In this document: positions 1 through 64,000 of the stretch, one piece after another | Layout of the letters: each line of letters opens with the position of its first letter | How positions within the stretch are numbered: the stretch's first letter is position 1 | From: Nitrospira sp. | GTDB taxonomy: Bacteria > Nitrospirota > Nitrospiria > Nitrospirales > Nitrospiraceae | Length of the DNA: 64,000 bases | Direction: 5' to 3' | NCBI GenBank assembly: GCA_035968315.1 | Contig: JAVYIN010000007.1 | Coordinates: 218,996-282,995, forward strand | The notes under the pieces: model-generated | What the model saw: the letters and a program-made list of their open reading frames with translations, nothing else | Databases searched by the model: none | What the model was told of the DNA's origin: nothing | Made by a program: the position numbers and the translations under genes

Positions 1-323
1 CGCGTGTGTTCATCGCCGAAGCCCTCAATCCGGCGACGATCGAGAAGGTCGGCATCGATGACGAAAAGAAATCGGCGCTGGTGGTCGTGGCCGATTCGCA
101 GCTGTCGCTGGCGATCGGCAAGAACGGCCAGAATGTCCGCCTGGCGGCTCGATTGACCGGCTGGAAGATCGATATTATCAGCGCGACCGAGTACGAGAAG
201 GAAAAAGTCGAGAGAGATAAAGAGATCAAAGCGGCCCTGGCTGAAGAGGCCGAAGCGCAGCGACTCCAGGAAGAAGCGCGGCAGGCTGCCAAGGCAGAAG
301 AAACCGAAACGACGACAAACTAG
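1..323 (+). CDS. nusA: Transcription termination/antitermination factor NusA, C-terminal part
   Basis: Only the last ~107 codons are in the window; the frame is open from its left edge. The residues around [14 protein letters not shown] and the KH motif in [14 protein letters not shown] match the second KH domain of NusA, the RNA-binding part that touches nascent transcripts at RNA polymerase. The protein then ends in a highly charged Glu/Lys-rich tail of about 50 residues. The infB start follows within 25 bases, the classic nusA-infB arrangement, so the two are surely co-transcribed. The N-terminal polymerase-binding and S1 domains lie outside the window. Confidence 0.95.
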
Positions 324-347
324 AATCGAGCACAACCAGTGACAGCT

Positions 348-2927
348 ATGCGCGTCTACGAACTTGCCAAGAAGCTGGGGATGGAGAACAAGGATCTCAT
401 CCCCGAACTGAAGAAAATGGGTGTGTCCGTCGCCTCCCATAGCAGCGCTCTTGACGAGGATACGGTTCACAAGGCGCTGGAAAAGCTCGGTGCGAAAGCG
501 AAGGGCATGGTCAAGTCAGGCAAGGCGGGGAGTGACGAGGCATCTGCAGCGGATCACCACGATGTGAGCCATGCTTCCAAGGGAGCTGGCGCCAAAGCGG
601 CGCATGTCGAGGAGGCGGCGAAGCCCGACAAGCGGCGCATCCTCATTAAGAAAAAGAAAGAGGATGAGCCGAGCGAGGGCGCGGTTGTGCCTGCTCCGAT
701 GAGCGAGGTGGAGAGCCATGCGGCTGCCGCAAGCAGCGTGTCTCCCGCTCAGGCCGAGCCTGCCGCGCATCCGGTCGTGAGCGAGCCGCCGCCGAGTCCG
801 GTGGCCGAGTTGCCGGAGTTGCCTGAGATCGGGACGATTCTCGCAGAGCCCCCCACGCCTCCCGTGGCGCCGGTGGCTGCCGCGGTGAAGCCGGCTGCCG
901 GTGCGCCTGGACCAATGACGGCATTGGAGGCGGCCGCTGCCAAGAAAAAGAGCCTGGCGCTTGAGGCCATCGAGGCTGAAGGGCTCAAAGAGAAGCTCAA
1001 GAAGGCGAAGAAGACTGGCCGGCCGAAAGACGAGCAGGATGTGAAGTTCCGCGAGGATGCCGCGCGTTGGGAAGACCTGCGGGCCATTCCTGCGGTGCAG
1101 CGCCGGGACGATCGGTCCAAGCATCTGCATCACGCTCAGCCGGGAGAGGTGACCAAGCCTCGCCGGAAGAGCGTCAAGGTGGCGCCGGGGACGACCGTCA
1201 AGGAATTTGCCGAGCTGATCGGTCAGCGCCCTGCCGACATCGTCAGAAAGCTGATGGAGATGGGGCAGATGCTCACCTTCAATCAGCCGATGAATATGGA
1301 TGCCGCGTCGATGATCGCCGATGAAGCCGGCGTCAAGATCGAAGTTTCCGTCGAAAAGGCCGGCGATGAGCTGTTGGAGCAAGTCGTGCAGGCGGGCAGT
1401 GGCGACGAGCTGTTGGTGCATCGTCCTCCGGTCGTCACGATCATGGGGCATGTGGACCACGGCAAGACCTCCCTGTTGGACGCGATCCGGCAAACCAACG
1501 TCGCGGAAGGCGAAGCGGGCGGCATCACGCAACACATCGGTGCCTATACCGTTTCCGTCAACGGGAAGCAGGTCACGTTCCTGGATACGCCGGGCCACGA
1601 AGCGTTCACGGCCATGCGGGCGCGCGGCGCGAAGGTGACGGATATCGTCATTCTGGTGGTGGCCGCCGACGATGGCGTCATGCCGCAGACGATCGAAGCC
1701 ATCCATCACGCCAAGGCCGCAGGCGTGCCGCTAATCGTAGCCATCAATAAAATCGACAAGCCGGGCGCCAATTCCGATCGCGTCAAGAATGCGTTGTCCG
1801 AGCACGGGCTGGTTTCCGAAGCCTGGGGCGGCGACACGATCATGGTGGAAGTGTCGGCCAAGCAGAAGACCGGGCTCGACAACCTTCTTGAAATGATTCT
1901 TTTGCAGTCCGAAGTGCTGGAGTTGAAGGCTGACCCCAATCGCCAAGCCAAGGGCACGGTGGTCGAGGCCAAGCTCGAACGGGGCCGCGGTCCCGTGGCG
2001 ACGGTGCTGGTTCAGAGTGGCACGCTCAAAGTCGGCGATGTATTCGTGGTCGGGTCATTCAGCGGCCGCGTGCGCGCCCTGCTCAATGACCGGGGCGTCA
2101 AAGTGCAGCAGGCCGGTCCTTCGATTCCTGTGGAGGTCAACGGCTTGCCCGGGGTGCCCTCCGCCGGCGATGTCTTCCAAGTGGTTTCCGATGAACGGGT
2201 GGCGCGCGAAATTGCCGACGAGCGGGCGCGGAAACAGCGGGCGGCGGATCTGGCCGGCCCGGCGAAGGTCTCGCTCGACGATTTGTTTGCCAAGATTCAA
2301 GAGGGGTCGGTCAAGGAACTGGCCATTGTCATCAAGGCCGATGTGCAGGGCTCATCCGAAGCGCTGGCGGGGGCGGTGGAAAAGCTGCCGACTCCGGCGG
2401 TCAGGCTGCGGGTCATTCACAACGGCGTGGGCGGCATTACGGAATCCGACATTCTGCTGGCGGCGGCCTCGCGGGCCATTATCATCGGCTTCAATGTGCG
2501 CCCGGAGCCGAAGGCGGCCTCGCTGGCTGAGCAGCAAGGCGTCGATATCCGGCTGTATACGATCATTTACGATGCGATTAACGATATCAAGGCGGCGATG
2601 GAAGGGTTGCTGGAGCCCACGCTCAAGGAGCGGGTCTTGGGCCGCGCCGAAGTCCGGCAGGTCTTTACCATTCCCAAGGCGGGAGTGGTGGCGGGCTCGT
2701 ATGTGGTTGACGGCACCATTTCGCGGGCTGCCGCCGGTGTGCGGGTCATCCGGGATAACGTGGTGGTGTATCAGGGCAAGCTCGGGTCGCTGCGCCGATT
2801 CAAAGATGACGTGCGCGAAGTGCAGCAGGGGTATGAGTGCGGTCTCAGCGTCGAAAATTTCAACGACGTGAAGGCCGGCGACGTGATCGAAGCCTATGCC
2901 ATCGACAAGGTTGCGGCGAAGCTCTAA
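348..2927 (+). CDS. infB: Translation initiation factor IF-2
   Basis: GTPase that brings initiator fMet-tRNA to the 30S subunit. With the ATG at 348 the protein has 859 residues. It opens with an IF2_N helix domain ([17 protein letters not shown]), followed by a long Ala/Pro/Lys-rich linker (about 60-230) and a second IF2_N-like segment. The G domain carries GHVDHGKT at 367-374, DTPGH at 413-417 and NKID at 467-470. Domains II, III and IV follow. A GTG nine bases upstream (339) is an alternative start; I prefer the ATG because family members begin with the MRVYELAK-type sequence. No strong Shine-Dalgarno is visible, consistent with coupling to nusA. Confidence 0.97.
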
Positions 2928-2960
2928 ACCGATCATCGGGCGGCTTGTGCGCGGATCATC

Positions 2961-3242
2961 ATGGTCGTTGGAGTCTGTACGGTCGAACTGTTCATTCATG
3001 AGAGTCAATCGCTCAAAGAGAAGCGGCAGGTTCTGCATAGTCTGAAAGACCGCTTGCGGGGAAAGTTCAATATTTCTCTGGCCGAGGTTGATGGCCAGGA
3101 TCTCTGGCAAAAAGCCGTGCTCGGCATGGCCTGTGTGGCCAACGACGGGACGCATGTGGAGCAGGTGTTGGAGCAGGTGTTGAACGTGATGAAGAGCATG
3201 CCGGCCATCGAAGTGGTGCGTGTGCACCGGGAGCTGCTGTAG
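2961..3242 (+). CDS. DUF503 (YlxP-like) protein
   Basis: A 93-residue protein whose beginning (VVGVCTVELFIHESQSLKEK) and the following stretch with KDRLRGKFNISLAEVD match the DUF503/YlxP family. These small ferredoxin-fold proteins are usually encoded between infB and rbfA in diverse bacteria. The exact role is not established; position ties it to ribosome assembly or translation. It sits 33 bases after infB and 5 bases before the longest rbfA frame, so it belongs to the same transcript. Length is normal for the family. Confidence 0.9.
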   Translation: MVVGVCTVELFIHESQSLKEKRQVLHSLKDRLRGKFNISLAEVDGQDLWQKAVLGMACVANDGTHVEQVLEQVLNVMKSMPAIEVVRVHRELL

Positions 3243-3247
3243 TCTGC

Positions 3248-3715
3248 ATGGGCGCGACGGTGGCGTATGAGGCGGCGCGTCAGGCCGGCGAAGGAATGAT
3301 GTCGAAGTCAACGTACAAGCGGGCCGACCGGGTGGCCGACCAGATTCGGATGGAAGTGGCGGACATCTTGATGCGCAAGATCAAGGATCCGCGCGTGCGA
3401 ACGGTGACGGTCACCGATGTCGAGCTGACGGCGGATTTGCGGATTGCCTACGTCTTTGTCACGACCATGGAGCAGGATGCCGCCGAACGCGATGTGTTCG
3501 CCGGATTATCCAAGGCCAGCGGATTTGTGCGGGCCGAGCTGGGCCGGCGCTTGACGCTCCGCTATCTGCCGGAAATTGTGTTCAAGAAAGATATGACCGG
3601 CCCGCGCGGGGACCGGGTGTTGAAGCTGTTGGATGAACTGCACGTCGACGATGAGCCGATGGGCGCGTCAGGTGTCGCGGGGTTGCCTGTCCCTCCGGCG
3701 GGAACGGTTTCATGA
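3248..3715 (+). CDS. rbfA: Ribosome-binding factor A
   Basis: Single KH-fold protein that assists late 30S maturation and processing of the 16S rRNA 5' end. The core TYKRADRVADQIRMEVADIL, then KDPRVRTVTVTDVELTADL and GRRLTLRYLPEIVF, is diagnostic. The longest frame starts at ATG 3248 (155 residues), but the first 16 residues do not resemble RbfA. ATG 3296 or ATG 3299 is plausible, although the AAGGA at 3291-3295 lies almost against them. A ~20-residue tail follows the KH fold. The stop overlaps the truB start by four bases (ATGA), implying translational coupling. Confidence 0.93.
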   Translation: MGATVAYEAARQAGEGMMSKSTYKRADRVADQIRMEVADILMRKIKDPRVRTVTVTDVELTADLRIAYVFVTTMEQDAAERDVFAGLSKASGFVRAELGRRLTLRYLPEIVFKKDMTGPRGDRVLKLLDELHVDDEPMGASGVAGLPVPPAGTVS

Positions 3716-4659
3716 CGGCGTCGATCGATATGATGGCCCAGACCGGCATTGCCGACGGCGTGTTGATTGTGAACAAGGAAGCCGGTTGGACGTCGCACGA
3801 TGTCGTGGCCAAGGTGCGGGGATTGTTGGGCGGCGCCAAGGTCGGTCATGCGGGGACGCTGGATCCGGCTGCCACCGGTGTCTTGCCCTTGCTGATCGGG
3901 CGGGCCACGCGGATAGCGGAATATTTGGTCGGATGGGATAAGGAATATCGTGCGGTCCTGCGCCTGGGGGAAACCACGGACACGCAGGATGCGACCGGGA
4001 CGGTGTTGCAGCGGGTCGAGACGGACGGAGTCAGTTCCGAATCCCTGCGGGACACGGTCGCGCGCTTTGTTGGGCCGCAAAAGCAACTGCCGCCGATGTA
4101 TTCGGCGGTGAAAATCGCCGGGCGGCCGCTCTATAAGTCGGCGAGGGCCGGACAAACCGTCGAGCGGACCGAGCGTGACATCGTGATCCATGCGCTTGAC
4201 GTGCTGGCCGTGGATGGGCGGGACATCACGCTCCGGGTCGTCTGCTCGAAGGGCACTTATATCCGGACGTTGTGCGCCGATATGGGGGAGGCCCTGGGTG
4301 TCGGCGGACATTTGTTGTCGCTGGAGCGCCGCCGAGTCGGAGCGATGTCAATCGACCAGGCGCTGACGGTTGAGCAGATTGCCGCACAGCTGGCGATCGG
4401 CACGTTGGGTCAGCAGGTCTGGACGCTGGATCGCGTCCTCGATCAATTGCCGCTGTGTACGGTCAGCGAGCAGGATGCGTCCCGTGTCTTACATGGCGCC
4501 CCGATTTCGCCGGCGGGATGGAGCGGCGTCGCTGAGCCAAGCACGATCAGAATCAAGGATGGACAGGGGCGGTTGTTGGCGATCGGCACCTATGATCCCC
4601 AGACGAAAGGGCCGATCAAAGTGCAAAAAGTGTTAGTCGATATCGGATCACTCAATTGA
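3712..4659 (+). CDS. truB: tRNA pseudouridine(55) synthase TruB
   Basis: Makes pseudouridine 55 in the T-loop of elongator tRNAs. The catalytic motif [16 protein letters not shown] places the nucleophilic Asp at residue 51. [18 protein letters not shown] and the RIKDG-type C-terminal PUA-like part follow. At 315 residues the length is normal. The ATG at 3712 overlaps the rbfA stop by four bases; rpsO begins 25 bases after its stop. Classic infB-rbfA-truB-rpsO order supports the call. Confidence 0.97.
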
Positions 4660-4684
4660 AGAGGAGCGAGGAGGAGTCGTAACC

Positions 4685-4954
4685 ATGGCATTGTTAAAAG
4701 AAGCAAAAACCGAATTGATCAAGCAGTACCGGCAGCACGATACGGATTCCGGATCTCCGGAAGTGCAGATTGCCGTGCTGACCAACCGGATCACCTATCT
4801 GACCGAGCATTTCAAGACGCACAAGAAGGACCACCACTCACGGCGCGGTCTCTTGCAGCTGGTCGGCCGCCGCCGCCGGTTGCTTGATTATCTGCGCGGT
4901 GTGGATGAGGCCCGCTATCGGGCGGTCATCGAACGGTTGGGTATTCGTAAGTAG
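4685..4954 (+). CDS. rpsO: 30S ribosomal protein S15
   Basis: An 89-residue helical protein binding the central domain of 16S rRNA. The segments DTGSPEVQ-like (here [18 protein letters not shown]), [19 protein letters not shown] and [20 protein letters not shown] are highly conserved. A Shine-Dalgarno-like GAGGAG lies upstream of the ATG. It is followed by a 142-base spacer with a strong stem-loop and then pnp, as in many bacteria. Confidence 0.98.
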
Positions 4955-4975
4955 CCAGGAGAGAGACGGACGCAA

Positions 4976-5005
4976 GCCGCTGCCGCGCAAATGTGCGGCA
5001 GCGGC
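4976..5005 (+). promoter_or_regulatory. Perfect stem-loop between rpsO and pnp
   Basis: GCCGCTGCCGC at 4976-4986 and GCGGCAGCGGC at 4995-5005 form an 11-bp perfect stem around an 8-base loop. There is no T-run after it, so it is not a standard intrinsic terminator. In E. coli a hairpin at this same place is cut by RNase III and mediates PNPase autoregulation. Position makes an RNA-processing role plausible here; that is inference. Confidence 0.6.
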
Positions 5006-5096
5006 AATGACTGTCGCACAGGTGAACACGGAGATGCGCTTGCGCGCGAGCGTATCTCTGTGGGCATCTGTGGGACCAAACGGGAGGAGACCATAG

Positions 5097-7214
5097 ATGG
5101 TACATGTCGTTGAACTGGAGATTGCGGGCCGCACGTTGCGGCTCGAAACAGGCCGGGTGGCCAAGCAAGCCGACGGATCGATTTGGGCGTCGTATGGCGA
5201 CACCGTCATCCTGGCAACCGCGGTGGCGGCGCAGACCGCCAAGCCGGGCATCGATTTTTTGCCCCTCACGGTCGATTATCAGGAAAAGGCTTATGCGGCC
5301 GGGAAAATTCCTGGCGGCTATTTCAAGCGCGAGGGCCGGCCGGCCGAGAAGGAAGTACTGACCAGCCGCTTGATCGATCGTCCGCTCCGTCCGCTGTTCC
5401 CCGAAGGCTATTACTTTGAAACGCAGGTCATCGCCTCGGTGCTGTCTGCCGATAAGACGGGCTCCTCGGATGTCATCGGCATCACGGCGGCGTCGGCGGC
5501 GTTGTCCATCTCGAACATTCCCTTCAACGGTCCGGTTGCCGGTGTGAAGATCGGCCGGGTGAACGGCCAATTCATCGTGAACCCCGATTTGGAGACGCTG
5601 GAAAAGAGCGAGCTGCATTTAGTGGTGGCGGGCACCGCGGATGCCATCATGATGGTTGAAGCGGGCGCCAATGAACTGCCCGAGGCCACGATGCTGGAAG
5701 CGCTGGTCTTGGCCCATGCCGAGATCAAGAAAATCGTCGCCAAGATTACCGAGCTGGCGAAGATGGTCGGAAACAAGAAGCGCGAAGTGAAGGTCGAGGC
5801 GATCGATCCGGCGTTGGCCGCCAAAGTAAAAGCGTTGGTAGCGCAGCCCATTCGCGACGCGATCATGATCCCCAACAAGTCGGCCCGTCAGGAGAGGCTG
5901 GACGCTGTCATGGCCGAGGCGGTCGAGAAATTCAAGAATCCTGACGAGCCCACCAGTGAGCGGCACATCAAGATCGTGTTCCACGGATTGGAGTACACCG
6001 AAGTCCGGAACATGATTCTGGAGAAGCAGTCGCGCGCTGACGGGCGGGGACCGGCGGACATCCGGCCGATTACTTGCGAAGTCAACGCATTGCCGCGGGC
6101 GCATGGATCCGCCATTTTCACGCGCGGCGAAACGCAGAGCCTTGCGGTCGTCACGCTGGGCACCACGGACGACGAGCAGCGCATCGACGCCCTGGAGGGC
6201 GAATACATGCGCACCTTCATGCTGCATTACAATTTCCCGCCGTTCAGTGTCGGCGAGGCGCGGCCGCTTCGGTCTCCGGGCCGGCGCGAAGTCGGGCACG
6301 GGGCGCTGGCGGAACGCGCGTTGAAGCCGGTCATTCCGGGCAAAGACGTGTTTCCCTATACATTGCGCATTGTCTCTGAAATCCTGGAGTCCAACGGATC
6401 CTCCTCCATGGCGACGGTCTGCGGCGGCACCTTGGCGATGATGGATGCCGGTGTGCCGATCAAGGAACCGGTAGCCGGTATTGCGATGGGGCTGATCAAG
6501 GAAGGCGACGGGGTCATCATTCTGTCCGATATTCTCGGGCTGGAAGATCACCTGGGCGATATGGACTTCAAGGTCTGCGGCACCAAGAATGGCGTTACGG
6601 CCTTGCAGATGGATATTAAGATCGGCGGGATTACGACGGCCTTGATGCAGCAGGCGCTGGAGCAGGCTCGCGTCGGACGGCTCCATATTCTGAGTTGCAT
6701 GGCCAAGGCGTTGACCGGTCCGCGCACGAACCTCTCCGCGTTCGCGCCTCGTATTTTCACGATGAAGGTCAAGCAGGACAAGATCCGGGACATCATCGGC
6801 CAGGGCGGCAAGACGATTCGCGCGATTCAGGCCGACTGTGGCGTCAAGATCAATATCGAAGACACGGGCATCGTGACGATTGCGTCATCCGATGAAGCGT
6901 CGCTCCAAAAGGCGAAAGATACGATCGGCCGCCTGACCGAGGAAGTGGAAGTCGGCAAGATCTACATGGGTACCGTCAGGAAGATCATGGATTTCGGCGC
7001 ATTCGTCGAAGTGCTGCCGGGCACCGATGGATTGGTGCACATCTCGCAACTGGCGCACCATCGCGTGAAAGCCGTGGCGGATGAAGTCGCCGAAGGCGAT
7101 CAGATCATGGTGAAGGTCATGGAAATCGACAAGCAGGGGAAGATCCGGCTGAGCCGGAAGGAAACCATGCCTGCGCCGGCCGGAAGCCCGGCGAAAGAAC
7201 CATCGGCTGAGTAG
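5097..7214 (+). CDS. pnp: Polyribonucleotide nucleotidyltransferase (PNPase)
   Basis: Trimeric 3'-5' phosphorolytic exoribonuclease of the RNA degradosome. The 705-residue protein shows two RNase PH domains (TSRLIDRPLRPLFPEGYYF in the first; RADGRGPADIRPI and LRSPGRREVGHGALAERAL in the second), the helical linker, a KH domain (IRDIIGQGGKTIRAIQADCG) and a C-terminal S1 domain (GTVRKIMDFGAFVEVLPGTD). GGGAGGAG lies a few bases before the ATG, a strong ribosome site that fixes the start. The M16 peptidase gene follows after five bases. Confidence 0.98.
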   Translation: MVHVVELEIAGRTLRLETGRVAKQADGSIWASYGDTVILATAVAAQTAKPGIDFLPLTVDYQEKAYAAGKIPGGYFKREGRPAEKEVLTSRLIDRPLRPLFPEGYYFETQVIASVLSADKTGSSDVIGITAASAALSISNIPFNGPVAGVKIGRVNGQFIVNPDLETLEKSELHLVVAGTADAIMMVEAGANELPEATMLEALVLAHAEIKKIVAKITELAKMVGNKKREVKVEAIDPALAAKVKALVAQPIRDAIMIPNKSARQERLDAVMAEAVEKFKNPDEPTSERHIKIVFHGLEYTEVRNMILEKQSRADGRGPADIRPITCEVNALPRAHGSAIFTRGETQSLAVVTLGTTDDEQRIDALEGEYMRTFMLHYNFPPFSVGEARPLRSPGRREVGHGALAERALKPVIPGKDVFPYTLRIVSEILESNGSSSMATVCGGTLAMMDAGVPIKEPVAGIAMGLIKEGDGVIILSDILGLEDHLGDMDFKVCGTKNGVTALQMDIKIGGITTALMQQALEQARVGRLHILSCMAKALTGPRTNLSAFAPRIFTMKVKQDKIRDIIGQGGKTIRAIQADCGVKINIEDTGIVTIASSDEASLQKAKDTIGRLTEEVEVGKIYMGTVRKIMDFGAFVEVLPGTDGLVHISQLAHHRVKAVADEVAEGDQIMVKVMEIDKQGKIRLSRKETMPAPAGSPAKEPSAE

Positions 7215-7219
7215 CGCTC

Positions 7220-8473
7220 TTGTATCGCAAGCTCATTCTGGATAACGGGATCCGCTTGGTCAGCGAGCGGATCCCGACTCTCAAGTCCGTCACGGTCGGC
7301 ATGTGGGTGAATGCCGGATCCCGCGACGAACAACCCTCGCAAGCCGGGTACTCTCATTTCATCGAACATATGTTTTTCAAAGGCACGGCCACCCGGTCGG
7401 CCACGGACATCTCCCGCGAGATCGACGCGTTGGGTGGAGAGTTAAACGCCTTCACGACGCGTGAGACGACGACATTCTACGTCAAAGTGCTCGATCAGCA
7501 TCTCTCGCAGGCGCTGGCGCTGCTCTCCGATCTCTTCCACCACTCCCGATTCGGCGCCAAGGAAATCGAAAAAGAAAAGCAGGTCGTGATCGAAGAGATC
7601 CGGATGGTGCAGGATGATCCGGAAGATCTCGTGCAGGACCTGCATACCAGCCAGGTGATGGGCGCGCATCCGCTCGGCAGGCCGATTTTGGGCGAGGAAG
7701 CGGTCATCGGTTCCCTGCGGCGGCACGACCTGCTCGACTACATGGCTATGCATTACCGGCCTCAGGATATTGTGATTGCGGTGGCGGGGAGTTTCGATCA
7801 GCGCCGTTTGGAGCAGATCATCGTGCGGGAGTTCGACCGCCGAGGGCGCGTGGATACGATGGCCGCGCCGCCTCGCCGATCGCCGGAGATCCATGGTGGC
7901 GTCGTGCTGCAGCGCAAGCAGCTGGAGCAGGTGCATCTCTGCATCGGACTCAAGGGAGTTGCTGCCGGCCATAAAGACCGGTATGCCCTCTATGTGTTGA
8001 ATAGTATTTTGGGCGGCAGTGTGAGTTCCCGGCTCTTTCAAGAAGTCAGGGAAAAGCGCGGCTTGGCCTACTCCATCTATTCCTATCTGTCTGGCTATTC
8101 CGATGGCGGAACTGTGACGGTCTATGCCGGAACCAGGCAGAAGGAAGTGGAGCGGGTGGTGGAACTGATTCGCCGCGAAATCCGGAGTATGGCAAAAAAA
8201 GGGATCACTCGCGACGAGTTGCGCCGGACGAAGGATCAGATGAAGGGCAGCCTCATGCTGAGCCTGGAGAGTTCGCACAGCCGCATGAATAAGCTGGCCA
8301 AGGATGAACTGATCAAAGGCGTGCATACCACCTTGGATCACATGATTCGCGATATCGATGCGGTGACAATGAAGCAAGTTAGTCGAGTGGCGGAAGAACT
8401 ATTCGACGAAAACACGCTCGCGATTACTGGACTGGGGCCACTTTCTCAGCAGCAAATCCGGCATCTAAGATGA
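7220..8473 (+). CDS. M16-family zinc metallopeptidase (mitochondrial processing peptidase-like)
   Basis: A 417-residue insulinase-type peptidase. The inverted zinc motif HFIEH is at 46-50 and the downstream Glu pair (VIEEIRM) is at 125-126. The C-terminal half carries GLAYSIYSYLSGYSDGG, typical of the second M16 domain, so this is a full-length active-looking copy. It probably starts at TTG 7220, since no ATG precedes the conserved YRKLILDNGIRLVSE. A pnp-M16 pair is common in bacteria; YmxG in Bacillus is the usual analogue. Substrate unknown. Confidence 0.92.
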   Translation: MYRKLILDNGIRLVSERIPTLKSVTVGMWVNAGSRDEQPSQAGYSHFIEHMFFKGTATRSATDISREIDALGGELNAFTTRETTTFYVKVLDQHLSQALALLSDLFHHSRFGAKEIEKEKQVVIEEIRMVQDDPEDLVQDLHTSQVMGAHPLGRPILGEEAVIGSLRRHDLLDYMAMHYRPQDIVIAVAGSFDQRRLEQIIVREFDRRGRVDTMAAPPRRSPEIHGGVVLQRKQLEQVHLCIGLKGVAAGHKDRYALYVLNSILGGSVSSRLFQEVREKRGLAYSIYSYLSGYSDGGTVTVYAGTRQKEVERVVELIRREIRSMAKKGITRDELRRTKDQMKGSLMLSLESSHSRMNKLAKDELIKGVHTTLDHMIRDIDAVTMKQVSRVAEELFDENTLAITGLGPLSQQQIRHLR

Positions 8474-8594
8474 GAGTTTTTTAATGGGCGAGTTATATTA
8501 GAAAGGTTGCAGGGCTCAAGAATACATCATACATCGTTGTTATTATTTATATTTATCTGTGGATTGCAAATTTTAATCTTCGTGAAACAATCCC

Positions 8595-8623
8595 TTGACT
8601 CTCATGTGCCGATTCAGTAACAT
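8595..8623 (+). promoter_or_regulatory. Sigma70-type promoter for the exported-protein pair
   Basis: TTGACT (8595-8600), a 17-base spacer and TAACAT (8618-8623) fit a housekeeping promoter. It lies in an unusually AT-rich 270-base gap and would give a leader of about 115 bases before the ATG at 8747. No other strong candidate is visible in the gap. Confidence 0.6.
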
Positions 8624-8746
8624 TGCCACGTTTTCGTGATACTCCGATATGAATGAGCAAAATCCGTATTTATTCGGTTGTGCTGAATTCATCGTCATCA
8701 ACGTAAAGGTTCAGAGGTTGTTAACTTTATGAAGGAGGGACTAGGT

Positions 8747-9256
8747 ATGAAGAGGGTCGTAGTTCTAGCCGCCGTTGCAGTGTTTTCTGTTCTCGGCTTG
8801 CTAGCGGCCGAATTTGCCGTAGCCGCCGATGCCCCAGCTGGGGGTGGTCCTGCCACCGACGTTGTCGGAGGCAGAGTCTTGAAGGGCGAAGCCGCCAAGA
8901 CGCTTCAGGGCCGTGTCTGGTCACAGTGGGCCGACAATCCAGACGGAGAGCTCTTGTTCGGAATTCAGTATTGGAACACCGGGGATCCTGCTTCAGGGAC
9001 TCCTGCCGGCCGTTCTTCAACGATGATGGATGTGAAGCCGCCGGATCCTTTGGTGACCTGCTGCGGATGGGGCTTTGTGGGCGGGACCGATAAGAACAAT
9101 GCGTATGCCGGCTGGTACCATGCCGCGACGACGGTTCGTTTGGCTGTGAAGGACAAGGCGTTGATGGACCAGATCATCAAGGCTGCGCAGGAACTCGTAG
9201 CCATGGAAGTGACTTTGGATGGCCGGACGATTACCGGTTTCAAGGTCCTCAAGTAA
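8747..9256 (+). CDS. Exported protein of unknown function
   Basis: I do not recognise this 169-residue protein. The ATG at 8747 is chosen because a strong GGAGG (8734-8738) lies at correct spacing; an in-frame ATG at 8729 would put the site inside the gene. The N-terminus (MKRVVVLAAVAVFSVLGLLA) is a clear Sec signal peptide, cleaved probably near AVAADA. The mature part has a vicinal Cys pair (LVTCCGWGF), several Trp/Gly/Tyr motifs and no obvious metal motif. It is the first gene of a two-gene unit with its own promoter and terminator. Confidence 0.8.
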   Translation: MKRVVVLAAVAVFSVLGLLAAEFAVAADAPAGGGPATDVVGGRVLKGEAAKTLQGRVWSQWADNPDGELLFGIQYWNTGDPASGTPAGRSSTMMDVKPPDPLVTCCGWGFVGGTDKNNAYAGWYHAATTVRLAVKDKALMDQIIKAAQELVAMEVTLDGRTITGFKVLK

Positions 9257-9307
9257 TCGATATCATCACGCTATCATTCTTTCATGTTGTTGAAGGAGGA
9301 TTCGATT

Positions 9308-9976
9308 ATGAAGCTTCAGAAGCAGGGCGGGGCCATTTTGGCAGCCGTTGCGCTGGTAGTCGGCATGGCTTCCACCGCATTGGCCATCGAAGCATTTCAG
9401 GAACGGTTTGAGTGGGGAGATATGAGCAAGCCCACGACGATCACCGGTCGGGTGATTGTGCTCGATCATTATGATGAAGCGGTCTGGATCAACGTCGCGG
9501 TGTTCGGCGGCAACGCCGAGAGCGGCCTCTGGTGGCAGAAAGTTCATCCGGGCAAGACCTTGAAGTTCTATGCTGACAAGGGTGCCTGGGAAGAGCTGAA
9601 GAAGATGGGCCGTCCGCATGCGGGCCCTGCCGCTGCCAAGGAAGTGCCTCCGGGCAGCACCACCGATCTGATCGAGTTTGTCGCGACGGAAACCGAGCAG
9701 AACCACCGGGTGATCTCTTCCGTGAAGCGGCTTCCGGAAGTGGCCGGTGCTCCTGGCAAGACGCTCAGCATCTCTGCGCTCCGCTTGAAGGAGTGCCAGG
9801 GGAAGAGCCAGGCTGATGCTGGTTGCGCCGCAGCGGTGCAACAGCTCAACACCTCGCCCAAGTCTCCGGATGGAGCGAGCTTGGCGCAGCAGTATGATGT
9901 GATGGCACCAGGCGGGCAGACCTTCGGTGGTTTGATTCCCTGGGAGGCGAAGTACAATTTGCCGGGCGGTCACTGA
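9308..9976 (+). CDS. Exported protein of unknown function
   Basis: A 222-residue protein I do not recognise. AAGGAGG a few bases before ATG 9308 fixes the start. The signal peptide runs to about ASTALA. The mature protein begins IEAFQERFEWGDMSKPTTIT, followed by a short beta-rich stretch (GRVIVLDHYDEAVWINVAVF). It has two Cys (KECQGKSQADAGC) that could form a disulfide. Co-transcribed with the preceding exported gene and followed directly by a strong terminator; high-quality ribosome sites in both genes suggest abundant products. Function cannot be assigned. Confidence 0.8.
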   Translation: MKLQKQGGAILAAVALVVGMASTALAIEAFQERFEWGDMSKPTTITGRVIVLDHYDEAVWINVAVFGGNAESGLWWQKVHPGKTLKFYADKGAWEELKKMGRPHAGPAAAKEVPPGSTTDLIEFVATETEQNHRVISSVKRLPEVAGAPGKTLSISALRLKECQGKSQADAGCAAAVQQLNTSPKSPDGASLAQQYDVMAPGGQTFGGLIPWEAKYNLPGGH

Positions 9977-9996
9977 TCTAGTTTCTGTGTGATGAA

Positions 9997-10037
9997 GAGG
10001 CGGTCACTCCTTGTGGGGTGACCGCCTCTTTCTTTTT
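9997..10037 (+). terminator. Rho-independent terminator
   Basis: A 14-bp stem (GAGGCGGTCACTCC with GGGGTGACCGCCTC, one G-T pair) closes a 4-base TTGT loop and is followed by TTTCTTTTT. It ends the two-gene exported-protein unit and separates it from the convergent minus-strand genes. Confidence 0.93.
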
Positions 10038-10088
10038 CCGCCGCTGCGTGTAGGTCTGCCTGGAGGGGCTCTTCCTTCTGTTCTGTTC

Positions 10089-10754
10089 TCAGTTCTTTTG
10101 GCGTGGGGGTTTATTAACCGTGAATAGGACGAGCCCTGCGAGGAGCCCGCTGACGCCGATCACGATAGTGCTCATTGTGCGAAGCTGATGGTCTGCTTCG
10201 TCCCGCACTTCTCCCGCAATCCTTTCGACCACTTCCAGTAATTGATCCAGCTCGAGCGTTACGTCGATAAATTGTGTTCCGCCTTGCTCCGCTGCATTCT
10301 CCTCCGCAACATCCCGCAGGCGGTGTGCCTCGATTGGCGATGTCGTCTCCCAGCGCCGCTGAATCAGCCGAATCGTCTGTTCGGAAGTGGCCATGTAATC
10401 AGCGAGGCGTGTTTTGACGGCCTGGAGTTCGCGCAGCTCGTCCGCAGTCCCGCCTCGACGGGCTGTAGCCCCGTCGGAGGCCTTGATGAATCGGTTGATA
10501 GTCTGTTCGATCACCGACCGTCGTTGTGGCAATGCGGAGGCAATAGCCTGGAATTCCTTCTGCGAGCCGGCCTCAATCGCGCGCAGGACTGACGTCCGAT
10601 AGCGGATCAGTTTGGCATTGATGTGCCCGAGATCGGTGGTGGCGAGGGTGTACTCCGCATAGATGACGCGGAGTTCCTGATCCACCTGGATGAGCGAGTA
10701 GCCGCCCCAGAGACCGGCCGCCATGATGAGCAAGCTGATGAGAATGTGCCGCAT
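10089..10754 (-). CDS. Membrane protein with periplasmic four-helix-bundle-like domain
   Basis: 221 residues. A transmembrane helix at about 4-21 (LISLLIMAAGLWGGYSLIQV) and another near 193-210 (TIVIGVSGLLAGLVLFTV) enclose a ~165-residue helical, heptad-rich region. This topology resembles the ligand-binding four-helix-bundle domains of chemoreceptors and histidine kinases, but no HAMP, MCP or kinase part follows: the protein stops 10 residues after the second helix. It could be a stand-alone sensor or partner of another protein. The lipoprotein gene upstream is 76 bases away on the same strand. Confidence 0.75.
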   Translation of the reverse strand: MRHILISLLIMAAGLWGGYSLIQVDQELRVIYAEYTLATTDLGHINAKLIRYRTSVLRAIEAGSQKEFQAIASALPQRRSVIEQTINRFIKASDGATARRGGTADELRELQAVKTRLADYMATSEQTIRLIQRRWETTSPIEAHRLRDVAEENAAEQGGTQFIDVTLELDQLLEVVERIAGEVRDEADHQLRTMSTIVIGVSGLLAGLVLFTVNKPPRQKN

Positions 10755-10830
10755 GTCTTCACGATACAGAAGCCAGAGAGAGGCCTCACTGGGCCAGGGA
10801 GCGGCAAGGGCTGCGCGTGAAGCCCGGATG

Positions 10831-11454
10831 CTATTTCAGGCGAATCATCCGTCCTTCAATTCTGAGATCTCCGATCAGCTTCTGGAAATTCTTCTCGAAC
10901 AGTTCATCGGTCAAGCGCTGGGCATCGGTCGGCTCGAACCAGAAAACTTGATCGCTGCCCGATCCGGAGACCCGTTCACGGACGACACTCTCGTCCGCAT
11001 GATTCGCGATCTGAAATTTCATCGAATTCTTCGCCGTCAGATCGGTATGCATAAATCCGCTTGTCGCATCGATGGACAGATCCTGAATCGTGCCGGTGAT
11101 CGTAATATCGGCCCCCTCGCTTCCTACGGTGCGAGCAAGTGAGGCTTTCCAGCCCTGCCGGTTCAAATAGTCGACGAGGGCTTGCGATGCGGCCCGTGGA
11201 ACGGTGCCGCTCGGCAGGTCGAAATAACTGACCCCTCCCCAAAGGTGGGACCGCATTCCAAGGTGCGCCTGGTTGGCCCGTTGATCGTCGAAGGGGAGCA
11301 CCGCGATCCGGGGGCCATTTACGGTCGTGGAAGCCATTCGTTCCCCTGCGCCTGTTCCTGGAATCAGGACATCGATACGTTCGCCTTTGCCGGCACAGCC
11401 TGCAACCATGATGATTCCCAGTACAGAGAAAAGCAGCACCTTAGAACGAACCAC
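10831..11454 (-). CDS. Outer-membrane lipoprotein of unknown function
   Basis: 207 residues with a type II signal peptide (VLGIIMVAGCAGKG; lipobox VAGC). The mature part contains RIAVLPFDDQRANQAHLG and SQALVDYLNRQGWKASLA. This layout is seen in YajG/DUF4136-like lipoproteins and in proteins of the CsgG/TolB-N type fold that begin with a VLPF-D strand. I would not give a specific name. It lies 51 bases downstream of the Pal-like gene on the same strand, suggesting an envelope operon. Confidence 0.75.
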   Translation of the reverse strand: MVRSKVLLFSVLGIIMVAGCAGKGERIDVLIPGTGAGERMASTTVNGPRIAVLPFDDQRANQAHLGMRSHLWGGVSYFDLPSGTVPRAASQALVDYLNRQGWKASLARTVGSEGADITITGTIQDLSIDATSGFMHTDLTAKNSMKFQIANHADESVVRERVSGSGSDQVFWFEPTDAQRLTDELFEKNFQKLIGDLRIEGRMIRLK

Positions 11455-11505
11455 GGCAACCTCCTTCCGATATGAAGCCTGCTCGCCAAATAAATTCAGC
11501 GGGAG

Positions 11506-12159
11506 CTATTGGATAACGAAATGAGCACGGCGATTGTATTTCCAGCATCCTTCATTGTGCTCTTTGCAGAAAGGTTTGACCTCGCCATAGCTGGTGGTTA
11601 GCAGCCGGGCCGCCGGGACTCCGAGATCCTCCAGGTAGCGTTTGGCCGCCTTGGCGCGTTTCTCGCCAAGTACCAAATTGTAGGCCAGGGTGCCACGCTC
11701 GTCACAATGCCCTTCGATCAAGAAGGATTTTCCCGATTCATTTTTGATCCAGCTCGCATTCCGTTCCAGAACGGGTTGGGCGTCGCGGCGGATCGCATAT
11801 TGGTCGAAGTCAAAGAAGATGTCTCCCGGGCTGGTAAAGTCCGGAGCATTGGAGGCGGAGGGAGAAACTGGAGAAGGGGCTGACCCGCGACTTGGTAAGG
11901 GACTGCTGCCTGGAGTTGCGGGCCCACTGAACGATGCTCTTGAATTAGGCGCTCGGCTATCCCCGTTTGCGGCTGGTGTCGTGAGTGAGGCGATCGGTTC
12001 TTGACGGACGGTTTCGGCCGCCTCATTCCCCTTGGTTGTCATGGATTGGTCGCCGGATCCAGAGGTGACCTGCCGGCTAGCGCAGCCTTCCCCTCCGATG
12101 AGAACCGATAGACAACCGATCATGGTTCCGAACACGATTACCGCTCGGCATGGCGACAT
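11506..12159 (-). CDS. pal: OmpA/Pal-family peptidoglycan-associated lipoprotein
   Basis: 217 residues. The last ~110 form an OmpA-like peptidoglycan-binding domain: FFDFDQYAIRRDAQPVLERN, IEGHCDERGTLAYNLVLGEK, then RAKAAKRYLEDLG, the Pal signature. A Ser/Pro/Ala-rich linker joins this to an N-terminal hydrophobic segment ending in GGEGC. The lipobox is poor (Gly at -3), so lipidation is probable rather than certain. Tail residues include extra Cys (FCKEHNEGCWKYNRR), as in many Pal proteins. No tolA/tolB are adjacent, so Tol-Pal membership rests on the domain only. Confidence 0.85.
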   Translation of the reverse strand: MSPCRAVIVFGTMIGCLSVLIGGEGCASRQVTSGSGDQSMTTKGNEAAETVRQEPIASLTTPAANGDSRAPNSRASFSGPATPGSSPLPSRGSAPSPVSPSASNAPDFTSPGDIFFDFDQYAIRRDAQPVLERNASWIKNESGKSFLIEGHCDERGTLAYNLVLGEKRAKAAKRYLEDLGVPAARLLTTSYGEVKPFCKEHNEGCWKYNRRAHFVIQ

Positions 12160-12371
12160 TCTTCACCTCAGCGCTGGTTGTGGTTGTGCGTACTCATGTT
12201 CTGATTCAGGGGGAATGGACCCTTTAGATTCGGTCAATCAGGGAGAGGCCAGACCAGTCACACATGCGAGGATAGGGGACGGAGGCTGAGGAGGCCATTC
12301 CTGAAGCGCCCGCCCCCTGCCCTCTTTCACATGGGACTGATCTGGGGTCTCATCAGTGCGTTCCTTCCTAA

Positions 12372-12620
12372 CTATCCTCTCATCTGCCCGCATCGGTGAC
12401 AGATTGTGTGGCACCACCAAACATCGATCGGTGCAAGACGGTGCCTGGTCAAATAGATTGCTGGCTCTCCCCATTCTTCTTGGGAAGCTTGCTCAGAAAG
12501 GCCATCTTGCACGCGGGTGCAGCTGTCGCAGACCAGGATGACCCGGCGCCCCATCCAGAGGCTGGGCAAGCTCACAGGATTGCGGTCATTTCTGGCACTC
12601 ACCTCTGCACCGCCTGGCAA
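12372..12620 (-). CDS. Small CxxC...CxxC protein, PAS/REC-appended zinc-ribbon-like domain
   Basis: A short frame (82 residues from TTG 12620; 60 from ATG 12554) containing VILVCDSCTRVQDG, then EEW, YLTRH and TICHRC. This reproduces the pattern of a small Cys4 domain often found at the C-terminus of PAS or receiver proteins (CxxC-R-x-D-D, W, YxxxH, ICPxC). Here it appears alone. It is 118 bases downstream of the response regulator and 212 bases upstream of pal, same strand. Start uncertain. Family membership is by pattern recognition, not alignment. Confidence 0.5.
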   Translation of the reverse strand: MPGGAEVSARNDRNPVSLPSLWMGRRVILVCDSCTRVQDGLSEQASQEEWGEPAIYLTRHRLAPIDVWWCHTICHRCGQMRG

Positions 12621-12737
12621 TATTGCGAGCGTAAGACGGCTTGATATACGGCGTTTGCAGCAAGGAGGGAACTCGTAAAATCCGAAGGAGTGAAGGAAAT
12701 TTCTACGAGGCCATGATGCGCCGGCAGGCTCTGCCGG

Positions 12738-13382
12738 TTAGGTCGTGGTCACAATCCCGTGGGCGATCGCATACTTGATGAGATCCGCAGTGCTCTGCAA
12801 TTTGAGCTGTTCCATGATCTGTCCCTTGTGAAACTCCACGGTCCGGGAAGAGATGTGTAAAATGCCGGCGATGTCTTTTGCCGTGCGGCCTTCCGTGAGG
12901 AGTTGCAAGACTTCCCGCTGCCGCATCGTGAGGCCGTCGGCGCCGCTCTGCTTTCCCGGAGTCTTGGAGAGAAAGACCTCCAGCAGATCCTTCGTGATGA
13001 GGGGAGTGATGTAGGAGTGTCCTGCGATCACGGCGCGAATCGCCTGCTCCAGTTCATCCACCGCCGAGCGTTTGAGCACATAGGCCGACGCGCCGGCTTC
13101 AAAGGCGGCGCGCACATAGTCGGTATCGGCATGCATCGTGACGAAAATCAATTTGGCTTGCGGGCAGATTTTCTTGAGCTGTCCTGCGGCATCGATGCCG
13201 TTCAGCAGCGGCATCGATACATCGAGAATGATGATATCCGGCTGCAGGGCTTTGGCCGAGTCCAGGAGGGCGCGGCCGTCCGTGGCCGTGCCGACGAGAT
13301 TGTAATGGCCTTCAAGGATTCGACGAAATCCCTCGATGATGAGGGTGTGGTCGTCGGCCAGGAGAATGCTGGGTCTATACAT
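12738..13382 (-). CDS. NarL/FixJ-family response regulator
   Basis: 214 residues from ATG 13382, which overlaps the end of the kinase gene by 8 bases. Receiver domain at 1-120 with acidic pair D10-D11, phospho-acceptor D54 (IIILDVSMPLLNG), conserved Thr (FVTMHAD) and Lys (YVLKRSA). The C-terminal LuxR-type HTH contains LTMRQREVLQLLTEGRTAKD and SSRTVEFHKGQIMEQL. A longer upstream frame lies inside the kinase gene and is not used. It is the cognate regulator of the adjacent sensor kinase; targets unknown. Confidence 0.95.
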   Translation of the reverse strand: MYRPSILLADDHTLIIEGFRRILEGHYNLVGTATDGRALLDSAKALQPDIIILDVSMPLLNGIDAAGQLKKICPQAKLIFVTMHADTDYVRAAFEAGASAYVLKRSAVDELEQAIRAVIAGHSYITPLITKDLLEVFLSKTPGKQSGADGLTMRQREVLQLLTEGRTAKDIAGILHISSRTVEFHKGQIMEQLKLQSTADLIKYAIAHGIVTTT

Positions 13383-14544
13383 GGGAAGCCTCCATGTTGC
13401 GCGGAATCTCGACCCGGATATGGGTTCCTTTTCCCCTGCTGGAGTCGATATCCAGGCGTCCTTTGGCCAGGCGCACACGCTCCTTCATACTGAGCAGCCC
13501 CAAGTGGGTGCCGGTGTGGCCGAGGGCTGCGGCGTCGAATCCGACGCCGTTGTCACGCACCGAGAGGTACACCAAATCGTCGTCACAGATCAATTCCACC
13601 TCCACCTGGGAGGCCTGCGCATGGTGGGCAACGTTGCTCAGGCTTTCTTGCACGACACGGTAGATGCAGATGGCCAATTCCGCGGGCAGGACCGTGGCGG
13701 GGTCCTGATGGACGTAGCTGGTGGTAATGCCGTTGCGGCCGGAGAAGTCGTCGAGGAGCCGCCGTACCGCTTTCAGCAAGCCTAAATCGTCAAGGATGGA
13801 TGGATGAAAGCGGTAGGCCATTTGCCGTACATCATCGGAGATCGAAGTCAGCCGTTCGGACACCAGGCGGATCGCCGAACGGAGTGTCTCGGGATCCGAG
13901 GAAGGATCTTTTTCAGCCTGCCGAAGGTCCATGGAAAGCATGGCAAGCCGCTGGTTGATGTCGTCGTGCAGATCGCGGGACAGCCGCCGCCGGTCTTCTT
14001 CCTGGGCCGTGAGCAGTTGCCCGGCCAGGGCGCGCAGGTCCTCGCGGCTTTGCTGAAGCTCCCGCTGGCTGGCCTGCAGCGTGACCTCGCTGGCTCGGAG
14101 CGATCGCTCCGTTTCGATGCGTTCGGCGATTTCCTCCACCAGCGCTTGGTTGACCGTCGCCAGTTCACGCGTACGAACCTGCACCCGCGCTTCGAGATCG
14201 TCGTGCGCGCGCCGGAGCGTATCTTCCGCTCTCCGCCGGTGCAGAAAGAACAGCACCGGCAGCCAGATGGCGGTTAGGCTGAATAAGCGGTTGGTCACTC
14301 CCATCCAGAGTGGCACGCCGTCGAGCGTCGGGCTCAGAGCCACGTCGGCCATCGTCAGGACGGAACAGATAGAAGCCGTGATCAGCGGGCCGGTGCGGTT
14401 CGGCAGCAGAAAGGAGAGAATGACCAGTCCGCCGTAGAGGACGCCGTTTCCGATTCCCAGAGGAAGATAGAGGTCGAGGCAAAAGAGCGCGATCCCCAGG
14501 CCGATGATCGCCAGCAACAGTCGCCGATTGGCATCGTATGCCAT
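13375..14544 (-). CDS. Membrane-bound NarX/DegS-type sensor histidine kinase
   Basis: 389 residues. The first ~102 residues form about four transmembrane helices with almost no periplasmic domain. A coiled-coil (106-180) leads to a HisKA_3 dimerisation domain with phospho-acceptor H193 in RRRLSRDLHDDINQRL. A HATPase_c domain follows with N box VVQESLSNVAHHA and G1 box VRDNGVGFD. The membrane-embedded sensor suggests it detects a membrane-associated or intracellular cue. Coupled by overlap to the NarL-type regulator downstream. Confidence 0.93.
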   Translation of the reverse strand: MAYDANRRLLLAIIGLGIALFCLDLYLPLGIGNGVLYGGLVILSFLLPNRTGPLITASICSVLTMADVALSPTLDGVPLWMGVTNRLFSLTAIWLPVLFFLHRRRAEDTLRRAHDDLEARVQVRTRELATVNQALVEEIAERIETERSLRASEVTLQASQRELQQSREDLRALAGQLLTAQEEDRRRLSRDLHDDINQRLAMLSMDLRQAEKDPSSDPETLRSAIRLVSERLTSISDDVRQMAYRFHPSILDDLGLLKAVRRLLDDFSGRNGITTSYVHQDPATVLPAELAICIYRVVQESLSNVAHHAQASQVEVELICDDDLVYLSVRDNGVGFDAAALGHTGTHLGLLSMKERVRLAKGRLDIDSSRGKGTHIRVEIPRNMEASHV

Positions 14545-14616
14545 GAAGCCCTCGCAGGCCGGTATTATCCGACTAACAGGGAACGGCCATCAAGAGGCTG
14601 CCGAGGGAGCGTGCGG

Positions 14617-17265
14617 TTATTCGGTGCGCTCATTTTGACTGGCCGGCTGGACCATGCGCTGGAGTTCGGCAAGGCGATTGAGGGCGTCCAGGGGGGTCAT
14701 GGAGAAGAGATCGATCTGCCGGACTTCTTCCACAATGGCGTGCGGTTGCGGGAGCGGCGGTGCGTGAGGCTGGGCCGGCTTGGTCTGCTGAATCGTCGTT
14801 GACTCCGGCTGTTCGAGTTGAGCCAGCACATCCTGGGCGCGGCCGATGACCGATTCCGGCAGGCCGGCCAGCTTGGCCACGTGGATGCCGTAGCTGCGGT
14901 CGGCCCCGCCGGCGACGATTTTTCGCAGAAAGACCACCTCGCCGTCCATTTCTCGGACATCGACGCGATAGTTTTTGATGCCTTCCCGCTGCTGTTCTAG
15001 CTGCGTCATCTCGTGGTAATGCGTGGCGAAAAGGGTGCGCGCGCCGAGATGGGTGCGGTCGTGAATGTATTCCGCGACCGCCCAGGCGATGCTAAGGCCG
15101 TCATACGTGCTGGTGCCCCGCCCAATTTCATCCAGGAGAATCAGGCTGCGTACGGTAGCGTGATGAAGGATGGTGGCGGTCTCCACCATTTCGACCATGA
15201 ACGTACTGTGGCCGCTGGCCAGATTGTCCGACGCGCCGACCCTGGTGAAGATACGGTCTACAATGCCGATTCTGGCTTCCGCCGCGGGAACGAAACTGCC
15301 GATCTGGGCCAGCAGCACGATCAAGGCGACTTGGCGGAGAAAGGTGCTTTTGCCCGCCATGTTCGGGCCGGTCAGGATCAGGAGCCGGTGGGAGTCCAGA
15401 TTCAACTGCGTGTCATTGGGCACGAAGGCCGTGTCGTCGCGGAGCCGCTCGACGACGGGATGGCGGCCTCCGCGGATGTCGATAATCCCGCTCTCGTCGA
15501 TGGCGGGTTTCGTATATTGGTTGAGCGCGGCGGTTTCGGCGAGCCCGGCGAGCACGTCGATCAGGGACAACTTGTCCGCCATGGTTTGGAGCCTGGGGGC
15601 CTGCTTCGCCAGCTCTGCGCGCACCTGTGCAAACAGCTCCTGTTCCAATGCCAGGAGTTTGACTTCGGCGCCGGTGACGCGCTCTTCGAGTTCTTTCAGC
15701 TCGGGAGTCATGAAGCGCTCGGCATTGACCAGGGTTTGTTTGCGGATAAAGTCGGCGGGCACGCGGGACAGATTCGCCTTGGTGATTTCGATATAGTATC
15801 CGAACACCTGGTTGTAGCGGACTTTCAATGACTCAATGCCGGTCCGCTCCCGCTCCTTCGCTTCCAGCGCGGCGATCCAGTGCTTGCCTTCCTTGGCGGC
15901 TTTCCGGAGCTCGTCTACTTCGGCATGATGGCCGTCCCGGATCACGCCACCGTCCCGCACTGACAGGGGCGCATCCGGGTGGACGGCCTGTTCGATTAGT
16001 TCGTAGAGATCCCGCCCGTCGTCCCACGATGAGCGGGTCTCAACCAGCAACGGACTGGAAAGCGCCTGCAATTGCGCGGCGATTTCCGGAAGCGTGGCAA
16101 GCGATTGCTTCAGGGCCAGTGCTTCTCGCGGGCCTGCCACACCGAGAACCATCCGCCCGCTGAGGCGGGAGATGTCCTGCACGTCCCGCAGAGCCGACCG
16201 CAAGGCCACGCGGGGCTGCATACGGTCTTTGAGCTCTCCGACCGCATCCAGCCTGGCTCGAATGGCCTCACCCTGAATCAATGGACGCACGAGCCAGTGG
16301 CGCAAGAGACGGCTGCCCATCGAGGTGACTGTTCGATCAAGCACCGACAAGAGGGTTGCCGGTTTGCTTTCATGGCTCTCGTCGAAGCTCCCCATCGGCT
16401 TGAGCAGCTCCAGATTGCGAATGGTCACGCTGTCCAGATGCATGGCGTCCGCTGTGCGGCGCACGCGCGGACGCTGAAGATGGTCGAGCGGGGCGGCCGG
16501 TTGCGTTTCGCGGAAATAGTCCAGCACCGCGCCAGCCGCGCCGATGCCCGCCGTCAGGCCGTGGCAGCCGAATGCATCCAGCGAGTGGACGTGAAATTGG
16601 TCTTGGAGCAGGCGCGCGGCCCGCTGCTGGTCGAACGATGCGGCCGGCCGTTCGCAGAGCCGGGCATTGCGAATCTGGCCGAGCCACGGCGGCTGCCGAT
16701 CCGGCATGGGACAGAAAAGAATTTCACGCGGCTCCAGCCGGGCCAGTTCATCCAGCGCTTGCGGGCCGGCCTGCGCACCGTGGAATTCCGTGATCCAAAA
16801 CTCGCCCGTTGACACTTCGAGCATCGCGAGGCCGATCACCGGCTGCTGCTTGGCGGCTGCGCCCACGGACATGGCGGCCAGAAAGTTCGACTCGGCCGGC
16901 GAGAGAAACTCCGTCTCGACGAGCGTGCCGGGCGTGTAGAGCCGGACGACTTCCCGCCGCACCAGTCCCTTGGCCAACTTCGGATCTTCGACCTGTTCGC
17001 ACAGGGCGACGGTGCGGCCGGCCTTCAGGAGTTTCGCAATATAGCCGGTGGCGGCATGGTAGGGCACGCCGCAGAGGGGCACCGGCTCGGGGCTGTTCTT
17101 GTCGCGCGAGGTGAGGGCGATGGAGAGGAGGCGCGAGGCTTCCTGCGCGTCCTGATAAAACATTTCGTAAAAGTCGCCGACGCGGAAAAATAGAATGGCC
17201 TGCGGATAGCCGCGCTTGATCTCCCGATATTGCCGCATGAGCGGGCTGGCCTCGTGGTCACTCAT
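14617..17265 (-). CDS. mutS: DNA mismatch repair protein MutS
   Basis: 882 residues from ATG 17265. The N-terminal mismatch-recognition motif FFRVGDFYEMFYQDA carries the Phe-x-Glu that stacks on mispaired bases. The core and clamp domains follow, then the ABC-type ATPase with Walker A GPNMAGKST, signature SGHSTFMVEM and Walker B LILLDEIGRGTSTYDG. A short C-terminal tail after the HTH region ends in RMVQPASQNERTE. Full length for MutS1. The start overlaps the lapA-like stop by 8 bases (ATGAGTGA), implying coupled translation. Confidence 0.98.
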   Translation of the reverse strand: MSDHEASPLMRQYREIKRGYPQAILFFRVGDFYEMFYQDAQEASRLLSIALTSRDKNSPEPVPLCGVPYHAATGYIAKLLKAGRTVALCEQVEDPKLAKGLVRREVVRLYTPGTLVETEFLSPAESNFLAAMSVGAAAKQQPVIGLAMLEVSTGEFWITEFHGAQAGPQALDELARLEPREILFCPMPDRQPPWLGQIRNARLCERPAASFDQQRAARLLQDQFHVHSLDAFGCHGLTAGIGAAGAVLDYFRETQPAAPLDHLQRPRVRRTADAMHLDSVTIRNLELLKPMGSFDESHESKPATLLSVLDRTVTSMGSRLLRHWLVRPLIQGEAIRARLDAVGELKDRMQPRVALRSALRDVQDISRLSGRMVLGVAGPREALALKQSLATLPEIAAQLQALSSPLLVETRSSWDDGRDLYELIEQAVHPDAPLSVRDGGVIRDGHHAEVDELRKAAKEGKHWIAALEAKERERTGIESLKVRYNQVFGYYIEITKANLSRVPADFIRKQTLVNAERFMTPELKELEERVTGAEVKLLALEQELFAQVRAELAKQAPRLQTMADKLSLIDVLAGLAETAALNQYTKPAIDESGIIDIRGGRHPVVERLRDDTAFVPNDTQLNLDSHRLLILTGPNMAGKSTFLRQVALIVLLAQIGSFVPAAEARIGIVDRIFTRVGASDNLASGHSTFMVEMVETATILHHATVRSLILLDEIGRGTSTYDGLSIAWAVAEYIHDRTHLGARTLFATHYHEMTQLEQQREGIKNYRVDVREMDGEVVFLRKIVAGGADRSYGIHVAKLAGLPESVIGRAQDVLAQLEQPESTTIQQTKPAQPHAPPLPQPHAIVEEVRQIDLFSMTPLDALNRLAELQRMVQPASQNERTE

Positions 17266-17602
17266 CGACGAGGTCCTGTCCCGGTTCGGACGCCGGGGAA
17301 GCGGCCGAGCGGCCGGCCAGTTTCTCAAGCGATTGGCGGGCCCGTTCGAGATCGACTTCCACCTCCTGGAGCGCTTTGGTTTTCCGCCGCAGTTCGATTC
17401 GTCCCCGCACCCAGGGGGGGAACAAGAGGATGCCGGACACGAGCAGGCCGATGGCGAAGGCGGCCAGGATCGGTTTGTAGATCGGAGTGGAGGCTTCCAG
17501 CAACCCGAAGAAGTACCGGAGCGTGACTTCCTGCTCCTGATTTTGGAGGAAAAAGGCCAGCGAGAGGAGCAGGAGAATGCCGACGAGCATCAAGCGAATC
17601 AT
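17258..17602 (-). CDS. LapA-family (DUF1049) inner membrane protein
   Basis: 114 residues. Two transmembrane helices (about 3-19 and 43-62) surround NQEQEVTLRYFFGL, the conserved hairpin of the LapA/YciS family. A cytoplasmic coiled-coil tail follows (LRRKTKALQEVEVDLERARQ). In E. coli LapA works with LapB in controlling LPS synthesis through FtsH; no lapB is visible here. It overlaps tsaE by ATGA upstream and mutS downstream. Confidence 0.85.
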   Translation of the reverse strand: MIRLMLVGILLLLSLAFFLQNQEQEVTLRYFFGLLEASTPIYKPILAAFAIGLLVSGILLFPPWVRGRIELRRKTKALQEVEVDLERARQSLEKLAGRSAASPASEPGQDLVDE

Positions 17603-18198
17603 GGCTGGCGGCGCCTCCCTGTCGTGCTGCGCGAGCGTGCGGGGCCTGTTGCCGGGACAGGAGAGGGGCGGAGACGGGCACGGCGGAGCGTCGCCAGGAG
17701 CTGAGCGGATTGAGGCCCTTGTGCGGCGAGGTGTGCCGTTCTCGCCGTCGGACTGGCATGCTGCAACGTTATGTCGAGCCGGTCTGCAGGGAGTACGGCC
17801 GGAAACTTATCAGCCCACTCGATGGCGGTGACGGTAAGGCCGTGAAAGTAATCTTGCAAGCCGGTGGATTCGGCTTCGGCATCAGAGCGAAGCCGGTAGA
17901 GATCCACATGCACCAACGGCAGGCGGCCTTGATATTCATGGATCAGCACAAAGGTCGGGCTGCTTACCGCCTGTGGCGGCGCACCGAGGCCGGCGGCGAT
18001 TCCGCGGACCAGGGCGGTCTTGCCGGCGCCCAATTCACCCGAGAGGGCCAAGGTTTCACCGCCTGTCAGGGCGCGTCCAATGGCCCGGCCGAAGGCCTCT
18101 GTGGCAGCCTGGGACGAAAGCGTGATGGTCCACTCCGATGCCGAGGCACGAGGGGTGGGATGTGGCGCGCGGGGCTTCTGTGTTTTGCTGATCGGCAT
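17599..18198 (-). CDS. tsaE: tRNA threonylcarbamoyladenosine biosynthesis ATPase TsaE
   Basis: 199 residues with ATG 18198 as start, four bases after the nnr stop codon; an earlier ATG at 18231 would overlap nnr. P-loop GELGAGKTALVRGIA, switch region SSPTFVLIHEYQ, HVDLYRL and IEWADKF are all TsaE hallmarks. The protein activates the TsaB-TsaD complex making t6A37 in ANN-decoding tRNAs. The basic extension at both ends (about 30 residues each) is longer than in typical 150-160-residue TsaE. Confidence 0.95.
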   Translation of the reverse strand: MPISKTQKPRAPHPTPRASASEWTITLSSQAATEAFGRAIGRALTGGETLALSGELGAGKTALVRGIAAGLGAPPQAVSSPTFVLIHEYQGRLPLVHVDLYRLRSDAEAESTGLQDYFHGLTVTAIEWADKFPAVLPADRLDITLQHASPTARTAHLAAQGPQSAQLLATLRRARLRPSPVPATGPARSRSTTGRRRQP

Positions 18199-18202
18199 GC
18201 GG

Positions 18203-19759
18203 TTAGATGGCGCCAAGGGTGTTGAGCGCATGGGGAATCTGTTCGATCACATCTCCGGCAATCATTCCGGCTTGTCCGTTGACTTCGGCCGCCAGGTCGC
18301 CGGCGAGTCCGTGCAGATACGTCGCGGCGCAGGCCGCGTCCCACGAGGCCAGGCCCTGGGCGAGTAAGCCCACCATGATGCCGGTGAGGACATCGCCGGT
18401 TCCGGCGGTAGCCATGCCCGGATTGCCGGTCGGGCAGATCGCCACCAAGCCATCCGGTCTGGCAATGATGGTTCTGGCGCCTTTGAGCACGAGATACACG
18501 CCGCGCTCCCGCGCAAAACGAGTGGCTGTGCCGATGCGATCGGCATTGACGGATTGGACCGTGGCATCCGTTTCCAATCTGGCCATTTCGCCGGGATGCG
18601 GGGTGAGAATGGGCGGAATCGTGCATTCGGTCAAGAGGCTGGCCCGTCCGGCAAGGGCATTCAGCGCATCGGCGTCGAGCACAGCCGGCCGGTCGAGCTG
18701 CTTGATCAGGGCCTGTATGAGTTCCACCGTTTCCGGATGGGTCGAGAGCCCGGGGCCGATGGCGACGGCGGTTCGCGCGGTGACAAAGGCTTTCAGGCGA
18801 TCCACGGCGGTGCGTGCAAAGGTACGGGCTTTGGTGTCCGGCATCGGCAGGGTCATGGCTTCGAGGAGTTTCGCTTCCAGGACGTCGTTCACGCTTGCCG
18901 GGATGGCCACCGTGACCAGTCCGGCTCCCGCTCGGAGCGCCGCGTTCGCCGCCATGGCGGCGGCGCCGGTTTTCCCGACAGAGCCGGCGATGATGCCCGC
19001 ATGGCCGAAGGTCCCTTTGTGGCTGGAGAGCCGGCGCGTGGGGAGGACGGAGCGGACAAACGGAGCGGTGATCAGGTTGATCCGGCTTTCCATCGCATCG
19101 ACATAGGCCGGGGGAATGCCGATATCAACGGTCTCCACGTGGCCGGCGTGGTCGATCCCCTGGTTGTGGAACAAGCCCAGCTTGGGCAATCCGAAGGTCA
19201 CCGTCAGATCGGCCATCACCGCCCGTCCCAAGACCGCGCCGGTGTCCGCATGAATGCCTGACGGCAGATCGACCGCGACGGTCAGGCGGCGGGCCTGATT
19301 GATGCTGTCGATGGCGTGGCCGTAACGGCCGGTCACGTCGGAGGCGAGGCCGGTGCCCAGCAAGGCATCGACGATCACGTCGCTGTCACGAAGGATCGCC
19401 TGAATCTGGCTTGTGGAGGCAAACGGCTTGATCGCTGTCTTTCCGGCCGCGCGCACGAGTTGCCGATACATGGTGGCGGCATCGCGGCTGAGATCTGCCA
19501 GCGGCGCCAGCGCGAGCGTGCGGACGTTCGCCCGTTGTTTGTGAAGCAAGCGGGCCACGACGAACCCGTCGCCGCCATTGTTGCCCTTTCCGCAGAGGAC
19601 TGTGACGGTCTTGCCGCGCAATGGGCCCAGGTGCTGTTCGAGGCAGGTCACGACGCCGGCTCCGGCCCGTTCCATCAACGTGGTGCCGGGCACGCCGGCT
19701 TCCTCGATGGTTCGACGATCGAGCGATTGCATCTGTGCGGCGGTGACAATTTTTCTCAT
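18203..19759 (-). CDS. nnr: Bifunctional NAD(P)H-hydrate epimerase / ADP-dependent dehydratase
   Basis: 518 residues, a fusion that repairs hydrated NAD(P)H. The N-terminal YjeF_N epimerase domain (1-~215) has TVLCGKGNNGGDGFVVARLL and PSGIHADTG. The C-terminal ribokinase-like dehydratase (~230-518) has HKGTFGHAGIIAGSVGKTG, ILTPHPGEMARL and the catalytic GNPGMATAGTGDVLTGIM. Both active sites look intact. It heads the nnr-tsaE-lapA-mutS minus-strand operon; nnr next to tsaE is a widespread pairing. Confidence 0.96.
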   Translation of the reverse strand: MRKIVTAAQMQSLDRRTIEEAGVPGTTLMERAGAGVVTCLEQHLGPLRGKTVTVLCGKGNNGGDGFVVARLLHKQRANVRTLALAPLADLSRDAATMYRQLVRAAGKTAIKPFASTSQIQAILRDSDVIVDALLGTGLASDVTGRYGHAIDSINQARRLTVAVDLPSGIHADTGAVLGRAVMADLTVTFGLPKLGLFHNQGIDHAGHVETVDIGIPPAYVDAMESRINLITAPFVRSVLPTRRLSSHKGTFGHAGIIAGSVGKTGAAAMAANAALRAGAGLVTVAIPASVNDVLEAKLLEAMTLPMPDTKARTFARTAVDRLKAFVTARTAVAIGPGLSTHPETVELIQALIKQLDRPAVLDADALNALAGRASLLTECTIPPILTPHPGEMARLETDATVQSVNADRIGTATRFARERGVYLVLKGARTIIARPDGLVAICPTGNPGMATAGTGDVLTGIMVGLLAQGLASWDAACAATYLHGLAGDLAAEVNGQAGMIAGDVIEQIPHALNTLGAI

Positions 19760-19888
19760 CGCAAAGGACCGCCTGCGCGCTGGCCGCGCGGCCGGAAGGG
19801 GATCGAATCCGACTCGTCTGATGTGCCGCGTGGGTGTGGTGTCATAGCCTGATTGGGATGCCCGGGTGATGCGACGCCGGCAGGCAGG

Positions 19889-20602
19889 CTAGCTCAGCAA
19901 GGCCTTCATCTCTTTGACTGCCTGGTCAAGGCCGACGAGGACGGCGCGGGCGATGATGCTGTGCCCGATGTTGTATTCGACAATCTCCGGAATATGCGTG
20001 AGCCGCTTGACGTTCCGGTAATTGAGCCCATGCCCCGCATTCACGCCCATGCCCAATTTGTACGCGAGTTTCGCGGCCAGGGTGATCGCTTCGAACTCGG
20101 CATCCGCTTCTTTCGACCGGGTGGCATTGGCATAGCGGCCGGTGTGGAGTTCGACGAAGTCCGCCGCGATCTTGTGGGCGGCTTTGATCTGATTGAGATC
20201 GGGTTCGACAAATAGGCTGACGGGGATCCCGCCGTCGTGCAGCATGGCCACGATGGCCTGAACCCGGTCTTTGTGCCCGACGACATCGAGGCCGCCTTCG
20301 GTGGTGAGTTCCTGCCGCTTTTCTGGAACCAGCGTCACCAAATCAGGCTTGACCGCCAGCGCGATCTTCGCCATGGCCTCATCCGCCGCGATTTCCAGAT
20401 CGAGCTTGGTATGGACAATCTCCCGCAAGAGCTGGAGGTCTTTGTCCTGAATATGCCGCCGATCTTCCCGCAGATGGACAACCAGGCCGTCGGCGCCAGC
20501 CAATTCCACGAGGATGGCGGCGGCCAGCGGGTCCGGATCGGTGCCGCCTCGTGCTTGGCGAAGGGTTGCCACGTGATCGATGTTGACGCCCAGTCTGGCC
20601 AT
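19889..20602 (-). CDS. pdxJ: Pyridoxine 5'-phosphate synthase
   Basis: 237 residues starting at ATG 20602 ([20 protein letters not shown], the canonical beginning); the frame is open further upstream but without family similarity. Condenses 1-deoxy-xylulose 5-phosphate with 3-amino-2-oxopropyl phosphate to [38 protein letters not shown] and [15 protein letters not shown] are diagnostic. It lies 129 bases upstream of nnr. acpS, often placed between them in other bacteria, is absent. Confidence 0.97.
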
Positions 20603-20781
20603 CGAGGCTCCTTGAACCAATCGGATACTGCCGGATGCGGCATGGATGATGGGGAAAACCGAGGCATTATTAGCAGAAGGCGTGCAGCGGAGCAAGATGA
20701 ACCGGGTGCTGAGGCTCTGGATGCCCCCTCACGGAGTGTTGGCCGGCGTTGGATCGGAACCCCACAGAATCACAAGGCAAA

Positions 20782-20810
20782 TTGACTCAACCGAGGCCCT
20801 CCATTAGAAT
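20782..20810 (+). promoter_or_regulatory. Sigma70-type promoter of the amino-acid operon
   Basis: TTGACT (20782-20787), a 17-base spacer and TAGAAT (20805-20810) lie in the gap between divergent pdxJ and the aminotransferase gene. Transcription would start near 20817, about 75 bases before the first ATG, and the leader contains a stem-loop at 20822-20858. Confidence 0.7.
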
Positions 20811-20821
20811 AGGCCCTTCTT

Positions 20822-20858
20822 GACGGCCGGCGAGTCCTCAACCGAGTGAGGCGCCGTC
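20822..20858 (+). promoter_or_regulatory. Leader stem-loop upstream of the aminotransferase
   Basis: Outer arms GACGGC (20822-20827) and GCCGTC (20853-20858) plus an inner CCTCA/TGAGG stem with a 6-base loop form an interrupted hairpin right at the 5' end of the predicted transcript, followed by TTTCGT. It could stabilise the leader or act in attenuation. No riboswitch class is recognised. Confidence 0.35.
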
Positions 20859-20892
20859 TTTCGTATGGGTGTGTTCACAGTAAAGGATTGTC

Positions 20893-22089
20893 ATGGGTTT
20901 GGGCGACGGGTTCTATCGGTTAAAGCGGCTCCCTCCTTACGTCTTTGCACAAGTTCAGGCTCTCAAGCTGGAAGCGCGGCAGCGCGGGGAAGATGTGATC
21001 GACTTCGGGATGGGCAATCCCGATCAGCCGACGCCGCCCCATATCGTCGAGAAGCTGATTGAAGCGGCGCGCAAGGGCAAGAACCATCGCTACTCCGCGT
21101 CGCGCGGCATTACTAAGCTGCGCCACGCGATCTGCGGCTGGTACAAGCGGAATTATAATGTCGATTTGGATCCGGAAACCGAAGCGATCGTCACGATCGG
21201 CTCCAAGGAAGGGCTCGCCCATCTGGCGCTGGCGATGATCGGTCCCGGCGACGTGGTGCTGACGCCCACGCCGACGTACCCGATCCATATGTACAGTTTT
21301 ATCATTGCCGGCGGCGAGGTGCGGGGCATTGAGTTGCGGCAGGACAGTGATTTCTTCGAAGATCTGCAGCGGGTCTACCGGCAGACGATTCCCCGTCCCA
21401 AGATTTTGGTCATCAATTTTCCGCATAATCCGACGACGGCGGTGGTCGATATCGAGTTCTTCAAGAAGATCGTGGCGTTTGCGAAAGAAAACGATGTCAT
21501 TGTCATACACGATCTGGCGTATGCCGACCTCGTGTTCGATGGCTATAAGGCCCCGAGCTTCCTGCAGGCCCCTGGAGCGAAGGATGTCGGGGTGGAGTTT
21601 TATACGCTGTCGAAGGCCTACAATATGCCGGGCTGGCGGGTCGGGTTCTGCGTCGGCAATCGTGAAGTGGTCGGGGCGCTGGCCAAGATCAAGAGCTATC
21701 TCGACTACGGCATCTTTCAGCCCATTCAGATTGCGAGCGTCATCGCGCTCAACGGTCCGCAGGACTGCGTGAAAGAGACGGTGCTGCGCTATCAGAAGCG
21801 GCGGGATGTGCTGGTCGGCGGCCTGAACCGCATCGGCTGGGAGGTGCCCAAGCCGCTTGCGACGATGTTTGTCTGGGCGCGGATTCCCCCGGCCTACCGG
21901 CATCTCGGGTCGCTGGAATTTTCCAAGCTGCTGCTGCGTGAGGCCAAGGTCGCCGTCTCCCCCGGGATCGGATTTGGTGAAGGGGGCGATGAGTACGTGC
22001 GATTCGGGCTCGTCGAGAATGAGCACCGGACTCGCCAGGCCGTGCGTGGGATCAAGAAGGCCTTGAAGCTCGAAGGATCAGAGGAATGA
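20893..22089 (+). CDS. Class I/II aminotransferase (AlaC / LL-DAP aminotransferase-like)
   Basis: 398 residues, PLP fold type I. Conserved features are [34 protein letters not shown], and the Schiff-base Lys at residue 241 in [16 protein letters not shown]. The closest family by eye is the AlaC/alanine-synthesising group, which is hard to separate from LL-diaminopimelate aminotransferases. Its place at the head of hom-thrC-lysC suggests work in aspartate-family metabolism or alanine/glutamate exchange. ATGA overlap with hom shows tight coupling. Confidence 0.88.
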
Positions 22090-23399
22090 AGTCCCGTATC
22101 GGGGTTGGGCTCATCGGGTTTGGCACGGTCGGTTCCGGCGTGGCCAAAGTGCTGTTCGAGAATGCCGCGCTGATCAGCCGCCGGGTCGGTGTGCCGGTCG
22201 AACTGCTGCGGATCGCGGATCTCGATATCACGCGCGATCGCGGGGTGGCGGTGCCGGCCGGTGTTCTGACGACGGATGCCAAACAGGTGTTGACCGATCC
22301 GGCCATCGACATTGTCATCGAGCTGGTCGGCGGATACGACTTTGCGAAGCGTGTGATGCTCGAGGCCATTGCCGCCGGCAAGCATGTGGTGACGGCCAAC
22401 AAGGCGTTGCTCGCGCTCCATGGGGAAGAGATTTTCGAGGCGGCGTCCCGTCAGGGCGTCGATGTGGGATTCGAGGCCAGCGTCGGGGGCGGGATTCCGG
22501 TGATCCGGGCTTTGACCGAAGGGCTGGCGGCGAACCGCATCGAGTCGATCTACGGCATCATCAACGGCACCTCGAACTATATCCTTTCCCGGATGACGCA
22601 CGAGGGCCAGAGTTTCGATGCGATCCTCAAGGACGCGCAGCAGGCCGGATACGCCGAAGCGGACCCGACCTTTGATGTGGCGGGCATCGATTCGGCGCAC
22701 AAGCTGGCAATTCTGGTCAATTTGGCCTATGGCACGCCGGTGAATATCAAGGACATCTATACCGAAGGTATTACGCATATCACGCCGACCGATATCGCTT
22801 ATGCCAAGGAGTTCGGCTACCGGATCAAGCTGTTGGGCATCGCCAAGCTGGTGGATGGAGAAGTGGATGCCCGTGTGCATCCGACCATGGTGCCGGTGTC
22901 CGATCCGATTGCCAAGGTAGACGGGGTCTACAACGCGATTCAATTGGTCGGCGATGCGGTGGGGGATGTGATGTTGTACGGCCGGGGCGCGGGATCGCTG
23001 CCCACCGGCAGCGCGGTTGTCAGCGACGTGATCGCTATCGGGCGCAACCTGCTCAAGGGCGCTCCAGGCCGTGTGCCGCCGGCCTCGTTCCAGCGGGACC
23101 AGCGCCGCCCGATCAGGATGAAGCCGATCGAGGAAATCAGTTCGCTCTACTATCTGCGCTTCATGGTGGTGGACCGTCCCGGCGTGCTGGCACAGATTGC
23201 CGGAGAGTTGGGCCGGTGCGGTATCAGCATTTCGTCGATGCTGCAGCAGGGCCGGGGGGAAGGGCAGACGGTGTCGGTGGTGATCAAGACGCACATGGCG
23301 CAGGAGCGTGATGTGCAGACGGCGCTTCGCGAGATCAACCGCAAGCCGTTTGTATCTGAACCGGCGACGCTGATTCGGGTGGAAGGGAAGGATGAGTGA
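22086..23399 (+). CDS. hom: Homoserine dehydrogenase
   Basis: 437 residues. NAD(P)-binding Rossmann N-terminus ([18 protein letters not shown]), catalytic middle with [30 protein letters not shown] and [18 protein letters not shown], and a C-terminal ACT domain (about 355-430; [20 protein letters not shown]) that normally gives threonine feedback inhibition. Monofunctional, not fused to aspartokinase; the kinase is encoded separately two genes downstream. It shares ATGA with the preceding aminotransferase gene. Confidence 0.97.
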
Positions 23400-24462
23400 T
23401 CGGATGACTCGTTGGCGCGGCATCATTGAGGAATACCGGAAGTTTCTCCCGGTGACGGAGAAGACGCCGGTGATCAGTCTGGGCGAGGGGCAGACGCCGT
23501 TGATTCGCGCTGCGCGGTTGGCCAAGGCCATTGCGCCCGGCGTCGATCTCTATTTGAAGTTCGAAGGCGCCAATCCGACCGGGTCGTTCAAAGACCGCGG
23601 CATGACCATGGCCATTTCCAAGGCGGTGGAGCAAGGGGCGCGGGCCGTCATGTGCGCCTCCACCGGCAATACGTCGGCCTCGGCCGCGGCCTATGGGGCG
23701 AGAGCCGGGCTGGCTGTTTACGTCCTGATCCCGGCGGGGAAAATTGCATTGGGGAAATTGTCTCAGGCGATGATGCATCAGGCCACGGTCATTCAGATTG
23801 AAGGCAATTTTGATCAAGCGCTCACGATCGTCAAAGACCTCTCCGTCACCCATCATATCGAACTCGTCAATTCCATCAATCCATTCCGCATCGAAGGGCA
23901 GAAAACGGCGGCCTTTGAAGTGTGCGATCAGTTGGGCGATGCGCCGAACCTGCATGTGCTGCCAGTCGGCAATGCCGGGAACATCACGGCCTATTGGAAG
24001 GGCTATCAAGAGTATCGAGCCGCGAGCCAGACGACCAAGCTTCCGCGCATGATGGGGTTCCAAGCCGCCGGGGCGGCGCCCATGGTGCTCGGCCGAATTG
24101 TGGAACAGCCGCAAACCATTGCCACCGCGATTCGCATCGGAAATCCGGCAAGCTGGACCGCCGCCTCCAAAGCGGTTGAGGAGTCGTCGGGGGCCATCGA
24201 TATGGTGACGGACGAAGAAATTCTCCAAGCCTATGCCCTGGTGGCGGCGACAGAAGGCGTATTTTGCGAACCGGCTTCGGCCGCGTCGGTAGCCGGCGTG
24301 ACGAAGTTGGGCCGGGCGGGGAAATTGCGGGAAGGGGAGACCGTGGTCTGTACGCTGACGGGGCATGGGTTGAAAGACGCCGATACGGCGATCGGCATTT
24401 CCAAGCCGCCGCTCACCGTCAAGGCGACGCGCGAGGATGTGGCTCGTTTGTTAAACGCATGA
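23392..24462 (+). CDS. thrC: Threonine synthase
   Basis: 356 residues, PLP fold type II. The PLP Lys is residue 67 in [28 protein letters not shown] binds the phosphate, and [20 protein letters not shown] is typical of the short bacterial/archaeal class. Converts O-phosphohomoserine to threonine, so the organism must phosphorylate homoserine somehow; no thrB kinase is visible here. ATG 23392 overlaps the hom stop; ATG 23404 is an alternative. Confidence 0.96.
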
Positions 24463-24479
24463 GGCGCATCGGATAACCT

Positions 24480-25691
24480 ATGAAATATGTCATTCTTCAT
24501 GCTGGTGGAATGGCCGACCGGCCTCGCGAGGAGCTAGCCGGGCGGACGCCCTTGCAGGCTGCCGCCACGCCGCAGCTCGACCGGCTGGCGCAACTCGGTG
24601 AAGTGGGCCTATTGGCCATCGCCGCGGATGGAAGCCGCCATGGGAGCGGACTCAGCGGGACGGCGATTCTCGGCTACGATCCCAAGAAGTACTATCAAGG
24701 GCCGGGTCCGTTCGAGGCGGCGAGCTTGGGCGTATCGGTGACCGAGCATGATGTGGTCTACCGCTGCACCATGGTAACGCTGAAGCCCGAAGGCGGAAAG
24801 ATCGGCGGAGAGATCAAGAAGTTAGGGGCGCATGTCGTGATGGACGATGCGACCGCCGGGTTGATCGAAACGGACGAGGCGCGGGAGCTGATCGAAGCCA
24901 TCAATGAGCAGCTGGGATCCGAGATGATCCAATTTTATCCCGGGGCCGGCCACCGCCATCTGATGGTGTGGGTCAACGGCAAGCCGCGGGCAATCTGTAC
25001 CGATCCGCAGCTCGTCCAAGGCCAGACGATTACCGATTCTCTGCCGACAGGGGATGGATCCGACCTTCTGAAAAAAATGATGGATGCCTCCTATGTGATC
25101 TTGCGCGATCATCCGGTCAATGAGGAGCGGATGGCGGCGGGAAAAAAGCCGGCGAATTGTGTATGGCTCTGGGGAGAGGGGCGCGCGGCGTTGTGGCCCA
25201 GCCTTGCCGAGCGATTCCAGATCTCCGGGTCCGTGGTGACGTCGAGCGACGTGCATCGCGGCGTCGGGATTTGCGCGGGGCTGGATGCGCCCGATCCCGC
25301 CAGGCTGCAAGAGGGGGGGCTGAAGGCCAGGGCCGCGGTGGCGCTGGCTGAGTTGTCCAAGAAAGACTTCGTCTATCTGCATGCCGAGCTGACGGACGCC
25401 GTGGTGCATGGGACGGATCTCAAGGCTACTGTGCAGGGCATCGAAGAGTTCGATCGTGAACTGGTCGGCCCGCTGCTCGAGGGACTGTCGAAGATGGGTG
25501 CCTTTCGCTTCCTGGTGCTGTGCGATCAGGGCGAAGGCCGGCAGGGGCAGGCTTTCTATGCGTTCGGCGAGAGCGCGGGAAGCGGCGCCCCGGCGGCGGG
25601 ACGGCGCTTCACGGAAGCCGAGGCCCAGGCCTCCAAGGCTCCGGTTCGGGACGCGACGAAGTTTGCAACCAAGTTATTTGCCAAGGGGTAA
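24480..25691 (+). CDS. ApgM-family protein (proposed homoserine kinase group), metal site degenerate
   Basis: 403 residues of the cofactor-independent phosphoglycerate mutase (archaeal ApgM) type, in the subgroup placed next to hom/thrC and proposed to act as homoserine kinase. Family-typical parts are [37 protein letters not shown] and GHRHLMVW. Several metal ligands are missing. The first motif reads HAGGMAD where relatives have GDGMAD, so the Asp at position 9 is Gly. Ser56 is present but the next Asp is Gly. D306 and H310 are kept, but DH near the end is DQ (349-350) and no later His exists. Whether it is catalytic is open. It lies 17 bases after thrC and 4 before lysC. Confidence 0.8.
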
Positions 25692-25695
25692 TCGG

Positions 25696-26937
25696 GTGGC
25701 GTTGATCGTTCAGAAATATGGCGGGACCTCGGTGGGCAACATCGAGCGGATCCATAAGGTGGCGGATCGTGTGGCGCAGGCGCATCGCGCGGGCGATCAG
25801 GTGGTGGTGGTCTTGTCCGCGATGAGCGGTGAAACGGATCGTCTGGTCAAGCTGGCGCACGAAGCCACGCCGATGCCGGATGAACGTGAGATGGACATGC
25901 TGCTGTCCACCGGAGAGCGTGTCACGATTGCGCTCCTGGCGATGGACCTGCGGGGCCGCGGGATCAATGCGCGCTCCTTCACGGGACGGCAGGTGGGCAT
26001 TATTACCGACAGCGCGCATACCAAGGCCCGGATCGCGCGCGTGACGGCGGACCGGCTTCGCGACGCATTGAACCAAGGCGTGATTCCGGTCGTCGCGGGG
26101 TTTCAGGGGATCAACGAGCAGTCGGATGTGACCACGCTGGGGCGCGGAGGATCCGATCTGTCGGCCGTGGCGCTGGCGGCGGCATTGAAAGCCGATCGCT
26201 GCATCATTTTCACCGACGTCGATGGTGTCTATACGGCAGACCCCAATGTTGTGCCGGCGGCCAAGCGCATCGACAAGATATCGTACGAAGAAATGCTGGA
26301 AATGGCGAGTCTTGGCGCCAAAGTGCTGCAGGCCCGGTCGGTCGAGTTCGCGGCGAAGTTCAATGTCCCGGTCGAGGTCAATTCGAGTTTTAAAGAAGGA
26401 AAGGGGACTCTCGTGACACGTGAAGATGCGGATATGGAAGCGGTCGCGGTCGCCGGCGTCACGGGCGACCGGAATCAAGCCAAGATCACGATCGTCGGCG
26501 TCCCCGACAAGCCGGGCATTGCCGCGCGGATCTTCGGGCCTGTGGCACAGGCTCATGTCAATGTCGATATGATTATCCAGAACATGGGGCAGGATTCGCT
26601 GACGGATCTTTCCTTCACCGTTCCCCGCGCGGATTTGCGCAAGGCGACGCCGATCATTCAGAGTGTGGCCAAGGAGATCGAGGCCAAGTCCGTGTCGATC
26701 ACGGAGTCGATCGCCAAGGTGTCGCTGATCGGCGTGGGCATGCGCTCGCATTCCGGTGTGGCGTCGAAGATGTTCGAGGTGCTGTCTCGCGAAGGGATCA
26801 ATATCCTGATGATCAGCACGTCGGAGATCAAGATCTCCTGTGTCATCGATGAGAAGTATCTTGAATTGGCGATGCGTTCGCTGCATTCGGCGTTCGGTCT
26901 CGACCAGGTGGCACAGGGAGATCGTCCGGCGAAATAG
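25696..26937 (+). CDS. lysC: Aspartate kinase
   Basis: 413 residues from GTG 25696, four bases after the apgM-like stop. The N-terminus [18 protein letters not shown] is the canonical start of monofunctional aspartokinases; the frame is open further upstream inside the previous gene. The kinase domain has [29 protein letters not shown] and [15 protein letters not shown]. Two ACT domains follow ([39 protein letters not shown]) for lysine/threonine feedback. First committed step of Lys, Thr and Met synthesis. Confidence 0.97.
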
Positions 26938-26997
26938 GAGCATCGCGCCACGGCAAGCCTCGACAGAGTGGCTGCGCTCTTGTTACCTTTTTAACCT

Positions 26998-28647
26998 ATG
27001 GCTAAACAATCTTCACAGACTCGCAAGGCCCGCCGGGACGATGAGCGGAAGGCCCTGATCGTTCCGACGCTGTCCGCCGAGCGAACGGCCGCGCTGGAAA
27101 TTTACGACACGACGCTTCGTGACGGCGCGCAGGCCGAAGATGTAAGCTTTTCGGCCGAGGACAAGGTGCGTGTCGCGCAGAAGCTGGACGAGCTTGGCGT
27201 GCACTACATCGAGGGCGGCTGGCCCGGCGCGAATCCGAAGGACATCGAGTTCTTCCGGATGATCAAGACCATCCCGCTCAAACATGCGTCCGTCATCGCG
27301 TTCGGCTCGACGAGGAAGGCCAGCAACTCGGCCCGTAAAGATCCGAATCTCCAGGCGCTCCTTGCGGCGGATACGACGACGATCACGCTGTTCGGGAAGA
27401 CCTGGTCGTTGCACGTGACCGATGCGCTGGGGATTTCGCTCGCCAAGAATCTCGAATTGATCGGCGATTCCGTCGCCTACCTCAAGAGCAAGGGGCGGCG
27501 GGTGTTCTACGATGCCGAACATTTCTTCGACGGCTACAAGACGAATCCGGAGTATGCGCTCAACACGATCCGCAAGGCCGTCGAGGCCGGCGCCGAACGG
27601 GTGATTCTCTGCGATACGAATGGCGGGGCGATGCCCTGGGAAATCCGGGAAATTTGCGAAGTGGTGCGGCGCGAATGTGCGGTGCCGCTGGGCATTCACG
27701 CGCACAACGATTGCGAAATGGCGGTGGCGAATTCGTTGATCGCGATCGAAACCGGCATCGTGCAGGTGCAGGGGACGATCAACGGCATCGGGGAGCGCTG
27801 CGGCAACGCCAATCTCTGTTCGATCATTCCCAATCTCGAATTGAAAATGCGCCGCCCCGCGCTGAACGAGGGGCTCAGTCATCTGAAGACCGTCTCCGGT
27901 TTTGTCACGGAGATCGCCAATCATATACCCAACAAACACCAGCCGTATGTGGGGGATTCCGCGTTCGCGCACAAGGGCGGGGTCCATATCCATGCGGTGC
28001 TGAAAAATGCCGCGACCTACGAGCATATCGATCCGGCGCTGGTGGGCAATCGCCAGCGGGTGCTGGTCTCGGATTATGCGGGACGCAGCGGGCTTTTGGA
28101 AAAGCTCGAAGCCTATGGCATCACCCTCACGAAGGACCATTCAAAGCTCCAAGAGCTGGTCGATACGCTGAAAGACCACGAAAGCCAGGGGTACCAGTTC
28201 GAGGGCGCGGAGGGTTCGTTCGAGCTCTTGATGCGCAAGGCGATGGGCACGCATAAGCCGTCCTTCCAGCTGTTGGGGTACCGGGTCATCGTGGAGAAGA
28301 AACAGGACCTGGGTCCGCCCTTGTCCGAGGCGACAGTGATGGTCAAGGTCGGGGCGGTGATCGAACATACGGCGGCGGTCGGTGCCGGTCCCGTCAATGC
28401 GCTCGATCATGCGCTGCGCAAGGCCTTGGAAAAGTTCTATCCGCAACTGCGCGAAGTGAAGCTGCTCGATTACAAGGTGCGGGTGTTGGCGGCCAATAAG
28501 GGCACGGAATCGAAGGTGCGTGTGCTGATCGAATCCGGCGACCACAAAGATAAGTGGGGAACGGTGGGCGTGTCGGAGAACATCATGGAAGCCACCTGGC
28601 AGGCGCTGGCCGACAGCATCGAGTACAAGCTGTTGTCAAAAAAATAG
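26998..28647 (+). CDS. cimA: (R)-citramalate synthase
   Basis: 549 residues. HMGL-like TIM barrel with [49 protein letters not shown] and [13 protein letters not shown], then a LeuA-type allosteric dimer domain at the C-terminus. Length and the CimA-type sequence [17 protein letters not shown] identify citramalate synthase of the long class rather than isopropylmalate synthase. It condenses pyruvate and acetyl-CoA, giving a threonine-independent route to isoleucine. It follows lysC by 60 bases. Confidence 0.93.
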
Positions 28648-28680
28648 CGGTCGATAGACCGTATATCTCGATATTTATTC

Positions 28681-28709
28681 TTGACAGACTTCCTAACCTC
28701 ACGTAACTT
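28681..28709 (+). promoter_or_regulatory. Sigma70-type promoter for ihf/merR
   Basis: Perfect TTGACA (28681-28686), 17-base spacer, TAACTT (28704-28709), in the 144-base gap after cimA. Leader of about 75 bases to ATG 28792. A small CGGTC/GACCG hairpin at 28648-28661, just after the cimA stop, has no T-run. Confidence 0.65.
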
Positions 28710-28791
28710 AAGCAAAACTTTCCGTCTGCCGAAAGCAGTTTCATGGGAAGCTGTGAAACGGGAATGTGCAGTGGTTGCGTAGGGGGGTGGC

Positions 28792-29067
28792 ATGAGAAAG
28801 GCTGATATCGCGAACGAGATTTTCAAGCAGGTCGGTATTTCAAAAAATGAAGCAGCGGATATCGTCGAACTCGTGCTGAATCTTCTCAAGGGTGTGCTGC
28901 AAAAGGGAGACGCGGTCAAGATCGCAGGATTCGGCAACTTCGTCGTTCGGAGCAAGGGGTCGCGCAAAGGGCGGAACCCTCGCACTGGAGAAGAAATTGG
29001 GATTACCCCGCGGCGTGTGGTTACGTTCCGGCCTAGCCAAGTCTTTAAGAAGTACGTCAATTCGTAA
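28792..29067 (+). CDS. ihfA: Integration host factor alpha / HU-family DNA-bending protein
   Basis: 91 residues. MRKADIANEIFKQVGISKNE, KIAGFGNFVVRSKGSRKGRNP and the DNA-intercalating RNPRTGEEI arm are typical of the IHF-alpha/HU family. The neighbouring MerR-type gene 44 bases downstream reproduces the widespread ihfA-merR pair, which favours IhfA over HU. It compacts DNA and helps architecture-dependent promoters. Confidence 0.92.
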   Translation: MRKADIANEIFKQVGISKNEAADIVELVLNLLKGVLQKGDAVKIAGFGNFVVRSKGSRKGRNPRTGEEIGITPRRVVTFRPSQVFKKYVNS

Positions 29068-29111
29068 CGGGCACCCTATCTCCAACATCGACCGCACCAT
29101 GAGGGCCGGTC

Positions 29112-29462
29112 ATGGGGACTGAACCCAGGCTGGGAAGCAAGGTCTTCTACAAGATCGGGGAAGTCAGTCAGCTGACCAAACTTCCCGCGTATGTCCTGCG
29201 ATTCTGGGAGTCCGAATTCAGTTTTCTTAAACCCAAGAAAAGCCGTGGCAACCAGCGTCTCTATATTCAGCGCGACATTGAGACCGTGCTTGAAATCAAG
29301 CGGATGCTGTACGAAGAAGGGCATACGCTGGAAGGGGTCAAACGCTATTGGGTGAGACGCGGGCGGGCGGCCTCCAAACCGCTCAGCCCCAAGGAAATGG
29401 CCAAAAAACTTCGGGGGGATCTTCAGGCCATCGTGAAAATCCTCGAATCGAACAGTCGGTAG
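29112..29462 (+). CDS. MerR-family transcriptional regulator
   Basis: 116 residues. Winged-helix HTH of the MerR type at the N-terminus: FYKIGEVSQLTKLPAYVLRF, then WESEF and SRGNQRLYIQRDIE. Only a short helix and a basic tail follow, and no cysteine is present for metal sensing, so the effector domain is reduced. The family member beside ihfA is widespread and mostly uncharacterised. Confidence 0.9.
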   Translation: MGTEPRLGSKVFYKIGEVSQLTKLPAYVLRFWESEFSFLKPKKSRGNQRLYIQRDIETVLEIKRMLYEEGHTLEGVKRYWVRRGRAASKPLSPKEMAKKLRGDLQAIVKILESNSR

Positions 29463-29481
29463 CCGACCGCATTGTTTCCCA

Positions 29482-29511
29482 TTGCCTTTCCAGGGTTTCC
29501 CAAGCGACAAT
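29482..29511 (+). promoter_or_regulatory. Possible tRNA promoter
   Basis: TTGCCT (29482-29487), 18-base spacer, GACAAT (29506-29511). It would start transcription about 20 bases before the tRNA. Both boxes are imperfect; the tRNA might instead be cotranscribed with the MerR gene. Confidence 0.3.
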
Positions 29512-29538
29512 AGGACCAGTCAGAACATAAGAACATGT

Positions 29539-29615
29539 CGGGGCGTAGCGCAGCCCGGTAGCGTACTCGCTTGGGGTGCGAGTGGTCGTGGGTTCAAATC
29601 CCGCCGCCCCGACCA
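29539..29615 (+). tRNA. tRNA-Pro (GGG)
   Basis: 77 bases. Acceptor arms CGGGGCG (29539-29545) and CGCCCCG pair fully, with discriminator A and encoded CCA. The anticodon stem CTCGC/GCGAG holds the 7-base loop TTGGGGT, so the anticodon is GGG (proline, CCC codon). The T arm GTGGG-TTCAAAT-CCCGC is regular. Confidence 0.97.
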
Positions 29616-29709
29616 ATTTCTCTGTTAGATACATCGAACTGAAGCATGGACGGTCGCATAGGGGGCCCACGCGCGGTCCCGTTCAAGAGACAGTCCAGCA
29701 AGGATAGGA

Positions 29710-29734
29710 AAAGCTGCCTCGCGCAGCTTTTTTT
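29710..29734 (+). terminator. Rho-independent terminator after tRNA-Pro
   Basis: AAAGCTGC (29710-29717) pairs with GCAGCTTT (29723-29730) around a 5-base loop, and the T-run continues to 29734. It would end the tRNA transcript just before surE, whose start is 12 bases further on, so surE must have some read-through or an overlooked promoter. Confidence 0.85.
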
Positions 29735-29745
29735 GTGACTCGATC

Positions 29746-30552
29746 ATGATGCGCATTCTGGTTACCAATGACGATGGCATCCACTCACCGGGTTTGATGG
29801 CGCTGGCCGAAGCCCTGGCGGCGCTGGGCGAGGTGTGGGTCGTCGCACCGGACCGGGAGCGGACGGCCGTGGCCCATGCGGTCACGTTGCACAAGCCGCT
29901 GCGCCTGCACCGGCTGGCGCCGCGCATGTTTTCCGTGAACGGGACACCGGTCGATTGTGTGAATCTCGCGGTGCTCAAGGTGATGCCGAAGCCGCCGGAC
30001 GTCGTGGTGTCGGGGATCAATAAAGGCGTGAATCTCGGGGACGATGTGCTGTACTCCGGCACGGTCTCAGGTGCGATGGAGGGGACGATTCTCGGGATTC
30101 CCTCGATTGCGGTGTCGCAGGAAGGCCAGCAGGCGTTCCGGTTTTCCGTCGGGGCGGAATATGCCGCGCGGGTGGTGCGTCTGGTGCTGGAGCAGGGCCT
30201 GCCGGAGGAAACGCTGCTGAATGTGAATGTGCCGAATCGTCCGTTGCGTTTGATCAAAGGGGTGCGCGTGACCTGCCTGAGCCGCCGGCGTTTCGACAAC
30301 CCGATCATCGAAAAGCTCGATCCGCACGGGCGCAAGTATTACTGGATTGCGGGGACGCGCGTGTCGTGGAGCCGGAGCAAGGATGCCGACCATGAGGCGA
30401 TCCAGGAAGGGCGCGTGTCTGTGACGCCGATTCGCTTGGACAGTACAGACCATGACACACTGGATCGCTTCCGGGACTGGGTGCCGATGATGCAGGCGAA
30501 AATGGCGGGTCCGAGCAAACGGGTACACGCCGCAGCCAGGCGAAAGGGATAA
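29746..30552 (+). CDS. surE: 5'/3'-nucleotidase SurE
   Basis: 268 residues. The start MMRILVTNDDGIHSPG holds the metal-binding Asp pair D9-D10; VVAPDRERTAVAHAVTLHKP and VVSGINKGVNLGDDVLYSGT contain the remaining conserved Ser/Asn ligands. It dephosphorylates nucleoside monophosphates, possibly polyphosphate. The C-terminal tail is slightly extended and basic (SKRVHAAARRKG). The DedA gene starts five bases later. Confidence 0.96.
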   Translation: MMRILVTNDDGIHSPGLMALAEALAALGEVWVVAPDRERTAVAHAVTLHKPLRLHRLAPRMFSVNGTPVDCVNLAVLKVMPKPPDVVVSGINKGVNLGDDVLYSGTVSGAMEGTILGIPSIAVSQEGQQAFRFSVGAEYAARVVRLVLEQGLPEETLLNVNVPNRPLRLIKGVRVTCLSRRRFDNPIIEKLDPHGRKYYWIAGTRVSWSRSKDADHEAIQEGRVSVTPIRLDSTDHDTLDRFRDWVPMMQAKMAGPSKRVHAAARRKG

Positions 30553-30556
30553 GCGG

Positions 30557-31210
30557 GTGATCGCCGGTCTCATTGAAGCTATCATCAGCGAGCTGAGCCG
30601 GTTTGTCATTGCCTGCATTTCCCGATTCGGCTATGCGGGTATTTTTCTGACAATGGGGATCGAGAGCGCCTGCATTCCGCTGCCCAGCGAGATCATCATG
30701 CCGTTTTCCGGGTATCTGGTCATGACGGGGCAGTTTACGATGTTGGGGGTGACGCTGGCCGGGGCGCTGGGTAATGTGGCGGGATCCATTGTGGCCTATT
30801 ATGCGGGGGTGTGGGGCGGGCGGCCCTTTGTTGAGCGGTATGGGCCCTATGTGTTGATTTCGCATCGAGATTTGGATGTGGCCGACCGGTGGTTCCAGAA
30901 GTACGGCGAGGCGGCGGTCTTTTTTAGCCGAATGCTGCCGGTGGTGCGCACCTTCATTTCGTTGCCGGCCGGCGTGGCGCGGATGAATTTCCCGCGATTC
31001 GTCCTCTTCACGTTTATTGGGGCGTTGCCCTGGTGCTATCTGTTGGCGTATATCGGATTAAAAATGGGCGAGCGGTGGGAAGATCTGCGTGACTATTTCC
31101 ATCGGTTCGATCTGGTGATCGGAGTGATCTTGGTCGGGATACTGGGCTTCTTTCTCTGGTCGCATTGGCCGAAACGCGGAGCCAATTCTGAATCGGGGCC
31201 ATCGGCATGA
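30557..31210 (+). CDS. DedA/SNARE-associated family membrane protein
   Basis: 217 residues, start GTG 30557. ESACIPLPSEIIMPFSGYLV, LGNVAGSIVAYYAGVWGGRP, FFSRMLPVVRTFISLPAGVA and MNFPRFVLFTFIGALPWCYL are conserved DedA motifs (re-entrant loop glutamate, and the Arg-x-x-x-Pro region). DedA proteins recycle undecaprenyl phosphate and other lipid carriers across the inner membrane. Five or so hydrophobic segments. Overlaps cysS by four bases (ATGA). Confidence 0.92.
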   Translation: MIAGLIEAIISELSRFVIACISRFGYAGIFLTMGIESACIPLPSEIIMPFSGYLVMTGQFTMLGVTLAGALGNVAGSIVAYYAGVWGGRPFVERYGPYVLISHRDLDVADRWFQKYGEAAVFFSRMLPVVRTFISLPAGVARMNFPRFVLFTFIGALPWCYLLAYIGLKMGERWEDLRDYFHRFDLVIGVILVGILGFFLWSHWPKRGANSESGPSA

Positions 31211-32640
31211 TCAAACTGTACAATACCCTCACGGGGAAAAAGGAAGAGTTCATCCCGCTCGCGCCCAAGACGGTCCGCATGTATGTCTGCGGCGTGACGG
31301 TCTATGACTATTGCCATATCGGCCATGCGCGGAGCGCGCTCGTGTTCGATGTCATTCGCCGGTATTTGGAGTATTCCGGCTATCGTGTCGAGTTCGCCAA
31401 GAACTTTACCGACGTGGACGACAAGATCATCAAGCGCGCGAACGAGCAGGGGATCAGCTGTGATGAGGTCACGGCGAAATTCATTCAAGCCTATTACGAT
31501 GACATGGGCAAGCTGGATGTGCGGCCGGCCTCCATTGAGCCGAAAGCGACCGAGCATATGGCCGACATCGTGAGGCTGACCGAAACTTTGATTGCGAAGG
31601 GCTTGGCCTATCAAGTGGACGGGGATGTCTATTTTGAGGTTGCCAAGTACGGGGAGTATGGCCGCTTGTCCAAGCGGAAGTTGGACGATCTCCAAGCCGG
31701 GGCGCGTGTGGATGTGGATGAGCGGAAGCGCCATCCCATGGACTTTGCCCTCTGGAAAAGCGCCAAGCCCGGCGAACCGGCCTGGCCAAGCCCCTGGGGG
31801 CAGGGCCGGCCAGGCTGGCACATTGAATGTTCCGCCATGTCGATCCGCCATCTCGGGGAAACGTTTGATATTCACGGCGGCGGGATGGATCTGATCTTCC
31901 CGCACCATGAGAATGAAATCGCCCAATCCTGCGGCGCGACCGGCAAAGAGTTTGCGCGCTACTGGATTCACAACGGCTTCGTGCAGATCAACCAGGAGAA
32001 GATGTCCAAGTCGCTGGGGAACTTCTTCACGATCCGGGAGATCTTTGAAAAGTCGGAATGGCCCGAAGACATTACCGGCGAGATGTTGCGCTATTTTCTC
32101 CTCTCGACCCATTATCACGGGCCATTGGATTTTTCAGACCTGGCCATTCGTGAGGCGAAGCAGGCGTTGAACGGGTTCTACGATCTCTTTGCCAGACTTG
32201 CAGAGCCTGCTCTCGGAACGAAGGGAGATCCGGGCCTGTCGGTGGCCCTCGAGCGCACTCAGACAGCGTTTCGGGCGGCGATGGATGACGACTTCAATAC
32301 GCCGGTGGCCATTGCTGCATTGCAAGGGTTGCGGAGCGATTTGAATAAGCTGCTCGCCGACGGTTTGTCGTCAGAGGCGCGACGCGGGGCTAGGGAGGCC
32401 TTCCGGTCGCTGGGTCAGGTGTTGGGGTTGTTCCAGTTGGATCGTTGGATCTTCAACGTCGAAGGCGGGGGATCCGCGTCCCGCGCCAGTGAGGCCGAAA
32501 TTGAGAGACAAATTGCCGAACGAACGGAAGCCAAGAGGCGAAAGGACTTCACACGCGCCGACGCCATCCGGGCGGAACTGGCAGCCCAGGGCATCATCAT
32601 CGAGGACAGGCCTGACGGCACCAGCCGATGGAAGCGATGA
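31207..32640 (+). CDS. cysS: Cysteinyl-tRNA synthetase
   Basis: 477 residues, class I. HIGH motif at 37-40 (YCHIGHARSALVFDV), zinc-site residues in YVCGVTVYDYC and WHIECSAMS, HGGGMDLIFPHHENE, and KMSKS at 265-269 (EKMSKSLGNFFTIRE). The C-terminal DALR helical domain and tRNA anticodon-binding end are complete. The frame of rlmB begins 152 bases before its stop. Confidence 0.98.
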   Translation: MIKLYNTLTGKKEEFIPLAPKTVRMYVCGVTVYDYCHIGHARSALVFDVIRRYLEYSGYRVEFAKNFTDVDDKIIKRANEQGISCDEVTAKFIQAYYDDMGKLDVRPASIEPKATEHMADIVRLTETLIAKGLAYQVDGDVYFEVAKYGEYGRLSKRKLDDLQAGARVDVDERKRHPMDFALWKSAKPGEPAWPSPWGQGRPGWHIECSAMSIRHLGETFDIHGGGMDLIFPHHENEIAQSCGATGKEFARYWIHNGFVQINQEKMSKSLGNFFTIREIFEKSEWPEDITGEMLRYFLLSTHYHGPLDFSDLAIREAKQALNGFYDLFARLAEPALGTKGDPGLSVALERTQTAFRAAMDDDFNTPVAIAALQGLRSDLNKLLADGLSSEARRGAREAFRSLGQVLGLFQLDRWIFNVEGGGSASRASEAEIERQIAERTEAKRRKDFTRADAIRAELAAQGIIIEDRPDGTSRWKR

Positions 32641-33397
32641 TGGCCAGGAGATCCTCTATGGTCTCCATGCGGTCCGTGAAGCTCTGAGAGCCGAGGCCCG
32701 GCCGCTCCAGCGTCTGCTCGTCATCCGGATGGACAAACAGTTCGGCGATCTCGTGCACATGGCGCGGGCCCGGCATATTCCGATCCATGTTCAGCCGCTG
32801 GCTTCGTTTGACCGGCTGGTGCCCGGTGGCAACCATCAAGGAGTAATCGCCTACGCCGCCGCCAAAGAGTACGCATCGGAAGAGGCTATTCTTGCCAAAG
32901 CGGCGCAACAGCAGGAAGCGCCGTTGCTGGTGATTCTCGATGGCGTAGAAGATCCGCATAATCTCGGCGCGGTGCTCAGGACGGCGGAGGGTGCCGGCGC
33001 GCATGGCGTTTTTATTCCCGAGCGGCGCGCGGCTGGGCTGACGTCGGTCGTCGCCAAAGCCTCGGCGGGGGCCATTGACCATATCCCCGTTGCGAGAGTG
33101 GTGAACACCTCACGATTGCTGGAGACGCTCAAAGAGGCCGGTGTCTGGATCTACGGGGTCGAGCCGGCCGCGACGAAGCTCATTACCGAGGTGGATCTGA
33201 CCGGCCCGGTTGGCTTGGTGTTCGGGGGCGAGGGGAAAGGCATTCGTCAGGGAGTGCTGCAGCATTGCGACGAACGCATCCGCATTCCGATGAAGGGCCA
33301 GGTGCAGTCGCTCAATGTGTCGGCGTCGGCGGCGGTGACGCTGTTTGAGGCGGTCCGGCAGAGGAATGTGTCTGCGTCGATAGGCCGCAAGGCCTAA
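32489..33397 (+). CDS. rlmB: 23S rRNA (guanosine-2'-O-)-methyltransferase RlmB (SPOUT/TrmH family)
   Basis: The TrmH-type SPOUT enzyme begins at EILYGLHAVREALRAEARPL (about nt 32648) and carries the knot motifs LVILDGVEDPHNLGAVLRTA, GLVFGGEGKGIRQGV and IPMKGQVQSLNVSASAAVTL. The only in-frame ATG is 32489, inside cysS, giving a 302-residue protein with a ~53-residue basic N-terminal stretch that looks like read-through of cysS sequence. No ATG, GTG or TTG sits at the expected start after cysS, so either a rare start codon is used or the long overlap is real. A 2'-O-methyl is placed on G2251 of the peptidyl-transferase loop. Confidence 0.88.
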   Translation: MRPKLRDKLPNERKPRGERTSHAPTPSGRNWQPRASSSRTGLTAPADGSDDGQEILYGLHAVREALRAEARPLQRLLVIRMDKQFGDLVHMARARHIPIHVQPLASFDRLVPGGNHQGVIAYAAAKEYASEEAILAKAAQQQEAPLLVILDGVEDPHNLGAVLRTAEGAGAHGVFIPERRAAGLTSVVAKASAGAIDHIPVARVVNTSRLLETLKEAGVWIYGVEPAATKLITEVDLTGPVGLVFGGEGKGIRQGVLQHCDERIRIPMKGQVQSLNVSASAAVTLFEAVRQRNVSASIGRKA

Positions 33398-33672
33398 CGG
33401 ATTTTTAGCGATCCACTCTGGATCGCATTCTTCAGCAGCTGCGCGGTATTCGAGACGCGCAGTTTCTTCATCATATTGGCCCGGTGCGCTTCGACGGTCT
33501 TGACGCTGATTTTCAGCCGCGTGCCGATTTCCTTGTTTTTGAACCCAGCCCAGATCAGCTCCAGGATTTCCTGCTCGCGCGAGGTGAGCGACTCCGGGCG
33601 CTTTTTGCGGGGAGGCGGCTCAAGGTTCGCGAGGGATTTCTTGGCCTTCGGCTTCGTCGCTGCTTTCGCCAT
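33394..33672 (-). CDS. Orphan LuxR-type HTH regulator without receiver
   Basis: 92 residues. A Lys/Ala/Pro-rich N-terminus (about 25 residues) precedes a GerE/LuxR HTH: LTSREQEILELIWAGFKNKE, then SVKTVEAHRANMMKKL. No phospho-receiver or other sensory domain exists, so activity may be set by its level or a partner. A good AAAGGAG lies 11 bases before its ATG. It is convergent with rlmB (4-base tail overlap) and divergent from the prepilin peptidase gene, making pilus genes plausible targets. Confidence 0.85.
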   Translation of the reverse strand: MAKAATKPKAKKSLANLEPPPRKKRPESLTSREQEILELIWAGFKNKEIGTRLKISVKTVEAHRANMMKKLRVSNTAQLLKNAIQSGSLKIR

Positions 33673-33726
33673 AATCGTCGGTTCTCCTTTGAATAGCCGT
33701 GGCTTCAGGTATACTGAGGTTTCGCG

Positions 33727-33767
33727 GGGTGAAGTATAGGAAGCCTGGCCGGGTGAAGTAAATGAAG
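33727..33767. promoter_or_regulatory. Direct repeat pair, possible operator
   Basis: GGGTGAAGTATAGGAAG (33727-33743) and GGGTGAAGTAAATGAAG (33751-33767) agree at 15 of 17 positions with a 24-base period. They lie in the divergent gap between the orphan LuxR-type regulator and the prepilin peptidase gene, so they may bind that or another regulator. Function is inferred from position only. Confidence 0.4.
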
Positions 33768-33876
33768 TCCAATGGCCCTAGTAGGGTTACTCGGTAGGGA
33801 AATCAGAGTATTCGTAAGTACTGTGGGAGGCCGGGAGATTCGCCTCCGATGTGTCATTTGGGAGCGGTGTAGCGGG

Positions 33877-34647
33877 ATGTGGCAGCTGTATCTGGTCGCG
33901 GGGATTTTCGGAGCGCTGATCGGAAGCTTTCTCAACGTGTGTATCTATCGGTTGCCGAGACGGGAGTCCATCGCCTGGCCTGGGTCGCATTGTCCCGCCT
34001 GCAGTCATCCTATCGCCTGGTATGACAATATCCCTCTCATCGGCTTTCTCGTGTTGCGTGGGCGGTGCCGCGCCTGTGCCGTCTCTATTCCGTTGCACTA
34101 TCCCCTCGTGGAAGCGCTCAATTCCATAGGATATCTCGCGCTGCTGTGGCGATTTGGGCCGAGTGGGGAAACGGTGGTGTATGCGGGGCTGTTCTCGGCA
34201 TTATTGGTCGTGGCGGGAACCGATCTCTCCCACAAAATCATACCGAACGCGGTGACGTACCCAGGCATCGTGTTGGGGTTGATAAGCGCGGGAACGGTGT
34301 TGCCACTGGGGTTGCTGAACGGCCTCATCGGGTTGCTGGTCGGGGGCGGGATCTTGTGGCTGTTGGCCTGGGCCAGCCCATATCTCTTTGGGAAGGAGGG
34401 AATGGGCGGGGGAGATATCAAGCTGCTTGCGATGCTGGGCGCCTTCCTGGGCTGGAAGCCGGCTGTGCTGACGATCATGATTGGATCGTTTGTGGGATCG
34501 GTGATCGGGGTGTCTCTCCTGGCCGCGAAGATGATCAAACGGGAAGACTACATTCCCTTTGGGCCGTTTCTCGTGTTTGGCGCCATTGTCGCGCTGTTCT
34601 TCGGCTCCTCCCTCATTGAGTGGTATCAAGGCCTTCTCTCGGGATAG
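33877..34647 (+). CDS. pilD: Type IV prepilin peptidase / N-methyltransferase
   Basis: 256 residues from ATG 33877. Eight or so transmembrane helices. Zinc-binding cysteines C39, C42, C64 and C67 (HCPACSHPIAW; GRCRACAVS), and the two catalytic aspartates D116 (GTDLSHKIIPN) and D180 in the GxGD-type motif GMGGGDIKLLA. It cleaves the Gly before the hydrophobic N-terminus of prepilins and methylates the new N-terminus. The two sets of pilin-like genes downstream are natural substrates. A longer frame to 33772 lacks similarity. Confidence 0.95.
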   Translation: MWQLYLVAGIFGALIGSFLNVCIYRLPRRESIAWPGSHCPACSHPIAWYDNIPLIGFLVLRGRCRACAVSIPLHYPLVEALNSIGYLALLWRFGPSGETVVYAGLFSALLVVAGTDLSHKIIPNAVTYPGIVLGLISAGTVLPLGLLNGLIGLLVGGGILWLLAWASPYLFGKEGMGGGDIKLLAMLGAFLGWKPAVLTIMIGSFVGSVIGVSLLAAKMIKREDYIPFGPFLVFGAIVALFFGSSLIEWYQGLLSG

Positions 34648-34930
34648 CTCTCCGGTTTATTGCCTTTCTGTTTTCTGCTGCGCTGTATCCAATCTCGCTG
34701 GTTTGTATCTTGTCAGGCACGGCATGACGCTCTGCCCGCCATTCCGCTTGTCACGCAGCCCCGCCTGGGGATCAGGGATTTCTCTTCTCACATCTTTATG
34801 AATTTGAACATGTTTTCCTGGTGCGCAGAGGCAGAGTGCGTCTCGGCCGTATGGATTGCAGCCGAGGGAAGAGGAGGCATGACTTTTGATAATGCCCCCT
34901 TCCATGAAGATGCGGAGGACAGCGAAACAG

Positions 34931-35371
34931 ATGTCAGTCGATGAGGAATATGGATTCAGCCTCATCGAGCTCATGACGATTGTGGCGGTCGTCGGGGTGG
35001 TCGCGGCGCTCGCCGTGCCGGATTTGCTGGCATTGAGCCGGCGGATGCAAATTGACTTGTTTGCGCGGGAGTTGGCATCCGAACTGCGGCAGGCGAAACA
35101 GCTGGCCATGACGCAGCGCGACCGTGTGTATCTCACGGTCGATCGTGGGCAGCGTGCCATCCTGGCGCAAGTCGGGACCGCTCGTGTGCCGCATCATATC
35201 TTTTCCTATGCGGAGCGGGCGATGGAGCTGGATGAGCCGAGCGCGGGGCCTGAACTGGTGTTCCATCCCAGCGGGCGATCGGCGACGGCCACGACCATTC
35301 GATTTCACAATGCTCAGGGAGAGAACGGAGCGCTTACCGTGAGTCTCACCGGCAGGGTATCGATCCAATGA
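34931..35371 (+). CDS. Minor pseudopilin, GspH/FimT type
   Basis: 146 residues from ATG 34931 (GGAGG 12 bases upstream). Class III signal: cleavage after G8 in DEEYGFSLIELMTIVAVVG with the conserved Glu at mature position 5 (E13). The rest has the short beta-rich GspH/FimT pattern, including QAKQLAMTQRDRVYL and LVFHPSGRSA. First of four pseudopilin genes arranged like a tip complex; ATGA overlap with the next. Confidence 0.88.
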   Translation: MSVDEEYGFSLIELMTIVAVVGVVAALAVPDLLALSRRMQIDLFARELASELRQAKQLAMTQRDRVYLTVDRGQRAILAQVGTARVPHHIFSYAERAMELDEPSAGPELVFHPSGRSATATTIRFHNAQGENGALTVSLTGRVSIQ

Positions 35372-35847
35372 TGCGGCGGATGGGTGAGGGAGGCGTGAGT
35401 CTGATCGAAGCGATGGTGGCCATGGTGATCGCTGGGATTGTGCTGATGGGGGCGATGAGCGCGCTGCAAATCTCTGTCCGGCAGGCACAGCAAGGGGTGA
35501 TGAAAACACGGGCGTTGGCGCTGGCCCAGGGCAGGCTCGAAGCAAAACGGTCGGTACGTTGGGAGGCGTTGTTACAGGACGATATGAACCATGACGGCAT
35601 TGTCGATGTCGTCATGAACGATGCGGGCGAGTCGAAGGATGCTGCGCCCGGCGATGGGACCTATACGGGGACATGGGCGCAGGATGGGGTGAGCCTGGAA
35701 TGGACCGTGGCCATGGACCGCCCCGGTCAGTTGAGCGCCGCGGGGTTTGTCGTCATCCGGGCGACCGCAAAGTACGAGGCACTTGGAGAGTACAAGACTG
35801 TCCATGTCGCGACGGTCAGAGCGAATCCGGCATTTGTGGGGGATTGA
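35368..35847 (+). CDS. Minor pseudopilin, PilV/GspI type
   Basis: 159 residues. Cleavage expected after G9 in RRMGEGGVSLIEAMVAMVIA, with Glu at mature position 5. ALALAQGRLEAKRSV and the C-terminal strands match PilV/GspI-type minor pilins. A patch rich in Asp/Asn (DDMNHDGIVDVVMNDAGE) resembles a calcium loop. Starts inside the stop of the previous gene and ends in the start of the next (TGATG). Confidence 0.86.
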   Translation: MMRRMGEGGVSLIEAMVAMVIAGIVLMGAMSALQISVRQAQQGVMKTRALALAQGRLEAKRSVRWEALLQDDMNHDGIVDVVMNDAGESKDAAPGDGTYTGTWAQDGVSLEWTVAMDRPGQLSAAGFVVIRATAKYEALGEYKTVHVATVRANPAFVGD

Positions 35848-36587
35848 TGAAACGGAGTCGTGGCAATGCCCAACGCAGGAATCCGTTGCTCAACCAGCGC
35901 GGACTCTGTTTGTCCGAGTTACTCATGGCCACGGCGGTGGGCACGGTGGTGTTGGCCGGCAGTCTGGAAACGCTGAACCTCGTGCATGCGCGGGCAACGG
36001 AGCAGCAGCGCGCCATGGCTGGGCAGCAGGACCTGCGGTTGGGGCTGGAAGTCTGGGAGCAAGAAGTCCGCATGGCCTCGGCGGCGACCATTACGACGGC
36101 CGTGGCCGACCGGTTGGAATTCTCGGCGAACATTCATGCCCTGGAGACGACGACGACCGCCACGGTCGCGGCAGGACAAACCGTGGTGCCGGTCCAGGAT
36201 GGCGGGGGATGGGGGCAGGGGAAAACCGTGCGGATCTGTTCGGCCAGCGGGTGCGAGTCTCACCGGCTGGCGCGGACCGGTCAGCGACTCCAGCTCACGC
36301 TGAGCGAGCCGGTGCGCGGGCTGTTTCCCGCCGGCGCCTCGGTGGAGGTGATGAATCGGGTGGCCTATTACACCCGCATCGATACGGCGGGGCGGCTGCA
36401 GCTGATGCGGATGATCGACGGTGGAGCCGGGACATTGATCGGTGATCTGCAAGCGGTGCAGTGGACCTATTGGGATGACCGTGGACGAGTGGCGGTCGAG
36501 ACGAGCGGAATCGCGCGGGTGGTGGTGACGATCGAGTCGAGGAATGTCTTGCCACAAGTCGTTCGTGAAGTGAGCGTGCGATCGTGA
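35847..36587 (+). CDS. Minor pseudopilin, PilW/GspJ type
   Basis: 246 residues from ATG 35847. Processing site after G19 in LLNQRGLCLSELLMATAVG with Glu at mature +5; a Cys sits at +2, which is unusual. Internal features follow PilW/GspJ: QDLRLGLEVWEQEVRMASA, then a pseudopilin globular domain with ADRLEFSANIH and DLQAVQWTYWDDRGR. Starts on the A of the preceding stop. A longer frame to 35673 is out of register with family start. Confidence 0.86.
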   Translation: MKRSRGNAQRRNPLLNQRGLCLSELLMATAVGTVVLAGSLETLNLVHARATEQQRAMAGQQDLRLGLEVWEQEVRMASAATITTAVADRLEFSANIHALETTTTATVAAGQTVVPVQDGGGWGQGKTVRICSASGCESHRLARTGQRLQLTLSEPVRGLFPAGASVEVMNRVAYYTRIDTAGRLQLMRMIDGGAGTLIGDLQAVQWTYWDDRGRVAVETSGIARVVVTIESRNVLPQVVREVSVRS

Positions 36588-36606
36588 TCAAGATGAGGAG
36601 TTGAGG

Positions 36607-38082
36607 ATGAGGACTCACACGTCGTGGCTTGGGCAGGAGCGGGGCATGGCGCTCTTTGGGGTGATGATTCTGGCCTTGTTGCTGGGGCTCCTGAGTGCGG
36701 TGTTGCTCCAACTGGCCGGGCAGGAACAGTTGAGCGCCAGCGGCGCGAAGGACACCGCGGTGGCGCAGCATGTGGCCGATGCGGCGGCGGACATGGTGAT
36801 GGCCTGGTTTCATGCCCCGCAGGATCGGCCGCCTCAGGTGAGCGCCGTGTTGAGCAAGCGTCAACAGACCTCGACGGGGAGTCCGTCGTTCTTCGATCTT
36901 GCCGGGCGGTCTCAATTTATCGGGACCGTGGATCGTCCGGATCTTGTGCTCGATGCGGCGCAAAGCGCGGATGACCGGCTCCTCAACGATCCCGTGTCCG
37001 GCCTCTTCCGGTCGCTCCAGGATGTGGGTACGGTGCGCAGTCTGAAAGTCTATGCCCCCACGACGCCGGGGCTGTTGAGCACGGTGGACATTGCCGTCGC
37101 CCCGGCGCGCTGGCCCTCGACGCAATATGCGCTGTCGATGCAGTTGGCGGCGATCGATCTTCCGGCGTTGCGAGCGGGCGTGCAGGTCGGCGGCAATCTG
37201 GGATGGCCTCAGAACGGACAGGAATCGGGGGCGCTGGTGCATTGGAGCCGCCTGTCTGTCGGGGGCAATCTGGTGGTGCAGAGGCTGGAGGACATTCCAG
37301 TGCTGACCGCGCTGGCGTCCGTGTCGGGGCAGGGCTATCGCGAGGTGTCGGTTCGCGAAGACCGGTGGTGTGAGATCTGGACCGGAGGCACCGTGCAGGT
37401 CATGCAGCCGCCTGTCGGGGAGAGTCAGTTCCCGCCGCTGCCGATGAATGTGCATGGAAAACAGAATCCCACGCCTGGCGTGCGCCTGGATCGTTGGGGC
37501 TATGAGCAACTGAAACAGATCGCCTTGCGGTACGGCACCTACCTGGCGATCGATCGGAACGGCCTGCTCTATCCGGGTGGGGTGGTCGAGGCAGGGCAGG
37601 GGGTCCCACCCGATGAGTTTTTTCGCTCCGGCTCCGCAGGCGATGCGCGGGGCTTGATCTTCATCGATACGCTGGACCGCACGGCTCCCCGGTCGGATAA
37701 CCTTGGGGTCTTTAGATTGAGCGCGGCGTATACCGAGGCCACACTGGTGGTGCAAGGGCATGTGGTGCTCAGCCCATCCTCCAGCGGGCAGTCATTGTCT
37801 GTTCTGAGCCCCCCGCAACCTGGTCAGACGGACCGCTCTAGCCGGGTGCCTGTGCAGCTGTCGGGGATTCACTTCAACGGCGCGTTGTATGCCGCAGGGG
37901 ATATTACCCTCGAACAGCCCACGCGGGTCTTCGGCGCAGTGGTGGCGGAAGGAACGATTGTGGCGTCCACTCCTGGTGTGACGCTGGAGGTCTGGTACAA
38001 CCACGAGATGAGCCAGGGTTTGTTGCGTGGACTGCCCGTGGTCTTGCGTGCTCCGGGAACATGGAAAGTCCGGTATTCATGA
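36607..38082 (+). CDS. Large minor pseudopilin, PilX/GspK-like
   Basis: 491 residues from ATG 36607, with GAGGAG upstream. N-terminus WLGQERGMALFGVMILALLL has a cleavage Gly at 13 but no Glu at mature +5 (Gly instead), as in tip subunits GspK/PilX. After ~50 residues of helix (AVAQHVADAAADMVMAWFHA) comes a ~400-residue beta-rich domain that I do not recognise, much longer than PilX. By analogy it would cap the pseudopilin tip. Followed after 25 bases by the ATPase gene. Confidence 0.75.
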   Translation: MRTHTSWLGQERGMALFGVMILALLLGLLSAVLLQLAGQEQLSASGAKDTAVAQHVADAAADMVMAWFHAPQDRPPQVSAVLSKRQQTSTGSPSFFDLAGRSQFIGTVDRPDLVLDAAQSADDRLLNDPVSGLFRSLQDVGTVRSLKVYAPTTPGLLSTVDIAVAPARWPSTQYALSMQLAAIDLPALRAGVQVGGNLGWPQNGQESGALVHWSRLSVGGNLVVQRLEDIPVLTALASVSGQGYREVSVREDRWCEIWTGGTVQVMQPPVGESQFPPLPMNVHGKQNPTPGVRLDRWGYEQLKQIALRYGTYLAIDRNGLLYPGGVVEAGQGVPPDEFFRSGSAGDARGLIFIDTLDRTAPRSDNLGVFRLSAAYTEATLVVQGHVVLSPSSSGQSLSVLSPPQPGQTDRSSRVPVQLSGIHFNGALYAAGDITLEQPTRVFGAVVAEGTIVASTPGVTLEVWYNHEMSQGLLRGLPVVLRAPGTWKVRYS

Positions 38083-38107
38083 TGGTGAATCGGGAGAGGA
38101 CACAAAT

Positions 38108-39931
38108 ATGACGACACAGATGTCCAAGGCGTCGGTCAATCATGGGGTGGTTGTTGAACAGATGGTAAGCCTTGTGTGCCGGGCCACACCAGTTCGTTCG
38201 ACGGTGGAGCGGCAGGTGCTTCATCTGCTCGTTCAGCGTGACGTGGTGACGCTGGTGGAGATGGAGGACGTGCTTGAAAGCCTGCGGTTAGGCGAGGGAG
38301 ACCTCGAAGCGGTGCTGCTCGACCAGTACCGAGTGCCCAAGGCCGAATTGGGGGCGGCGCTTGGCGAGGTGTATCAGTGTCCCTATATTCCCTATGAGGA
38401 ACGGACGGTGGTTGATCCAGGACTTTTAAAAAACTTAAGCGTCGATTATCTGCGAAAGAATGCTTGGGTGCCTCTCCAGCGGGAGGGATCGGTCGTGACG
38501 ATTCTGATCGGCCATCCGTCCGATGCGGCCAAGCGCGATGATGTCCGACGGGCTTTTCCTGGGGCGACGATACGGTATGCGGTCGGGTTGCGCCGCGACA
38601 TCGAGCAGTATTTGCTGGCTGCTACCGGTCAGGCTGCTCGGGCCACGCTGACGGACATTCTTGGCGAACTCGTGCGCGAAGCCGGGAACGATCCGGGCGG
38701 TGAGGGGGTGGACTGCGGCATTACGGAGCACGATTCCGCCATCGTCCGGCTGGCGAACCACATCATCGCCGAAGCTCATCGGCTGCAAGCGTCCGATGTG
38801 CACATTGAGCCCTATGCCAATCGGAAGGACACGGCGGTGCGATTCCGCGTCGACGGGACCTGTTTTACCTTTATGCGGATTCCGGCGGCCTGCCGCCGGG
38901 CGATCGTATCACGCCTCAAGATCATGGCCCATCTCGATATCGCGGAGCGCCGCAAACCGCAAGACGGGAAAATCCGATACCGGCTGGCGAAAGATCAAGA
39001 GATTGAGCTGCGTGTGGCCACCTTGCCGACAGCGGGCGGGAATGAGGATGTGGTGATGCGGCTGTTAACGACGAAGGACACGATGGCGCTGGAGGCGATG
39101 GAATGTGCGCCGGAGGTGCTGCGGCACATCACGGATCTCGCCGAGCGCCCCTATGGGATGTTCCTCTGTGTCGGTCCGACGGGAGCGGGGAAAACGACGA
39201 CGTTGCATGCCGTGCTCAAGCACATTAATACCGATGAGCGAAAAATCTGGACGGCGGAGGACCCCATCGAAATCACGCAGGATGGGTTGCGGCAGGTGCA
39301 GATCCATCCGAAGATCGGATTCACCTTTGCGGCGGCCATGCGGTCCTTTCTCCGGGCCGATCCGGACGTCATCATGATCGGCGAAATGCGGGATCGGGAA
39401 ACGGCCGACATTGCGATCGAAGCCTCGCTCACCGGCCATCTGGTGCTCAGTACATTGCACACCAATAGTGCTGCCGAAACCGTGACGCGTTTGTTGGAGA
39501 TGGGGTGCGACGCCTTCAATTTTGCCGATGCCATGTTAGGGGTGTTGGCGCAGCGCCTCTGCAAGCGCCTGTGTTCGTCTTGCAAAGAGGCCTATCAGCC
39601 AACCCAGCAGGAGTACGATGAACTGGTCATGGCCTATGGCGCACATGAGTGGGAACGGTTGGGCTTGAAGAATTCATCGAACATGATGCTCTGGCGAGGG
39701 CGCGGGTGCACGGCCTGCAATCAGAGCGGATTCAAAGGCCGAGTCGCACTCCATGAGCTACTGGTGGGATCGGACGAGATCAAGCGCCTGATCCAAGCCA
39801 AAGCCAGAACCCTGGAGATCGCCAGCCAGGCCATGCGGGAGGGGATGGTCACGTTGCGGCAGCATGGTATCCAAAAAGTCCTGCAGGGTGTCACGACCTA
39901 TCGGCAAGTCCGGTCCGTGGCCATGAAATAG
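38108..39931 (+). CDS. PilB/GspE-family secretion/assembly ATPase
   Basis: 607 residues from ATG 38108. An N-terminal MshEN/T2SSE_N-like region (about 25-140: LGAALGEVYQCPYIPYEER) precedes the ATPase. SDVHIEPYANRKD, Walker A GPTGAGKT (356-363), Asp box IWTAEDPIEI, Walker B DVIMIGEMRDRETADIA (from 420), His box TGHLVLSTLHTNSA, and a tetracysteine zinc motif (LCKRLCSSCKE ... GCTACNQ) are all present. It polymerises pilin or pseudopilin subunits. No platform protein PilC or secretin is in the window. It may serve either pseudopilin set. Confidence 0.9.
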   Translation: MTTQMSKASVNHGVVVEQMVSLVCRATPVRSTVERQVLHLLVQRDVVTLVEMEDVLESLRLGEGDLEAVLLDQYRVPKAELGAALGEVYQCPYIPYEERTVVDPGLLKNLSVDYLRKNAWVPLQREGSVVTILIGHPSDAAKRDDVRRAFPGATIRYAVGLRRDIEQYLLAATGQAARATLTDILGELVREAGNDPGGEGVDCGITEHDSAIVRLANHIIAEAHRLQASDVHIEPYANRKDTAVRFRVDGTCFTFMRIPAACRRAIVSRLKIMAHLDIAERRKPQDGKIRYRLAKDQEIELRVATLPTAGGNEDVVMRLLTTKDTMALEAMECAPEVLRHITDLAERPYGMFLCVGPTGAGKTTTLHAVLKHINTDERKIWTAEDPIEITQDGLRQVQIHPKIGFTFAAAMRSFLRADPDVIMIGEMRDRETADIAIEASLTGHLVLSTLHTNSAAETVTRLLEMGCDAFNFADAMLGVLAQRLCKRLCSSCKEAYQPTQQEYDELVMAYGAHEWERLGLKNSSNMMLWRGRGCTACNQSGFKGRVALHELLVGSDEIKRLIQAKARTLEIASQAMREGMVTLRQHGIQKVLQGVTTYRQVRSVAMK

Positions 39932-40328
39932 GGGGGTGTCGCTGATTCCCAATGTCCCGCCCTCTTCCAGATGGGGCTAAGTAGGAGCTTTATCTGGTCA
40001 GATTTACCTCCATCTTCCCACTCCGTTTTTCCTCGTTAAGTTCAGTTCTTGTAGTTGAGACCCCTCCGGGAATACCAGCCGATAAGCCACGATCGGGGCA
40101 GGTGCAAATACGCGTGAGGAATGGCGGCGCTCCAGCGGCAGCCGAAGTGACGGAAATTGTCGCGCGGTAGTACGGAGAATGTTCGAATCCCTCTAGACTT
40201 AAAAAATGGCTGGCCTAAGAAAACAAAGAGTTAGACGTTCTTGCGGGGTAAAGCATAGCGGCATGCCCTTTGCGACTGAGACAAGCGGCGCGATGGGTGT
40301 GTCAAGCGAGTCAGAGGGGTGCGTGGAG
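39932..40328 (+). other. Long intergenic region before the second pilin set
   Basis: 397 bases without a convincing gene. It presumably carries the promoter and leader of the fimT-pilV-pilW-pilX-pilY1 operon. I looked for c-di-GMP riboswitch features and sigma54 boxes and found neither. A tRNA-like T-loop string (GTTCGAATCCC near 40180) is present but not within a foldable tRNA. Confidence 0.4.
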
Positions 40329-40859
40329 ATGTTCAATTGTCATCTGGTTAGGCGGCTGCAGACGGAGCGTGGGTTTACGCTCATTGAGGTCATGATCGTC
40401 GTGGCCATCATTGGGATCGCCGCCGCGCTGGCCGGGCCTAGTTATACCGAATGGATAGCTCGTTCTCAACTCCGCGAGGCGATCAGTGAGGTGCAGCATC
40501 AGTTGGCGCTAGCGCGGATTACAGCCATGAGTCGCAATACCTCTGTGACCGTCACACTGACTCTGGCGAATGGGTCGTTGGGGATATCGACAACCAATGC
40601 TGCCACAGGGGCCGTTGTATCTGCCACCCAGACGATGAGTACTCCACAAGTTGTGACGTTGAATGTTGGCCCATCGCCAGGGTGGACGTCGATGGCAACG
40701 ACGGCGGTCTCATTCAATTCCATGGGGATGCGAGTTGGAGGGCCTGGAGCGGCGGCGAATCAAGAGCTGGCGCTCGTCAATACGAGAGGGGTGCAGTATG
40801 CACTCAAGGTGACACCTCGAGGCATCGCGAATTGGTGCCCAGATGCGGTGTGTCTATGA
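40329..40859 (+). CDS. fimT: Minor pilin, FimT/GspH type
   Basis: 176 residues from ATG 40329 (GTG 40323 also possible). Cleavage after G15 in [20 protein letters not shown] with Glu at mature +5. [20 protein letters not shown] matches FimT. The globular part is beta-rich with Thr/Asn strands and two Cys near the end (NWCPDAVCL). First gene of the second minor-pilin operon; ATGA overlap with pilV. Base and codon use differ slightly from the first set (more AT). Confidence 0.9.
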
Positions 40860-41389
40860 ATTCATTCAACTTGAGAATGAGAGAGAAGGCAGGATTGGGG
40901 TTGTGCGATCCATCAGGCTTTACCTTGATTGAGAGCATGGTGGCGATGGCTATTCTTGCAACGGGGCTCTTGGCCTTGGCAGGCATGCAGAGTATTTCGT
41001 TAACGCGCAATGTCGACTCGACGGAACTCACACGTGCAACCAATTTGGCGGCGGACATGATCGAGCGAATCCAGAACAATCGGAATAATGTGGCGCAATA
41101 CGCCATTAACACCGGTAATGCGACGCCATGTCCGCAAAATCCAGTGACGCAAACCATGGCCAAAGGCGATTGCGATCAGTGGGTGCAATTATTGGCAAAT
41201 CCGCAGGCGTCCGGACTGACGAATGTTCGAGGGGTCATTACGGTCCCTCCAGCGCCAGTCGGTGCGCTGAACGTCTTGCTGAATCAGTATCCGGTTACTG
41301 TCACTATTTCATGGACCGGGGCTACGGGAGAAACCAAAGTGGCTCGCCCTAAACAGATCACACTGACAACTGTGATCGCGCCTGAATAA
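40856..41389 (+). CDS. pilV: Type IV pilus modification protein PilV
   Basis: 177 residues. [20 protein letters not shown] gives a cleavage Gly at 21 and Glu at mature +5; [20 protein letters not shown] and [17 protein letters not shown] are the classic PilV helix. A Cys pair (ATPCPQNP ... GDCDQW) may form the known minor-pilin disulfide. Minor pilins prime pilus assembly and link to PilY1. Confidence 0.92.
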
Positions 41390-41418
41390 GGATGGGACGG
41401 ATGGCAGGAGTAGGCACC

Positions 41419-42588
41419 ATGCTGAGAGTTCGTGTCATGCGAAAGGACCAGCGAGGAGTGACGCTGGTTGAATTAATGATCGGTGCCGTGGTGGCGTCAC
41501 TGGTAGTGGCGGCGGGATTAGCCATGTTGACGATGTCCGAGAAAGCGATGCGCACCAGTGAACAGACGGTCGACACGCAGCAGAATGTTCGTCTCGCCAT
41601 GGAATTGCTCTCCAGGGACATCAGAATGGCTGGTTATGGACCGATGAGCGGGCCGGTTGGGAATTGCCAGAGCGCTGTTGTGCCGGCGGATCACACGGTC
41701 ACAGGACCGGATCGCGGACCGGACCGCATCAGCCTGGTTGTCCCGGTTGGCAATCCTGTGGGAACGGCAGGCAATCCACCCTGGGTTTTTAATGCCGACA
41801 CAGCGATTAATGCCGGGCCTGGCGGGGCGGTGACCATTATTGCCATGCCATCAGCCGCAGTGGTGAGCAACATGGTGACGGAGGCAGGGGGAAGTCTTAC
41901 CGTGCCTCCGGCGACGGTGTCGATTGGTGGCACTCTGATTGGGACGGTCACGGCGGCCGCCGGCGCCAATCTGACGATCAGTGTGACCGGTCCGCCAATC
42001 GAAGGGCCGATGAAGAAAAATACTCCGGTGTATCTGCTGCAATGCATTACCTATCAAATTATTCCGCCTCCCGATGCTGGAGGGCTGTGTAATGGCCGAT
42101 CGCCGTGTTTGGTGCGAGGAGTGGCCGGCGGCATGACGGCAGGTGTATTGGATTGCACAACGGCGGGAAGCCGGTGCACATCCATTGCCGACGAAATCGA
42201 AGATATTCAGTTTGCCTATGCGTGCGACGGGTGTGTCGCAGGCATCAATAGCGGGACCCCCGATCAGATTATCGATAACCAGGGAGGGGCGGCGGGATTT
42301 GATCAGGCGGATTTTGTCACGAACAATTCATGGGCGGCGGGCATTATGACGCCGGACAAGATTCGGCTGGCGCAAGTGACGGTGGTGGGCCGGCAACGGC
42401 GCGCAGACCAAGGGTTCGGTGAGGCCAACGGGCAAACAAACCAAAGTGTGGCGTTGCAGGTAAGCGATCACCTCCATTCAGATGGCGTGTTTGCCGCGGG
42501 CGACTATACCACGCTGACGCCGCCGTACACCTCGACGCGCCGGCGCCTCCTCACTAAAACCGTGGAGCTGCGCAATCTCAGAAAGTAG
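41419..42588 (+). CDS. pilW: Type IV pilus assembly protein PilW
   Basis: 389 residues from ATG 41419, chosen because CAGGAG lies about 9 bases upstream; ATG 41392 and 41401 are in frame. Cleavage after G13 in DQRGVTLVELMIGAVVA; Glu at mature +5. TVDTQQNVRLAMELLSRDIR and MAGYGP are typical PilW. The globular domain is a long beta-rich fold with several Cys (CNGRSPCLVRG, YACDGC). Minor pilin of the tip-priming complex. Confidence 0.92.
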   Translation: MLRVRVMRKDQRGVTLVELMIGAVVASLVVAAGLAMLTMSEKAMRTSEQTVDTQQNVRLAMELLSRDIRMAGYGPMSGPVGNCQSAVVPADHTVTGPDRGPDRISLVVPVGNPVGTAGNPPWVFNADTAINAGPGGAVTIIAMPSAAVVSNMVTEAGGSLTVPPATVSIGGTLIGTVTAAAGANLTISVTGPPIEGPMKKNTPVYLLQCITYQIIPPPDAGGLCNGRSPCLVRGVAGGMTAGVLDCTTAGSRCTSIADEIEDIQFAYACDGCVAGINSGTPDQIIDNQGGAAGFDQADFVTNNSWAAGIMTPDKIRLAQVTVVGRQRRADQGFGEANGQTNQSVALQVSDHLHSDGVFAAGDYTTLTPPYTSTRRRLLTKTVELRNLRK

Positions 42589-42602
42589 GGAGCGGTAACG
42601 AT

Positions 42603-43250
42603 ATGAGGATGATGCGAGCGGCCTCAGGACAGAGGCAGACAGGGAACGAGCGAGGGATTGCCCTCCTGAGTGTCATGATGGTGATGTTGATCATGACGGT
42701 GCTCGGGATCGGCGCGTTGACGATGACGGGGCTGGAAAATCGTGTCGCCGGATTTGCCAGTTCGATGGAGGCCTCGGCGGCGGCGGCGGAAGCTTGCGTT
42801 CAGACCGGGGTCAAGGTCATTCAGCAAGTGAAGGAGAACGGAGGCGTTGTGCCGACCGCGTTGCTCGATAATCAAACTCCTCCTGGGCCGATTCCTCTGA
42901 GCAATAAGACGCAGTTGGAGTCGGAAATCGGAGCCATTAGTGCAGGGGGCGCTGATACGCCGATTGGCCCGCCGTTTCCGGCCGGACTGACTACTGCAGT
43001 GCCGAATCTCATTCAGACAGTGGGCGCGTATTCCGTTGTCGGCGACATCGACTATCTCTACAACAGGCAGCGGCCTGGAATGGGGGCTGAACGCCACAAT
43101 GCCTATCATGCTGCCTATAGTGGTGCGAATGGCGGTACCGATGTGATGTACCGCGTCGATTGCGTGGCGACAAATGTGACGACGGGGATGAGGAGCCGGC
43201 TAACAGCCGTCTATGCCTGTTTGGAGAATGAGGGTTGTCAGCGAATTTAG
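42603..43250 (+). CDS. pilX: Type IV pilus minor pilin PilX
   Basis: 215 residues. NERGIALLSVMMVMLIMTVL has a cleavage Gly at 18 and lacks Glu at +5, as usual for PilX. GIGALTMTGLENRVAGF and the helix EASAAAAEACVQTG are diagnostic. The C-terminal end HAAYSGANGGTDVMYRVDCV also fits. It precedes pilY1, with a 85-base spacer containing a GGGAGGA ribosome site. Confidence 0.92.
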   Translation: MRMMRAASGQRQTGNERGIALLSVMMVMLIMTVLGIGALTMTGLENRVAGFASSMEASAAAAEACVQTGVKVIQQVKENGGVVPTALLDNQTPPGPIPLSNKTQLESEIGAISAGGADTPIGPPFPAGLTTAVPNLIQTVGAYSVVGDIDYLYNRQRPGMGAERHNAYHAAYSGANGGTDVMYRVDCVATNVTTGMRSRLTAVYACLENEGCQRI

Positions 43251-43335
43251 CGTGCGGGTGTGTACTGACAGAGGTTTGCTCCCCTGAAGGAGCGGCGAAG
43301 TAGCCGGCCCTTCGAGCACCACCGGGAGGATAGCA

Positions 43336-46300
43336 ATGAAGCATATGAATCAATCGACGCGAGGAACGGGCTTCTGGGCGGCTGCGGCTCTCGGTGTATT
43401 GCTGTCGGGCATTCCGGCCGGTGTGTCAGCCCAGAACATGGGAGACTATACCAACTATCCCCTGTTCCTCAGCCAGGCTGTGCCGCCCAATATCTTGTTT
43501 CTCGTGGACATGGGCAATTTCACGCTGGAGGCAGCCTATAGTGGGACAAACCACAAGTATCCGATCTCCTTTAAAACGGGGACTGCTACGGCCTCGAAAT
43601 ATGCTGCTAATGTGACAGTTGATAGCCAGACCGGCGACGATTTGGTGGCGGTAGACAACAGTGGTAGCGCAATCAATACGTCAAATGTGACATCGCCAGC
43701 CGATCTCTTCGTTTCGACCAAATCTTATTACGGCATGTTCGACCCATTGCGTTGTTATACGACCGACAGCAACAGCTTCAATTACGGATCGGTGAAAACG
43801 TCTGTGTCGGCGACGTGTAGTGGATCGTATTGGGATGGCAACTTCCTGAACTGGCTTACTCAGCGCAAAAAGGAAATGATTTATCAGGTGCTCGTGGGCG
43901 GGAAGCCGATCCCTGCCCAAGCCAATGCGGACGGGACGGCCAACAACCTGAATGGCGAGCCCAAGACGGGGGAAAACGGCAGCACCGCCAGTTGCAGCAA
44001 CAATTCCAGCTCCTGCTGGCGTTATGTGAAGTATGTGCCCAATGCCACCTTGAACGGCCGTACCCCGTCGTTGTCGGTGGCCACAGTGAGTCTGTCCGGC
44101 GGCAGCACGGTAAATACAGGCATTATATTCGGGGTCGGAGATGGGAAGCTCTTCGTCAACAACGATGGTACCGCAAGTCCTTTCGATGGAACTACAGGAG
44201 GAGGTTCCCCCAACCATCTTGAGTATGCGTTGGAGGTGGATTTGACGACCGAGCCCAATGTGCCGGCCGCGTCGGGCGCCGCCACGAGTTGCATTGTGGG
44301 CGATCCTGATTACATGGGGCATTTGGCTTGCTACAAGAAAGAACGGTCGCTCGGCCTCTTTCAAACCATGCGCACCGACAATATGCATGTGGGTGTCATG
44401 TTTGTGAATGCGTCCACCGGCCAGGGCGGGAGCCTCCAGTTTTCCTACGATGAGGCGTTTAATTCGTCAGATGTGACCAATATCCGCAATGAACAGGTGG
44501 AGGCTAATTCTCCTATTGCCGAAGCGCTCTACGAAGGCCTGTGCCTGTTCCGCAAGAGCCAGGGGCCTTGTTACAGCAACAGTGGATCGTGGTCGACCGG
44601 GTATAGTTCCGGGGGAATCGGGGCGGTTGGCGACCCCTATTACTTTGCTAGTCTGGGGCAGATGGTCTATTGCGCCAAGTGCTTTGTGCTGATGATCAGC
44701 CCGGGTATAGGCGTGAATGATGGTAATGCACCGAATTTGCAGTCGCCGTTCGGCAATCTCTTTAGCGGAACGAACATTGGCGTGGTGAGCAGTGGAGCCG
44801 CGGGAGATCGGTTGGACGACGTGGCTTATTATGGACGTACGCACGATTTGCGGAGCGATCTTTCCGGGACTCAAAATGCCGTGTTTTATGCGGTTAACGC
44901 CATGGGGGGGCCAACCGGAGCAGCGCTCTTGGCGTCTGCGGCCAAATATGGAGGATTCGAAGACCGCAATAATGACAATGCAGTCGATTTGACCGGCTCC
45001 CAGACCTGTACCTACCCCAGTGGATCGAATCTTGGCAGTGGCTCCAGCACCAGCAACCCGGAATGGGACCTCGATAAGGACTGCGTTCCGGACACGTTTT
45101 ACGATGCGTCCGAGGGCGGCGATCTTGCGGCCCAAATTAATGCCGCGATTGCGGCCATTTTGAAAAAGGCAGCCTCCGGCACCTCGATCTCGGTGCTGGC
45201 GACGTCTTCGACGGGAGAAGGCTCACTTTATCAAGCGTTCTTTTATCCCACGACGTTTGAAGGTGTGAACGAAATCAAGTGGACCGGATTTGTGCAAGGC
45301 CTCTTTGTCGATGGGTTCGGGAATTTGCGAGAGGATCGCAGCCCCGGTGGCCCTCCGGACGGGAAGCTCGTCTATAGCGACGACAACATTGTGGTAACGA
45401 AGAAGGATCCGGTGTCGGGCAATGTCGTGGTGGAGCGGTATCTCGATGTGGCTCCCATGGATGGCCTGCCTGATACGACGACACCCTATGAGACGGTGGG
45501 TTTGCGTGAAATGCAGGGGATCTGGGAGGCCGGGAAAAAACTGGCGTTGCGGGATCTGGGGGCCTCTCCCCGTAACCTCATCACCTGGGTTGATCTTGAC
45601 AATGACGGTGTCGTGGATGTCAACGAGCAGATGGCGTTTAGTACGGGCAATGCCGCGACGCTCAAGCCCTATTTGCGGGCAAGCAGCAGTGGCACGTTTA
45701 CGGCTACCAATATCATCAATTTCATCCATGGCACCCAGGTCACGGGCATGCGGAATCGGGAGGTCACGGTCGACGGTTCGTTGAAGGTGTGGAAGCTCGG
45801 CGATGTGGTGAACTCGAGCCCGACGATCGTCGGTAGTCCGAGAGAGCGATATGACCTGCTGCATGGCGATGCGAGCTATAGTGGTTTCTACAAGCGATGG
45901 GCTAAGAGACGGCAGACGGTGTATGTGGGCGCTAACGACGGGATGCTCCATGCTTTTAATGGTGGCTATTACCACAAGGGCGATGATCCGAATACCAGCG
46001 GAGTCGAGGAGCATGGGTGGTACACCACGGGGCCGGACGATAACTCAACAGGGCCGGATGTTGGCAAAGAGTTGTGGGGATTCATTCCCTACGCCTTACT
46101 GCCGCAACTGATCTGGTATACCCAAACGAATTATACGCATGTCTCGTACGTGGATTTGCAGCCACGGATTACGGATGTGCCGATCTTTACGGAGGAGTCG
46201 GCCTGCGGCGGCGGAACGACTCCGACCGCGCTCGGGTGTATTCATCCCGGTGGGTGGGGAACGATCGCGATCGTCGGGCTGCGGTTCGGCGGCAGTTGCG

Positions 46301-47649
46301 GTGCTTGTGCGGCTGCGTCCGGCGGCAATAATGGCGGTCCGGCATTCCACCTGGTTATGGATCTCAATAACGATGGCGACACGTCTGATGCGGGCGAGGA
46401 TCGCTATGTGTATAGCGCCTATTACATCCTGGATATCACCGACCCGGACGCAACACCGACGGTGGTGGGGGTATATTCGTCTTCGGATCTTGGGTTGACG
46501 ACGAGCTTCCCGACGATCGTTCGGATGAATCCGGCCTCGGACAGCAAGACGAGCAATGTCAACGCGAAGTGGTACATGGTGGTTGGGTCCGGGATGCATG
46601 GGTACGATGGGCGTGCTGCCGGAGCGGCGAAGATATTCGTGGTGGAGTTGGGAGCTCCGCTTGGGACTGTGCCGACCGTGACCAAGATGCCGGTGGGATC
46701 GTGGTCTTCTTTTATAGCCGACCCCGTGACCTATGACCGCGATCTCGATTATCGGGACGATGTGGTCTATGTCGGGCGTGCGATTGACCCGGCGTCAAGC
46801 GGTATCGGAGATTGGTCCGGGAAAATGTATCGATTGACAATGGGGGCCTGTAGCACAGCTCCCTGCTCGACCTCGACGTGGGGCATTCCTTCCGGTGCAA
46901 ACCGGGTTCCCACGGAAATGCTGGATACGTTTAGCTTGCTATCGGGCTGGATGTATCTCGGACCCGTCACGGCGAGTCCGACGATTACGGTTGATGATAC
47001 GGGAGAAACCTGGGTGTTTTTTGGCACGGGGCGTTTCCTTAGCGTGGCGGATAAAACGAATACAGATACTCAATATCTCGTTGGGCTCAAAGATTCCGTC
47101 ATGCGGCCTGGCGGATGCACGCAGTCGTCGACGGTGAATTGCTGGGTGGATAATCTCCTCGATGTCTCTGATGTGCAAATCTGCATTAGTTGCGCAACAG
47201 GGTCCAATCAAGTGAACGGGGTTGTTGGAACCACTACGTATCCGGCCCTGATTACGCTTGTGAAGGCAATGGATGGTTGGGTCACAACTCTCCCGACATC
47301 GAAAGAACGGTCGATTGTTTCGCCAAGCATCCTGTCGGGAGTCGTGCTGTTTCCGACCTTTATTCCGACCAACGATATTTGTGTCGCGGCCGGAGAAAGC
47401 AATCTCTATGGGCTCTATTACAAGACCGGCGGACCGCCGTTGGAACCGCTCTTTGGCGTGGACTCATCGGGTAAGGCCATACGAAGTGTTTCTCTGGGTG
47501 AGGGTGTGGCCTCCAAAGTAGCAGTCCATCTCGGGCAAGGCGGTGCGTCGGGGTTCATTCAGACCAGCGACTCCAAAGTGACCAATGTCGCATTCAACGG
47601 ATTGTCTGCGAAGAGCGAATATGTCTCTTGGATTAATCAACGGGATTGA
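43336..47649 (+). CDS. pilY1: PilY1-like tip-associated adhesin/assembly factor
   Basis: 1437 residues with a Sec signal peptide (AALGVLLSGIPAGVSAQNMG). The N-terminal half (~50-600) is a VWA-type fold with PPNILFLVDMGNF, where the usual DxSxS MIDAS sequence is degenerate. The C-terminal PilY1 beta-propeller has VYVGANDGMLHAFNGGYY, KELWGFIPYALLPQL and WYMVVGSGMHGYDG. Two calcium-loop-like segments lie at 753-761 (DLDNDGVVD) and 1009-1018 (DLNNDGDTSD). Many Cys in the first 500 residues. PilY1 promotes pilus extension and adhesion. Followed seven bases later by a lipoprotein gene. Confidence 0.93.
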   Translation: MKHMNQSTRGTGFWAAAALGVLLSGIPAGVSAQNMGDYTNYPLFLSQAVPPNILFLVDMGNFTLEAAYSGTNHKYPISFKTGTATASKYAANVTVDSQTGDDLVAVDNSGSAINTSNVTSPADLFVSTKSYYGMFDPLRCYTTDSNSFNYGSVKTSVSATCSGSYWDGNFLNWLTQRKKEMIYQVLVGGKPIPAQANADGTANNLNGEPKTGENGSTASCSNNSSSCWRYVKYVPNATLNGRTPSLSVATVSLSGGSTVNTGIIFGVGDGKLFVNNDGTASPFDGTTGGGSPNHLEYALEVDLTTEPNVPAASGAATSCIVGDPDYMGHLACYKKERSLGLFQTMRTDNMHVGVMFVNASTGQGGSLQFSYDEAFNSSDVTNIRNEQVEANSPIAEALYEGLCLFRKSQGPCYSNSGSWSTGYSSGGIGAVGDPYYFASLGQMVYCAKCFVLMISPGIGVNDGNAPNLQSPFGNLFSGTNIGVVSSGAAGDRLDDVAYYGRTHDLRSDLSGTQNAVFYAVNAMGGPTGAALLASAAKYGGFEDRNNDNAVDLTGSQTCTYPSGSNLGSGSSTSNPEWDLDKDCVPDTFYDASEGGDLAAQINAAIAAILKKAASGTSISVLATSSTGEGSLYQAFFYPTTFEGVNEIKWTGFVQGLFVDGFGNLREDRSPGGPPDGKLVYSDDNIVVTKKDPVSGNVVVERYLDVAPMDGLPDTTTPYETVGLREMQGIWEAGKKLALRDLGASPRNLITWVDLDNDGVVDVNEQMAFSTGNAATLKPYLRASSSGTFTATNIINFIHGTQVTGMRNREVTVDGSLKVWKLGDVVNSSPTIVGSPRERYDLLHGDASYSGFYKRWAKRRQTVYVGANDGMLHAFNGGYYHKGDDPNTSGVEEHGWYTTGPDDNSTGPDVGKELWGFIPYALLPQLIWYTQTNYTHVSYVDLQPRITDVPIFTEESACGGGTTPTALGCIHPGGWGTIAIVGLRFGGSCGACAAASGGNNGGPAFHLVMDLNNDGDTSDAGEDRYVYSAYYILDITDPDATPTVVGVYSSSDLGLTTSFPTIVRMNPASDSKTSNVNAKWYMVVGSGMHGYDGRAAGAAKIFVVELGAPLGTVPTVTKMPVGSWSSFIADPVTYDRDLDYRDDVVYVGRAIDPASSGIGDWSGKMYRLTMGACSTAPCSTSTWGIPSGANRVPTEMLDTFSLLSGWMYLGPVTASPTITVDDTGETWVFFGTGRFLSVADKTNTDTQYLVGLKDSVMRPGGCTQSSTVNCWVDNLLDVSDVQICISCATGSNQVNGVVGTTTYPALITLVKAMDGWVTTLPTSKERSIVSPSILSGVVLFPTFIPTNDICVAAGESNLYGLYYKTGGPPLEPLFGVDSSGKAIRSVSLGEGVASKVAVHLGQGGASGFIQTSDSKVTNVAFNGLSAKSEYVSWINQRD

Positions 47650-47656
47650 TATAGCC

Positions 47657-48658
47657 GTGAAGCTGGCTGCGAAGAGCCTGAGGAAGGCGCGAGGTAGCAC
47701 GCCTCGTGCCCGACTCGCCCGTTCAGGGATTGGAGCCTTGTCTCTGCTTGTGTGTTTTCTGTTCTTTGGGTGTCAGCGGAGTTCCCCTGAGAGCCTGACG
47801 GCTGTATCTTCGTCGGGTAACCACTCTCCGGGCATCCGCGCGGTCGCAATTCAGCCGGTGCCGCTGGTGTTGACGGGATCCGTCTTTGCCCAAGTCGAAG
47901 CGCAGGACATTGATCGGAATCCCCTCCGGTTTCGTTACCAGTGGAGTGTCAATGGTGAGGTGGTGGCCGGGCAGGAGGGCGAGCAGTTATCGGTGGCGAT
48001 TCTCAAGCGCGGTGATCGGGTGTCGGTGCAGGTTTGGCCGCATGACGGGATTATCGAAGGGGCTTCGATGACCAGTGAGCCAGTGGTTGTCGGCAATTCC
48101 CCGCCTGTCGGATCTGGTCTGGAGATCAGCCCTGAGTATGTGTTCCCTGGCGAGCGTGTGCGGGTTCATGCGAAGGTGTCGGATGTAGATGGTGATGCCA
48201 TTCAGGTGGTGTATCGCTGGTCGAAGAACGGGAAAGTTATTCATGAAGGCGATGAAACAGATTTCGAGACGGTTGGGTTTGTTCGTGGCGATACCTTAGT
48301 GGTGGAGGCGTTGCCAACCGATGGCATAAATCCAGGACCTGCTATGCGATCAGCGTCGATTCTTGTTGGGAATAGTCCCCCGAAAATTCTATCGGATCCA
48401 GCCAAGATGATTGTCGATAATCGGTACAGTTATCAGGTAAAGGCCTCAGATGCCGAGTCGGATACCATTACTTTTTCACTGGAAACGGCCCCGCCAGGGA
48501 TGCAGATTAATGCGCAAACCGGAATGGTGACTTGGGCTGTTCAATCAAGCCTGATCGGCGTACACAAAGTGCGGATTTTGGCCAAAGACAGCCAGGGGGC
48601 GATGGCTTTTCAGGAATTCGAACTCAATCTCACCGCAGATACTTTGGCCGGTGCCTGA
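47657..48658 (+). CDS. Lipoprotein with Ig/cadherin-like repeats, linked to pilY1
   Basis: 333 residues from GTG 47657, just after the pilY1 stop; ATG 47621 inside pilY1 is also in frame. Probable lipobox VCFLFFGC (C39), with Phe at -3, so it is weak. Two tandem ~90-residue Ig-like repeats each contain a W-S-x-NG element (QWSVNGEVV, RWSKNGKVI), GDRV/GDTL, DGI and GNSPP. They are followed by a cadherin-like domain with GMQINAQTGMVTW. I know no function; location suggests an outer-membrane anchor or partner for PilY1. Confidence 0.7.
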   Translation: MKLAAKSLRKARGSTPRARLARSGIGALSLLVCFLFFGCQRSSPESLTAVSSSGNHSPGIRAVAIQPVPLVLTGSVFAQVEAQDIDRNPLRFRYQWSVNGEVVAGQEGEQLSVAILKRGDRVSVQVWPHDGIIEGASMTSEPVVVGNSPPVGSGLEISPEYVFPGERVRVHAKVSDVDGDAIQVVYRWSKNGKVIHEGDETDFETVGFVRGDTLVVEALPTDGINPGPAMRSASILVGNSPPKILSDPAKMIVDNRYSYQVKASDAESDTITFSLETAPPGMQINAQTGMVTWAVQSSLIGVHKVRILAKDSQGAMAFQEFELNLTADTLAGA

Positions 48659-48686
48659 TGCGGCGCCACTCGGCCCACACTTCCGC

Positions 48687-48716
48687 TTGTCTCGCCTTTT
48701 TCCCCTCTGATAGAAT
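48687..48716 (+). promoter_or_regulatory. Sigma70-type promoter of the phoH-ybeY-ftsY operon
   Basis: TTGTCT (48687-48692), 18-base spacer, TAGAAT (48711-48716). The start point would fall near 48723, only about five bases before the phoH ATG, so the mRNA may be leaderless or nearly so. Confidence 0.5.
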
Positions 48717-48727
48717 GCACTCATCTA

Positions 48728-49810
48728 ATGTTGTCGGAGGGAGAACACCCCGCATTCGTGCGCAAACTTAAGTTACGAGAAGGCACTAATACTGCCGCCC
48801 TGTTCGGTCATCACGACTGCCACCTCAAATTGATCGAAGGTGAGCTCGGCGTGCGGCTTTCCGCACGCGGGGAAGAGCTGACGCTGGACGGCCAGCCCGA
48901 CGCCACTCGTCAGGCCGAGCGCATACTATTCGAACTCGCCAATCTCACCAATGACGGACTGGTTCTTCAGCCGGACGACGTGACGCATGCCTTGACGGCG
49001 CTGCGCCAGACGCCCGACGCCTCGATCAAGGACGTGCTCGCCGGCGCCACCGCGATCGTCACCAAAAAGCGGTTTATCGGGCCGAAGTCTCCCACGCAAA
49101 AAGCCTATATCGAAGCTATTGAGCAGCACGACATCGTGATCGCGATCGGGCCGGCCGGCACGGGCAAGACTTATCTGGCGATGGCGATGGCGGTGAGCGC
49201 GTTGATGACCAAGGCGGTGAGCCGGATCATTCTGGCCCGCCCGGCGGTGGAAGCCGGGGAGAAGCTGGGATTTTTGCCGGGGGATATGTATGCGAAGGTC
49301 AATCCCTATCTGCGGCCGCTGTACGATGCCTTGTTCGACATGATGGATATGGAACGGGCTAATCGCCTGATCGAGCGCGGCGATATCGAGATTGCCCCGC
49401 TGGCCTTCATGCGCGGGCGGACGCTGAATGATTCGTTTGTGATTCTCGACGAAGCGCAGAATGCTACGGCGGAACAGATGAAGATGTTCCTGACCCGGCT
49501 AGGCTTTCACTCGAAGGTGGTGGTCACCGGCGATATCACGCAGGTGGATTTGCCGGCCGAGCGCGTGTCGGGGCTGATTGAGGTGAAAGAGATTCTGCGC
49601 GGCATCGAGGGCATCGAGTTCATCTACTTTGACGAGAAGGACGTGGTGCGGCATCGCCTGGTGCAGGACATCGTGAAGGCGTATGACCGGTATCAGTCGG
49701 CCAGTGGCTGCGACCCGAGAGCCGCTCGGGGACAGGGTTCGTCATCAGGCTCCCGCAAGGCGGCGCCGTCCGGCGCACCGCCGCGAGACTCCTCGGGCCA
49801 ATCCCACTAA
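48728..49810 (+). CDS. phoH: PhoH-like ATPase
   Basis: 360 residues. KH-like N-terminal part (HDCHLKLIEGELGVRLSARG) then a P-loop ATPase with Walker A GPAGTGKT (141-148), ILARPAVEAGEKLGFLPGDM, RGRTLNDSFVILDEAQNATA and LTRLGFHSKVVVTGDITQVD. This is the PhoH/YbeZ subgroup that partners YbeY, encoded four bases downstream, in rRNA processing. The last 40 residues are a low-complexity Ser/Gly/Ala tail. No Shine-Dalgarno precedes the ATG. Confidence 0.94.
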   Translation: MLSEGEHPAFVRKLKLREGTNTAALFGHHDCHLKLIEGELGVRLSARGEELTLDGQPDATRQAERILFELANLTNDGLVLQPDDVTHALTALRQTPDASIKDVLAGATAIVTKKRFIGPKSPTQKAYIEAIEQHDIVIAIGPAGTGKTYLAMAMAVSALMTKAVSRIILARPAVEAGEKLGFLPGDMYAKVNPYLRPLYDALFDMMDMERANRLIERGDIEIAPLAFMRGRTLNDSFVILDEAQNATAEQMKMFLTRLGFHSKVVVTGDITQVDLPAERVSGLIEVKEILRGIEGIEFIYFDEKDVVRHRLVQDIVKAYDRYQSASGCDPRAARGQGSSSGSRKAAPSGAPPRDSSGQSH

Positions 49811-49813
49811 GCT

Positions 49814-50311
49814 ATGGCTGTCTATGTACGTGTGCGCCTCATGCGGTTGGCGGTGCGGCACACGGCGTGGAAGCGTGTGGCTACCCTGGTGCTGGAGGCG
49901 GCCGGCGAAGCCTCGTCGGAACTCAGCATCGAGCTGATCGGGGATGGGCGCATGCGACGGCTCAATCGTGAGTATCGGAAAAAAGATCGCACGACGGATG
50001 TGCTGGCCTTTGCCATGCGGGAGTCGGCCTGCCCTGACGAGTCCCTCCTCGGCGATGTCGTGATTTCGGTGCCGACGGCTCGCCGCCAAGCGAAAGAGAA
50101 CGGCCGGGCGTTGGATGAGGAGTTGGCCTGGCTGTTGGTGCATGGGGTGCTACATCTGTGCGGATACGATCATGAACGGAGCGACCAGGAAGCCCGGCGT
50201 ATGCGCCGGCGGGAGCAGCACATTTTGCGGGGGCTCAGGCCGATTCCGCGGCTGGTCACGGTACCGAAAGCCGTTGCGCCGCTACGTCGGCGTAGCGGGA
50301 AGATGGAGTAA
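49814..50311 (+). CDS. ybeY: Endoribonuclease YbeY (rRNA maturation)
   Basis: 165 residues. Zinc-binding triad H110, H114 and H120 in HGVLHLCGYDHE, and RKKDRTTDVLAFAM are diagnostic of the UPF0054/YbeY family. It acts in 16S rRNA 3'-end maturation and ribosome quality control. Cotranscribed with phoH-like and ftsY, whose ATG is 3 bases further. A short basic C-terminal extension (VAPLRRRSGKME). Confidence 0.95.
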   Translation: MAVYVRVRLMRLAVRHTAWKRVATLVLEAAGEASSELSIELIGDGRMRRLNREYRKKDRTTDVLAFAMRESACPDESLLGDVVISVPTARRQAKENGRALDEELAWLLVHGVLHLCGYDHERSDQEARRMRRREQHILRGLRPIPRLVTVPKAVAPLRRRSGKME

Positions 50312-50313
50312 TC

Positions 50314-51249
50314 ATGGGGTGGTTTCAGCGGCTCAGCGACGGACTCAGTAAAACCCGCCAGGTGGTCCGGCAATCGCTCGACCGGGTGTTGGGTCGGACG
50401 CCGGACCCGGCGATGCTCGAAGAGCTGGAGGCCGCGCTCTTGAGCGCCGATTTGGGCGTGCGTGTGGTAGACCGATTGATGACCCATGTGCGCGAGCATG
50501 CGCGCGGGGCGGACGCGGCGAGTTCCGACGCGTTGCAGAATGTGCTGAGCCGGACGGTCTATGGCCTCTTGGCCCCGGTGCAGGGGCCGTCATTGGAACA
50601 GCTGATCGCGCAAGGGCCGAAGCCGTTTGTCGTGCTGGTGGTCGGCGTCAATGGAGTGGGGAAGACCACCACGATTGCCAAGATGGCACAACGGCTGGTG
50701 CAAGGCGGCCGCCGCCCGTTGCTGGTGGCGGGCGACACCTTTCGCGCGGCGGCGATCGACCAGCTGCAAGTCTGGGCGGATCGTGTCGGGGTGGATGTCA
50801 TCCGGCAGCGGCATGGGGCGGACCCGGCGGCGGTGGCATTCGACGGCATTGTGGCCGCGAAGGCGCGTGGGGCCGATGTCGTGCTGATCGATACGGCGGG
50901 CCGGTTGCACACTAAGTCCAATCTCATGGATGAGTTGCGAAAAGTGACTCGGGTGATCGGCCAGGAGCTGCCGGGCGCGCCGCATGAAACCTTGCTGGTG
51001 CTGGACGCCACGCTGGGGCAGAACGCGCTGGCGCAAGCGCGGCAATTCAAGGAATCCGTCGGCGTGACCGGCCTCGTCCTGACCAAGCTCGACGGGACCG
51101 CGCGCGGAGGCATCGTGGTCGCCATTGCCGAGGAGCTGAAGATTCCGGTCCGGCTGATCGGCGTCGGCGAAGGGGTCGAGGATCTCCAGGACTTCAATCA
51201 GGAAGCCTTTATCGCCGCCTTGTTCGGGCAGCCCGCGCCCCGGTCATAA
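50314..51249 (+). CDS. ftsY: Signal recognition particle receptor FtsY
   Basis: 311 residues: short N domain (ADLGVRVVDRLMTHV) and G domain with P-loop GVNGVGKT (111-118), DTFRAAAIDQLQVWADR, VLIDTAGRLHTKSNLMDELR and TKLDGTARGGIVVAIAEEL. The acidic A domain of E. coli FtsY is absent, as in many bacteria; the protein starts with a membrane-binding helix. Docks SRP-ribosome complexes at the Sec translocon. Confidence 0.96.
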   Translation: MGWFQRLSDGLSKTRQVVRQSLDRVLGRTPDPAMLEELEAALLSADLGVRVVDRLMTHVREHARGADAASSDALQNVLSRTVYGLLAPVQGPSLEQLIAQGPKPFVVLVVGVNGVGKTTTIAKMAQRLVQGGRRPLLVAGDTFRAAAIDQLQVWADRVGVDVIRQRHGADPAAVAFDGIVAAKARGADVVLIDTAGRLHTKSNLMDELRKVTRVIGQELPGAPHETLLVLDATLGQNALAQARQFKESVGVTGLVLTKLDGTARGGIVVAIAEELKIPVRLIGVGEGVEDLQDFNQEAFIAALFGQPAPRS

Positions 51250-51356
51250 ACCCGTCAATCTCTTTCTCCTCCAGCGACCCCGTGCTATGGTTGACGCAAG
51301 ACAGTGGCGGGGTGTGCGCCTCGCCGGTGGGATGACATTGGAGCCGCGCGGTTCGC

Positions 51357-52142
51357 ATGATAACGATTTTGATCGTGGACGACGACCAGATGAATTGCGA
51401 TCTGTTGCAGACCGTCCTGACACGGCATGGCTATCAGGTGGTGACCTGCACGAGCGGGCGCGACGGGTTGGAATTGTTTCGGAAGCAGGCGCCGCGCATC
51501 ACCGTGCTTGATTTGCGGATGCCCGAGATGGACGGGTTGACGGTGCTCAAAGAAATTCGGGCGATCGATCCCGAGGCGCCGGTGATCATCCTGGGCGGCG
51601 GAGCCACCGAGGTGCAGGAGAATCAGGCGCGTTCGCTGCGCGTGACGGATTTTATCCGCCGTGGGCTCTCGTTGGATATTCTCGTCGAGGCCGTGCATCG
51701 GGCGTCACAGTTGCCGGTTCGGCCGAATCCGGTCCCGATTCCTCCCGCCCCTGCGATGGCAGGCCAGGACACCGGTGAGTCGGTGCTGATCGTCGACGAT
51801 GATCCGCTCATTCGGGATTTGCTGGTTCAATTTCTCAGTGTGCGTGGCTATCGGGCCTTCGGGGTGGCCGATGGACATGAGGCGTTGCGCGTCGTGCGGG
51901 AAGCGGCGCCGGATCTGATCCTGTTGGATATGATCCTTCCGGGGTTGCCGGGGATCGAGGTCTTGCAGTCGCTTCGGGACATGCAATATCCGGGCGGGGT
52001 GATCATCATGACCGGGAGCCATAACGAGGAGATGCTCGAAGAAGCCTGGGCGTTGGGGCCTCAGGAGATCCTGGGGAAGCCGATTGCCCTCGATCGCCTC
52101 CTCACCGCCGTTCAGCTCGTGCTCGTCTGCCGCGAGTGCTAA
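51357..52142 (+). CDS. Tandem-receiver response regulator
   Basis: 261 residues: two REC domains and no output domain. REC1 (1-120) has acidic residues D8-D10 and phospho-acceptor D52, but the conserved Thr/Ser site reads LGGGA and the conserved Lys position reads RRG, so it is probably a weak or inactive receiver. A Pro-rich linker (RPNPVPIPPAPAMAG) leads to REC2 (about 140-261), which looks intact: DDD, D191, T219 and K241. It may relay phosphate to a partner. The gene is 107 bases after ftsY. Confidence 0.9.
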   Translation: MITILIVDDDQMNCDLLQTVLTRHGYQVVTCTSGRDGLELFRKQAPRITVLDLRMPEMDGLTVLKEIRAIDPEAPVIILGGGATEVQENQARSLRVTDFIRRGLSLDILVEAVHRASQLPVRPNPVPIPPAPAMAGQDTGESVLIVDDDPLIRDLLVQFLSVRGYRAFGVADGHEALRVVREAAPDLILLDMILPGLPGIEVLQSLRDMQYPGGVIIMTGSHNEEMLEEAWALGPQEILGKPIALDRLLTAVQLVLVCREC

Positions 52143-52154
52143 ATCCCGCTACCG

Positions 52155-52232
52155 ATGTTGAAAGGGAAACCGATCGCACTCGATCAGTTTCCCACCGCCA
52201 CCCAGCTTGTGCTCGCCTGCCGCGAGTGCTAA
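52155..52232 (+). pseudogene. Stranded C-terminal end of a second receiver gene
   Basis: Directly after the tandem-receiver gene, 52074-52143 is repeated at 52164-52233, offset by exactly 90 bases and about 75% identical. The copy reads KGKPIALDQFPTATQLVLAC, matching GKPIALDRLLTAVQLVLVC at the end of REC2. Many differences are synonymous, so the copy probably diverged as a paralogous gene and lost the rest of its body, rather than arising from a recent tandem slip. An ATG at 52155 gives a 25-codon frame, but I see no sign that it is translated. Confidence 0.65.
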
Positions 52233-52242
52233 AACCCTTCCG

Positions 52243-54453
52243 ATGCCATTCGGACGCGCGTGCCTAGCTTTCAGCACTGCTCTCATCAGTTTCTCGCTGG
52301 TCCTGCCCCTCTCTGACGGACGGGCCGGTGATCCGCCTCCATTCGCTCCGGCCATACGCCATCATGATTTGCGGGCCATGATTGATCCTGATCGGCACCA
52401 TCTAACGGTCACGGATCGGATGGTGCTTCAGGCCGGCGGGCTGCCGCAAGCACTCGAGTTTACCTTGGCCAAATCGCTACGGGTCACGGAGCTGCTCCTG
52501 GTCGAGGGGGGGCGGGCCGTTCCTGTGCCGTTTACGGTCGGCCCCACGCCGGCTGATTCCACTATCCAATCCCTTACGCTCTCGCTGCCACAGAATGTCT
52601 CCGGCGACGTGACGCTGGAGTGGCATTATCAGGGCCTGGTCAATGATCCACCGCGCGAGCCGCGCCATCTCCGGTTTGTGACGCCGAGCGAGACCGCCGG
52701 CCATATCGGACCGGAAGGCGTCTATCTGAGCAGCGAAAGCGGGTGGTATCCCGATCTGTCCGGCTCGCTGGCCTCCTATGCGCTCGCGGTCAAGATGCCT
52801 GAAGGCTGGACTACGGTCAGCCAGGGGCGTGGGGGCGCCACACAAGATTGTTCCCCGGCCAATGCCGGAGGGGCCTGCGTCACATGGCAGACCTGGGAAT
52901 CGGGTATTGCGGAGGCGCTCACACTCGTCGCCAACCGGTTTCGCGTCGCCCAGCGTGAGTGGACGGATGGGCAGGGGAAGACGGTTCGTCTTGCCACCTA
53001 CTTGTTTCCTGAGGATGCGGTGCTGGCAGACGAATATCTGGCGGCGACCGCCAAGTATCTCGAGGCCTATGTGCCGCTGCTAGGGTCCTATCCGTTCGAG
53101 CAATTCGCCGTGGTGGAGAATTTCTTTGCGAGCGGGCTCGGGATGCCGTCGTTCACTCTCTTAGGCAGCGGCAGCATCAAGCGCCACTATACGCAGCCCT
53201 ACGCATTGGGGCATGAGATCGTCCATTCCTGGATCGGCAACGTCGTGTGGAATCGCGCCGAGAGTGGCAATTGGGTGGAAGGGCTCACGACCTATCTGGC
53301 GAACTATTACTGGCATGAGCTGGCCAAAGATGACCGGCAGGCGCGCGAGCAGCGCCGCTTGATGACGCAGGGGTACAGTCTGTATGTGGCGCCAGAATCC
53401 GATTATCCCCTGATGGAGTTTCAGCGGAAGAGCGACGAGAAAGATAATGCCATCGGCTATCAAAAGGCGGCGATGGTCTTCCATCAGCTGCGCAGGGCAA
53501 TTGGCGACGAGGCGTTCTGGCGAGGGGTGAAGCAGATCGTCGCAGAGCTCTCCGGGCGGCATGCGGATTGGAAGGATCTTGAACGGGTGTTTGCGCAGGT
53601 CAGCCGGACAGACCTGCGCTGGTTTTTTGCGCAATGGGTCGAACGGGCCGGCGCGCCGCGGCTGTCCCTCCTTGAGGCCTCGGCCTTGCCCGAGGCCAAT
53701 CAGCCTGGCGCCTATCGGCTGCAGGTCGCAGTGCGGCAGGAGGGGGAGCCTTTTCGCGTGACCGTCCCTCTCGAAGTCACGATGCAGGACTCGGTACAGA
53801 CCGTGCTGGTGCCGCTCCTTGAGGCTCAGGGAGAAGTCGAGGTGTCGGTGCCAGCCGCGCCCTTGTCGGTGGCGCTGGATCCCCAGTTCATGACGCTCCA
53901 GCGGCTGAGGCGTGACCAACTGGCGCCGGTGCTGAATTTGTATGTAACCGATCGGCAGAAAGCGCTCCTGCCGCTGTTTGCCGACAGCACGACACCGTTT
54001 CATGAGCTGGTGGCGCGCATTCAGGCGCAAGAAGAGTCGGTTCCGCCGGATCGCAAGACGGTGATCTTGCCGGTAGACACGGCGGCGCTGCCTGAGTCAG
54101 GATCGGTCCTGATCCTCGCGACGCCGGAACATCAGGCGCATGCGCAGGCCCTGGTGACGGACTCGTGCGGGGATCGGGTGCAGTTGGAGCCGGGCGGATT
54201 TCGCATCGCCGGGGCGAGGTACGAAGGGCCCTCGATGGCCGTCGTCTTGTCCTGTCATCGCGCGGGGGTGCCTGGCTCGGTGGTGACGGTGTTGTATGCC
54301 ATCCATCCCGCGGCGGCCACGAAAGTTGCCCGCTTGCTGTTTTTCTATGGATGGCACAGTGTGGTGATCTTTACCGACGGCGCCGTGGCGCAGCGTGACG
54401 TCTGGCAGGTTCCTCAGATGATCAAGGAGGTTCGACGCAATGCACAGCAGTAA
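52243..54453 (+). CDS. M1-family metallopeptidase (aminopeptidase-like), exported
   Basis: 736 residues from ATG 52243; a TTG upstream lies inside the receiver remnant. Signal peptide ACLAFSTALISFSLVLPLSD. The peptidase domain has HEIVH at 324-328 and the third ligand E347 in GNWVEGL, the exact HExxH-18-E spacing of M1. The substrate-binding GxMEN motif is not found; GLGMPSF occupies that place, so substrate use may differ. DRHHLTVTDRMVLQ begins the beta-saddle domain. The C-terminal third (~550-736) is not obviously a known M1 extension. Overlaps the next gene by 14 bases. Confidence 0.85.
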   Translation: MPFGRACLAFSTALISFSLVLPLSDGRAGDPPPFAPAIRHHDLRAMIDPDRHHLTVTDRMVLQAGGLPQALEFTLAKSLRVTELLLVEGGRAVPVPFTVGPTPADSTIQSLTLSLPQNVSGDVTLEWHYQGLVNDPPREPRHLRFVTPSETAGHIGPEGVYLSSESGWYPDLSGSLASYALAVKMPEGWTTVSQGRGGATQDCSPANAGGACVTWQTWESGIAEALTLVANRFRVAQREWTDGQGKTVRLATYLFPEDAVLADEYLAATAKYLEAYVPLLGSYPFEQFAVVENFFASGLGMPSFTLLGSGSIKRHYTQPYALGHEIVHSWIGNVVWNRAESGNWVEGLTTYLANYYWHELAKDDRQAREQRRLMTQGYSLYVAPESDYPLMEFQRKSDEKDNAIGYQKAAMVFHQLRRAIGDEAFWRGVKQIVAELSGRHADWKDLERVFAQVSRTDLRWFFAQWVERAGAPRLSLLEASALPEANQPGAYRLQVAVRQEGEPFRVTVPLEVTMQDSVQTVLVPLLEAQGEVEVSVPAAPLSVALDPQFMTLQRLRRDQLAPVLNLYVTDRQKALLPLFADSTTPFHELVARIQAQEESVPPDRKTVILPVDTAALPESGSVLILATPEHQAHAQALVTDSCGDRVQLEPGGFRIAGARYEGPSMAVVLSCHRAGVPGSVVTVLYAIHPAAATKVARLLFFYGWHSVVIFTDGAVAQRDVWQVPQMIKEVRRNAQQ

Positions 54454-55570
54454 CCGGTATCGCAGTTTGCTCGGAGTGATCGCGGCGCTCATGTTGTGGC
54501 CCCAGGCCGGACTGGCCGCCGAGCGAAAAAAGAGCCCGGAGGTGGCAAAGGCCCCTGCCAGCGCCGAGCGGCATCTGAAAAATATCAAGCAGCTCACGTT
54601 CGGCCGGCAAAACGCGGAAGCCTACTTCTCGTTCAGCGGGAACAAACTGATCTTTCAGTCGACGAACAACTGGATGAAGGACACCTATGCCTCGGCCTTA
54701 ACCCCGGCCGAGATTCCCCTCGGCTGCTATCAGATGTACGTGATGGATCTGGACAGCGATCAGGTCCGGCTGGTCAGCACGGGATCGGGCGCCACCACCT
54801 GCGGCTATTTCTTTCCCGGCGACCGGCGGGTGCTGTACTCGTCCACGCACCTCAGCGGGCCGAACTGCCCGCCGAAGCCGCCGCGCGAAGGCGCCTACCG
54901 CTGGGCGCTCGACAATTATGACCTGTTTGCCGTGCGCATCGACGGACAGGAAATGCAACGGTTGACGAACACACCCGGCTACGACGCGGAGGCCACGGTG
55001 TCGCCGGACGGCAAAACCATCGTGTGGACGTCGGTCCGGGACGGCGACCTGGATATTTACGCGATGGATCTCGACGGGGCCCGCCATCGGCGGCTCACCG
55101 AGGAGATCGGCTATGATGGCGGGGCCTTTTTCTCGCCGGACAGCAAACGCATCGTCTATCGCGCGTCCCATCCGACCGACCCAGCCGAGATCGCGAAGTA
55201 CAAGGACTTGCTGGCGCAGCGGCTGGTGGAGCCGGGCCAGCTCGAACTGTTCATCATGAACGCCGATGGCAGCGGAAAGCACCAAGTCACGTCGAACGGC
55301 GCGTCGAATTTTTCTCCGTTCTTCCATCCCGACGGCAAGCGCATCATCTTCTCCTCGAATGTCGAGACGCGTGGCGAAGGGGGGCGGCCCAGCTTTCATC
55401 TCTATCTCGTGGGTGACGACGGCGCCGGCCTGGAGCGTCTGACCTTCGAGGGCCAATTCAACAGCTTCCCGATGTTTTCACCGGACGGCAAACGCCTCGT
55501 GTGGGTGTCCGACCGGAATGCAAGCCAGCCGGGCGAATTCAACGTGTTTCTCGCCGACTGGGTGCCGTGA
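54440..55570 (+). CDS. Exported TolB/PD40-type beta-propeller protein
   Basis: 376 residues. Signal peptide (SLLGVIAALMLWPQAGLA). Repeats with the PD40 pattern SPDGK/SPDSK-I: ATVSPDGKTIVWTSVRDGDL, FFSPDSKRIVYRASHPTD, FFHPDGKRIIFSSNVETRGE and MFSPDGKRLVWVSDRN. It lacks the TolB N-terminal domain. It may bind a periplasmic partner; position in an operon with an M1 peptidase suggests a role linked to that enzyme. Not the Tol-Pal TolB. Confidence 0.85.
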   Translation: MHSSNRYRSLLGVIAALMLWPQAGLAAERKKSPEVAKAPASAERHLKNIKQLTFGRQNAEAYFSFSGNKLIFQSTNNWMKDTYASALTPAEIPLGCYQMYVMDLDSDQVRLVSTGSGATTCGYFFPGDRRVLYSSTHLSGPNCPPKPPREGAYRWALDNYDLFAVRIDGQEMQRLTNTPGYDAEATVSPDGKTIVWTSVRDGDLDIYAMDLDGARHRRLTEEIGYDGGAFFSPDSKRIVYRASHPTDPAEIAKYKDLLAQRLVEPGQLELFIMNADGSGKHQVTSNGASNFSPFFHPDGKRIIFSSNVETRGEGGRPSFHLYLVGDDGAGLERLTFEGQFNSFPMFSPDGKRLVWVSDRNASQPGEFNVFLADWVP

Positions 55571-56682
55571 CGGTGGTGGGTCAGGGGCCAGAGGCGAGGG
55601 GCGAGGGGCAAGCCGGCATCGGCCACCAGCGGCTTTCCTCTAGCCCCTCGCCTCTAGCCCCGCGCCTGCTGTCGTTCATCTGCCTCTGTGCCGCGCTGGT
55701 GTGCGTGTACGGGGGGCTGCGGGAATTCGATGGCCCAGTCGCGGGGCATCTCCGCGCGATCACCACGCCGGAGGGTGGGGGCACCCTGACGGTGCCGTGG
55801 ATGGCGTTTGTCAGCCAGGCCGGCAACTGGCTCGGCGATGGGCGGCAGTTGCTCACCGTCAGCGCTATGCTCATGGCGCTTGGGTGGGCCTATCCCCCGT
55901 CGCGCGGGATGCGCACGGGCATTGAGACGTTGTGGGCCCATGGGATTGCGACGGTGCTGGTCCACACGGTCAAGCATCTGGTCGGACGGCCCAGGCCCAA
56001 GTTTTCCACGTCGGGCGACTGGGAGATGGCCCCGTCGTTGCTTTCCGGATTTGACTCCTTCCCGTCAGGCCATACCACGGCGACCTTTGCTTTGGCCGTG
56101 GTCTTGAGTCGGCGATTTCCCCACTACAGCCTGCTGTTCTTTGGGGCGGGCGCGTTTGTCGCGTTGAGCCGCGTGCTGCGGGGATCGCATTTCACCACCG
56201 ATGTATTTGGCGGGGCGGTGCTGGGTCTCGTGAGTGGCGCGCTGGCCATGCTGCCGTGGAAGGACTGGCGCGTGGCGATAGAAACGGGTGTGAGGCAGGC
56301 CGCCATTGGAACGGTCTGGGTCTTTGCGCTGCTGTGGGCTGTGACGCACCCGATGCCATCAGGATGGGACAGCATCCTCTTGATGGGGCTTGGTGCAGGG
56401 CTGACAGGGCTCGGTTTGTGGTGCAGGCTCGGCAAGTGGCGGCACGCGCATCGGGTCTGGCGCATAGCCATCGCCCTGGGGCTGTCACTCATGACGGCCT
56501 CGCCGCTGGTCATGGCTGCGGCAGGATTTCTGTGTCTGGGATTGTGGATTTGCGAAGAGCAGAATCAGAACACCGCCGAAGACTCACGGAGCCTGGCGAT
56601 CGTCCGAAACGGTGAGTTGGTGGCCGCCGTGCTGCTCAGCCTGGCCGTGCTTGTCGTTGGCCGCGGGGCACTTCACTTGTGA
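55567..56682 (+). CDS. PAP2-family phosphatase (lipid phosphate phosphatase)
   Basis: 371 residues from GTG 55567, which overlaps the previous stop (GTGA). Six or more transmembrane helices. PAP2 motifs: KHLVGRPRP, DSFPSGHTTATFALA and SRVLRGSHFTTDVFGG, all catalytic residues present. Likely dephosphorylates undecaprenyl-pyrophosphate or phosphatidate. Residues ~6-34 (GPEARGEG and SSPSPLAPRL) are encoded by a palindromic repeat that recurs in intergenic DNA, so this N-terminus may be an insertion, or the true start may be further downstream. Confidence 0.88.
   Translation: MTVVGQGPEARGEGQAGIGHQRLSSSPSPLAPRLLSFICLCAALVCVYGGLREFDGPVAGHLRAITTPEGGGTLTVPWMAFVSQAGNWLGDGRQLLTVSAMLMALGWAYPPSRGMRTGIETLWAHGIATVLVHTVKHLVGRPRPKFSTSGDWEMAPSLLSGFDSFPSGHTTATFALAVVLSRRFPHYSLLFFGAGAFVALSRVLRGSHFTTDVFGGAVLGLVSGALAMLPWKDWRVAIETGVRQAAIGTVWVFALLWAVTHPMPSGWDSILLMGLGAGLTGLGLWCRLGKWRHAHRVWRIAIALGLSLMTASPLVMAAAGFLCLGLWICEEQNQNTAEDSRSLAIVRNGELVAAVLLSLAVLVVGRGALHL
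55584..55667 (+). repeat. Palindromic repeat family 1, copy in PAP2 gene
   Basis: AGAGGCGAGGGGC (55590-55602) and its exact inverse GCCCCTCGCCTCT (55643-55655) form a 13-bp perfect stem. The copy lies at the start of the PAP2 reading frame. Relatives are at 59679-59758, 60861-60939, 62755-62825 and a right-arm-only copy at 63217-63250. Confidence 0.75.
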
Positions 56683-56713
56683 GGCGCCCGTCCCGCTTTT
56701 CTCGCTTCCCTGA

Positions 56714-58546
56714 TCAATGTCCGAAGATGAGCGGCTCTTTCGTCGTCGAAGGCGGAGGCGGCAGCGCGGCCGATTCCGGGATCTGCACCATCGGCTGGCT
56801 GGCGAGCAAGAGATACCCGTAGCGTTTCAAAATCGGTTGGTAGTTTTTCACGTCGCCCGGCAGTTTCTCCACGAAGGTTTCCGGCAGGAGAATCATCGTG
56901 CGGCCGGCCTGCGACAGCGCCTCGCGCATCTTATCTTCTTCACCCTTTCCAACGAAGAGCACTTTGCGGCGGGCATAAAAGGCCATGGAGGGTCTCGTCG
57001 AAGCGTAGACGATCAGTTGCTCGCCCGGTTCGAGGTTCACCCCCGCCGCGTAAGCCAGCTCTTGCGGCGGCGCGACAAAGTAGCGATTCACCGCCGGCAG
57101 GATGAACAGCATCACGACCAGCACCACCCCAGCGAGCGATCCGGCGGCCGCCCAAAAGGCCCCGCGCCGGCGCGTTTCCGAGAGCCCGAACGCGCCCACC
57201 AGTCCCATGCCGATCAGCAGGAGTGTGGCGGCGATGTAGGGGCCGCTCCCCATCGAGAGTTGCGTGGCCAGGGGAAATTCTTTGACCAGTTTCCCGGCGA
57301 TCTTCGTGTCATAGATCCAGGGCAGCGACGCGAAGGCGCCGGCCAGGAGAAAGCCCAGCCACATCACCACATGCACGGAGGCTCGGGCGCCGCGGGTGGC
57401 GGGCTCGGCCATGCAGCGAGACCAGAAAAGGGCCGTGAGAATGGCGGCGGCCGGAAAGAGCGGGCCGATGTAATGCGGTAGCCTGGTCGATGACAGGGTA
57501 AAGAAGATGAACGTGCCGAAGATCCAGGCGGCGGTGAACCATTCCAGACTGGGGACGTCTGTCGGGAGATCAGACTCCTGGCCTCTCGTCTTTCGCCAGT
57601 TATTGAAGGCGTCATACCAGGCGAAGAGGAGCCAGCCGCTCCAGGGGAAGAATCCGAGGAGCAGCACCGGGATATAGAACAAGAGCCCAAAGCTGTGCCC
57701 TTCCATCGGGTTGAGAAACCGGCCGACGGTGTTGGCCTGGGCTGAAGCGGCGTACTCGGCGCCATGGAGCCACCACATCGTGGCGTACCAGGGCAGGGCG
57801 ATCAGGACGGTCAGCGCTGTTCCAGGCAGCGGTTTCCCCTCCTGCCAGAATCGCCCCCATTGCTTCGTCAGGGAGAGGTAGAGGGCGATGGTGATGAGCG
57901 GGACGAGGAACCCGACCGGCCCCTTGGCCAAGGTTCCCAGCCCCATCGCGAGGTAGCAGATCCAGAGCCAGTGCCGCCGGGCGTGCGTCGTCTGAAAGCC
58001 CAGCCAAAAGGCGAAGAGCGAGAGCGTGGTGAAAAAGATCAGCACGCTGTCGGTCAGGGCCATGCGGTTGAGCGCGATCATTTGCAGATTGAGCGCGAGC
58101 ATCAGCGCCGCGAGCAGCGCCGTGACCGGATCGCGCAGCCGTGCGAGAAAGAGATAGAGCATCAGAACCAGGCCCAGGCCGAAGAGGGCCGAAGGGAACC
58201 GCGCCGCAAAGGCCGACACGCCGAAGGTTTTATACGACGCGCTCATCAACCAGTACACCAGCGCCGGCTTCGCGTAGCGCGGTTCGTAGTTGAAGGTGGG
58301 GCTGATCCAGTCGCCGGTTTCCAGCATTTCCCGGCCCGCTTCCGCGTTGCGGCCTTCGTCGCGGTCGGTGAGGCCGAGGGCTCCCAGGTTCCAAAAGAAC
58401 AGGACTCCGCAGAGCGCCAGCAGGATGCAGAGGTGGCGCACGATGAGCGTCGCTGGATAGGTGACGGATGACGGGTGAGAATCGCGCGACTCCGCGCTCG
58501 CCTCCGTCTCGCGGTTCTCGCTTGTCCCGCCCGTCTGATCGCTCAT
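56714..58546 (-). CDS. GT39/ArnT-like glycosyltransferase, polytopic membrane protein
   Basis: 610 residues, about twelve transmembrane helices. The first loop GALGLTDRDEGRNAEAGREM carries the acidic D-x-D-E motif, and NYEPRYAKPALVYWLM and PVGFLVPLITIALY match ArnT/dolichyl-P-mannose transferases. These move a sugar from a polyprenyl-phosphate carrier to lipid A or protein. The C-terminal globular tail ends in PPPPSTTKEPLIFGH. Last gene of a three-gene minus-strand operon with LAB_N and GT2 genes (4-base overlap at 58543-58546). Confidence 0.9.
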   Translation of the reverse strand: MSDQTGGTSENRETEASAESRDSHPSSVTYPATLIVRHLCILLALCGVLFFWNLGALGLTDRDEGRNAEAGREMLETGDWISPTFNYEPRYAKPALVYWLMSASYKTFGVSAFAARFPSALFGLGLVLMLYLFLARLRDPVTALLAALMLALNLQMIALNRMALTDSVLIFFTTLSLFAFWLGFQTTHARRHWLWICYLAMGLGTLAKGPVGFLVPLITIALYLSLTKQWGRFWQEGKPLPGTALTVLIALPWYATMWWLHGAEYAASAQANTVGRFLNPMEGHSFGLLFYIPVLLLGFFPWSGWLLFAWYDAFNNWRKTRGQESDLPTDVPSLEWFTAAWIFGTFIFFTLSSTRLPHYIGPLFPAAAILTALFWSRCMAEPATRGARASVHVVMWLGFLLAGAFASLPWIYDTKIAGKLVKEFPLATQLSMGSGPYIAATLLLIGMGLVGAFGLSETRRRGAFWAAAGSLAGVVLVVMLFILPAVNRYFVAPPQELAYAAGVNLEPGEQLIVYASTRPSMAFYARRKVLFVGKGEEDKMREALSQAGRTMILLPETFVEKLPGDVKNYQPILKRYGYLLLASQPMVQIPESAALPPPPSTTKEPLIFGH

Positions 58547-58842
58547 CGCTGATCACCCTTCACGGGTTTCGAGAGGTCCGGGCGATAGATGAGCATCAGA
58601 TTGCGGATGTACACCACAGAGCCGATGCTTTGCCCGGCGATGAAGACGGGATCTTTCTTGTAGATGGCATAGGCCAGCGTGATAAGGCCGCCGATGAGGC
58701 TCAAGTACCAAAAGGACACCGGCACCTTGCTCGAGGCGCTCTGTTCCGAGGCGAGCCATTGAACGATCCAGCGTCCGAAGAACAGCCCCTGGCCGAGAAA
58801 TCCGATGGCGATCCAAATGGTGTCGAGACTCATACTGATCAC
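58543..58842 (-). CDS. Lipid A biosynthesis N-terminal (LAB_N) domain protein
   Basis: 99 residues, three transmembrane helices. WIAIGFLGQGLFFGRWIVQW, ASSKVPVSFWYLSLIGGLIT and DPVFIAGQSIGSVVYIRNLM match the LAB_N family. Such small proteins are encoded between a GT2 and an ArnT-like transferase in many Gram-negatives and may act with the transferase or as a carrier flippase (inference from genomic context). Both flanking genes overlap it by four bases. Confidence 0.88.
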   Translation of the reverse strand: MISMSLDTIWIAIGFLGQGLFFGRWIVQWLASEQSASSKVPVSFWYLSLIGGLITLAYAIYKKDPVFIAGQSIGSVVYIRNLMLIYRPDLSKPVKGDQR

Positions 58843-59573
58843 TTATCACGGAGCCGATACCGCAGCACGCGCTGTTGCATCCAGCGGACGGCGATGAGGT
58901 CATAGAGCGATTTGAAAAGCCGGTTGCCGACGCCATATTTCGAGAGGCCGTGGGCGCGGGGATAGTGGCTGACCGGAATCTCGGTCACGGTAAATCCGTG
59001 CATGAGGGCCAGGGCCGGGAAGAACCGATGCATGCCGGTGAAGAGCTGCAGCTTGTCCACCAAGGCCCGCCGGAAGATCTTCAGCGAGCAGCCGGTGTCG
59101 TGGACGCGGTCGCCCGTGACGGCGGTCCGCACCTTGTTGGCGATGCGGGAAGAGAGCTTGCGCACCAGATTGTCGTTGCGGGTCTTCCGCCAGCCGCAGA
59201 CGAGGTCGAACTGTTGGATCAACGGCAGCATCCGGTCGATATCGGCCGGATCGTTCTGGAGGTCTCCGTCGAGCGTGATGACCAGGTCGCCGGTCGAGTG
59301 TTTGAAGCCGGCATCGAAGGCGGACGACTGGCCATAGTTCCGGTCGAAATGCAGCACGCGGACCATGGGATAGGTCTGTTGCAGCTGGTCGAGCAGTTCG
59401 CTGCTGCCGTCGGTGCTCCCATCGTCGATATAGACCAGCTCGAAGGGGGCCTTCCGGGACTCCTCGCGTGCGGAAAGCACCGTGAGGACCCGCTCAGTGA
59501 GCGGTGTCAGATTGTCTCGTTCATCCTTGATGGGAATGACGACAGAGGCCCATGGGCGAATCGCGTGGGTCAT
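58839..59573 (-). CDS. GT2-family polyprenyl-phosphate glycosyltransferase
   Basis: 244 residues. SVVIPIKDERDNL, YIDDGSTDGSSELLD, HFDRNYGQSSAFDAGFKHS, DGDLQNDP and HDTGCSLKIFRRALVDKLQL are typical of the DpgS/ArnC/GtrB group without the membrane-tail seen in GtrB. It makes a polyprenyl-phosphate sugar that the downstream ArnT-like enzyme would use. First gene of the three-gene lipid modification operon. Confidence 0.93.
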   Translation of the reverse strand: MTHAIRPWASVVIPIKDERDNLTPLTERVLTVLSAREESRKAPFELVYIDDGSTDGSSELLDQLQQTYPMVRVLHFDRNYGQSSAFDAGFKHSTGDLVITLDGDLQNDPADIDRMLPLIQQFDLVCGWRKTRNDNLVRKLSSRIANKVRTAVTGDRVHDTGCSLKIFRRALVDKLQLFTGMHRFFPALALMHGFTVTEIPVSHYPRAHGLSKYGVGNRLFKSLYDLIAVRWMQQRVLRYRLRDK

Positions 59574-59678
59574 CGGGCGCGGCGGTTCCTGGATAGCTGT
59601 CGGAGAAGAGTCACGGCGGCATTCTAGCGAATGGTCCGCGGACCGTCAAACGAGGAGGCGTGACGGGTAAGAGGAGAT

Positions 59679-59758
59679 GGCACGCGGCGAGGGGCTAGAG
59701 GCATGAGGCGAGGCGGAAGATCCTCCGCCCGCTAGCCTCGAACCTCTGGCCTCGTGCC
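59679..59758. repeat. Palindromic repeat family 1, intergenic copy
   Basis: Outer arms GGCACG (59679-59684) and CGTGCC (59753-59758), with AGGCGAGGCGGA and TCCGCCCGCTAGCCTCG between them. It lies between the GT2 gene and the exported-protein gene and abuts the latter's stop codon. Confidence 0.65.
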
Positions 59759-60297
59759 TACTGGATAATCGTGAACCGCATCGTGCCGACCAGGCTCATC
59801 TCGTTCACCTCCTCGCCCGCATGGATCTCCACTTTATAGCGGCCGGGTGTCCATCGGTCCCGGGGAGGGAAGAGCTTCAGGTAGCCGCTCTCGTCTTCGA
59901 GCGCCATGTACATGGCGTCCTGGCTGACGAGCGACTCGGGGGAGAGGCCCGGCACGTCTTCGGGGAAACAGCGGCCGAAGACCTGGAAGGCCTGATAATG
60001 CTGGTGTAGGTGGAACACGATGAAGACGGCCGGCGTGCCGGAGGAAAACCGTTCTGTCGGCCGGACGGGCACGATTTCGTGCGTGCGGCGAAACCCCATC
60101 TCTTCCTCAAACCCCTCGGCCATGGTGATGGAGCGGAACATGCCGCCTGGCGGCGCATCGAAGTCGTAGGGCTGGGCCTCGTGGGGTTTGTTTTGGAACT
60201 CGGGAATGGGGAGATTCCTCGTCAGGGGCAGGTCCTCGGCCCAGGCGAGCGGGACTCCCAGCAGCAAGGCGATGAGCAACCGGCACAGGGCGATCAT
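59758..60297 (-). CDS. Exported protein of unknown function
   Basis: 179 residues from ATG 60297 (AAGGGAG about 14 bases upstream). Signal peptide CRLLIALLLGVPLAWA. The mature part begins EDLPLTRNLPIPEFQNKPHE, followed by IFHLHQHYQAF-like strands (FIVFHLHQHYQAFQVFGRCF), YMALEDESGYLKLFPPRDRW and GRYKVEIHAGEEVNEMSLVG. An Ig-like or C2-like beta sandwich is plausible. I do not recognise the family. It stands alone between repeats. Confidence 0.75.
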   Translation of the reverse strand: MIALCRLLIALLLGVPLAWAEDLPLTRNLPIPEFQNKPHEAQPYDFDAPPGGMFRSITMAEGFEEEMGFRRTHEIVPVRPTERFSSGTPAVFIVFHLHQHYQAFQVFGRCFPEDVPGLSPESLVSQDAMYMALEDESGYLKLFPPRDRWTPGRYKVEIHAGEEVNEMSLVGTMRFTIIQ

Positions 60298-60379
60298 GAA
60301 AAGTTGGTACACTCCCTTGCGCCGCAGAGTCAAGGGTGGGCACTGGGGAGAGCCATCACCAGGCCCGTTCCTAACGGGT

Positions 60380-60512
60380 CCTCCCCTTTGTAAGGGGAGG
60401 CAAGGTGGGGTAGAGGATATCGGCGGTCATGCGGCTTGCGAACGCACGACCAGTCAATGGCAGCTGGAATCTTCGACCTCCCCTGGCCCCTCCTTACGAA
60501 GGAGGGGAAAGG
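60380..60512. repeat. Repeat family 2, two copies in inverted orientation
   Basis: CCTCCCCTT-TGT-AAGGGGAGG (60380-60400) and, in inverse orientation, CCCCTCCTT-ACG-AAGGAGGGG (60487-60507) preceded by CGACCTCCCCTGG (60474-60486). Together they bracket ~75 bases and look like a small non-autonomous inverted-repeat element. A third copy is at 62144-62178. Confidence 0.6.
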
Positions 60513-60548
60513 AAATGGGATGTTGCCGAAAGGGAGGGGAAGCGCTGA

Positions 60549-62120
60549 ATGCTGACCGCTATGAGTTCTCCGATTGCGGCGGTTTCCAACCGTCTGCTAC
60601 AATTCCGCCCACGCAACACGCACCACCTGTCATCCGTCACAAGTGAGATCGAAGTTATGCTTCAAGACGCCGACGCATTGCCGCAGTTGATCGGGGATTA
60701 CAAGCCGCTGGATGAGTGGCAGGCCCACATCAATACGCTGTTCTACCGCCTCCGTGGCGACAAGCTCCGAACCTATTATCAGACCTTCGCCTCCGCCGAC
60801 TATCGATTGGCGCATGCCCTGGCGGCGGATTATTACGAACAGGTGACGAAGCGCGAAAAGGCCCGAGGCAAGGGGCCCGAGGCGAGAGGTGAGAGTAAAG
60901 ATTCTCCGACCCCTAGCCCCGCGGCTCTCGCCCCTCGCCTGATTGTGCTCGAGCTCGGCCCCGGCAACGGCAACCTGGCCGCCTGCTTCCTGAGCCATCT
61001 GAAAACCCTCGATAAGGACGGCCTGGTCTATCCCCGCGTCCGCTACGTGCTGGTGGACTGGGAGCAGTCGATCCTCGACGGGGCCATGGCGCATCCGGAC
61101 CTCGCGCCACATCGTGATCGGGTCGAGGCCATGCTGGGGACGGTGGAGCACATCGCCGGGCTGGCGGACCAGTCGGTCGATCGGATCATCTGCAACGAAC
61201 TCTGGAACGATCTGCCGACCAAGCTCATGGCCAGGAACGCGGGCGACATCGAAGAAGAATACCTTCGCCCCAATCTGAGCGAGACGCTGCATGCCACCAT
61301 TCAGGATTGGTCGGGGTTCGTGCGGGCCTTCGAAGCCAAGGATGTCGAGCAGCTCAAGACATTCCCGCCGTTTCTTGACGATCTGGTGTGGGAAAAGGAG
61401 TTTCGGAAGGTCGAGTGGAAGGATGTTCCCTATCGCAAGACCATCACGGAATTTCTCAAGACCATCGACGAGCAAGTGCTGGTGCCGGTGAATCTCGGGG
61501 CCTTTGCCACGCTGAAGGAAGCCAAGCGGCTCCTGGCGCCCGATGCGGTGGGGTTCAGCGCGTTCGACGCCGGGACGGCGGATAAGCAGGTGCTCAACGA
61601 TCCCGACAAGCCCTGCTACGGCCAGTTCGGCGGGCAGTACAGCTTCATGATCAACTTTGCCCTGGTCGAAGCGGTGGCCAAGCATCTGGGCCTGGGCAAG
61701 ATCACGATTGAGCCGCAGCGCGAGTTCGTCGGCCGGTCGTTGAACACCAACGTGATCACCCTCATGGATCTGCTGGCCACCCACCCCTCAGCAGGGCCGA
61801 AAATGCAGCCCTGGGAGCAGGACCGGCTTGTGCTCAAGACCATTAAGGCGCTCAACGAGACCTGCGAAAGCCCCTATAGCCGCAAACTGGATTTCCCCTT
61901 GCAGCACAATATGCCCCAGGAAGAGCGGGAGACGCTGAACGGCATGCTCCTCTCGCTGAAGCGGAACGGTGTGCCGGATACCGTGGCCTACCTGACCGAA
62001 GAAGAGCTGGCCACGGCGGCGCGAGACCTGGAAGGGGTCGGCTACGATCCCGATACGGTGAACGTGGCCCTGACCGCCCCGCCAAGCCCGATTGAATATC
62101 ATCACTTTGGTTGTAAATAA
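60549..62120 (+). CDS. SAM-dependent methyltransferase-like protein (MidA/DUF185 style)
   Basis: 523 residues (an ATG at 60657 would give 487). The motif-I-like VLELGPGNGNLAACFLSHLK, the acidic motif II YVLVDWEQSILDGAM, GTVEHIAGLADQSVDRIICN and ELWNDLPTKL show a Rossmann methyltransferase core at about 130-240. Beyond ~260 residues the protein is not familiar, ending PPSPIEYHHFGCK. Residues ~102-131 (KARGKGPEARGESKDS ... LAPRLIV) come from a palindromic repeat translated in frame. Flanked by inverted copies of repeat family 2. Confidence 0.75.
   Translation: MLTAMSSPIAAVSNRLLQFRPRNTHHLSSVTSEIEVMLQDADALPQLIGDYKPLDEWQAHINTLFYRLRGDKLRTYYQTFASADYRLAHALAADYYEQVTKREKARGKGPEARGESKDSPTPSPAALAPRLIVLELGPGNGNLAACFLSHLKTLDKDGLVYPRVRYVLVDWEQSILDGAMAHPDLAPHRDRVEAMLGTVEHIAGLADQSVDRIICNELWNDLPTKLMARNAGDIEEEYLRPNLSETLHATIQDWSGFVRAFEAKDVEQLKTFPPFLDDLVWEKEFRKVEWKDVPYRKTITEFLKTIDEQVLVPVNLGAFATLKEAKRLLAPDAVGFSAFDAGTADKQVLNDPDKPCYGQFGGQYSFMINFALVEAVAKHLGLGKITIEPQREFVGRSLNTNVITLMDLLATHPSAGPKMQPWEQDRLVLKTIKALNETCESPYSRKLDFPLQHNMPQEERETLNGMLLSLKRNGVPDTVAYLTEEELATAARDLEGVGYDPDTVNVALTAPPSPIEYHHFGCK
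60861..60939 (+). repeat. Palindromic repeat family 1, in-frame copy inside a gene
   Basis: GGCGAGAGGTGAGAG (60881-60895) pairs with CTCTCGCCCCTCGCC (60925-60939) at 13 of 15 positions. The copy lies inside the methyltransferase gene in a frame that keeps it open, encoding GPEARGES and SPTPSPAALAPRL, which resemble the peptide from the copy in the PAP2 gene. Confidence 0.75.
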
Positions 62121-62143
62121 GGCGTGAGGGCCTGGCTCTGTTT

Positions 62144-62178
62144 CCCCTCCTTCGTCAGGAGGGGCCAAGGGGAGGTCG
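62144..62178. repeat. Repeat family 2, third copy
   Basis: CCCCTCCT (62144-62151) with AGGAGGGG (62157-62164), followed by CCAAGGGGAGGTCG. The reverse complement of 60474-60507 is nearly identical, so the two copies flank the methyltransferase gene as inverted repeats. Confidence 0.65.
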
Positions 62179-62240
62179 AATGTTTCAGGGGGCTAATTGG
62201 CTGGTGCGTCTCTCTTCCGCCCGATTTCCAATATTTTCCC

Positions 62241-62267
62241 TTGACTTGCCATAGAGTTTTCTATAGC
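62241..62267 (+). promoter_or_regulatory. Possible promoter upstream of tatA
   Basis: TTGACT (62241-62246) and TATAGC (62262-62267) with a short 15-base spacer. An alternative 17-base spacing reads TAGCCT. It is the best candidate in the 354-base gap before tatA. Confidence 0.4.
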
Positions 62268-62317
62268 CTTCCCCCCGATTTAGGTATCAACCACCCATCT
62301 TTCGTATGGGACGGCCG

Positions 62318-62473
62318 GTGAATCTAAATGCGGATGGGCAAGAAAGGCGTCACGTGCAAGATCTGAAGATCTGGCGGCAATCGGCCACCTTGTTCATCGT
62401 CTCTTATCGCACGGCTCACCGGGCGCACCTGTCCGGCGCAGATCATTCTTCACGTTCATTATTGAGGTATTAA
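62318..62473 (+). pseudogene. Short frame with four-helix-bundle-like start
   Basis: A 51-codon frame from GTG 62318 includes VQDLKIWRQSATLFIVSYR, which resembles the first helix of the four-helix-bundle (23S rRNA intervening-sequence) protein family (DLxVWQxA...YRLT). It ends without the later helices. A frameshift around 62408 would give RLTG, another feature of that family. It may be a decayed fragment or a chance frame. Confidence 0.25.
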
Positions 62474-62474
62474 G

Positions 62475-62735
62475 ATGTTCGGCTCATTCGGCTGGATGGA
62501 GCTCATGCTGATTTTGATCATCGTGTTGATCATTTTCGGCGCCGGCAAATTGCCGCAGTTGGGCGAAGGGCTCGGCAAGGCCATCAAGGGATTCAAGAAG
62601 ACCGTGCATGAGGCCGACGCCATCGATGTGACGCCGGGCGAGCCAGCGCCGCCCACGCAGATTGCCGCGCCGGCCCAGCCAGTGCCGCCACCGGCCGCGC
62701 CGGTGCAGCAGAGCGAACAGGCGAAACAGGGCTAA
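62475..62735 (+). CDS. tatA: Sec-independent protein translocase subunit TatA
   Basis: 86 residues. One transmembrane helix (LMLILIIVLIIFGAGKLPQL), the FGxxKLP hinge and the amphipathic helix GEGLGKAIKGFKKTV are the TatA signature. The C-terminus is Pro/Ala/Gln-rich. It forms the twin-arginine translocation pore. A second TatA/B-like gene follows after about 100 bases containing a repeat; no tatC is in the window. Confidence 0.92.
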   Translation: MFGSFGWMELMLILIIVLIIFGAGKLPQLGEGLGKAIKGFKKTVHEADAIDVTPGEPAPPTQIAAPAQPVPPPAAPVQQSEQAKQG

Positions 62736-62754
62736 CAACAAATGGGCAAGTGGT

Positions 62755-62825
62755 TAGAGGCACGGGGCTAGTGGAAAACCATCTCATAGCTGGTACCCCT
62801 CGCCTCTCGCCCCTCGCCTCGTGCC
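62755..62825. repeat. Palindromic repeat family 1, between the two tat genes
   Basis: AGAGGCACGGGGCTAG on the left and CCCCTCGCCTCTCGCCCC then CTCGCCTCGTGCC on the right; arms pair with one or two mismatches. It fills most of the spacer between tatA and the next Tat gene. Confidence 0.6.
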
Positions 62826-62837
62826 AAGGGTTACACG

Positions 62838-63137
62838 ATGTTTGGATTAGGCGCCGGCGAAGTGCTCATCATTCTCGTGATTGCGTTTCTGCTCTTTGGG
62901 CCGAAGCAATTGCCGGAGGTGGGGCGGCAAGTCGGGAAGGCGGTCAAGGGATTTAAGGAAACGGCGGAAGACCTGCGGAAATCGGTGGAGCCAGAGCTCA
63001 ACATGATTCAGCAGGAAGTGAAGATGGTCGAGCAGGACTTCCAAGCCTCCATGAAAGAAGCCGAAGAAGAGATCAACGCCGCTGGCCAGAAGCCGGAGCA
63101 GGGCCAAAAGTCGATCAACGAGGCGAATCAGGTCTGA
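62838..63137 (+). CDS. tatB: TatA/TatB-family translocase subunit
   Basis: 99 residues. The helix GAGEVLIILVIAFLLFGPKQ carries the conserved FGPKxLPE hinge, and the amphipathic part VGRQVGKAVKGFKETAEDLR is longer than in the first Tat gene, with a charged C-terminal coiled-coil tail. The FGPKQLPE sequence and long tail fit TatB better than TatA, but TatA/B naming in this phylum is uncertain. Confidence 0.82.
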   Translation: MFGLGAGEVLIILVIAFLLFGPKQLPEVGRQVGKAVKGFKETAEDLRKSVEPELNMIQQEVKMVEQDFQASMKEAEEEINAAGQKPEQGQKSINEANQV

Positions 63138-63216
63138 ATGATTTAGGTAAGGGGTGAGTGTCGAGAGGAAAGAGGAAAGAGGAATAAGGAGGAGTGGAAC
63201 GCAAGTGCAAGGGTTC

Positions 63217-63250
63217 ATCCTCTAGCCCCGTGCCCCAGGCCTCGTGCCTA
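63217..63250. repeat. Palindromic repeat family 1, partial copy
   Basis: CCTCTAGCCCCGTGCC and AGGCCTCGTGCCTAG match right-arm sequences of the other copies. The left arm is not recognisable. Confidence 0.5.
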
Positions 63251-63318
63251 GTCAGAAACGAGATTTTACGAGCTAAAACGAACAGGGTCGTGTAGAAGTG
63301 TCGTCGAGAGGCAGCAGA

Positions 63319-63445
63319 CGAAAGGGTGCAGGGAAGGCCCTTTCGGAATGGCATCCAGGAAGTCGATGGATGCCATCATAGTGGCAGTAGTTGGATCGCA
63401 AGTCGGCAGCCTGTCTGTGGGAGTGGAGCCACCAGGGGCTGTCAT
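63319..63445 (+). promoter_or_regulatory. Hairpin-rich leader of the porin gene
   Basis: The 329-base gap before the porin gene holds repeat debris (63217-63250), then CGAAAGGG/CCCTTTCG (63319-63345), GGCATCCA/TGGATGCC (63350-63374; 8-bp stem, 9-base loop) and a looser GGCAGCC/GGGCTGTC pair (ending 63445). No T-run follows. It could control stability or translation of the porin mRNA. No known riboswitch class fits. Confidence 0.4.
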
Positions 63446-63466
63446 CCAATTCACAGGAGGAACGCT

Positions 63467-64000
63467 ATGAGAAGAAGCAAGGAAGCAGCAAAGTGGGTGC
63501 TGGCAGCGGCCCTATTGGGGGCGATGCCGGCGGGTCAGGCCTTGGCCGATCCGCCCGTGGCGCCGAAGGTGATCGATTCACCGACCAATGTCCCGCCGGT
63601 CCCCCGCGCGATGCCGGATCTGATTCCCTACTGGAATTTCGATCCGCCCAAGAGCCCCTTGTTCGACCTCAGCAAGCTCACCGTCTCCGGTGATGCGCGT
63701 GTTCGTGCAGAGTCCCGCAAGAACGGGAATTTCGGGCAGGATGGAAGAAAGAATGCGGATTCGTTCGTCCAACAGTGGGCACGGCTCGGCCTGAACTACG
63801 CCGTGTCGCAAGATGTGGATATGTTCACCCAGCTCCAGTATTCCAAGAACTGGGGCGGTGCCGGATCGTCCGCCGGAGCGGCAAATGATTCGGGGAACCA
63901 GATCGGAAGTCCCACAAATGTCAGCGGGACTACCACCACCGGCAGTGGCAGCGTTCTCGGTGTCCGCCAGGCCTTCATCATGATCCGCAACCTGGGTGTG
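63467..64000 (+). CDS. Outer-membrane beta-barrel porin, N-terminal part
   Basis: The window ends after 178 codons with the frame still open. AGGAGG lies just before ATG 63467. Signal peptide KWVLAAALLGAMPAGQALA. The mature part starts with a Pro-rich stretch, then LTVSGDARVRAESRKNGNFG, VQQWARLGLNYAVSQDVDMF and QLQYSKNW, alternating strands as in alginate-export (AlgE)/porin-type barrels. A Ser/Gly/Thr-rich loop follows. Substrate unknown. Confidence 0.75.
   Translation, partial: MRRSKEAAKWVLAAALLGAMPAGQALADPPVAPKVIDSPTNVPPVPRAMPDLIPYWNFDPPKSPLFDLSKLTVSGDARVRAESRKNGNFGQDGRKNADSFVQQWARLGLNYAVSQDVDMFTQLQYSKNWGGAGSSAGAANDSGNQIGSPTNVSGTTTTGSGSVLGVRQAFIMIRNLGV

Follow-up and report, generated by a model that had tools for sequence, protein, structure and literature searches.

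What are the two exported proteins encoded by a compact two-gene unit of Nitrospira, and which process do they serve? The unit lies at 8595-10037 of the window, by which we mean the whole stretch of 64,000 nucleotides analysed here (G000:C7:218996-282995; the assembly of this genome, G000, has 3.11 Mb and is 99.97% complete). A preliminary description, drawn from the sequence, had proposed at this place a self-contained unit likely to be highly expressed, coding for two exported proteins of no recognisable family, which we call P1 and P2. The reading that we favour, at a probability of roughly 0.48, is that of a two-gene operon of Sec-exported, single-domain OB-fold proteins which would act in the periplasm as a non-catalytic binding or assembly factor, nitrite oxidation being the likeliest process served.

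The extent of the unit was confirmed: it is a complete transcription unit with a promoter, two genes and a terminator (Table 1), and as a single unit it fills the gap between the gene of an M16 peptidase (named by eye; end at 8473) and a convergent open reading frame (10089-10754, minus strand). The promoter and the strong ribosome sites before both genes were found as described, and so was the AT-rich character of the upstream DNA, G+C content being 0.41 at 8400-8799 versus 0.53-0.66 in most adjacent intervals. The ATG triplets at 8729 and 9284, given as starts in the list of open reading frames, are upstream codons; the spacing from AAGGAGG fits starts at 8747 and 9308. The terminator is real as well, its stem being longer than the 14 bp first reported.

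Table 1. Features of the P1-P2 transcription unit (positions in the window)
Feature	Position	Strand	Remarks
Sigma-70-type promoter TTGACT-N17-TAACAT	8595-8623	+	TTCAG immediately 5′ of the -10 element
5′ leader (transcription start inferred)	8624-8746	+	includes P1 ribosome site AAGGAGG, 8732-8738
P1 gene, exported protein of 169 aa	8747-9256	+	coding 8747-9253, stop to 9256
P2 ribosome site AAGGAGG	9293-9299	+	
P2 gene, exported protein of 222 aa	9308-9976	+	coding 9308-9973, stop to 9976
Intrinsic terminator, 17-pair stem, 4-nt loop, T-rich tail	9994-10037	+	stem 9994-10031

The same layout is found in the relatives. Homologues were taken from 80 named contigs and from 34 stretches of other genomes; frames with both ends inside the locus were obtained for P1 in 107 loci and for P2 in 112, a few genomes having been fetched twice, and correspond to 103 and 110 distinct proteins. 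Two P1 frames are short (L076, 133 aa; L123, 115 aa). A promoter of the type TTGAC[AT]-N17/18-TANNNT is present within 330 bases 5′ of P1 in all 107 upstream regions (the window plus 106 loci), which comprise 104 distinct sequences; in 100 first-order Markov sets derived from these regions the count averaged 0.75 and never exceeded 5, and the opposite strand had no occurrence. As the motif was defined after viewing the sequences, these controls gauge its rarity and are no independent test. The -35 element is exactly TTGACA in 99 of the 107 regions, the spacer is of 17 in 100, and the TTTCAG preceding the -10 element is strongly conserved. Both genes lie on the same strand in 107/107 loci, separated by 5-119 bp (median, 53 bp), with an SD-like sequence 5′ of P2 in 105 of 112. 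Of 111 loci, 102 have a terminator 3′ of P2 (Markov control, 1/111), and none of 107 loci has one between the two genes.

We also looked for the promoter architecture in ten genomes. Allowing at most one mismatch, 28 matches were obtained in nine of them and none in the remaining one, the reversed-pattern control giving zero in all ten. The open reading frames 3′ of these sites, named by eye, are the P1-P2 pair (8 sites), a very large exported protein (8), GAPDH (2) and others (10); the latter include pyrR-like and dehydratase-like frames, for which the link between site and gene is uncertain. Judged from these sequences, the P1-P2 promoter looks like a strong general one. That promoters of its class also precede GAPDH and pyrR-like genes (by eye), so that it looks constitutive and not nitrite-specific, favours another reading: P1 and P2 could be general envelope proteins of the lineage, engaged for instance in stress or cell-wall binding, without any link to nitrite oxidation. 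We regard this alternative as tentative, yet as one to be taken seriously.

The genomic distribution bears directly on it. A sample of 395 genomes of the phylum was searched at E ≤ 0.01, and P1 was matched in 137 and P2 in 139. When the spread is broken down, as the preliminary description had suggested, it takes in most of the sampled Nitrospirales (136 of 143 genomes for P1, 138 for P2), and the 252 genomes outside the order gave only one match each (P1, E 7.6e-4; P2, E 3.0e-4). Both were counted as chance: they are weak, contain a stop, and the P1 and P2 profiles find nothing there. Within what was searched the pair is restricted to three families of the order, f1, f2 and f3; it was found in none of the three genomes of family f4 (G308, G350 and G354, all drafts). 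Elsewhere in the order, two drafts, G254 and G268, assembled into about 140 and 270 contigs, have neither gene and two other drafts (G278 and G336) are short of P1 only. Candidate scoring in the genome searches was limited (to three per genome for NxrA), and these absences are provisional. P1 was searched within the phylum; outside Nitrospirota, P2 was followed by a scan of named genome contigs for exact peptide patterns and by a search of plasmids. The scan confirmed 139 relatives, and the 80 listed bear Nitrospira, Nitrospiraceae, Nitrospirae or Nitrospirota titles with the exception of two named 'uncultured Nitrosospira' (L087 and L130), which we take to be mislabelled. Plasmids gave no P2 match.

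Not only the lineage but also the chromosomal place of the pair is largely constant. Each of 34 diverse loci has P1 followed by P2 on one strand; truB-rpsO-pnp-M16 lies upstream in 30 of them, and a convergent mutS lies downstream in 33, several genes intervening in the window. Of the f3 loci, all three have retained mutS and a single one M16 as well, while L160 gave no M16 match and L143 ends before mutS. The place of the downstream convergent genes (10089-12159) is far less conserved than that of the pair: the window genes at 10089-10754 and 10831-12159, both on the minus strand, found a counterpart in one of the nine nearest loci, and the groups farther away gave none. Among these genes, a Pal/OmpA-like lipoprotein (by eye) is encoded at 11506-12159.

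Both genes are under strong purifying selection. Compared with seven close loci, dN/dS amounts to 0.036-0.092 for P1 and 0.065-0.167 for P2, and because of these low values we consider both to be real genes. G000 holds a single match for each. The conservation of P1 exceeds that of the M16 peptidase at 91 of 98 loci and that of mutS at 77 of 93; it exceeds that of pnp at only 4 of 94 and that of rpsO at only 2 of 94. The high expression that had been anticipated is unproven. Codon adaptation (0.687 for P1, 0.751 for P2) was rejected as a proxy, being uninformative in this organism, since 15 ribosomal-protein genes (0.66-0.77) are not separated from the 48 open reading frames of the window (mean 0.717). 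In N. moscoviensis a 'conserved exported protein', NITMOv2_2496, is highly transcribed, according to the accessible portion of PMC6606698; it is a candidate for identity with P1 or P2. From the listings of the literature on Nitrospira, no paper could be recognised as describing the pair, which is not mentioned in the accessible portions of PMC8115632 and PMC5596200 either; for the N. defluvii tags NIDE4060-4119, an interval estimated in part from position, a single paper was listed, on carboxypeptidases.

With respect to export, a predicted signal peptide covers about residues 1-26 in P1 as well as in P2. The preliminary assignment agrees with what is found in the relatives: by simple rules (n-region charge, hydrophobic core, AXA), Sec-type signal peptides were called in 96 of 105 P1 and 109 of 112 P2 homologues. 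A loose lipobox pattern occurs in 0/105 P1 and 5/112 P2 homologues, and a Cys at that position is lacking from both window proteins. The cysteine pairs that had been pointed out do exist in the window proteins, in which Cys105 and Cys106 of P1 and Cys163 and Cys173 of P2 are the only ones, but they are not universal. Cys105-Cys106 is present in 103 of 107 P1 homologues, the exceptions being the short frame L123 and all three f3 loci, L157-L159; beyond residue 30, 94 of 112 P2 homologues have two cysteines, one has four, and the remaining 17, which are the complete set of f2 loci, have none. A disulfide is possible and would be no defining feature.

That neither protein resembles a known family holds as far as sequence is concerned. 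Searches of the window proteins against Pfam, NCBIfam and PDB sequences gave nothing convincing, the best matches being TatA_B_E for P2 (E 0.16, under the cut-off) and one PDB chain for P1 (E 0.22); when the P1 and P2 profiles were compared with the PDB, best E was 0.78 and 0.086, respectively. Scans of 54 P1 and 62 P2 homologues yielded at best CO_deh_flav_C (E 0.0087, 4 of 54 members) and LpqV (E 0.00098, 5 of 62), no family being found in more than 7/54 P1 or 5/62 P2 members; these matches were taken as chance. No enzyme family was recognised in these searches of window proteins and homologues.

The claim has to be qualified at the level of structure. Structure prediction, one of the checks proposed at the outset, gave for both proteins AlphaFold models with the strand order beta-beta-beta-alpha-beta-beta, that of the OB fold, the P1 model being of moderate confidence. 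In the P2 model (mean pLDDT 74.6), strands 43-53, 58-62 and 84-89, helix 91-100 and strands 121-130 and 133-141 build an OB-fold core of residues 43-141, after which a C-terminal extension bears Cys163 and Cys173. In the P1 model (mean pLDDT 64.4, with block means of 86-92 over the last 39 residues) the corresponding elements fall within residues 52-168: strands 52-60, 68-73 and 128-134, helix 137-147 and strands 152-158 and 161-168. Between strands 2 and 3, at about 75-127, P1 carries a long, conserved, Trp/Gly-rich insertion with Cys105-Cys106; this most conserved part of the protein is the least confident region of its model. Both proteins are thus predicted to be single OB-fold domains. 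In the f3 loci, mature P1 starts near the first strand, which suggests the minimal domain.

P2 is qualified further by paralogues. Of 14 genomes searched with its profile, four (G153, G306, G125 and G358; E 9e-7 to 4e-5) yielded short proteins that look exported; the occurrence is patchy, with 4 positives among the 11 searched genomes that carry the pair. These proteins (L215, L216, L217 and L218; 123-165 aa) share with P2 an OB core of the type TTIxGRVxxLDxYDEAxWIxW and an N-terminal hydrophobic segment, but have neither its full FQERFEWGD segment nor its C-terminal extension. The P1 profile found no further relative below E 0.1, and P1 and P2 profiles resemble each other weakly (hhalign, probability 26%, E 7e-4).

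The solved structure closest to both models is SilF. With Foldseek it is the top match of P2 (E 0.0016) and of P1 (E 0.074), none reaching E ≤ 0.001; with VIA, for which models that lack a clear match commonly reach a Z of 7 to 8, it is again on top for P2 (Z 8.6, 76 aligned residues, rmsd 2.8) and for P1 (Z 8.2, 74 aligned, rmsd 3.5). CusF is among the next matches of the P2 model, and most of the other structural matches listed are OB-fold proteins. SilF and CusF are periplasmic carriers of Ag(I)/Cu(I) and, as is predicted for P1 and P2, are exported and consist of a single small OB-fold domain. One or both proteins could accordingly be taken for carriers of this type, delivering copper or silver to the copper enzymes of Nitrospira, and the nearly invariant Cys105, Cys106, M140 and M153 of P1 would suit such a role, as would the occurrence of the promoter architecture in front of the very large exported protein (8 genomes out of 10), which in G000 has multicopper-oxidase domains. 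The metal ligands of CusF are one His and two Met, together with a Trp. In P2, however, Met1 is the sole His, Met or Cys residue among the invariant or nearly invariant positions, P1 has no His at such positions, and the CC of P1 is replaced in the three f3 loci. No sequence match to SilF or CusF is detectable; the CusF family is absent from the Pfam matches of the window proteins at E ≤ 10 and from those of the 54 P1 and 62 P2 homologues at E ≤ 1, and no such PDB sequence was matched. With no conserved His or Met pair, hence no His-Met-Met site, a CusF-like metal site is not supported by the alignments in either protein. The long insertion of P1, the long C-terminal extension of P2 and the pairing of the genes are further differences. 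A fold alone shows no function; the structural matches lend some support to the fold, not to a function, and we consider a role as metal carriers quite improbable.

As to the very large exported protein itself, homologous starts follow the promoter architecture in 8 of the 10 genomes. In G000 it is encoded at L273:1-3930 (minus strand) on G000:C3, with the promoter at G000:C3:253558-253586; it has at least 1310 aa and its multicopper-oxidase domains include Cu-oxidase_3 (E 3.6e-9). A copper connection through this multicopper-oxidase-like protein is, on the shared promoter, only a lead.

The distribution of the pair was compared with that of nitrite oxidoreductase (NXR). The accessible portion of PMC12342949 describes the Nitrospirales as including nitrite-oxidising and complete ammonia-oxidising bacteria, gives UBA2166 as their sole family without NXR, and proposes 140 genes, many of no known function, as diagnostic for the nitrite-oxidising members. 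We infer that f4 is UBA2166, f2 UBA8639 and f3 NS-4. As query we used NxrA of N. defluvii, from G050, in which the P2 coordinates equal those of FP929003.1. At E 1e-20 it was matched in 167 of 196 genomes of the order, with carriers in f1, f2 and f3. A closer look at f4 left NxrA unmatched in G308 and G354 and gave a 28% partial match (E 9e-4) in G350. Within what was searched, the pair hence appears confined to the NXR-carrying families of Nitrospirales, a distribution of the kind for which the 140-gene set was selected, as far as that set is described in the accessible portion of PMC12342949.

The correspondence has exceptions. Ten genomes carry both genes without an NxrA match at E 1e-20 (G009, G043, G108, G110, G167, G220, G294, G344, G346 and G380), and the two drafts devoid of the pair, G254 and G268, contain NxrA pieces. 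In G000, G108 and G294 only NxrA residues 2 to 41-58 were found. Four of these five fragments lie at contig ends and therefore indicate assembly gaps in G000 and G294; that of G108 lies inside its single contig. An initial impression from Pfam that G000 has no NxrA was overturned by its two fragments of residues 2-58, both nxrA starts at contig ends (G000:C8:2-172 and G000:C7:544431-544601), and this genome probably holds at least two nxrA copies broken by assembly. The fragment of G108, a close relative (G108:C1:2215575-2215712), comprises residues 2-47 only; a collapsed assembly or a real loss may lie behind it.

These data can also be read in favour of general envelope proteins, for which the tracking of NXR would mean only that both mark the same group. 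Every carrier belongs to one order, the pair is located among the housekeeping genes rpsO, pnp and mutS and not beside nxr, and there are the ten carriers without NxrA match. On the other hand, the pair is absent from the NXR-less family f4 (0/3, from few drafts), and NxrA is missing from carriers at least partly through assembly gaps. The ten carriers make the periplasmic binding or assembly factor slightly less probable and the lineage-only alternative more so. The co-distribution of pair and NXR could go back to one evolutionary event, the pair having been either gained once or lost in f4, and is suggestive, not proof; since the tie to nitrite oxidation rests on this co-distribution, with its exceptions, the tie is suggestive only.

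In the loci read, the pair is not adjacent to nxr genes. Its distance to an nxrA copy is about 40-115 kb in six single-contig genomes (G147, G187, G145, G202, G250 and G318) and at least 230 kb in seven others for which a full NxrA is listed (G050, G077, G139, G143, G177, G244 and G248); these are plain positions, and related genomes are not independent.

A closer connection with the enzyme would be that of a structural partner of NXR. NXR-T of the anammox organism Kuenenia stuttgartiensis is a haem-bearing NXR subunit that induces NXR tubules, and P1 and P2 might, by analogy, be non-catalytic partners in a comparable role. NxrA is found in broadly the same families as the pair, both P1 and P2 are exported, and the Nitrospira NXR is suggested to be oriented to the periplasm (PMC8387239, accessible portion). 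NXR-T, however, is a haem protein, whereas P1 and P2 have no haem motif (no CXXCH in the window proteins) and no significant PDB sequence match, nor do they match NXR-T in sequence. We hold such a partnership to be highly improbable.

A periplasmic binding or assembly factor remains for us the simplest interpretation, because of the signal peptides, the absence of a recognised enzyme family, the OB barrels and the conserved insertion of P1. Transcribed constitutively from the near-consensus promoter, the two proteins would meet in the periplasm as the two parts of such a factor, without catalysis. The OB barrels would form its core. Contact surfaces, directed to each other or to a third partner, would be offered in P1 by the strongly conserved insertion (W76 N77 ... 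W108 G109 ... G122 W123 Y124) and in P2 by the N-terminal segment FQERFEWGD. The factor would most likely serve the shared periplasmic electron-transfer and nitrite-oxidation apparatus. P1 and P2 probably act together, and are perhaps tied to nitrite oxidation. Mirror-tree analysis over 93 loci was rejected as evidence of an interaction: the partial correlation is 0.64 for P1-P2 and higher, 0.73, for the unrelated control pair pnp-M16.

A bolder version, which we consider unlikely, is an obligate P1-P2 OB-fold complex gained together with NXR by the ancestor of the nitrite-oxidising Nitrospirales, and required for assembling, scaffolding or supplying (for example with copper) the periplasmic apparatus. 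If true, it would add an unrecognised accessory part to Nitrospira-type nitrification; should the pair serve NXR or periplasmic electron flow in any way, it would be a new part in a process of global importance. The pair is tractable, being small, with a conserved promoter, usable models and a presence in almost every genome sampled from three families. The operon is well worth experimental work but is no novel type of system, and the preliminary interpretation is, taken as a whole, partly supported.

A last set of observations concerns the leader, whose length varies from 71 to 260 nt across 107 regions. By a simple pattern, 33 of the 107 leaders contain a mid-leader element consisting of a Shine-Dalgarno-like AAAGGAGGTGGC or AAAGGGGGTGTG core plus a possible stem. 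The observation was made on the window and on the leaders of relatives (L099, L101, L109, L172, L173, L098 and L170); the window, L171 and L063 are without the element. RNAalifold, run on three groups of relatives, made no case for a leader RNA structure. In the window unit Rfam yielded nine matches, of which none came near its gathering score and eight cover the terminator region; the L099 leader gave no match, even at E 5. In the window, the leader contains a frame of 27 codons (8649-8732) whose TGA lies at the border of the P1 ribosome site, and which may possibly encode a leader peptide.

What the first reader, a model, noticed from the sequence alone, without database searches (positions are those of the whole stretch)
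24480..25691. ApgM-like protein in the threonine cluster lacks several metal ligands
In iPGM/ApgM enzymes two metals are held by Asp, Ser, Asp-His and Asp/His/His. Here the first Asp is Gly (HAGGMAD), Asp after the Ser is Gly (GSGLSG), the DH pair is DQ (349-350), and the C-terminal His is gone. Ser56, D306, H310 and D349 remain, as do substrate-side motifs ([17 protein letters not shown]). An intact ORF in a biosynthetic operon argues against decay. It may be a repurposed enzyme or a regulator of homoserine phosphorylation. No thrB is nearby.
Basis: partly seen in the sequence, partly recalled or inferred. Interest (0 to 1): 0.75.

Follow-up and report, generated by a model that had tools for sequence, protein, structure and literature searches.

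The report
Disarmed enzyme kept in threonine operon
In nitrite-oxidising Nitrospira bacteria, a relative of the proposed alternative homoserine kinase sits in the threonine operon with its metal site eroded, yet it is kept by selection in every high-quality genome of the family, while no recognised homoserine kinase was found in this genome and the two classical ThrB types are absent from its order.

Summary
The 403-aa ORF (24480-25691, +) is an ApgM-fold protein between thrC and lysC. Of seven two-metal-site ligands, present 7/7 in 30 of 30 intact Nitrospirota homologues, it keeps four (Ser56, Asp306, His310, Asp349). Asp9 is Gly, His350 is Gln, the C-terminal His is gone; none has moved. The defect is not peculiar to this genome: no Nitrospiraceae sequence examined has more than 5/7, and the residues change repeatedly. 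A 91%-identical relative has Ile at Ser56.

The gene is not a dying relic here: present in 91/91 high-quality genomes of the family, without stops, dN/dS about 0.09. Constraint has moved to cap-domain residues 133-165, now the most conserved stretch, while the catalytic core eroded. In the sister family it is a pseudogene or cleanly deleted in some genomes.

GHMP ThrB and ThrB_alt are over cut-off in 0/126 genomes of the order, and this genome has one shikimate kinase. Other class members have ThrB (15/15). Best reading: a former TIGR02535 enzyme kept as a non-catalytic, cap-centred protein of threonine synthesis; the order's homoserine kinase remains unidentified (ThrH not searched genome-wide). 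Partner or ligand is inferred, not shown.

The parts
24480..25691 (+). ApgM-fold protein, 403 aa, relative of TIGR02535 'proposed homoserine kinase' with an eroded metal site
24504..24506 (+). codon of Gly9, at the position of the first ligand Asp
   Evidence: alignment
24588..25121 (+). PF10143 PhosphMutase (cap) domain, residues 37-214
24645..24647 (+). Ser56, nucleophile/ligand position; retained here, Gly in 13 of 26 genus members sampled, Ile in a 91%-identical relative
24876..24974 (+). newly constrained cap segment, residues 133-165 ([33 protein letters not shown] region)
25395..25409 (+). Asp306 and His310 (DxxxH ligand pair), retained here, lost in many other genera of the family
25524..25529 (+). 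Asp349-Gln350, the former Asp-His ligand pair
20893..22089 (+). alanine-transaminase-like aminotransferase, first gene of the conserved block
22086..23399 (+). homoserine dehydrogenase (hom)
23392..24462 (+). threonine synthase (thrC), close to solved threonine synthases
25696..26937 (+). aspartate kinase (lysC), GTG start 4 bases after the apgM-like stop codon
26998..28647 (+). citramalate synthase (cimA)

Best explanation
The gene descends vertically from an intact TIGR02535-type enzyme (the proposed alternative homoserine kinase, built like archaeal phosphoglycerate mutase). In the class Nitrospiria that enzyme became redundant, probably after a GHMP-type ThrB was acquired, and its two-metal phosphotransfer site eroded. 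In Nitrospiraceae the protein was nevertheless kept as a non-catalytic protein of the threonine operon. Its working part is now the cap domain, centred on residues 133-165, which still holds the old substrate-side residues (Arg159, His160, Trp164) plus a set of newly fixed, mostly polar residues (Arg135, Glu136, Asn142, Glu143, Gln144, Ser147, Glu148, Gln151). The most likely role is binding a pathway metabolite or a partner enzyme of the hom-thrC-lysC operon and thereby tuning or scaffolding the pathway. Shown: ancestry, fold, loss of ligands, purifying selection, the shift of constraint, and operon conservation. Inferred: loss of catalysis, and the binding or scaffolding role. Homoserine phosphorylation itself would then be done by an enzyme not yet recognised here.
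For: Ligands: 7/7 in 30 of 30 intact homologues from other classes; 3-5/7 in genus g1, 1-5/7 in other genera of the family, 1-3/7 in family f2; each ligand position changed 5 to 22 times within the degenerate clade. Asp9 is Gly or Ala in 26 of 26 sampled genus members and Ser56, the nucleophile of the iPGM mechanism, is Gly in 13 of 26. Retention: 91 of 91 high-quality family genomes, no stops inside any match; dN/dS about 0.09 overall and 0.034 in 133-165, with ordinary divergence at fourfold sites there, so the constraint is on protein. Shift of constraint: 133-165 is 82% identical between diverse family members and 76% across families f1 x f2, where the whole protein is 41%; in intact homologues it is 63% against 60%; lowest substitution rate of any 33-residue window, 0 of 2000 permutations as low. 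Fold kept: AF2 model pLDDT 91, best match 2zkt Z 37.0. Vertical descent: f1 and f2 sister groups with f3 next. Other class members have ThrB in 15 of 15 while intact-TIGR02535 genomes of other classes have none in 7 of 7.
Against: No recognised homoserine kinase was found to take over the reaction, so a remaining activity cannot be dismissed. Asp306 and His310 are kept in all sampled genus members and Asp349 in most, so a single-metal site is conceivable. A role for the cap segment rests on conservation only; no partner or ligand was identified. The gene is dispensable in part of family f2 and in f40.
Confidence: 0.55

Rival explanations
1. It is still the homoserine phosphotransferase of these bacteria. 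The old two-metal site was given up and a new active site was built in the cap domain, using the newly invariant polar residues, or a single metal is held by Asp306, His310 and Asp349.
For: No GHMP ThrB over cut-off and no ThrB_alt in 126 genomes of the order; only one shikimate kinase, no ThrB-like APH protein in the window's genome. The gene sits between thrC and lysC in the window, N. moscoviensis and Ca. N. defluvii and is invariably present in high-quality family genomes. Nitrospira strains grow in mineral medium (PMC5767232), so the step must exist. BT2402, an intact homologue, is needed for threonine synthesis in B. thetaiotaomicron (PMC7311316).
Against: Asp306, His310 and Ser56 also vary between genera. 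Genomes of f2 genera g23 and g25 and of f40 keep hom, thrC and lysC but have neither this gene nor a recognised ThrB, so the order can apparently phosphorylate homoserine without it.
Confidence: 0.2
2. It is a relic in slow decay, kept only because it lies inside a tightly packed operon.
For: Metal site eroded; in sister family f2 one copy has five in-frame stops and others are cleanly deleted between thrC and lysC.
Against: In Nitrospiraceae there are no interrupted copies in 114 genomes with a match, dN/dS is about 0.09 (synonymous sites near saturation so approximate), and a specific segment became more conserved than in intact homologues.
Confidence: 0.15
3. It is an ordinary TIGR02535 homoserine kinase or phosphoglycerate mutase whose ligands lie at shifted positions.
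For: Same fold and same operon as intact homologues.
Against: Alignment of 91 homologues, ungapped around the first six ligand motifs; no compensating Asp/His pattern; ligand positions vary among close relatives.
Confidence: 0.04

Closest known systems
TIGR02535 / ThrB2 'proposed homoserine kinase' (Bacteroides BT2402)
   Same: Full-length homology, same place in a threonine operon, descends from intact members in the same phylum
   Different: Three of seven metal ligands missing here and the rest unstable in relatives; 307.5 bits against the 446.3 cut-off; BT2402 is reported to keep the zinc site (PMC9765024)
Archaeal phosphoglycerate mutase ApgM (P. horikoshii PH0037, 2zkt; T. acidophilum 3kd8)
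   Same: Fold, cap insertion, domain order (Z 37.0 to 2zkt)
   Different: Two-metal site eroded; sits in a threonine operon
GHMP ThrB (TIGR00191)
   Same: Would supply the pathway step that is missing here
   Different: Unrelated fold; over cut-off in other families of the class, in none of 126 genomes of the order
Non-catalytic partners of biosynthetic enzymes (for example HisZ with HisG), from general knowledge
   Same: A disarmed enzyme homologue kept next to its pathway
   Different: Here there is no active paralogue in the genome (one apgM-like gene) and no partner has been shown

Membership tests
TIGR02535 proposed homoserine kinase | Score over the curated cut-off (446.3 bits) | tested here: not met
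   307.5 bits; no Nitrospiraceae copy listed passes, intact phylum members score about 510-581
TIGR02535 proposed homoserine kinase | Complete two-metal site (Asp, Ser, Asp, His, Asp, His, His) | tested here: not met
   4 of 7 here, 7 of 7 in 30 intact homologues
TIGR02535 proposed homoserine kinase | Encoded with threonine biosynthesis genes | tested here: met
   between thrC and lysC, after hom
TIGR02535 proposed homoserine kinase | Homoserine phosphorylation | not testable with these tools
   needs enzyme assay; even BT2402 did not complement E. coli thrB (PMC7311316)
apgM subfamily (TIGR00306), iPGM fold | Profile score and fold | tested here: met
   325.5 against 320 bits; 2zkt Z 37.0, rmsd 3.6, 354 aligned
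apgM subfamily (TIGR00306), iPGM fold | Catalytic metal site of phosphoglycerate mutase | tested here: not met
Homoserine kinase, GHMP ThrB | TIGR00191 match over cut-off elsewhere in the genome | tested here: not met
   best 28.8 bits in own genome, which is IspE
Homoserine kinase, ThrB_alt (APH type) | TIGR00938 match over cut-off elsewhere in the genome | tested here: not met
   no match at E 0.001 in own genome
Homoserine kinase, shikimate-kinase type | A second shikimate-kinase-like gene | tested here: not met
   one gene over cut-off
ThrH (phosphoserine:homoserine phosphotransferase) | HAD-type ThrH gene in the genome | tested here: inconclusive
   not searched in own genome; in the two thirds of G184 read, the one HAD-IB candidate is not ThrH, 18.8 against 133 bits

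The most novel reading that the evidence does not exclude
The order Nitrospirales uses a homoserine kinase of a kind not yet described, and in Nitrospiraceae this disarmed protein is its obligatory non-catalytic partner or activator, acting through the cap segment 133-165.
Probability: 0.2. Interest if true: 0.8.

Novelty: new variant of a known kind. Interest (0 to 1): 0.6.

Why it matters
The activity of TIGR02535 proteins is itself unproven. A clade in which the metal site has eroded while the gene stays fixed is a natural test of what the protein contributes. It also exposes a gap: in an order of globally important nitrifiers that grow without amino acids, the two classical kinds of ThrB are missing, so either an unrecognised enzyme does the step or a known but unsearched kind such as ThrH does. 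Automatic annotation would label this gene phosphoglycerate mutase or homoserine kinase, which its residues argue against.

Tried and rejected
Ligands at shifted positions: rejected by alignment of 91 homologues. A DNA or RNA element under the conserved cap segment: rejected, fourfold sites there are as diverged as elsewhere. A replacement kinase in the slot left by deletion: thrC and lysC simply lie some 20-160 bases apart; the extra 328-aa gene in f40 is an FGE-sulfatase-domain protein. The APH protein found in all sampled class members as the missing kinase: it is paired with a MurU-like nucleotidyltransferase and scores as AmgK, so it is unlikely though not excluded. Second GHMP protein of the genome: HddA-like sugar kinase, far below the ThrB cut-off. 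A second look with VIA-align lists only Foldseek's own matches. A motif scan for GpmA/GpmI-type phosphoglycerate mutases in that part of G184, and for the GpmA-type motif in the window, found nothing; which mutase the cell uses was not settled.

Full report
WHAT IS THERE. The ORF 24480-25691 (+) is intact and codes for 403 residues. It matches PF10143 at residues 37-214 and the metalloenzyme superfamily, the apgM model just over its cut-off (325.5 against 320 bits) and TIGR02535, the proposed homoserine kinase, well below its cut-off (307.5 against 446.3). The closest solved relatives are archaeal phosphoglycerate mutases, and an AlphaFold2 model built on 53 sequences (pLDDT 91.3, pTM 0.89) matches 2zkt with Z 37.0, rmsd 3.6 over 354 residues. 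The gene lies in a tight block: alanine-transaminase-like aminotransferase, hom, thrC, this gene, lysC (starting 4 bases after its stop codon) and cimA. ThrC is close to solved threonine synthases, E 1.5e-147 to 2zsj.

THE METAL SITE. With 30 intact homologues from other classes of the phylum in the alignment, the seven ligand positions are Asp9, Ser56, Asp306, His310, Asp349, His350 and a C-terminal His; all 30 have 7/7. The assignment of these residues as ligands is from general knowledge of iPGM; independent support is a paper that maps D12 of a zinc-bound mutase structure to D9 of BT2402 and finds the zinc sites fully conserved in BT2402 (PMC9765024). The window protein has Gly9, Ser56, Asp306, His310, Asp349, Gln350 and no C-terminal His: 4/7. 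Residue 57, the Asp after the Ser, is Gly too but is not a ligand.

NOT A PECULIARITY OF ONE GENOME. The window belongs to Nitrospira: relatives include UBA6493 (91%), N. moscoviensis (78%) and Ca. N. defluvii (57%). In the GTDB family, 114 of 117 genomes and 91 of 91 high-quality ones have the gene, one copy each (two fragmented genomes show an extra partial match), with no stop inside. Sampled genus members (26) have 3-5 ligands, other genera (24) 1-5, family f2 of the same order (6) 1-3, f3 (1) 5, and in the rest of the class f9 has 4, f5 0 and f4 7. Among 78 sequences of named records the best has 5. On trees of the family each ligand position changed 5 to 22 times within the degenerate clade; His350 changed more often than nearly all other positions that are invariant in intact homologues. 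UBA6493, 91% identical, has Ile at residue 56.

KEPT BY SELECTION, WITH A NEW FOCUS. Between 30 family members (26 of them in the genus) median dN/dS is about 0.09, against 0.044 for the part of thrC held in the same loci; synonymous sites are near saturation, so these are rough. Within the protein the constraint has been redistributed. Residues 133-165 are 82% identical among diverse family members and 76% across families f1 and f2, where the whole protein is 41%; in intact homologues the same stretch is 63% against 60% overall. It is the slowest 33-residue window in the degenerate clade, 0 of 2000 permutations being as low, whereas in intact homologues the slowest window is around Ser56. Nine positions there became invariant that vary in intact homologues, while the C-terminal core (271-403) keeps 6 of 38 old invariants. 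Fourfold degenerate sites in the stretch are as diverged as elsewhere, so the constraint is on protein. In the model the stretch is a helix and two strands of the cap. The coordinates of the model were not available to me, so I do not say where on the surface it lies.

WHERE IT WAS LOST. In f2 one genome has the gene in place with five in-frame stops; the g23 and g25 genomes re-searched (G169, G184, G222) have no match, and further g23 genomes had none in the phylum search; in G184, G253 and G222, and in f40, thrC is followed directly by lysC, with the aminotransferase still upstream. The protein is therefore dispensable in some relatives.

WHO PHOSPHORYLATES HOMOSERINE. GHMP ThrB is over its cut-off in 0 of 126 genomes of the order. 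One genome, G021, has a near-cut-off copy (167.7 against 168.25) beside a second thrC, and still keeps the apgM-like gene. ThrB_alt is over cut-off in 0 of 126. In the window's genome the GHMP proteins are IspE and an HddA-like sugar kinase, the APH proteins are AmgK-like and others, and there is one shikimate kinase. By contrast ThrB is over cut-off in 15 of 15 genomes from other families of the class and in none of 7 genomes of other classes with intact TIGR02535. Nitrospira strains grow in mineral medium (PMC5767232), so phosphohomoserine must be made. I infer that ThrB took over in the class and freed the TIGR02535 protein, and that the order later lost ThrB and relies on something unrecognised; the order of these events is inference.

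MECHANISM. The best-supported reading is a former phosphotransferase kept for binding through its cap: it retains Arg159, His160 and Trp164 of intact homologues and has gained a fixed set of mostly polar residues. Binding of a pathway metabolite or of an operon partner is inferred, not shown. The main rival is that it still transfers phosphate by a rebuilt site; the missing ThrB speaks for it, the dispensability in relatives and the free variation of Ser56, Asp306 and His310 between genera speak against it.

COMPARISON WITH WHAT IS KNOWN. TIGR02535 was proposed by its curators as a homoserine kinase; BT2402 of B. thetaiotaomicron is needed for growth without threonine but did not complement an E. 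coli thrB mutant (PMC7311316); it has been called ThrB2 (PMC9026213). A related gene was proposed as threonine kinase in Dehalobacter (PMC4285132). A paper search for Nitrospira together with homoserine kinase gave three papers, by title not about this gene, which I did not read; no paper on such a metal-less clade turned up in the few searches I made. By residues and score the window protein is not a TIGR02535 member; by fold and descent it belongs to the same lineage.

Noticed in passing
L168:6696-11928 (window's genome, contig C5): A second ThrC-like protein (416 aa) lies in a cluster with MoaD/ThiS-like proteins, a cysteine-synthase-like enzyme, two MoeB/ThiF-like proteins, a NIL-domain-like protein and a JAB-type protein (named by eye except ThrC), suggesting a thiocarboxylate sulfur pathway.
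   Followed up: partly
L166 (G021, contig C1:1343971-1345983): One Nitrospiraceae genome carries an extra thrC beside a near-cut-off GHMP thrB and still keeps the apgM-like gene.
   Followed up: partly
L164:8915-9991 (G273): The apgM-like gene is a pseudogene with five in-frame stops, in place between thrC and lysC.
   Followed up: yes
L004:405-2361: AmgK-like kinase and MurU-like nucleotidyltransferase pair is present in every Nitrospirales genome sampled.
   Followed up: yes
L101, L102 (family f5): These ApgM-like proteins have lost all seven ligands, and the genomes have a GHMP ThrB.
   Followed up: partly
window 20782-20810: Promoter-like site (10 of 12) upstream of the aminotransferase gene that begins the block; a consensus match only.
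   Followed up: no

Follow-up and report, generated by a model that had tools for sequence, protein, structure and literature searches.

Inverted tandem-heptamer arrays in genes and intergenic gaps of Nitrospira, with turnover of repeat families at shared sites

INTRODUCTION

Rickettsia palindromic elements (RPEs) measure ~100-150 nt and have a sequence that is conserved throughout the family. Other dispersed repeats are built of head-to-tail heptamers. Heptameric G-rich units have been described in Xanthomonas (GGGAATC) and in Nostoc (GGGGA(C/T)T) (PMC4692102). Like the Nitrospira arrays studied here, these repeats have 7-nt units in short arrays that are mainly intergenic and frequently form convergent inverted pairs, and most of the Xanthomonas ones occupy gaps flanked by identical gene pairs in two relatives, with extensive sequence variation (PMC4692102). 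The cyanobacterial STRR heptamers of Calothrix belong to the same class as the Nitrospira arrays. The TAACTGA direct repeats of Beggiatoaceae resemble them too, as dispersed short heptamer arrays, but have one fixed unit, stand upstream of start codons and are common to distant phyla; in the part of that paper considered here, neither inverted arms nor site-wise exchange of families is described, and it is noted that 7-nt units lead to repeating peptides and to stops (PMC4679880).

Two other systems deserve comparison. REP/REPIN sequences, which are associated with RAYT, are also short hairpin repeats in gaps; the Nitrospira elements differ in being tandem heptamers, in showing no RAYT link and in occurring repeatedly inside protein linkers. 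N. moscoviensis appears in RepRanger merely in a table of REP-containing genomes. The DNA uptake sequence (DUS) dialects of Neisseriaceae are species-specific versions of a short repeat, sometimes in genes, as in our case, but they consist of a single-unit motif with thousands of copies and a known receptor (PMC3630211), whereas Nitrospira has tens to hundreds of arrays and no known receptor. A search of the open-access literature retrieved no paper on Nitrospira heptamers. Here, we analyzed a 64,000-nt stretch of a Nitrospira sp. genome (the window), together with the whole 3.11-Mb genome (G000) and those of its relatives.

RESULTS

Inverted heptamer elements in the window

In the window, the 15-mer GAGGCGAGRGGYGAG, with up to two mismatches, was found 11 times. 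Its expected count was 1.3, and none of 100 shuffles reached 11. The elements that contain such repeats have arms of ~2-4 tandem heptamers, with the consensus GRGGCNA (family 1), facing each other across a variable loop. The heptamer period was enriched over other periods and over shuffles, and convergent inverted pairs numbered 18 by strict unit matching and 30 by a looser scan. A reading made from the sequence alone (hereafter the sequence-only reading) had placed the same GC-rich palindrome inside a methyltransferase gene and at the start of a PAP2 gene. Both copies were indeed present (Table 1), and they had in common the peptides GPEARGE, from the left arm, and SP..LAPRL, from the right arm.

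Table 1. Genes and inverted heptamer elements of the window
Feature	Position	Strand	Remarks
Putative SAM-dependent methyltransferase gene (Methyltransf_28, PF02636)	60549..62120	+	523 aa
In-frame inverted heptamer element of the methyltransferase-like gene	60861..60940	+	linker alignment: 30 orthologues and 59 further
PAP2-superfamily gene	55567..56682	+	GTG as likely start codon, which overlaps the upstream gene's stop
Inverted heptamer element that makes up the N-terminal tail of PAP2	55584..55667	+	arms 55584-55615 / 55630-55661
Intergenic family-1 element between two TatA/B-like genes	62752..62820	.	nearest relative: (CGTTTCA)n array in the same gap
Intergenic family-1 element	59691..59754	.	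nearest relative (G014): no array at the site

The methyltransferase element encodes the peptide ARGKGPEARGESKDSPTPSPAALAPRL, in the linker that precedes the GPGNG SAM-binding motif. Its arms (60866-60889 / 60917-60940) are 75% complementary, and a second pairing (60880-60895 / 60925-60940) reaches 88%. The two PAP2 arms, of 32 nt each within 55584-55661, are 88% complementary. Predicted RNA folding was far beyond that of shuffles for the PAP2 copy (z -5.7) and moderate for the methyltransferase copy (z -2.6). No Rfam family matched positions 54000-64000 above its gathering score, and no plasmid match to the methyltransferase copy was found.

From the element to the first transmembrane stretch, the PAP2 sequence holds no ATG, GTG or TTG, and translation must accordingly begin upstream of the element or inside it. 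Together with the open frames and the alignment of orthologues, this suggests that the inserts are translated.

Family 1 expanded mainly in this species

A 19-nt family-1 pattern, with at most one mismatch allowed, gave 131 matches in this genome; its nearest relative, G014, had 7, and 15 further relatives had 0-5. The reversed pattern, used as a control, gave 0 matches in this genome. Exact matching gave 26 matches here, 1 in G014 and 0 in 32 others. Family 1 has therefore expanded mainly in this Nitrospira species. As to the distribution between gaps and genes, which the sequence-only reading had proposed to count, the majority of copies were intergenic and a minority lay in genes. The intergenic copies typically consist of two converging arms near adjacent genes. 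The in-gene copies sit in linkers or terminal tails, with lengths that keep the frame. Besides the methyltransferase and PAP2 genes, they were found in genes for an Lhr-type helicase (two separate inserts), a nitroreductase-family protein and an Rce1-type protease, at the C-termini of LpxK and of chemotaxis receptors (MCPs), and in C-terminal extensions of TruD, an AIRC-family protein and a CxxCxxCC protein; this list was drawn from individual genome stretches, with genes called by a simple hexamer-based caller.

We also noticed a cluster of chemotaxis-receptor paralogues (G000:C5:444-466 kb; L003, L004, L005, L013 and L024) with one-armed GRGGCNA arrays in the C-terminal tail. These arrays have apparently multiplied along with the gene, and inverted pairs lie just 3' of several of the genes. 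Long near-perfect (TCAGCCT)n arrays, from another family of the order, were seen at G046:C203:4333-4400 and on nearby contigs. A search for Y1_Tnp genes gave no link to the arrays, and RAYT was set aside as their mobilizer.

The unit length accounts for the shared frame

Among 223 units from 82 arrays, A and G were nearly equal at the second base of GRGGCNA and the sixth base was free; the constancy of the remaining positions is inflated, since they served to find the units. Computed translation of (GGGGCGA)n gave GARGEGR and that of (TCGCCCC)n gave SPLAPRP, in all three frames, because 7 mod 3 = 1 and each unit shifts the frame by one. Stops arise only from units containing TAG or TGA, in one phase per three units. 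Three chemotaxis-receptor paralogues contain the same 27-mer, CAGGGGCCAGAGGCGAGGGGCGAGGGG, as the PAP2 copy (100% identity over 27 nt). In these paralogues its reading frame is shifted by one base, giving GPGARGEGRG instead of the QGPEARGEG of PAP2. The sequence-only reading had observed that the methyltransferase and PAP2 copies use the same frame, and this holds for these two, both of which give GPEARGE. It had taken the coincidence as a sign of selection, which our data do not support: a perfect heptamer repeat yields an identical peptide in all frames, and among the other genic copies, those of the MCPs are read in another frame. Since the three frames are equivalent and the same 27-mer is used in two of them, frame selection is not indicated. 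That the copies share a reading frame follows from the unit length (7 mod 3 = 1).

Neighboring units, and units of opposite arms, were no more alike than random units of their own family, which indicates that simple slippage or inverted duplication did not make the arrays; for this genome's family, both were rejected as array builders on the same ground. Own-family units resemble independent draws from a degenerate motif. Among the other families examined, an excess of likeness between neighbors was seen solely in G002 (P 0.004), G017 being borderline. In the TCAGCNN arrays of G014, neighbors were less alike at the two variable positions than expected (0.05 vs 0.28), with 0 of 1000 permutations as low. 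Both patterns, in this genome and in G014, could reflect loss of perfect repeats or a recognized motif with free positions.

The loops differed among the 30 pairs of own family-1 elements. They held a weak TCCGA motif (top 6-mer count of 6, against at most 5 in 200 shuffled sets), the sole sign of a possible loop shared as part of a mobile unit. At the methyltransferase site, ATCCGA or ATCCGG also occurs in loops between arms of other families. With regard to possible G-quadruplexes, GAGG units break the GGGG runs of family-1 arrays, and the other families at these sites are not G-rich.

One linker, many families

We compared the methyltransferase linker in 30 genomes and in 59 further named loci from partly overlapping genomes. 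The orthologues come from Nitrospira MAGs and N. moscoviensis. Depending on the species, the linker contained heptamers of the types GRGGCNA, GGCAATA, GGGGTAA, GCGTCAG, CCCCTCA, CACTCAG or CGTCAAN, a nonamer family, or a short spacer. Genes with a short, element-free spacer (G030, G033, G022, G025 and G026) are the insert-free orthologues whose search the sequence-only reading had suggested. Among the 59 further loci, 28 had period-7 arrays and 4 had period-9 arrays, and the linker lengths that were checked all kept the frame. On a tree of 30 linker-less proteins, at least 11 changes of linker type were needed among the 30 species. A 64-row tree gave ~30 changes, an approximate figure because its labels, taken from regular expressions, are in a few cases coarse (some CCCCTTA arrays were labelled GGGGTAA). 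Closely similar methyltransferases could differ in family, as in L296 (GCGTCAG) vs L328 (GGGGTAA), and also in L309 vs L327. We noticed incidentally that the methyltransferase gene of the closest relative (L060; G014:C11:7000-9600) is apparently split mid-gene into two overlapping reading frames, by a frameshift or an assembly error.

In an outgroup genus, the linker was short except in L252 (G050:C27) and L253 (G054:C13), which carry at the same spot an unrelated palindrome, CCTGAGC...AGTCGAAGGGCC, in frame. This favors repeated independent insertion at a tolerant linker over the overwriting of one old array. The palindrome of these two loci (CCTGAGC..AGTCGAAGGG type) has AARGGCC on both sides, perhaps a target duplication.

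Positions persist while families change

Relatives carry other families at the same in-gene and intergenic positions, namely GCGTCAG, CACTCAG, TCAGCNN, CGTGAAA, GGGGTAA and CCCCTCA heptamers, or nonamers. The relatives are represented by one genome per species, so that the differences described here are differences between species. G014 has a contig that matches Nitrospira sp. UBA6493, and 184 kb of the present genome align colinearly with G014 at ~86% identity. Where the present genome has family-1 elements, G014 shows (ACGTGAA)n, including a TTA-containing unit, at one gene start (C7:115383), heptamers of GCTGAT type at C7:171506, a (CGTTTCA)n array in the TatA gap and, within PAP2, the nonamer element GGCGAGACAGGCGAGAAG; two family-1 sites are empty or short in G014. 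Among 113 orthologous gaps, period-7 arrays were present in 8 in this genome and in 10 in G014, and 5 of them coincided (hypergeometric P ~9e-5).

The picture was similar inside genes. At the first site of the Lhr-type gene, several relatives have TCAGCNN-type arrays. At the second, 10 of 13 relatives have period-7 arrays, a level reached by fewer than 2% of the other windows of the gene, and the units there are (CACTCAG)n or (TCTCACG)n. In G014, G012 and G032, CGTGAAA/(ACGTGAA)n arrays occupy the linker of the nitroreductase-family gene, and the unit that would bring TGA into phase is replaced by GTTAGAC or GTTAAAC. The flanking codons of this linker, TGG and ATCCC, are kept while its DNA is wholly different among this genome, G014 and array-free relatives, and this reads as replacement rather than insertion. 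Collectively, these alignments show that positions persist while the family at a position turns over.

DISCUSSION

The elements are heptamer repeats of the STRR/Xanthomonas type, and neither RPEs nor RAYT-linked REPs: they have a head-to-tail 7-nt unit, many dispersed and mainly intergenic copies, and convergent inverted pairs. Unlike the Xanthomonas and Nostoc repeats, they fall into many unrelated unit families, several per genome; close species differ in the family found at a given site, and arrays are retained at in-gene sites throughout the genus. What is new is the existence of persistent in-gene sites with family turnover.

The sequence-only reading had likened the elements to RPEs. Part of the likeness stands, as these are dispersed palindromes, found in gaps and in frame in unrelated genes, with some orthologues lacking the insert. 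Yet a selfish insert of RPE type, selected to stay open in one frame, is hardly probable at all, given that the same heptapeptide comes from all three frames, that the MCP copies use another one, and that a single site holds different families in different species. Moreover, Nitrospira elements share just their arms of 2-4 degenerate heptamers; no sequence conserved over the whole element beyond the arms was found among the 30 pairs, whose loops differ. Mobilization of REP/REPIN sequences by RAYT, a Y1 HUH transposase, would fit short, palindromic, mostly intergenic elements, and 20 of 34 genomes from the order have Y1_Tnp genes. We nevertheless consider it very unlikely: the single Y1_Tnp gene of this genome is not directly flanked by a family-1 pair, heptamer arrays are abundant in G005, G014 and G017, which gave no Y1_Tnp match, and the units are tandem and degenerate, with neither a fixed REP nor a single conserved palindrome of 20-40 nt.

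Heptameric repeats are usually explained by slippage, as discussed in PMC4692102 and PMC4679880. Such a view would make the present arrays the product of strictly local slippage and hairpin mutagenesis at spots that are unstable and unconstrained, with no movement between sites. It accounts poorly for one species-specific family at dozens of dispersed sites and for neighboring units that are no more alike than random, or even less alike in the G014 TCAGCNN arrays, and we give it little credence. It is also unlikely, if somewhat more attractive, that G-GGC-A is a motif read by a binding protein, in the manner of uptake sequences, R and N being free to drift and a change of reader altering the motif genome-wide at conserved sites. 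The units vary almost solely at two positions, independently between neighbors and arms, species-specific families occupy conserved sites, and the DUS dialects offer a precedent (PMC3630211). The constancy of the fixed positions, however, is biased upward by their being part of the search pattern, the 131 matches of this genome at up to one mismatch are far below the thousands of DUS copies, several families coexist in one genome, and no candidate reader protein emerged.

We therefore prefer, with a probability of roughly two in three for the account as a whole, to see the elements as inverted tandem-heptamer arrays of a known heptameric class, at persistent sites with family turnover, that spread without a dedicated transposase. 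Arrays would be tolerated in genes solely where a linker accepts a low-complexity peptide and where the unit that carries a stop (TAG or TGA) has mutated or does not fall in phase. New families would copy into, or overwrite, sites already holding iterated repeats, possibly by microhomology-driven conversion or template switching between these repeats, and fresh insertion into a few tolerant linkers may add to this; none of these steps would call for a transposase of their own. We found no spreading agent for the arrays, which we count against this explanation, together with the unrelated palindrome in the outgroup linker and the seemingly independent units, for which it does not account. A stronger version, which we put forward tentatively and consider possible but doubtful, posits a limited set of persistent docking sites, some in conserved genes, where inverted arrays are repeatedly overwritten with site and frame kept, so that a genome-wide dialect change would rewrite protein linkers through an as yet undescribed kind of recombination.

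As a warning, in-frame repeats give a false impression of frame selection if their unit length is not a multiple of three. With one linker showing ~30 type changes on a 64-row tree, Nitrospira provides many natural replicates for studying transposase-free repeat spread. If sites persist while unrelated families replace each other, then bacterial short repeats would evolve by dialect switching at fixed places, and this switching would, as a by-product, rewrite protein linkers in frame.
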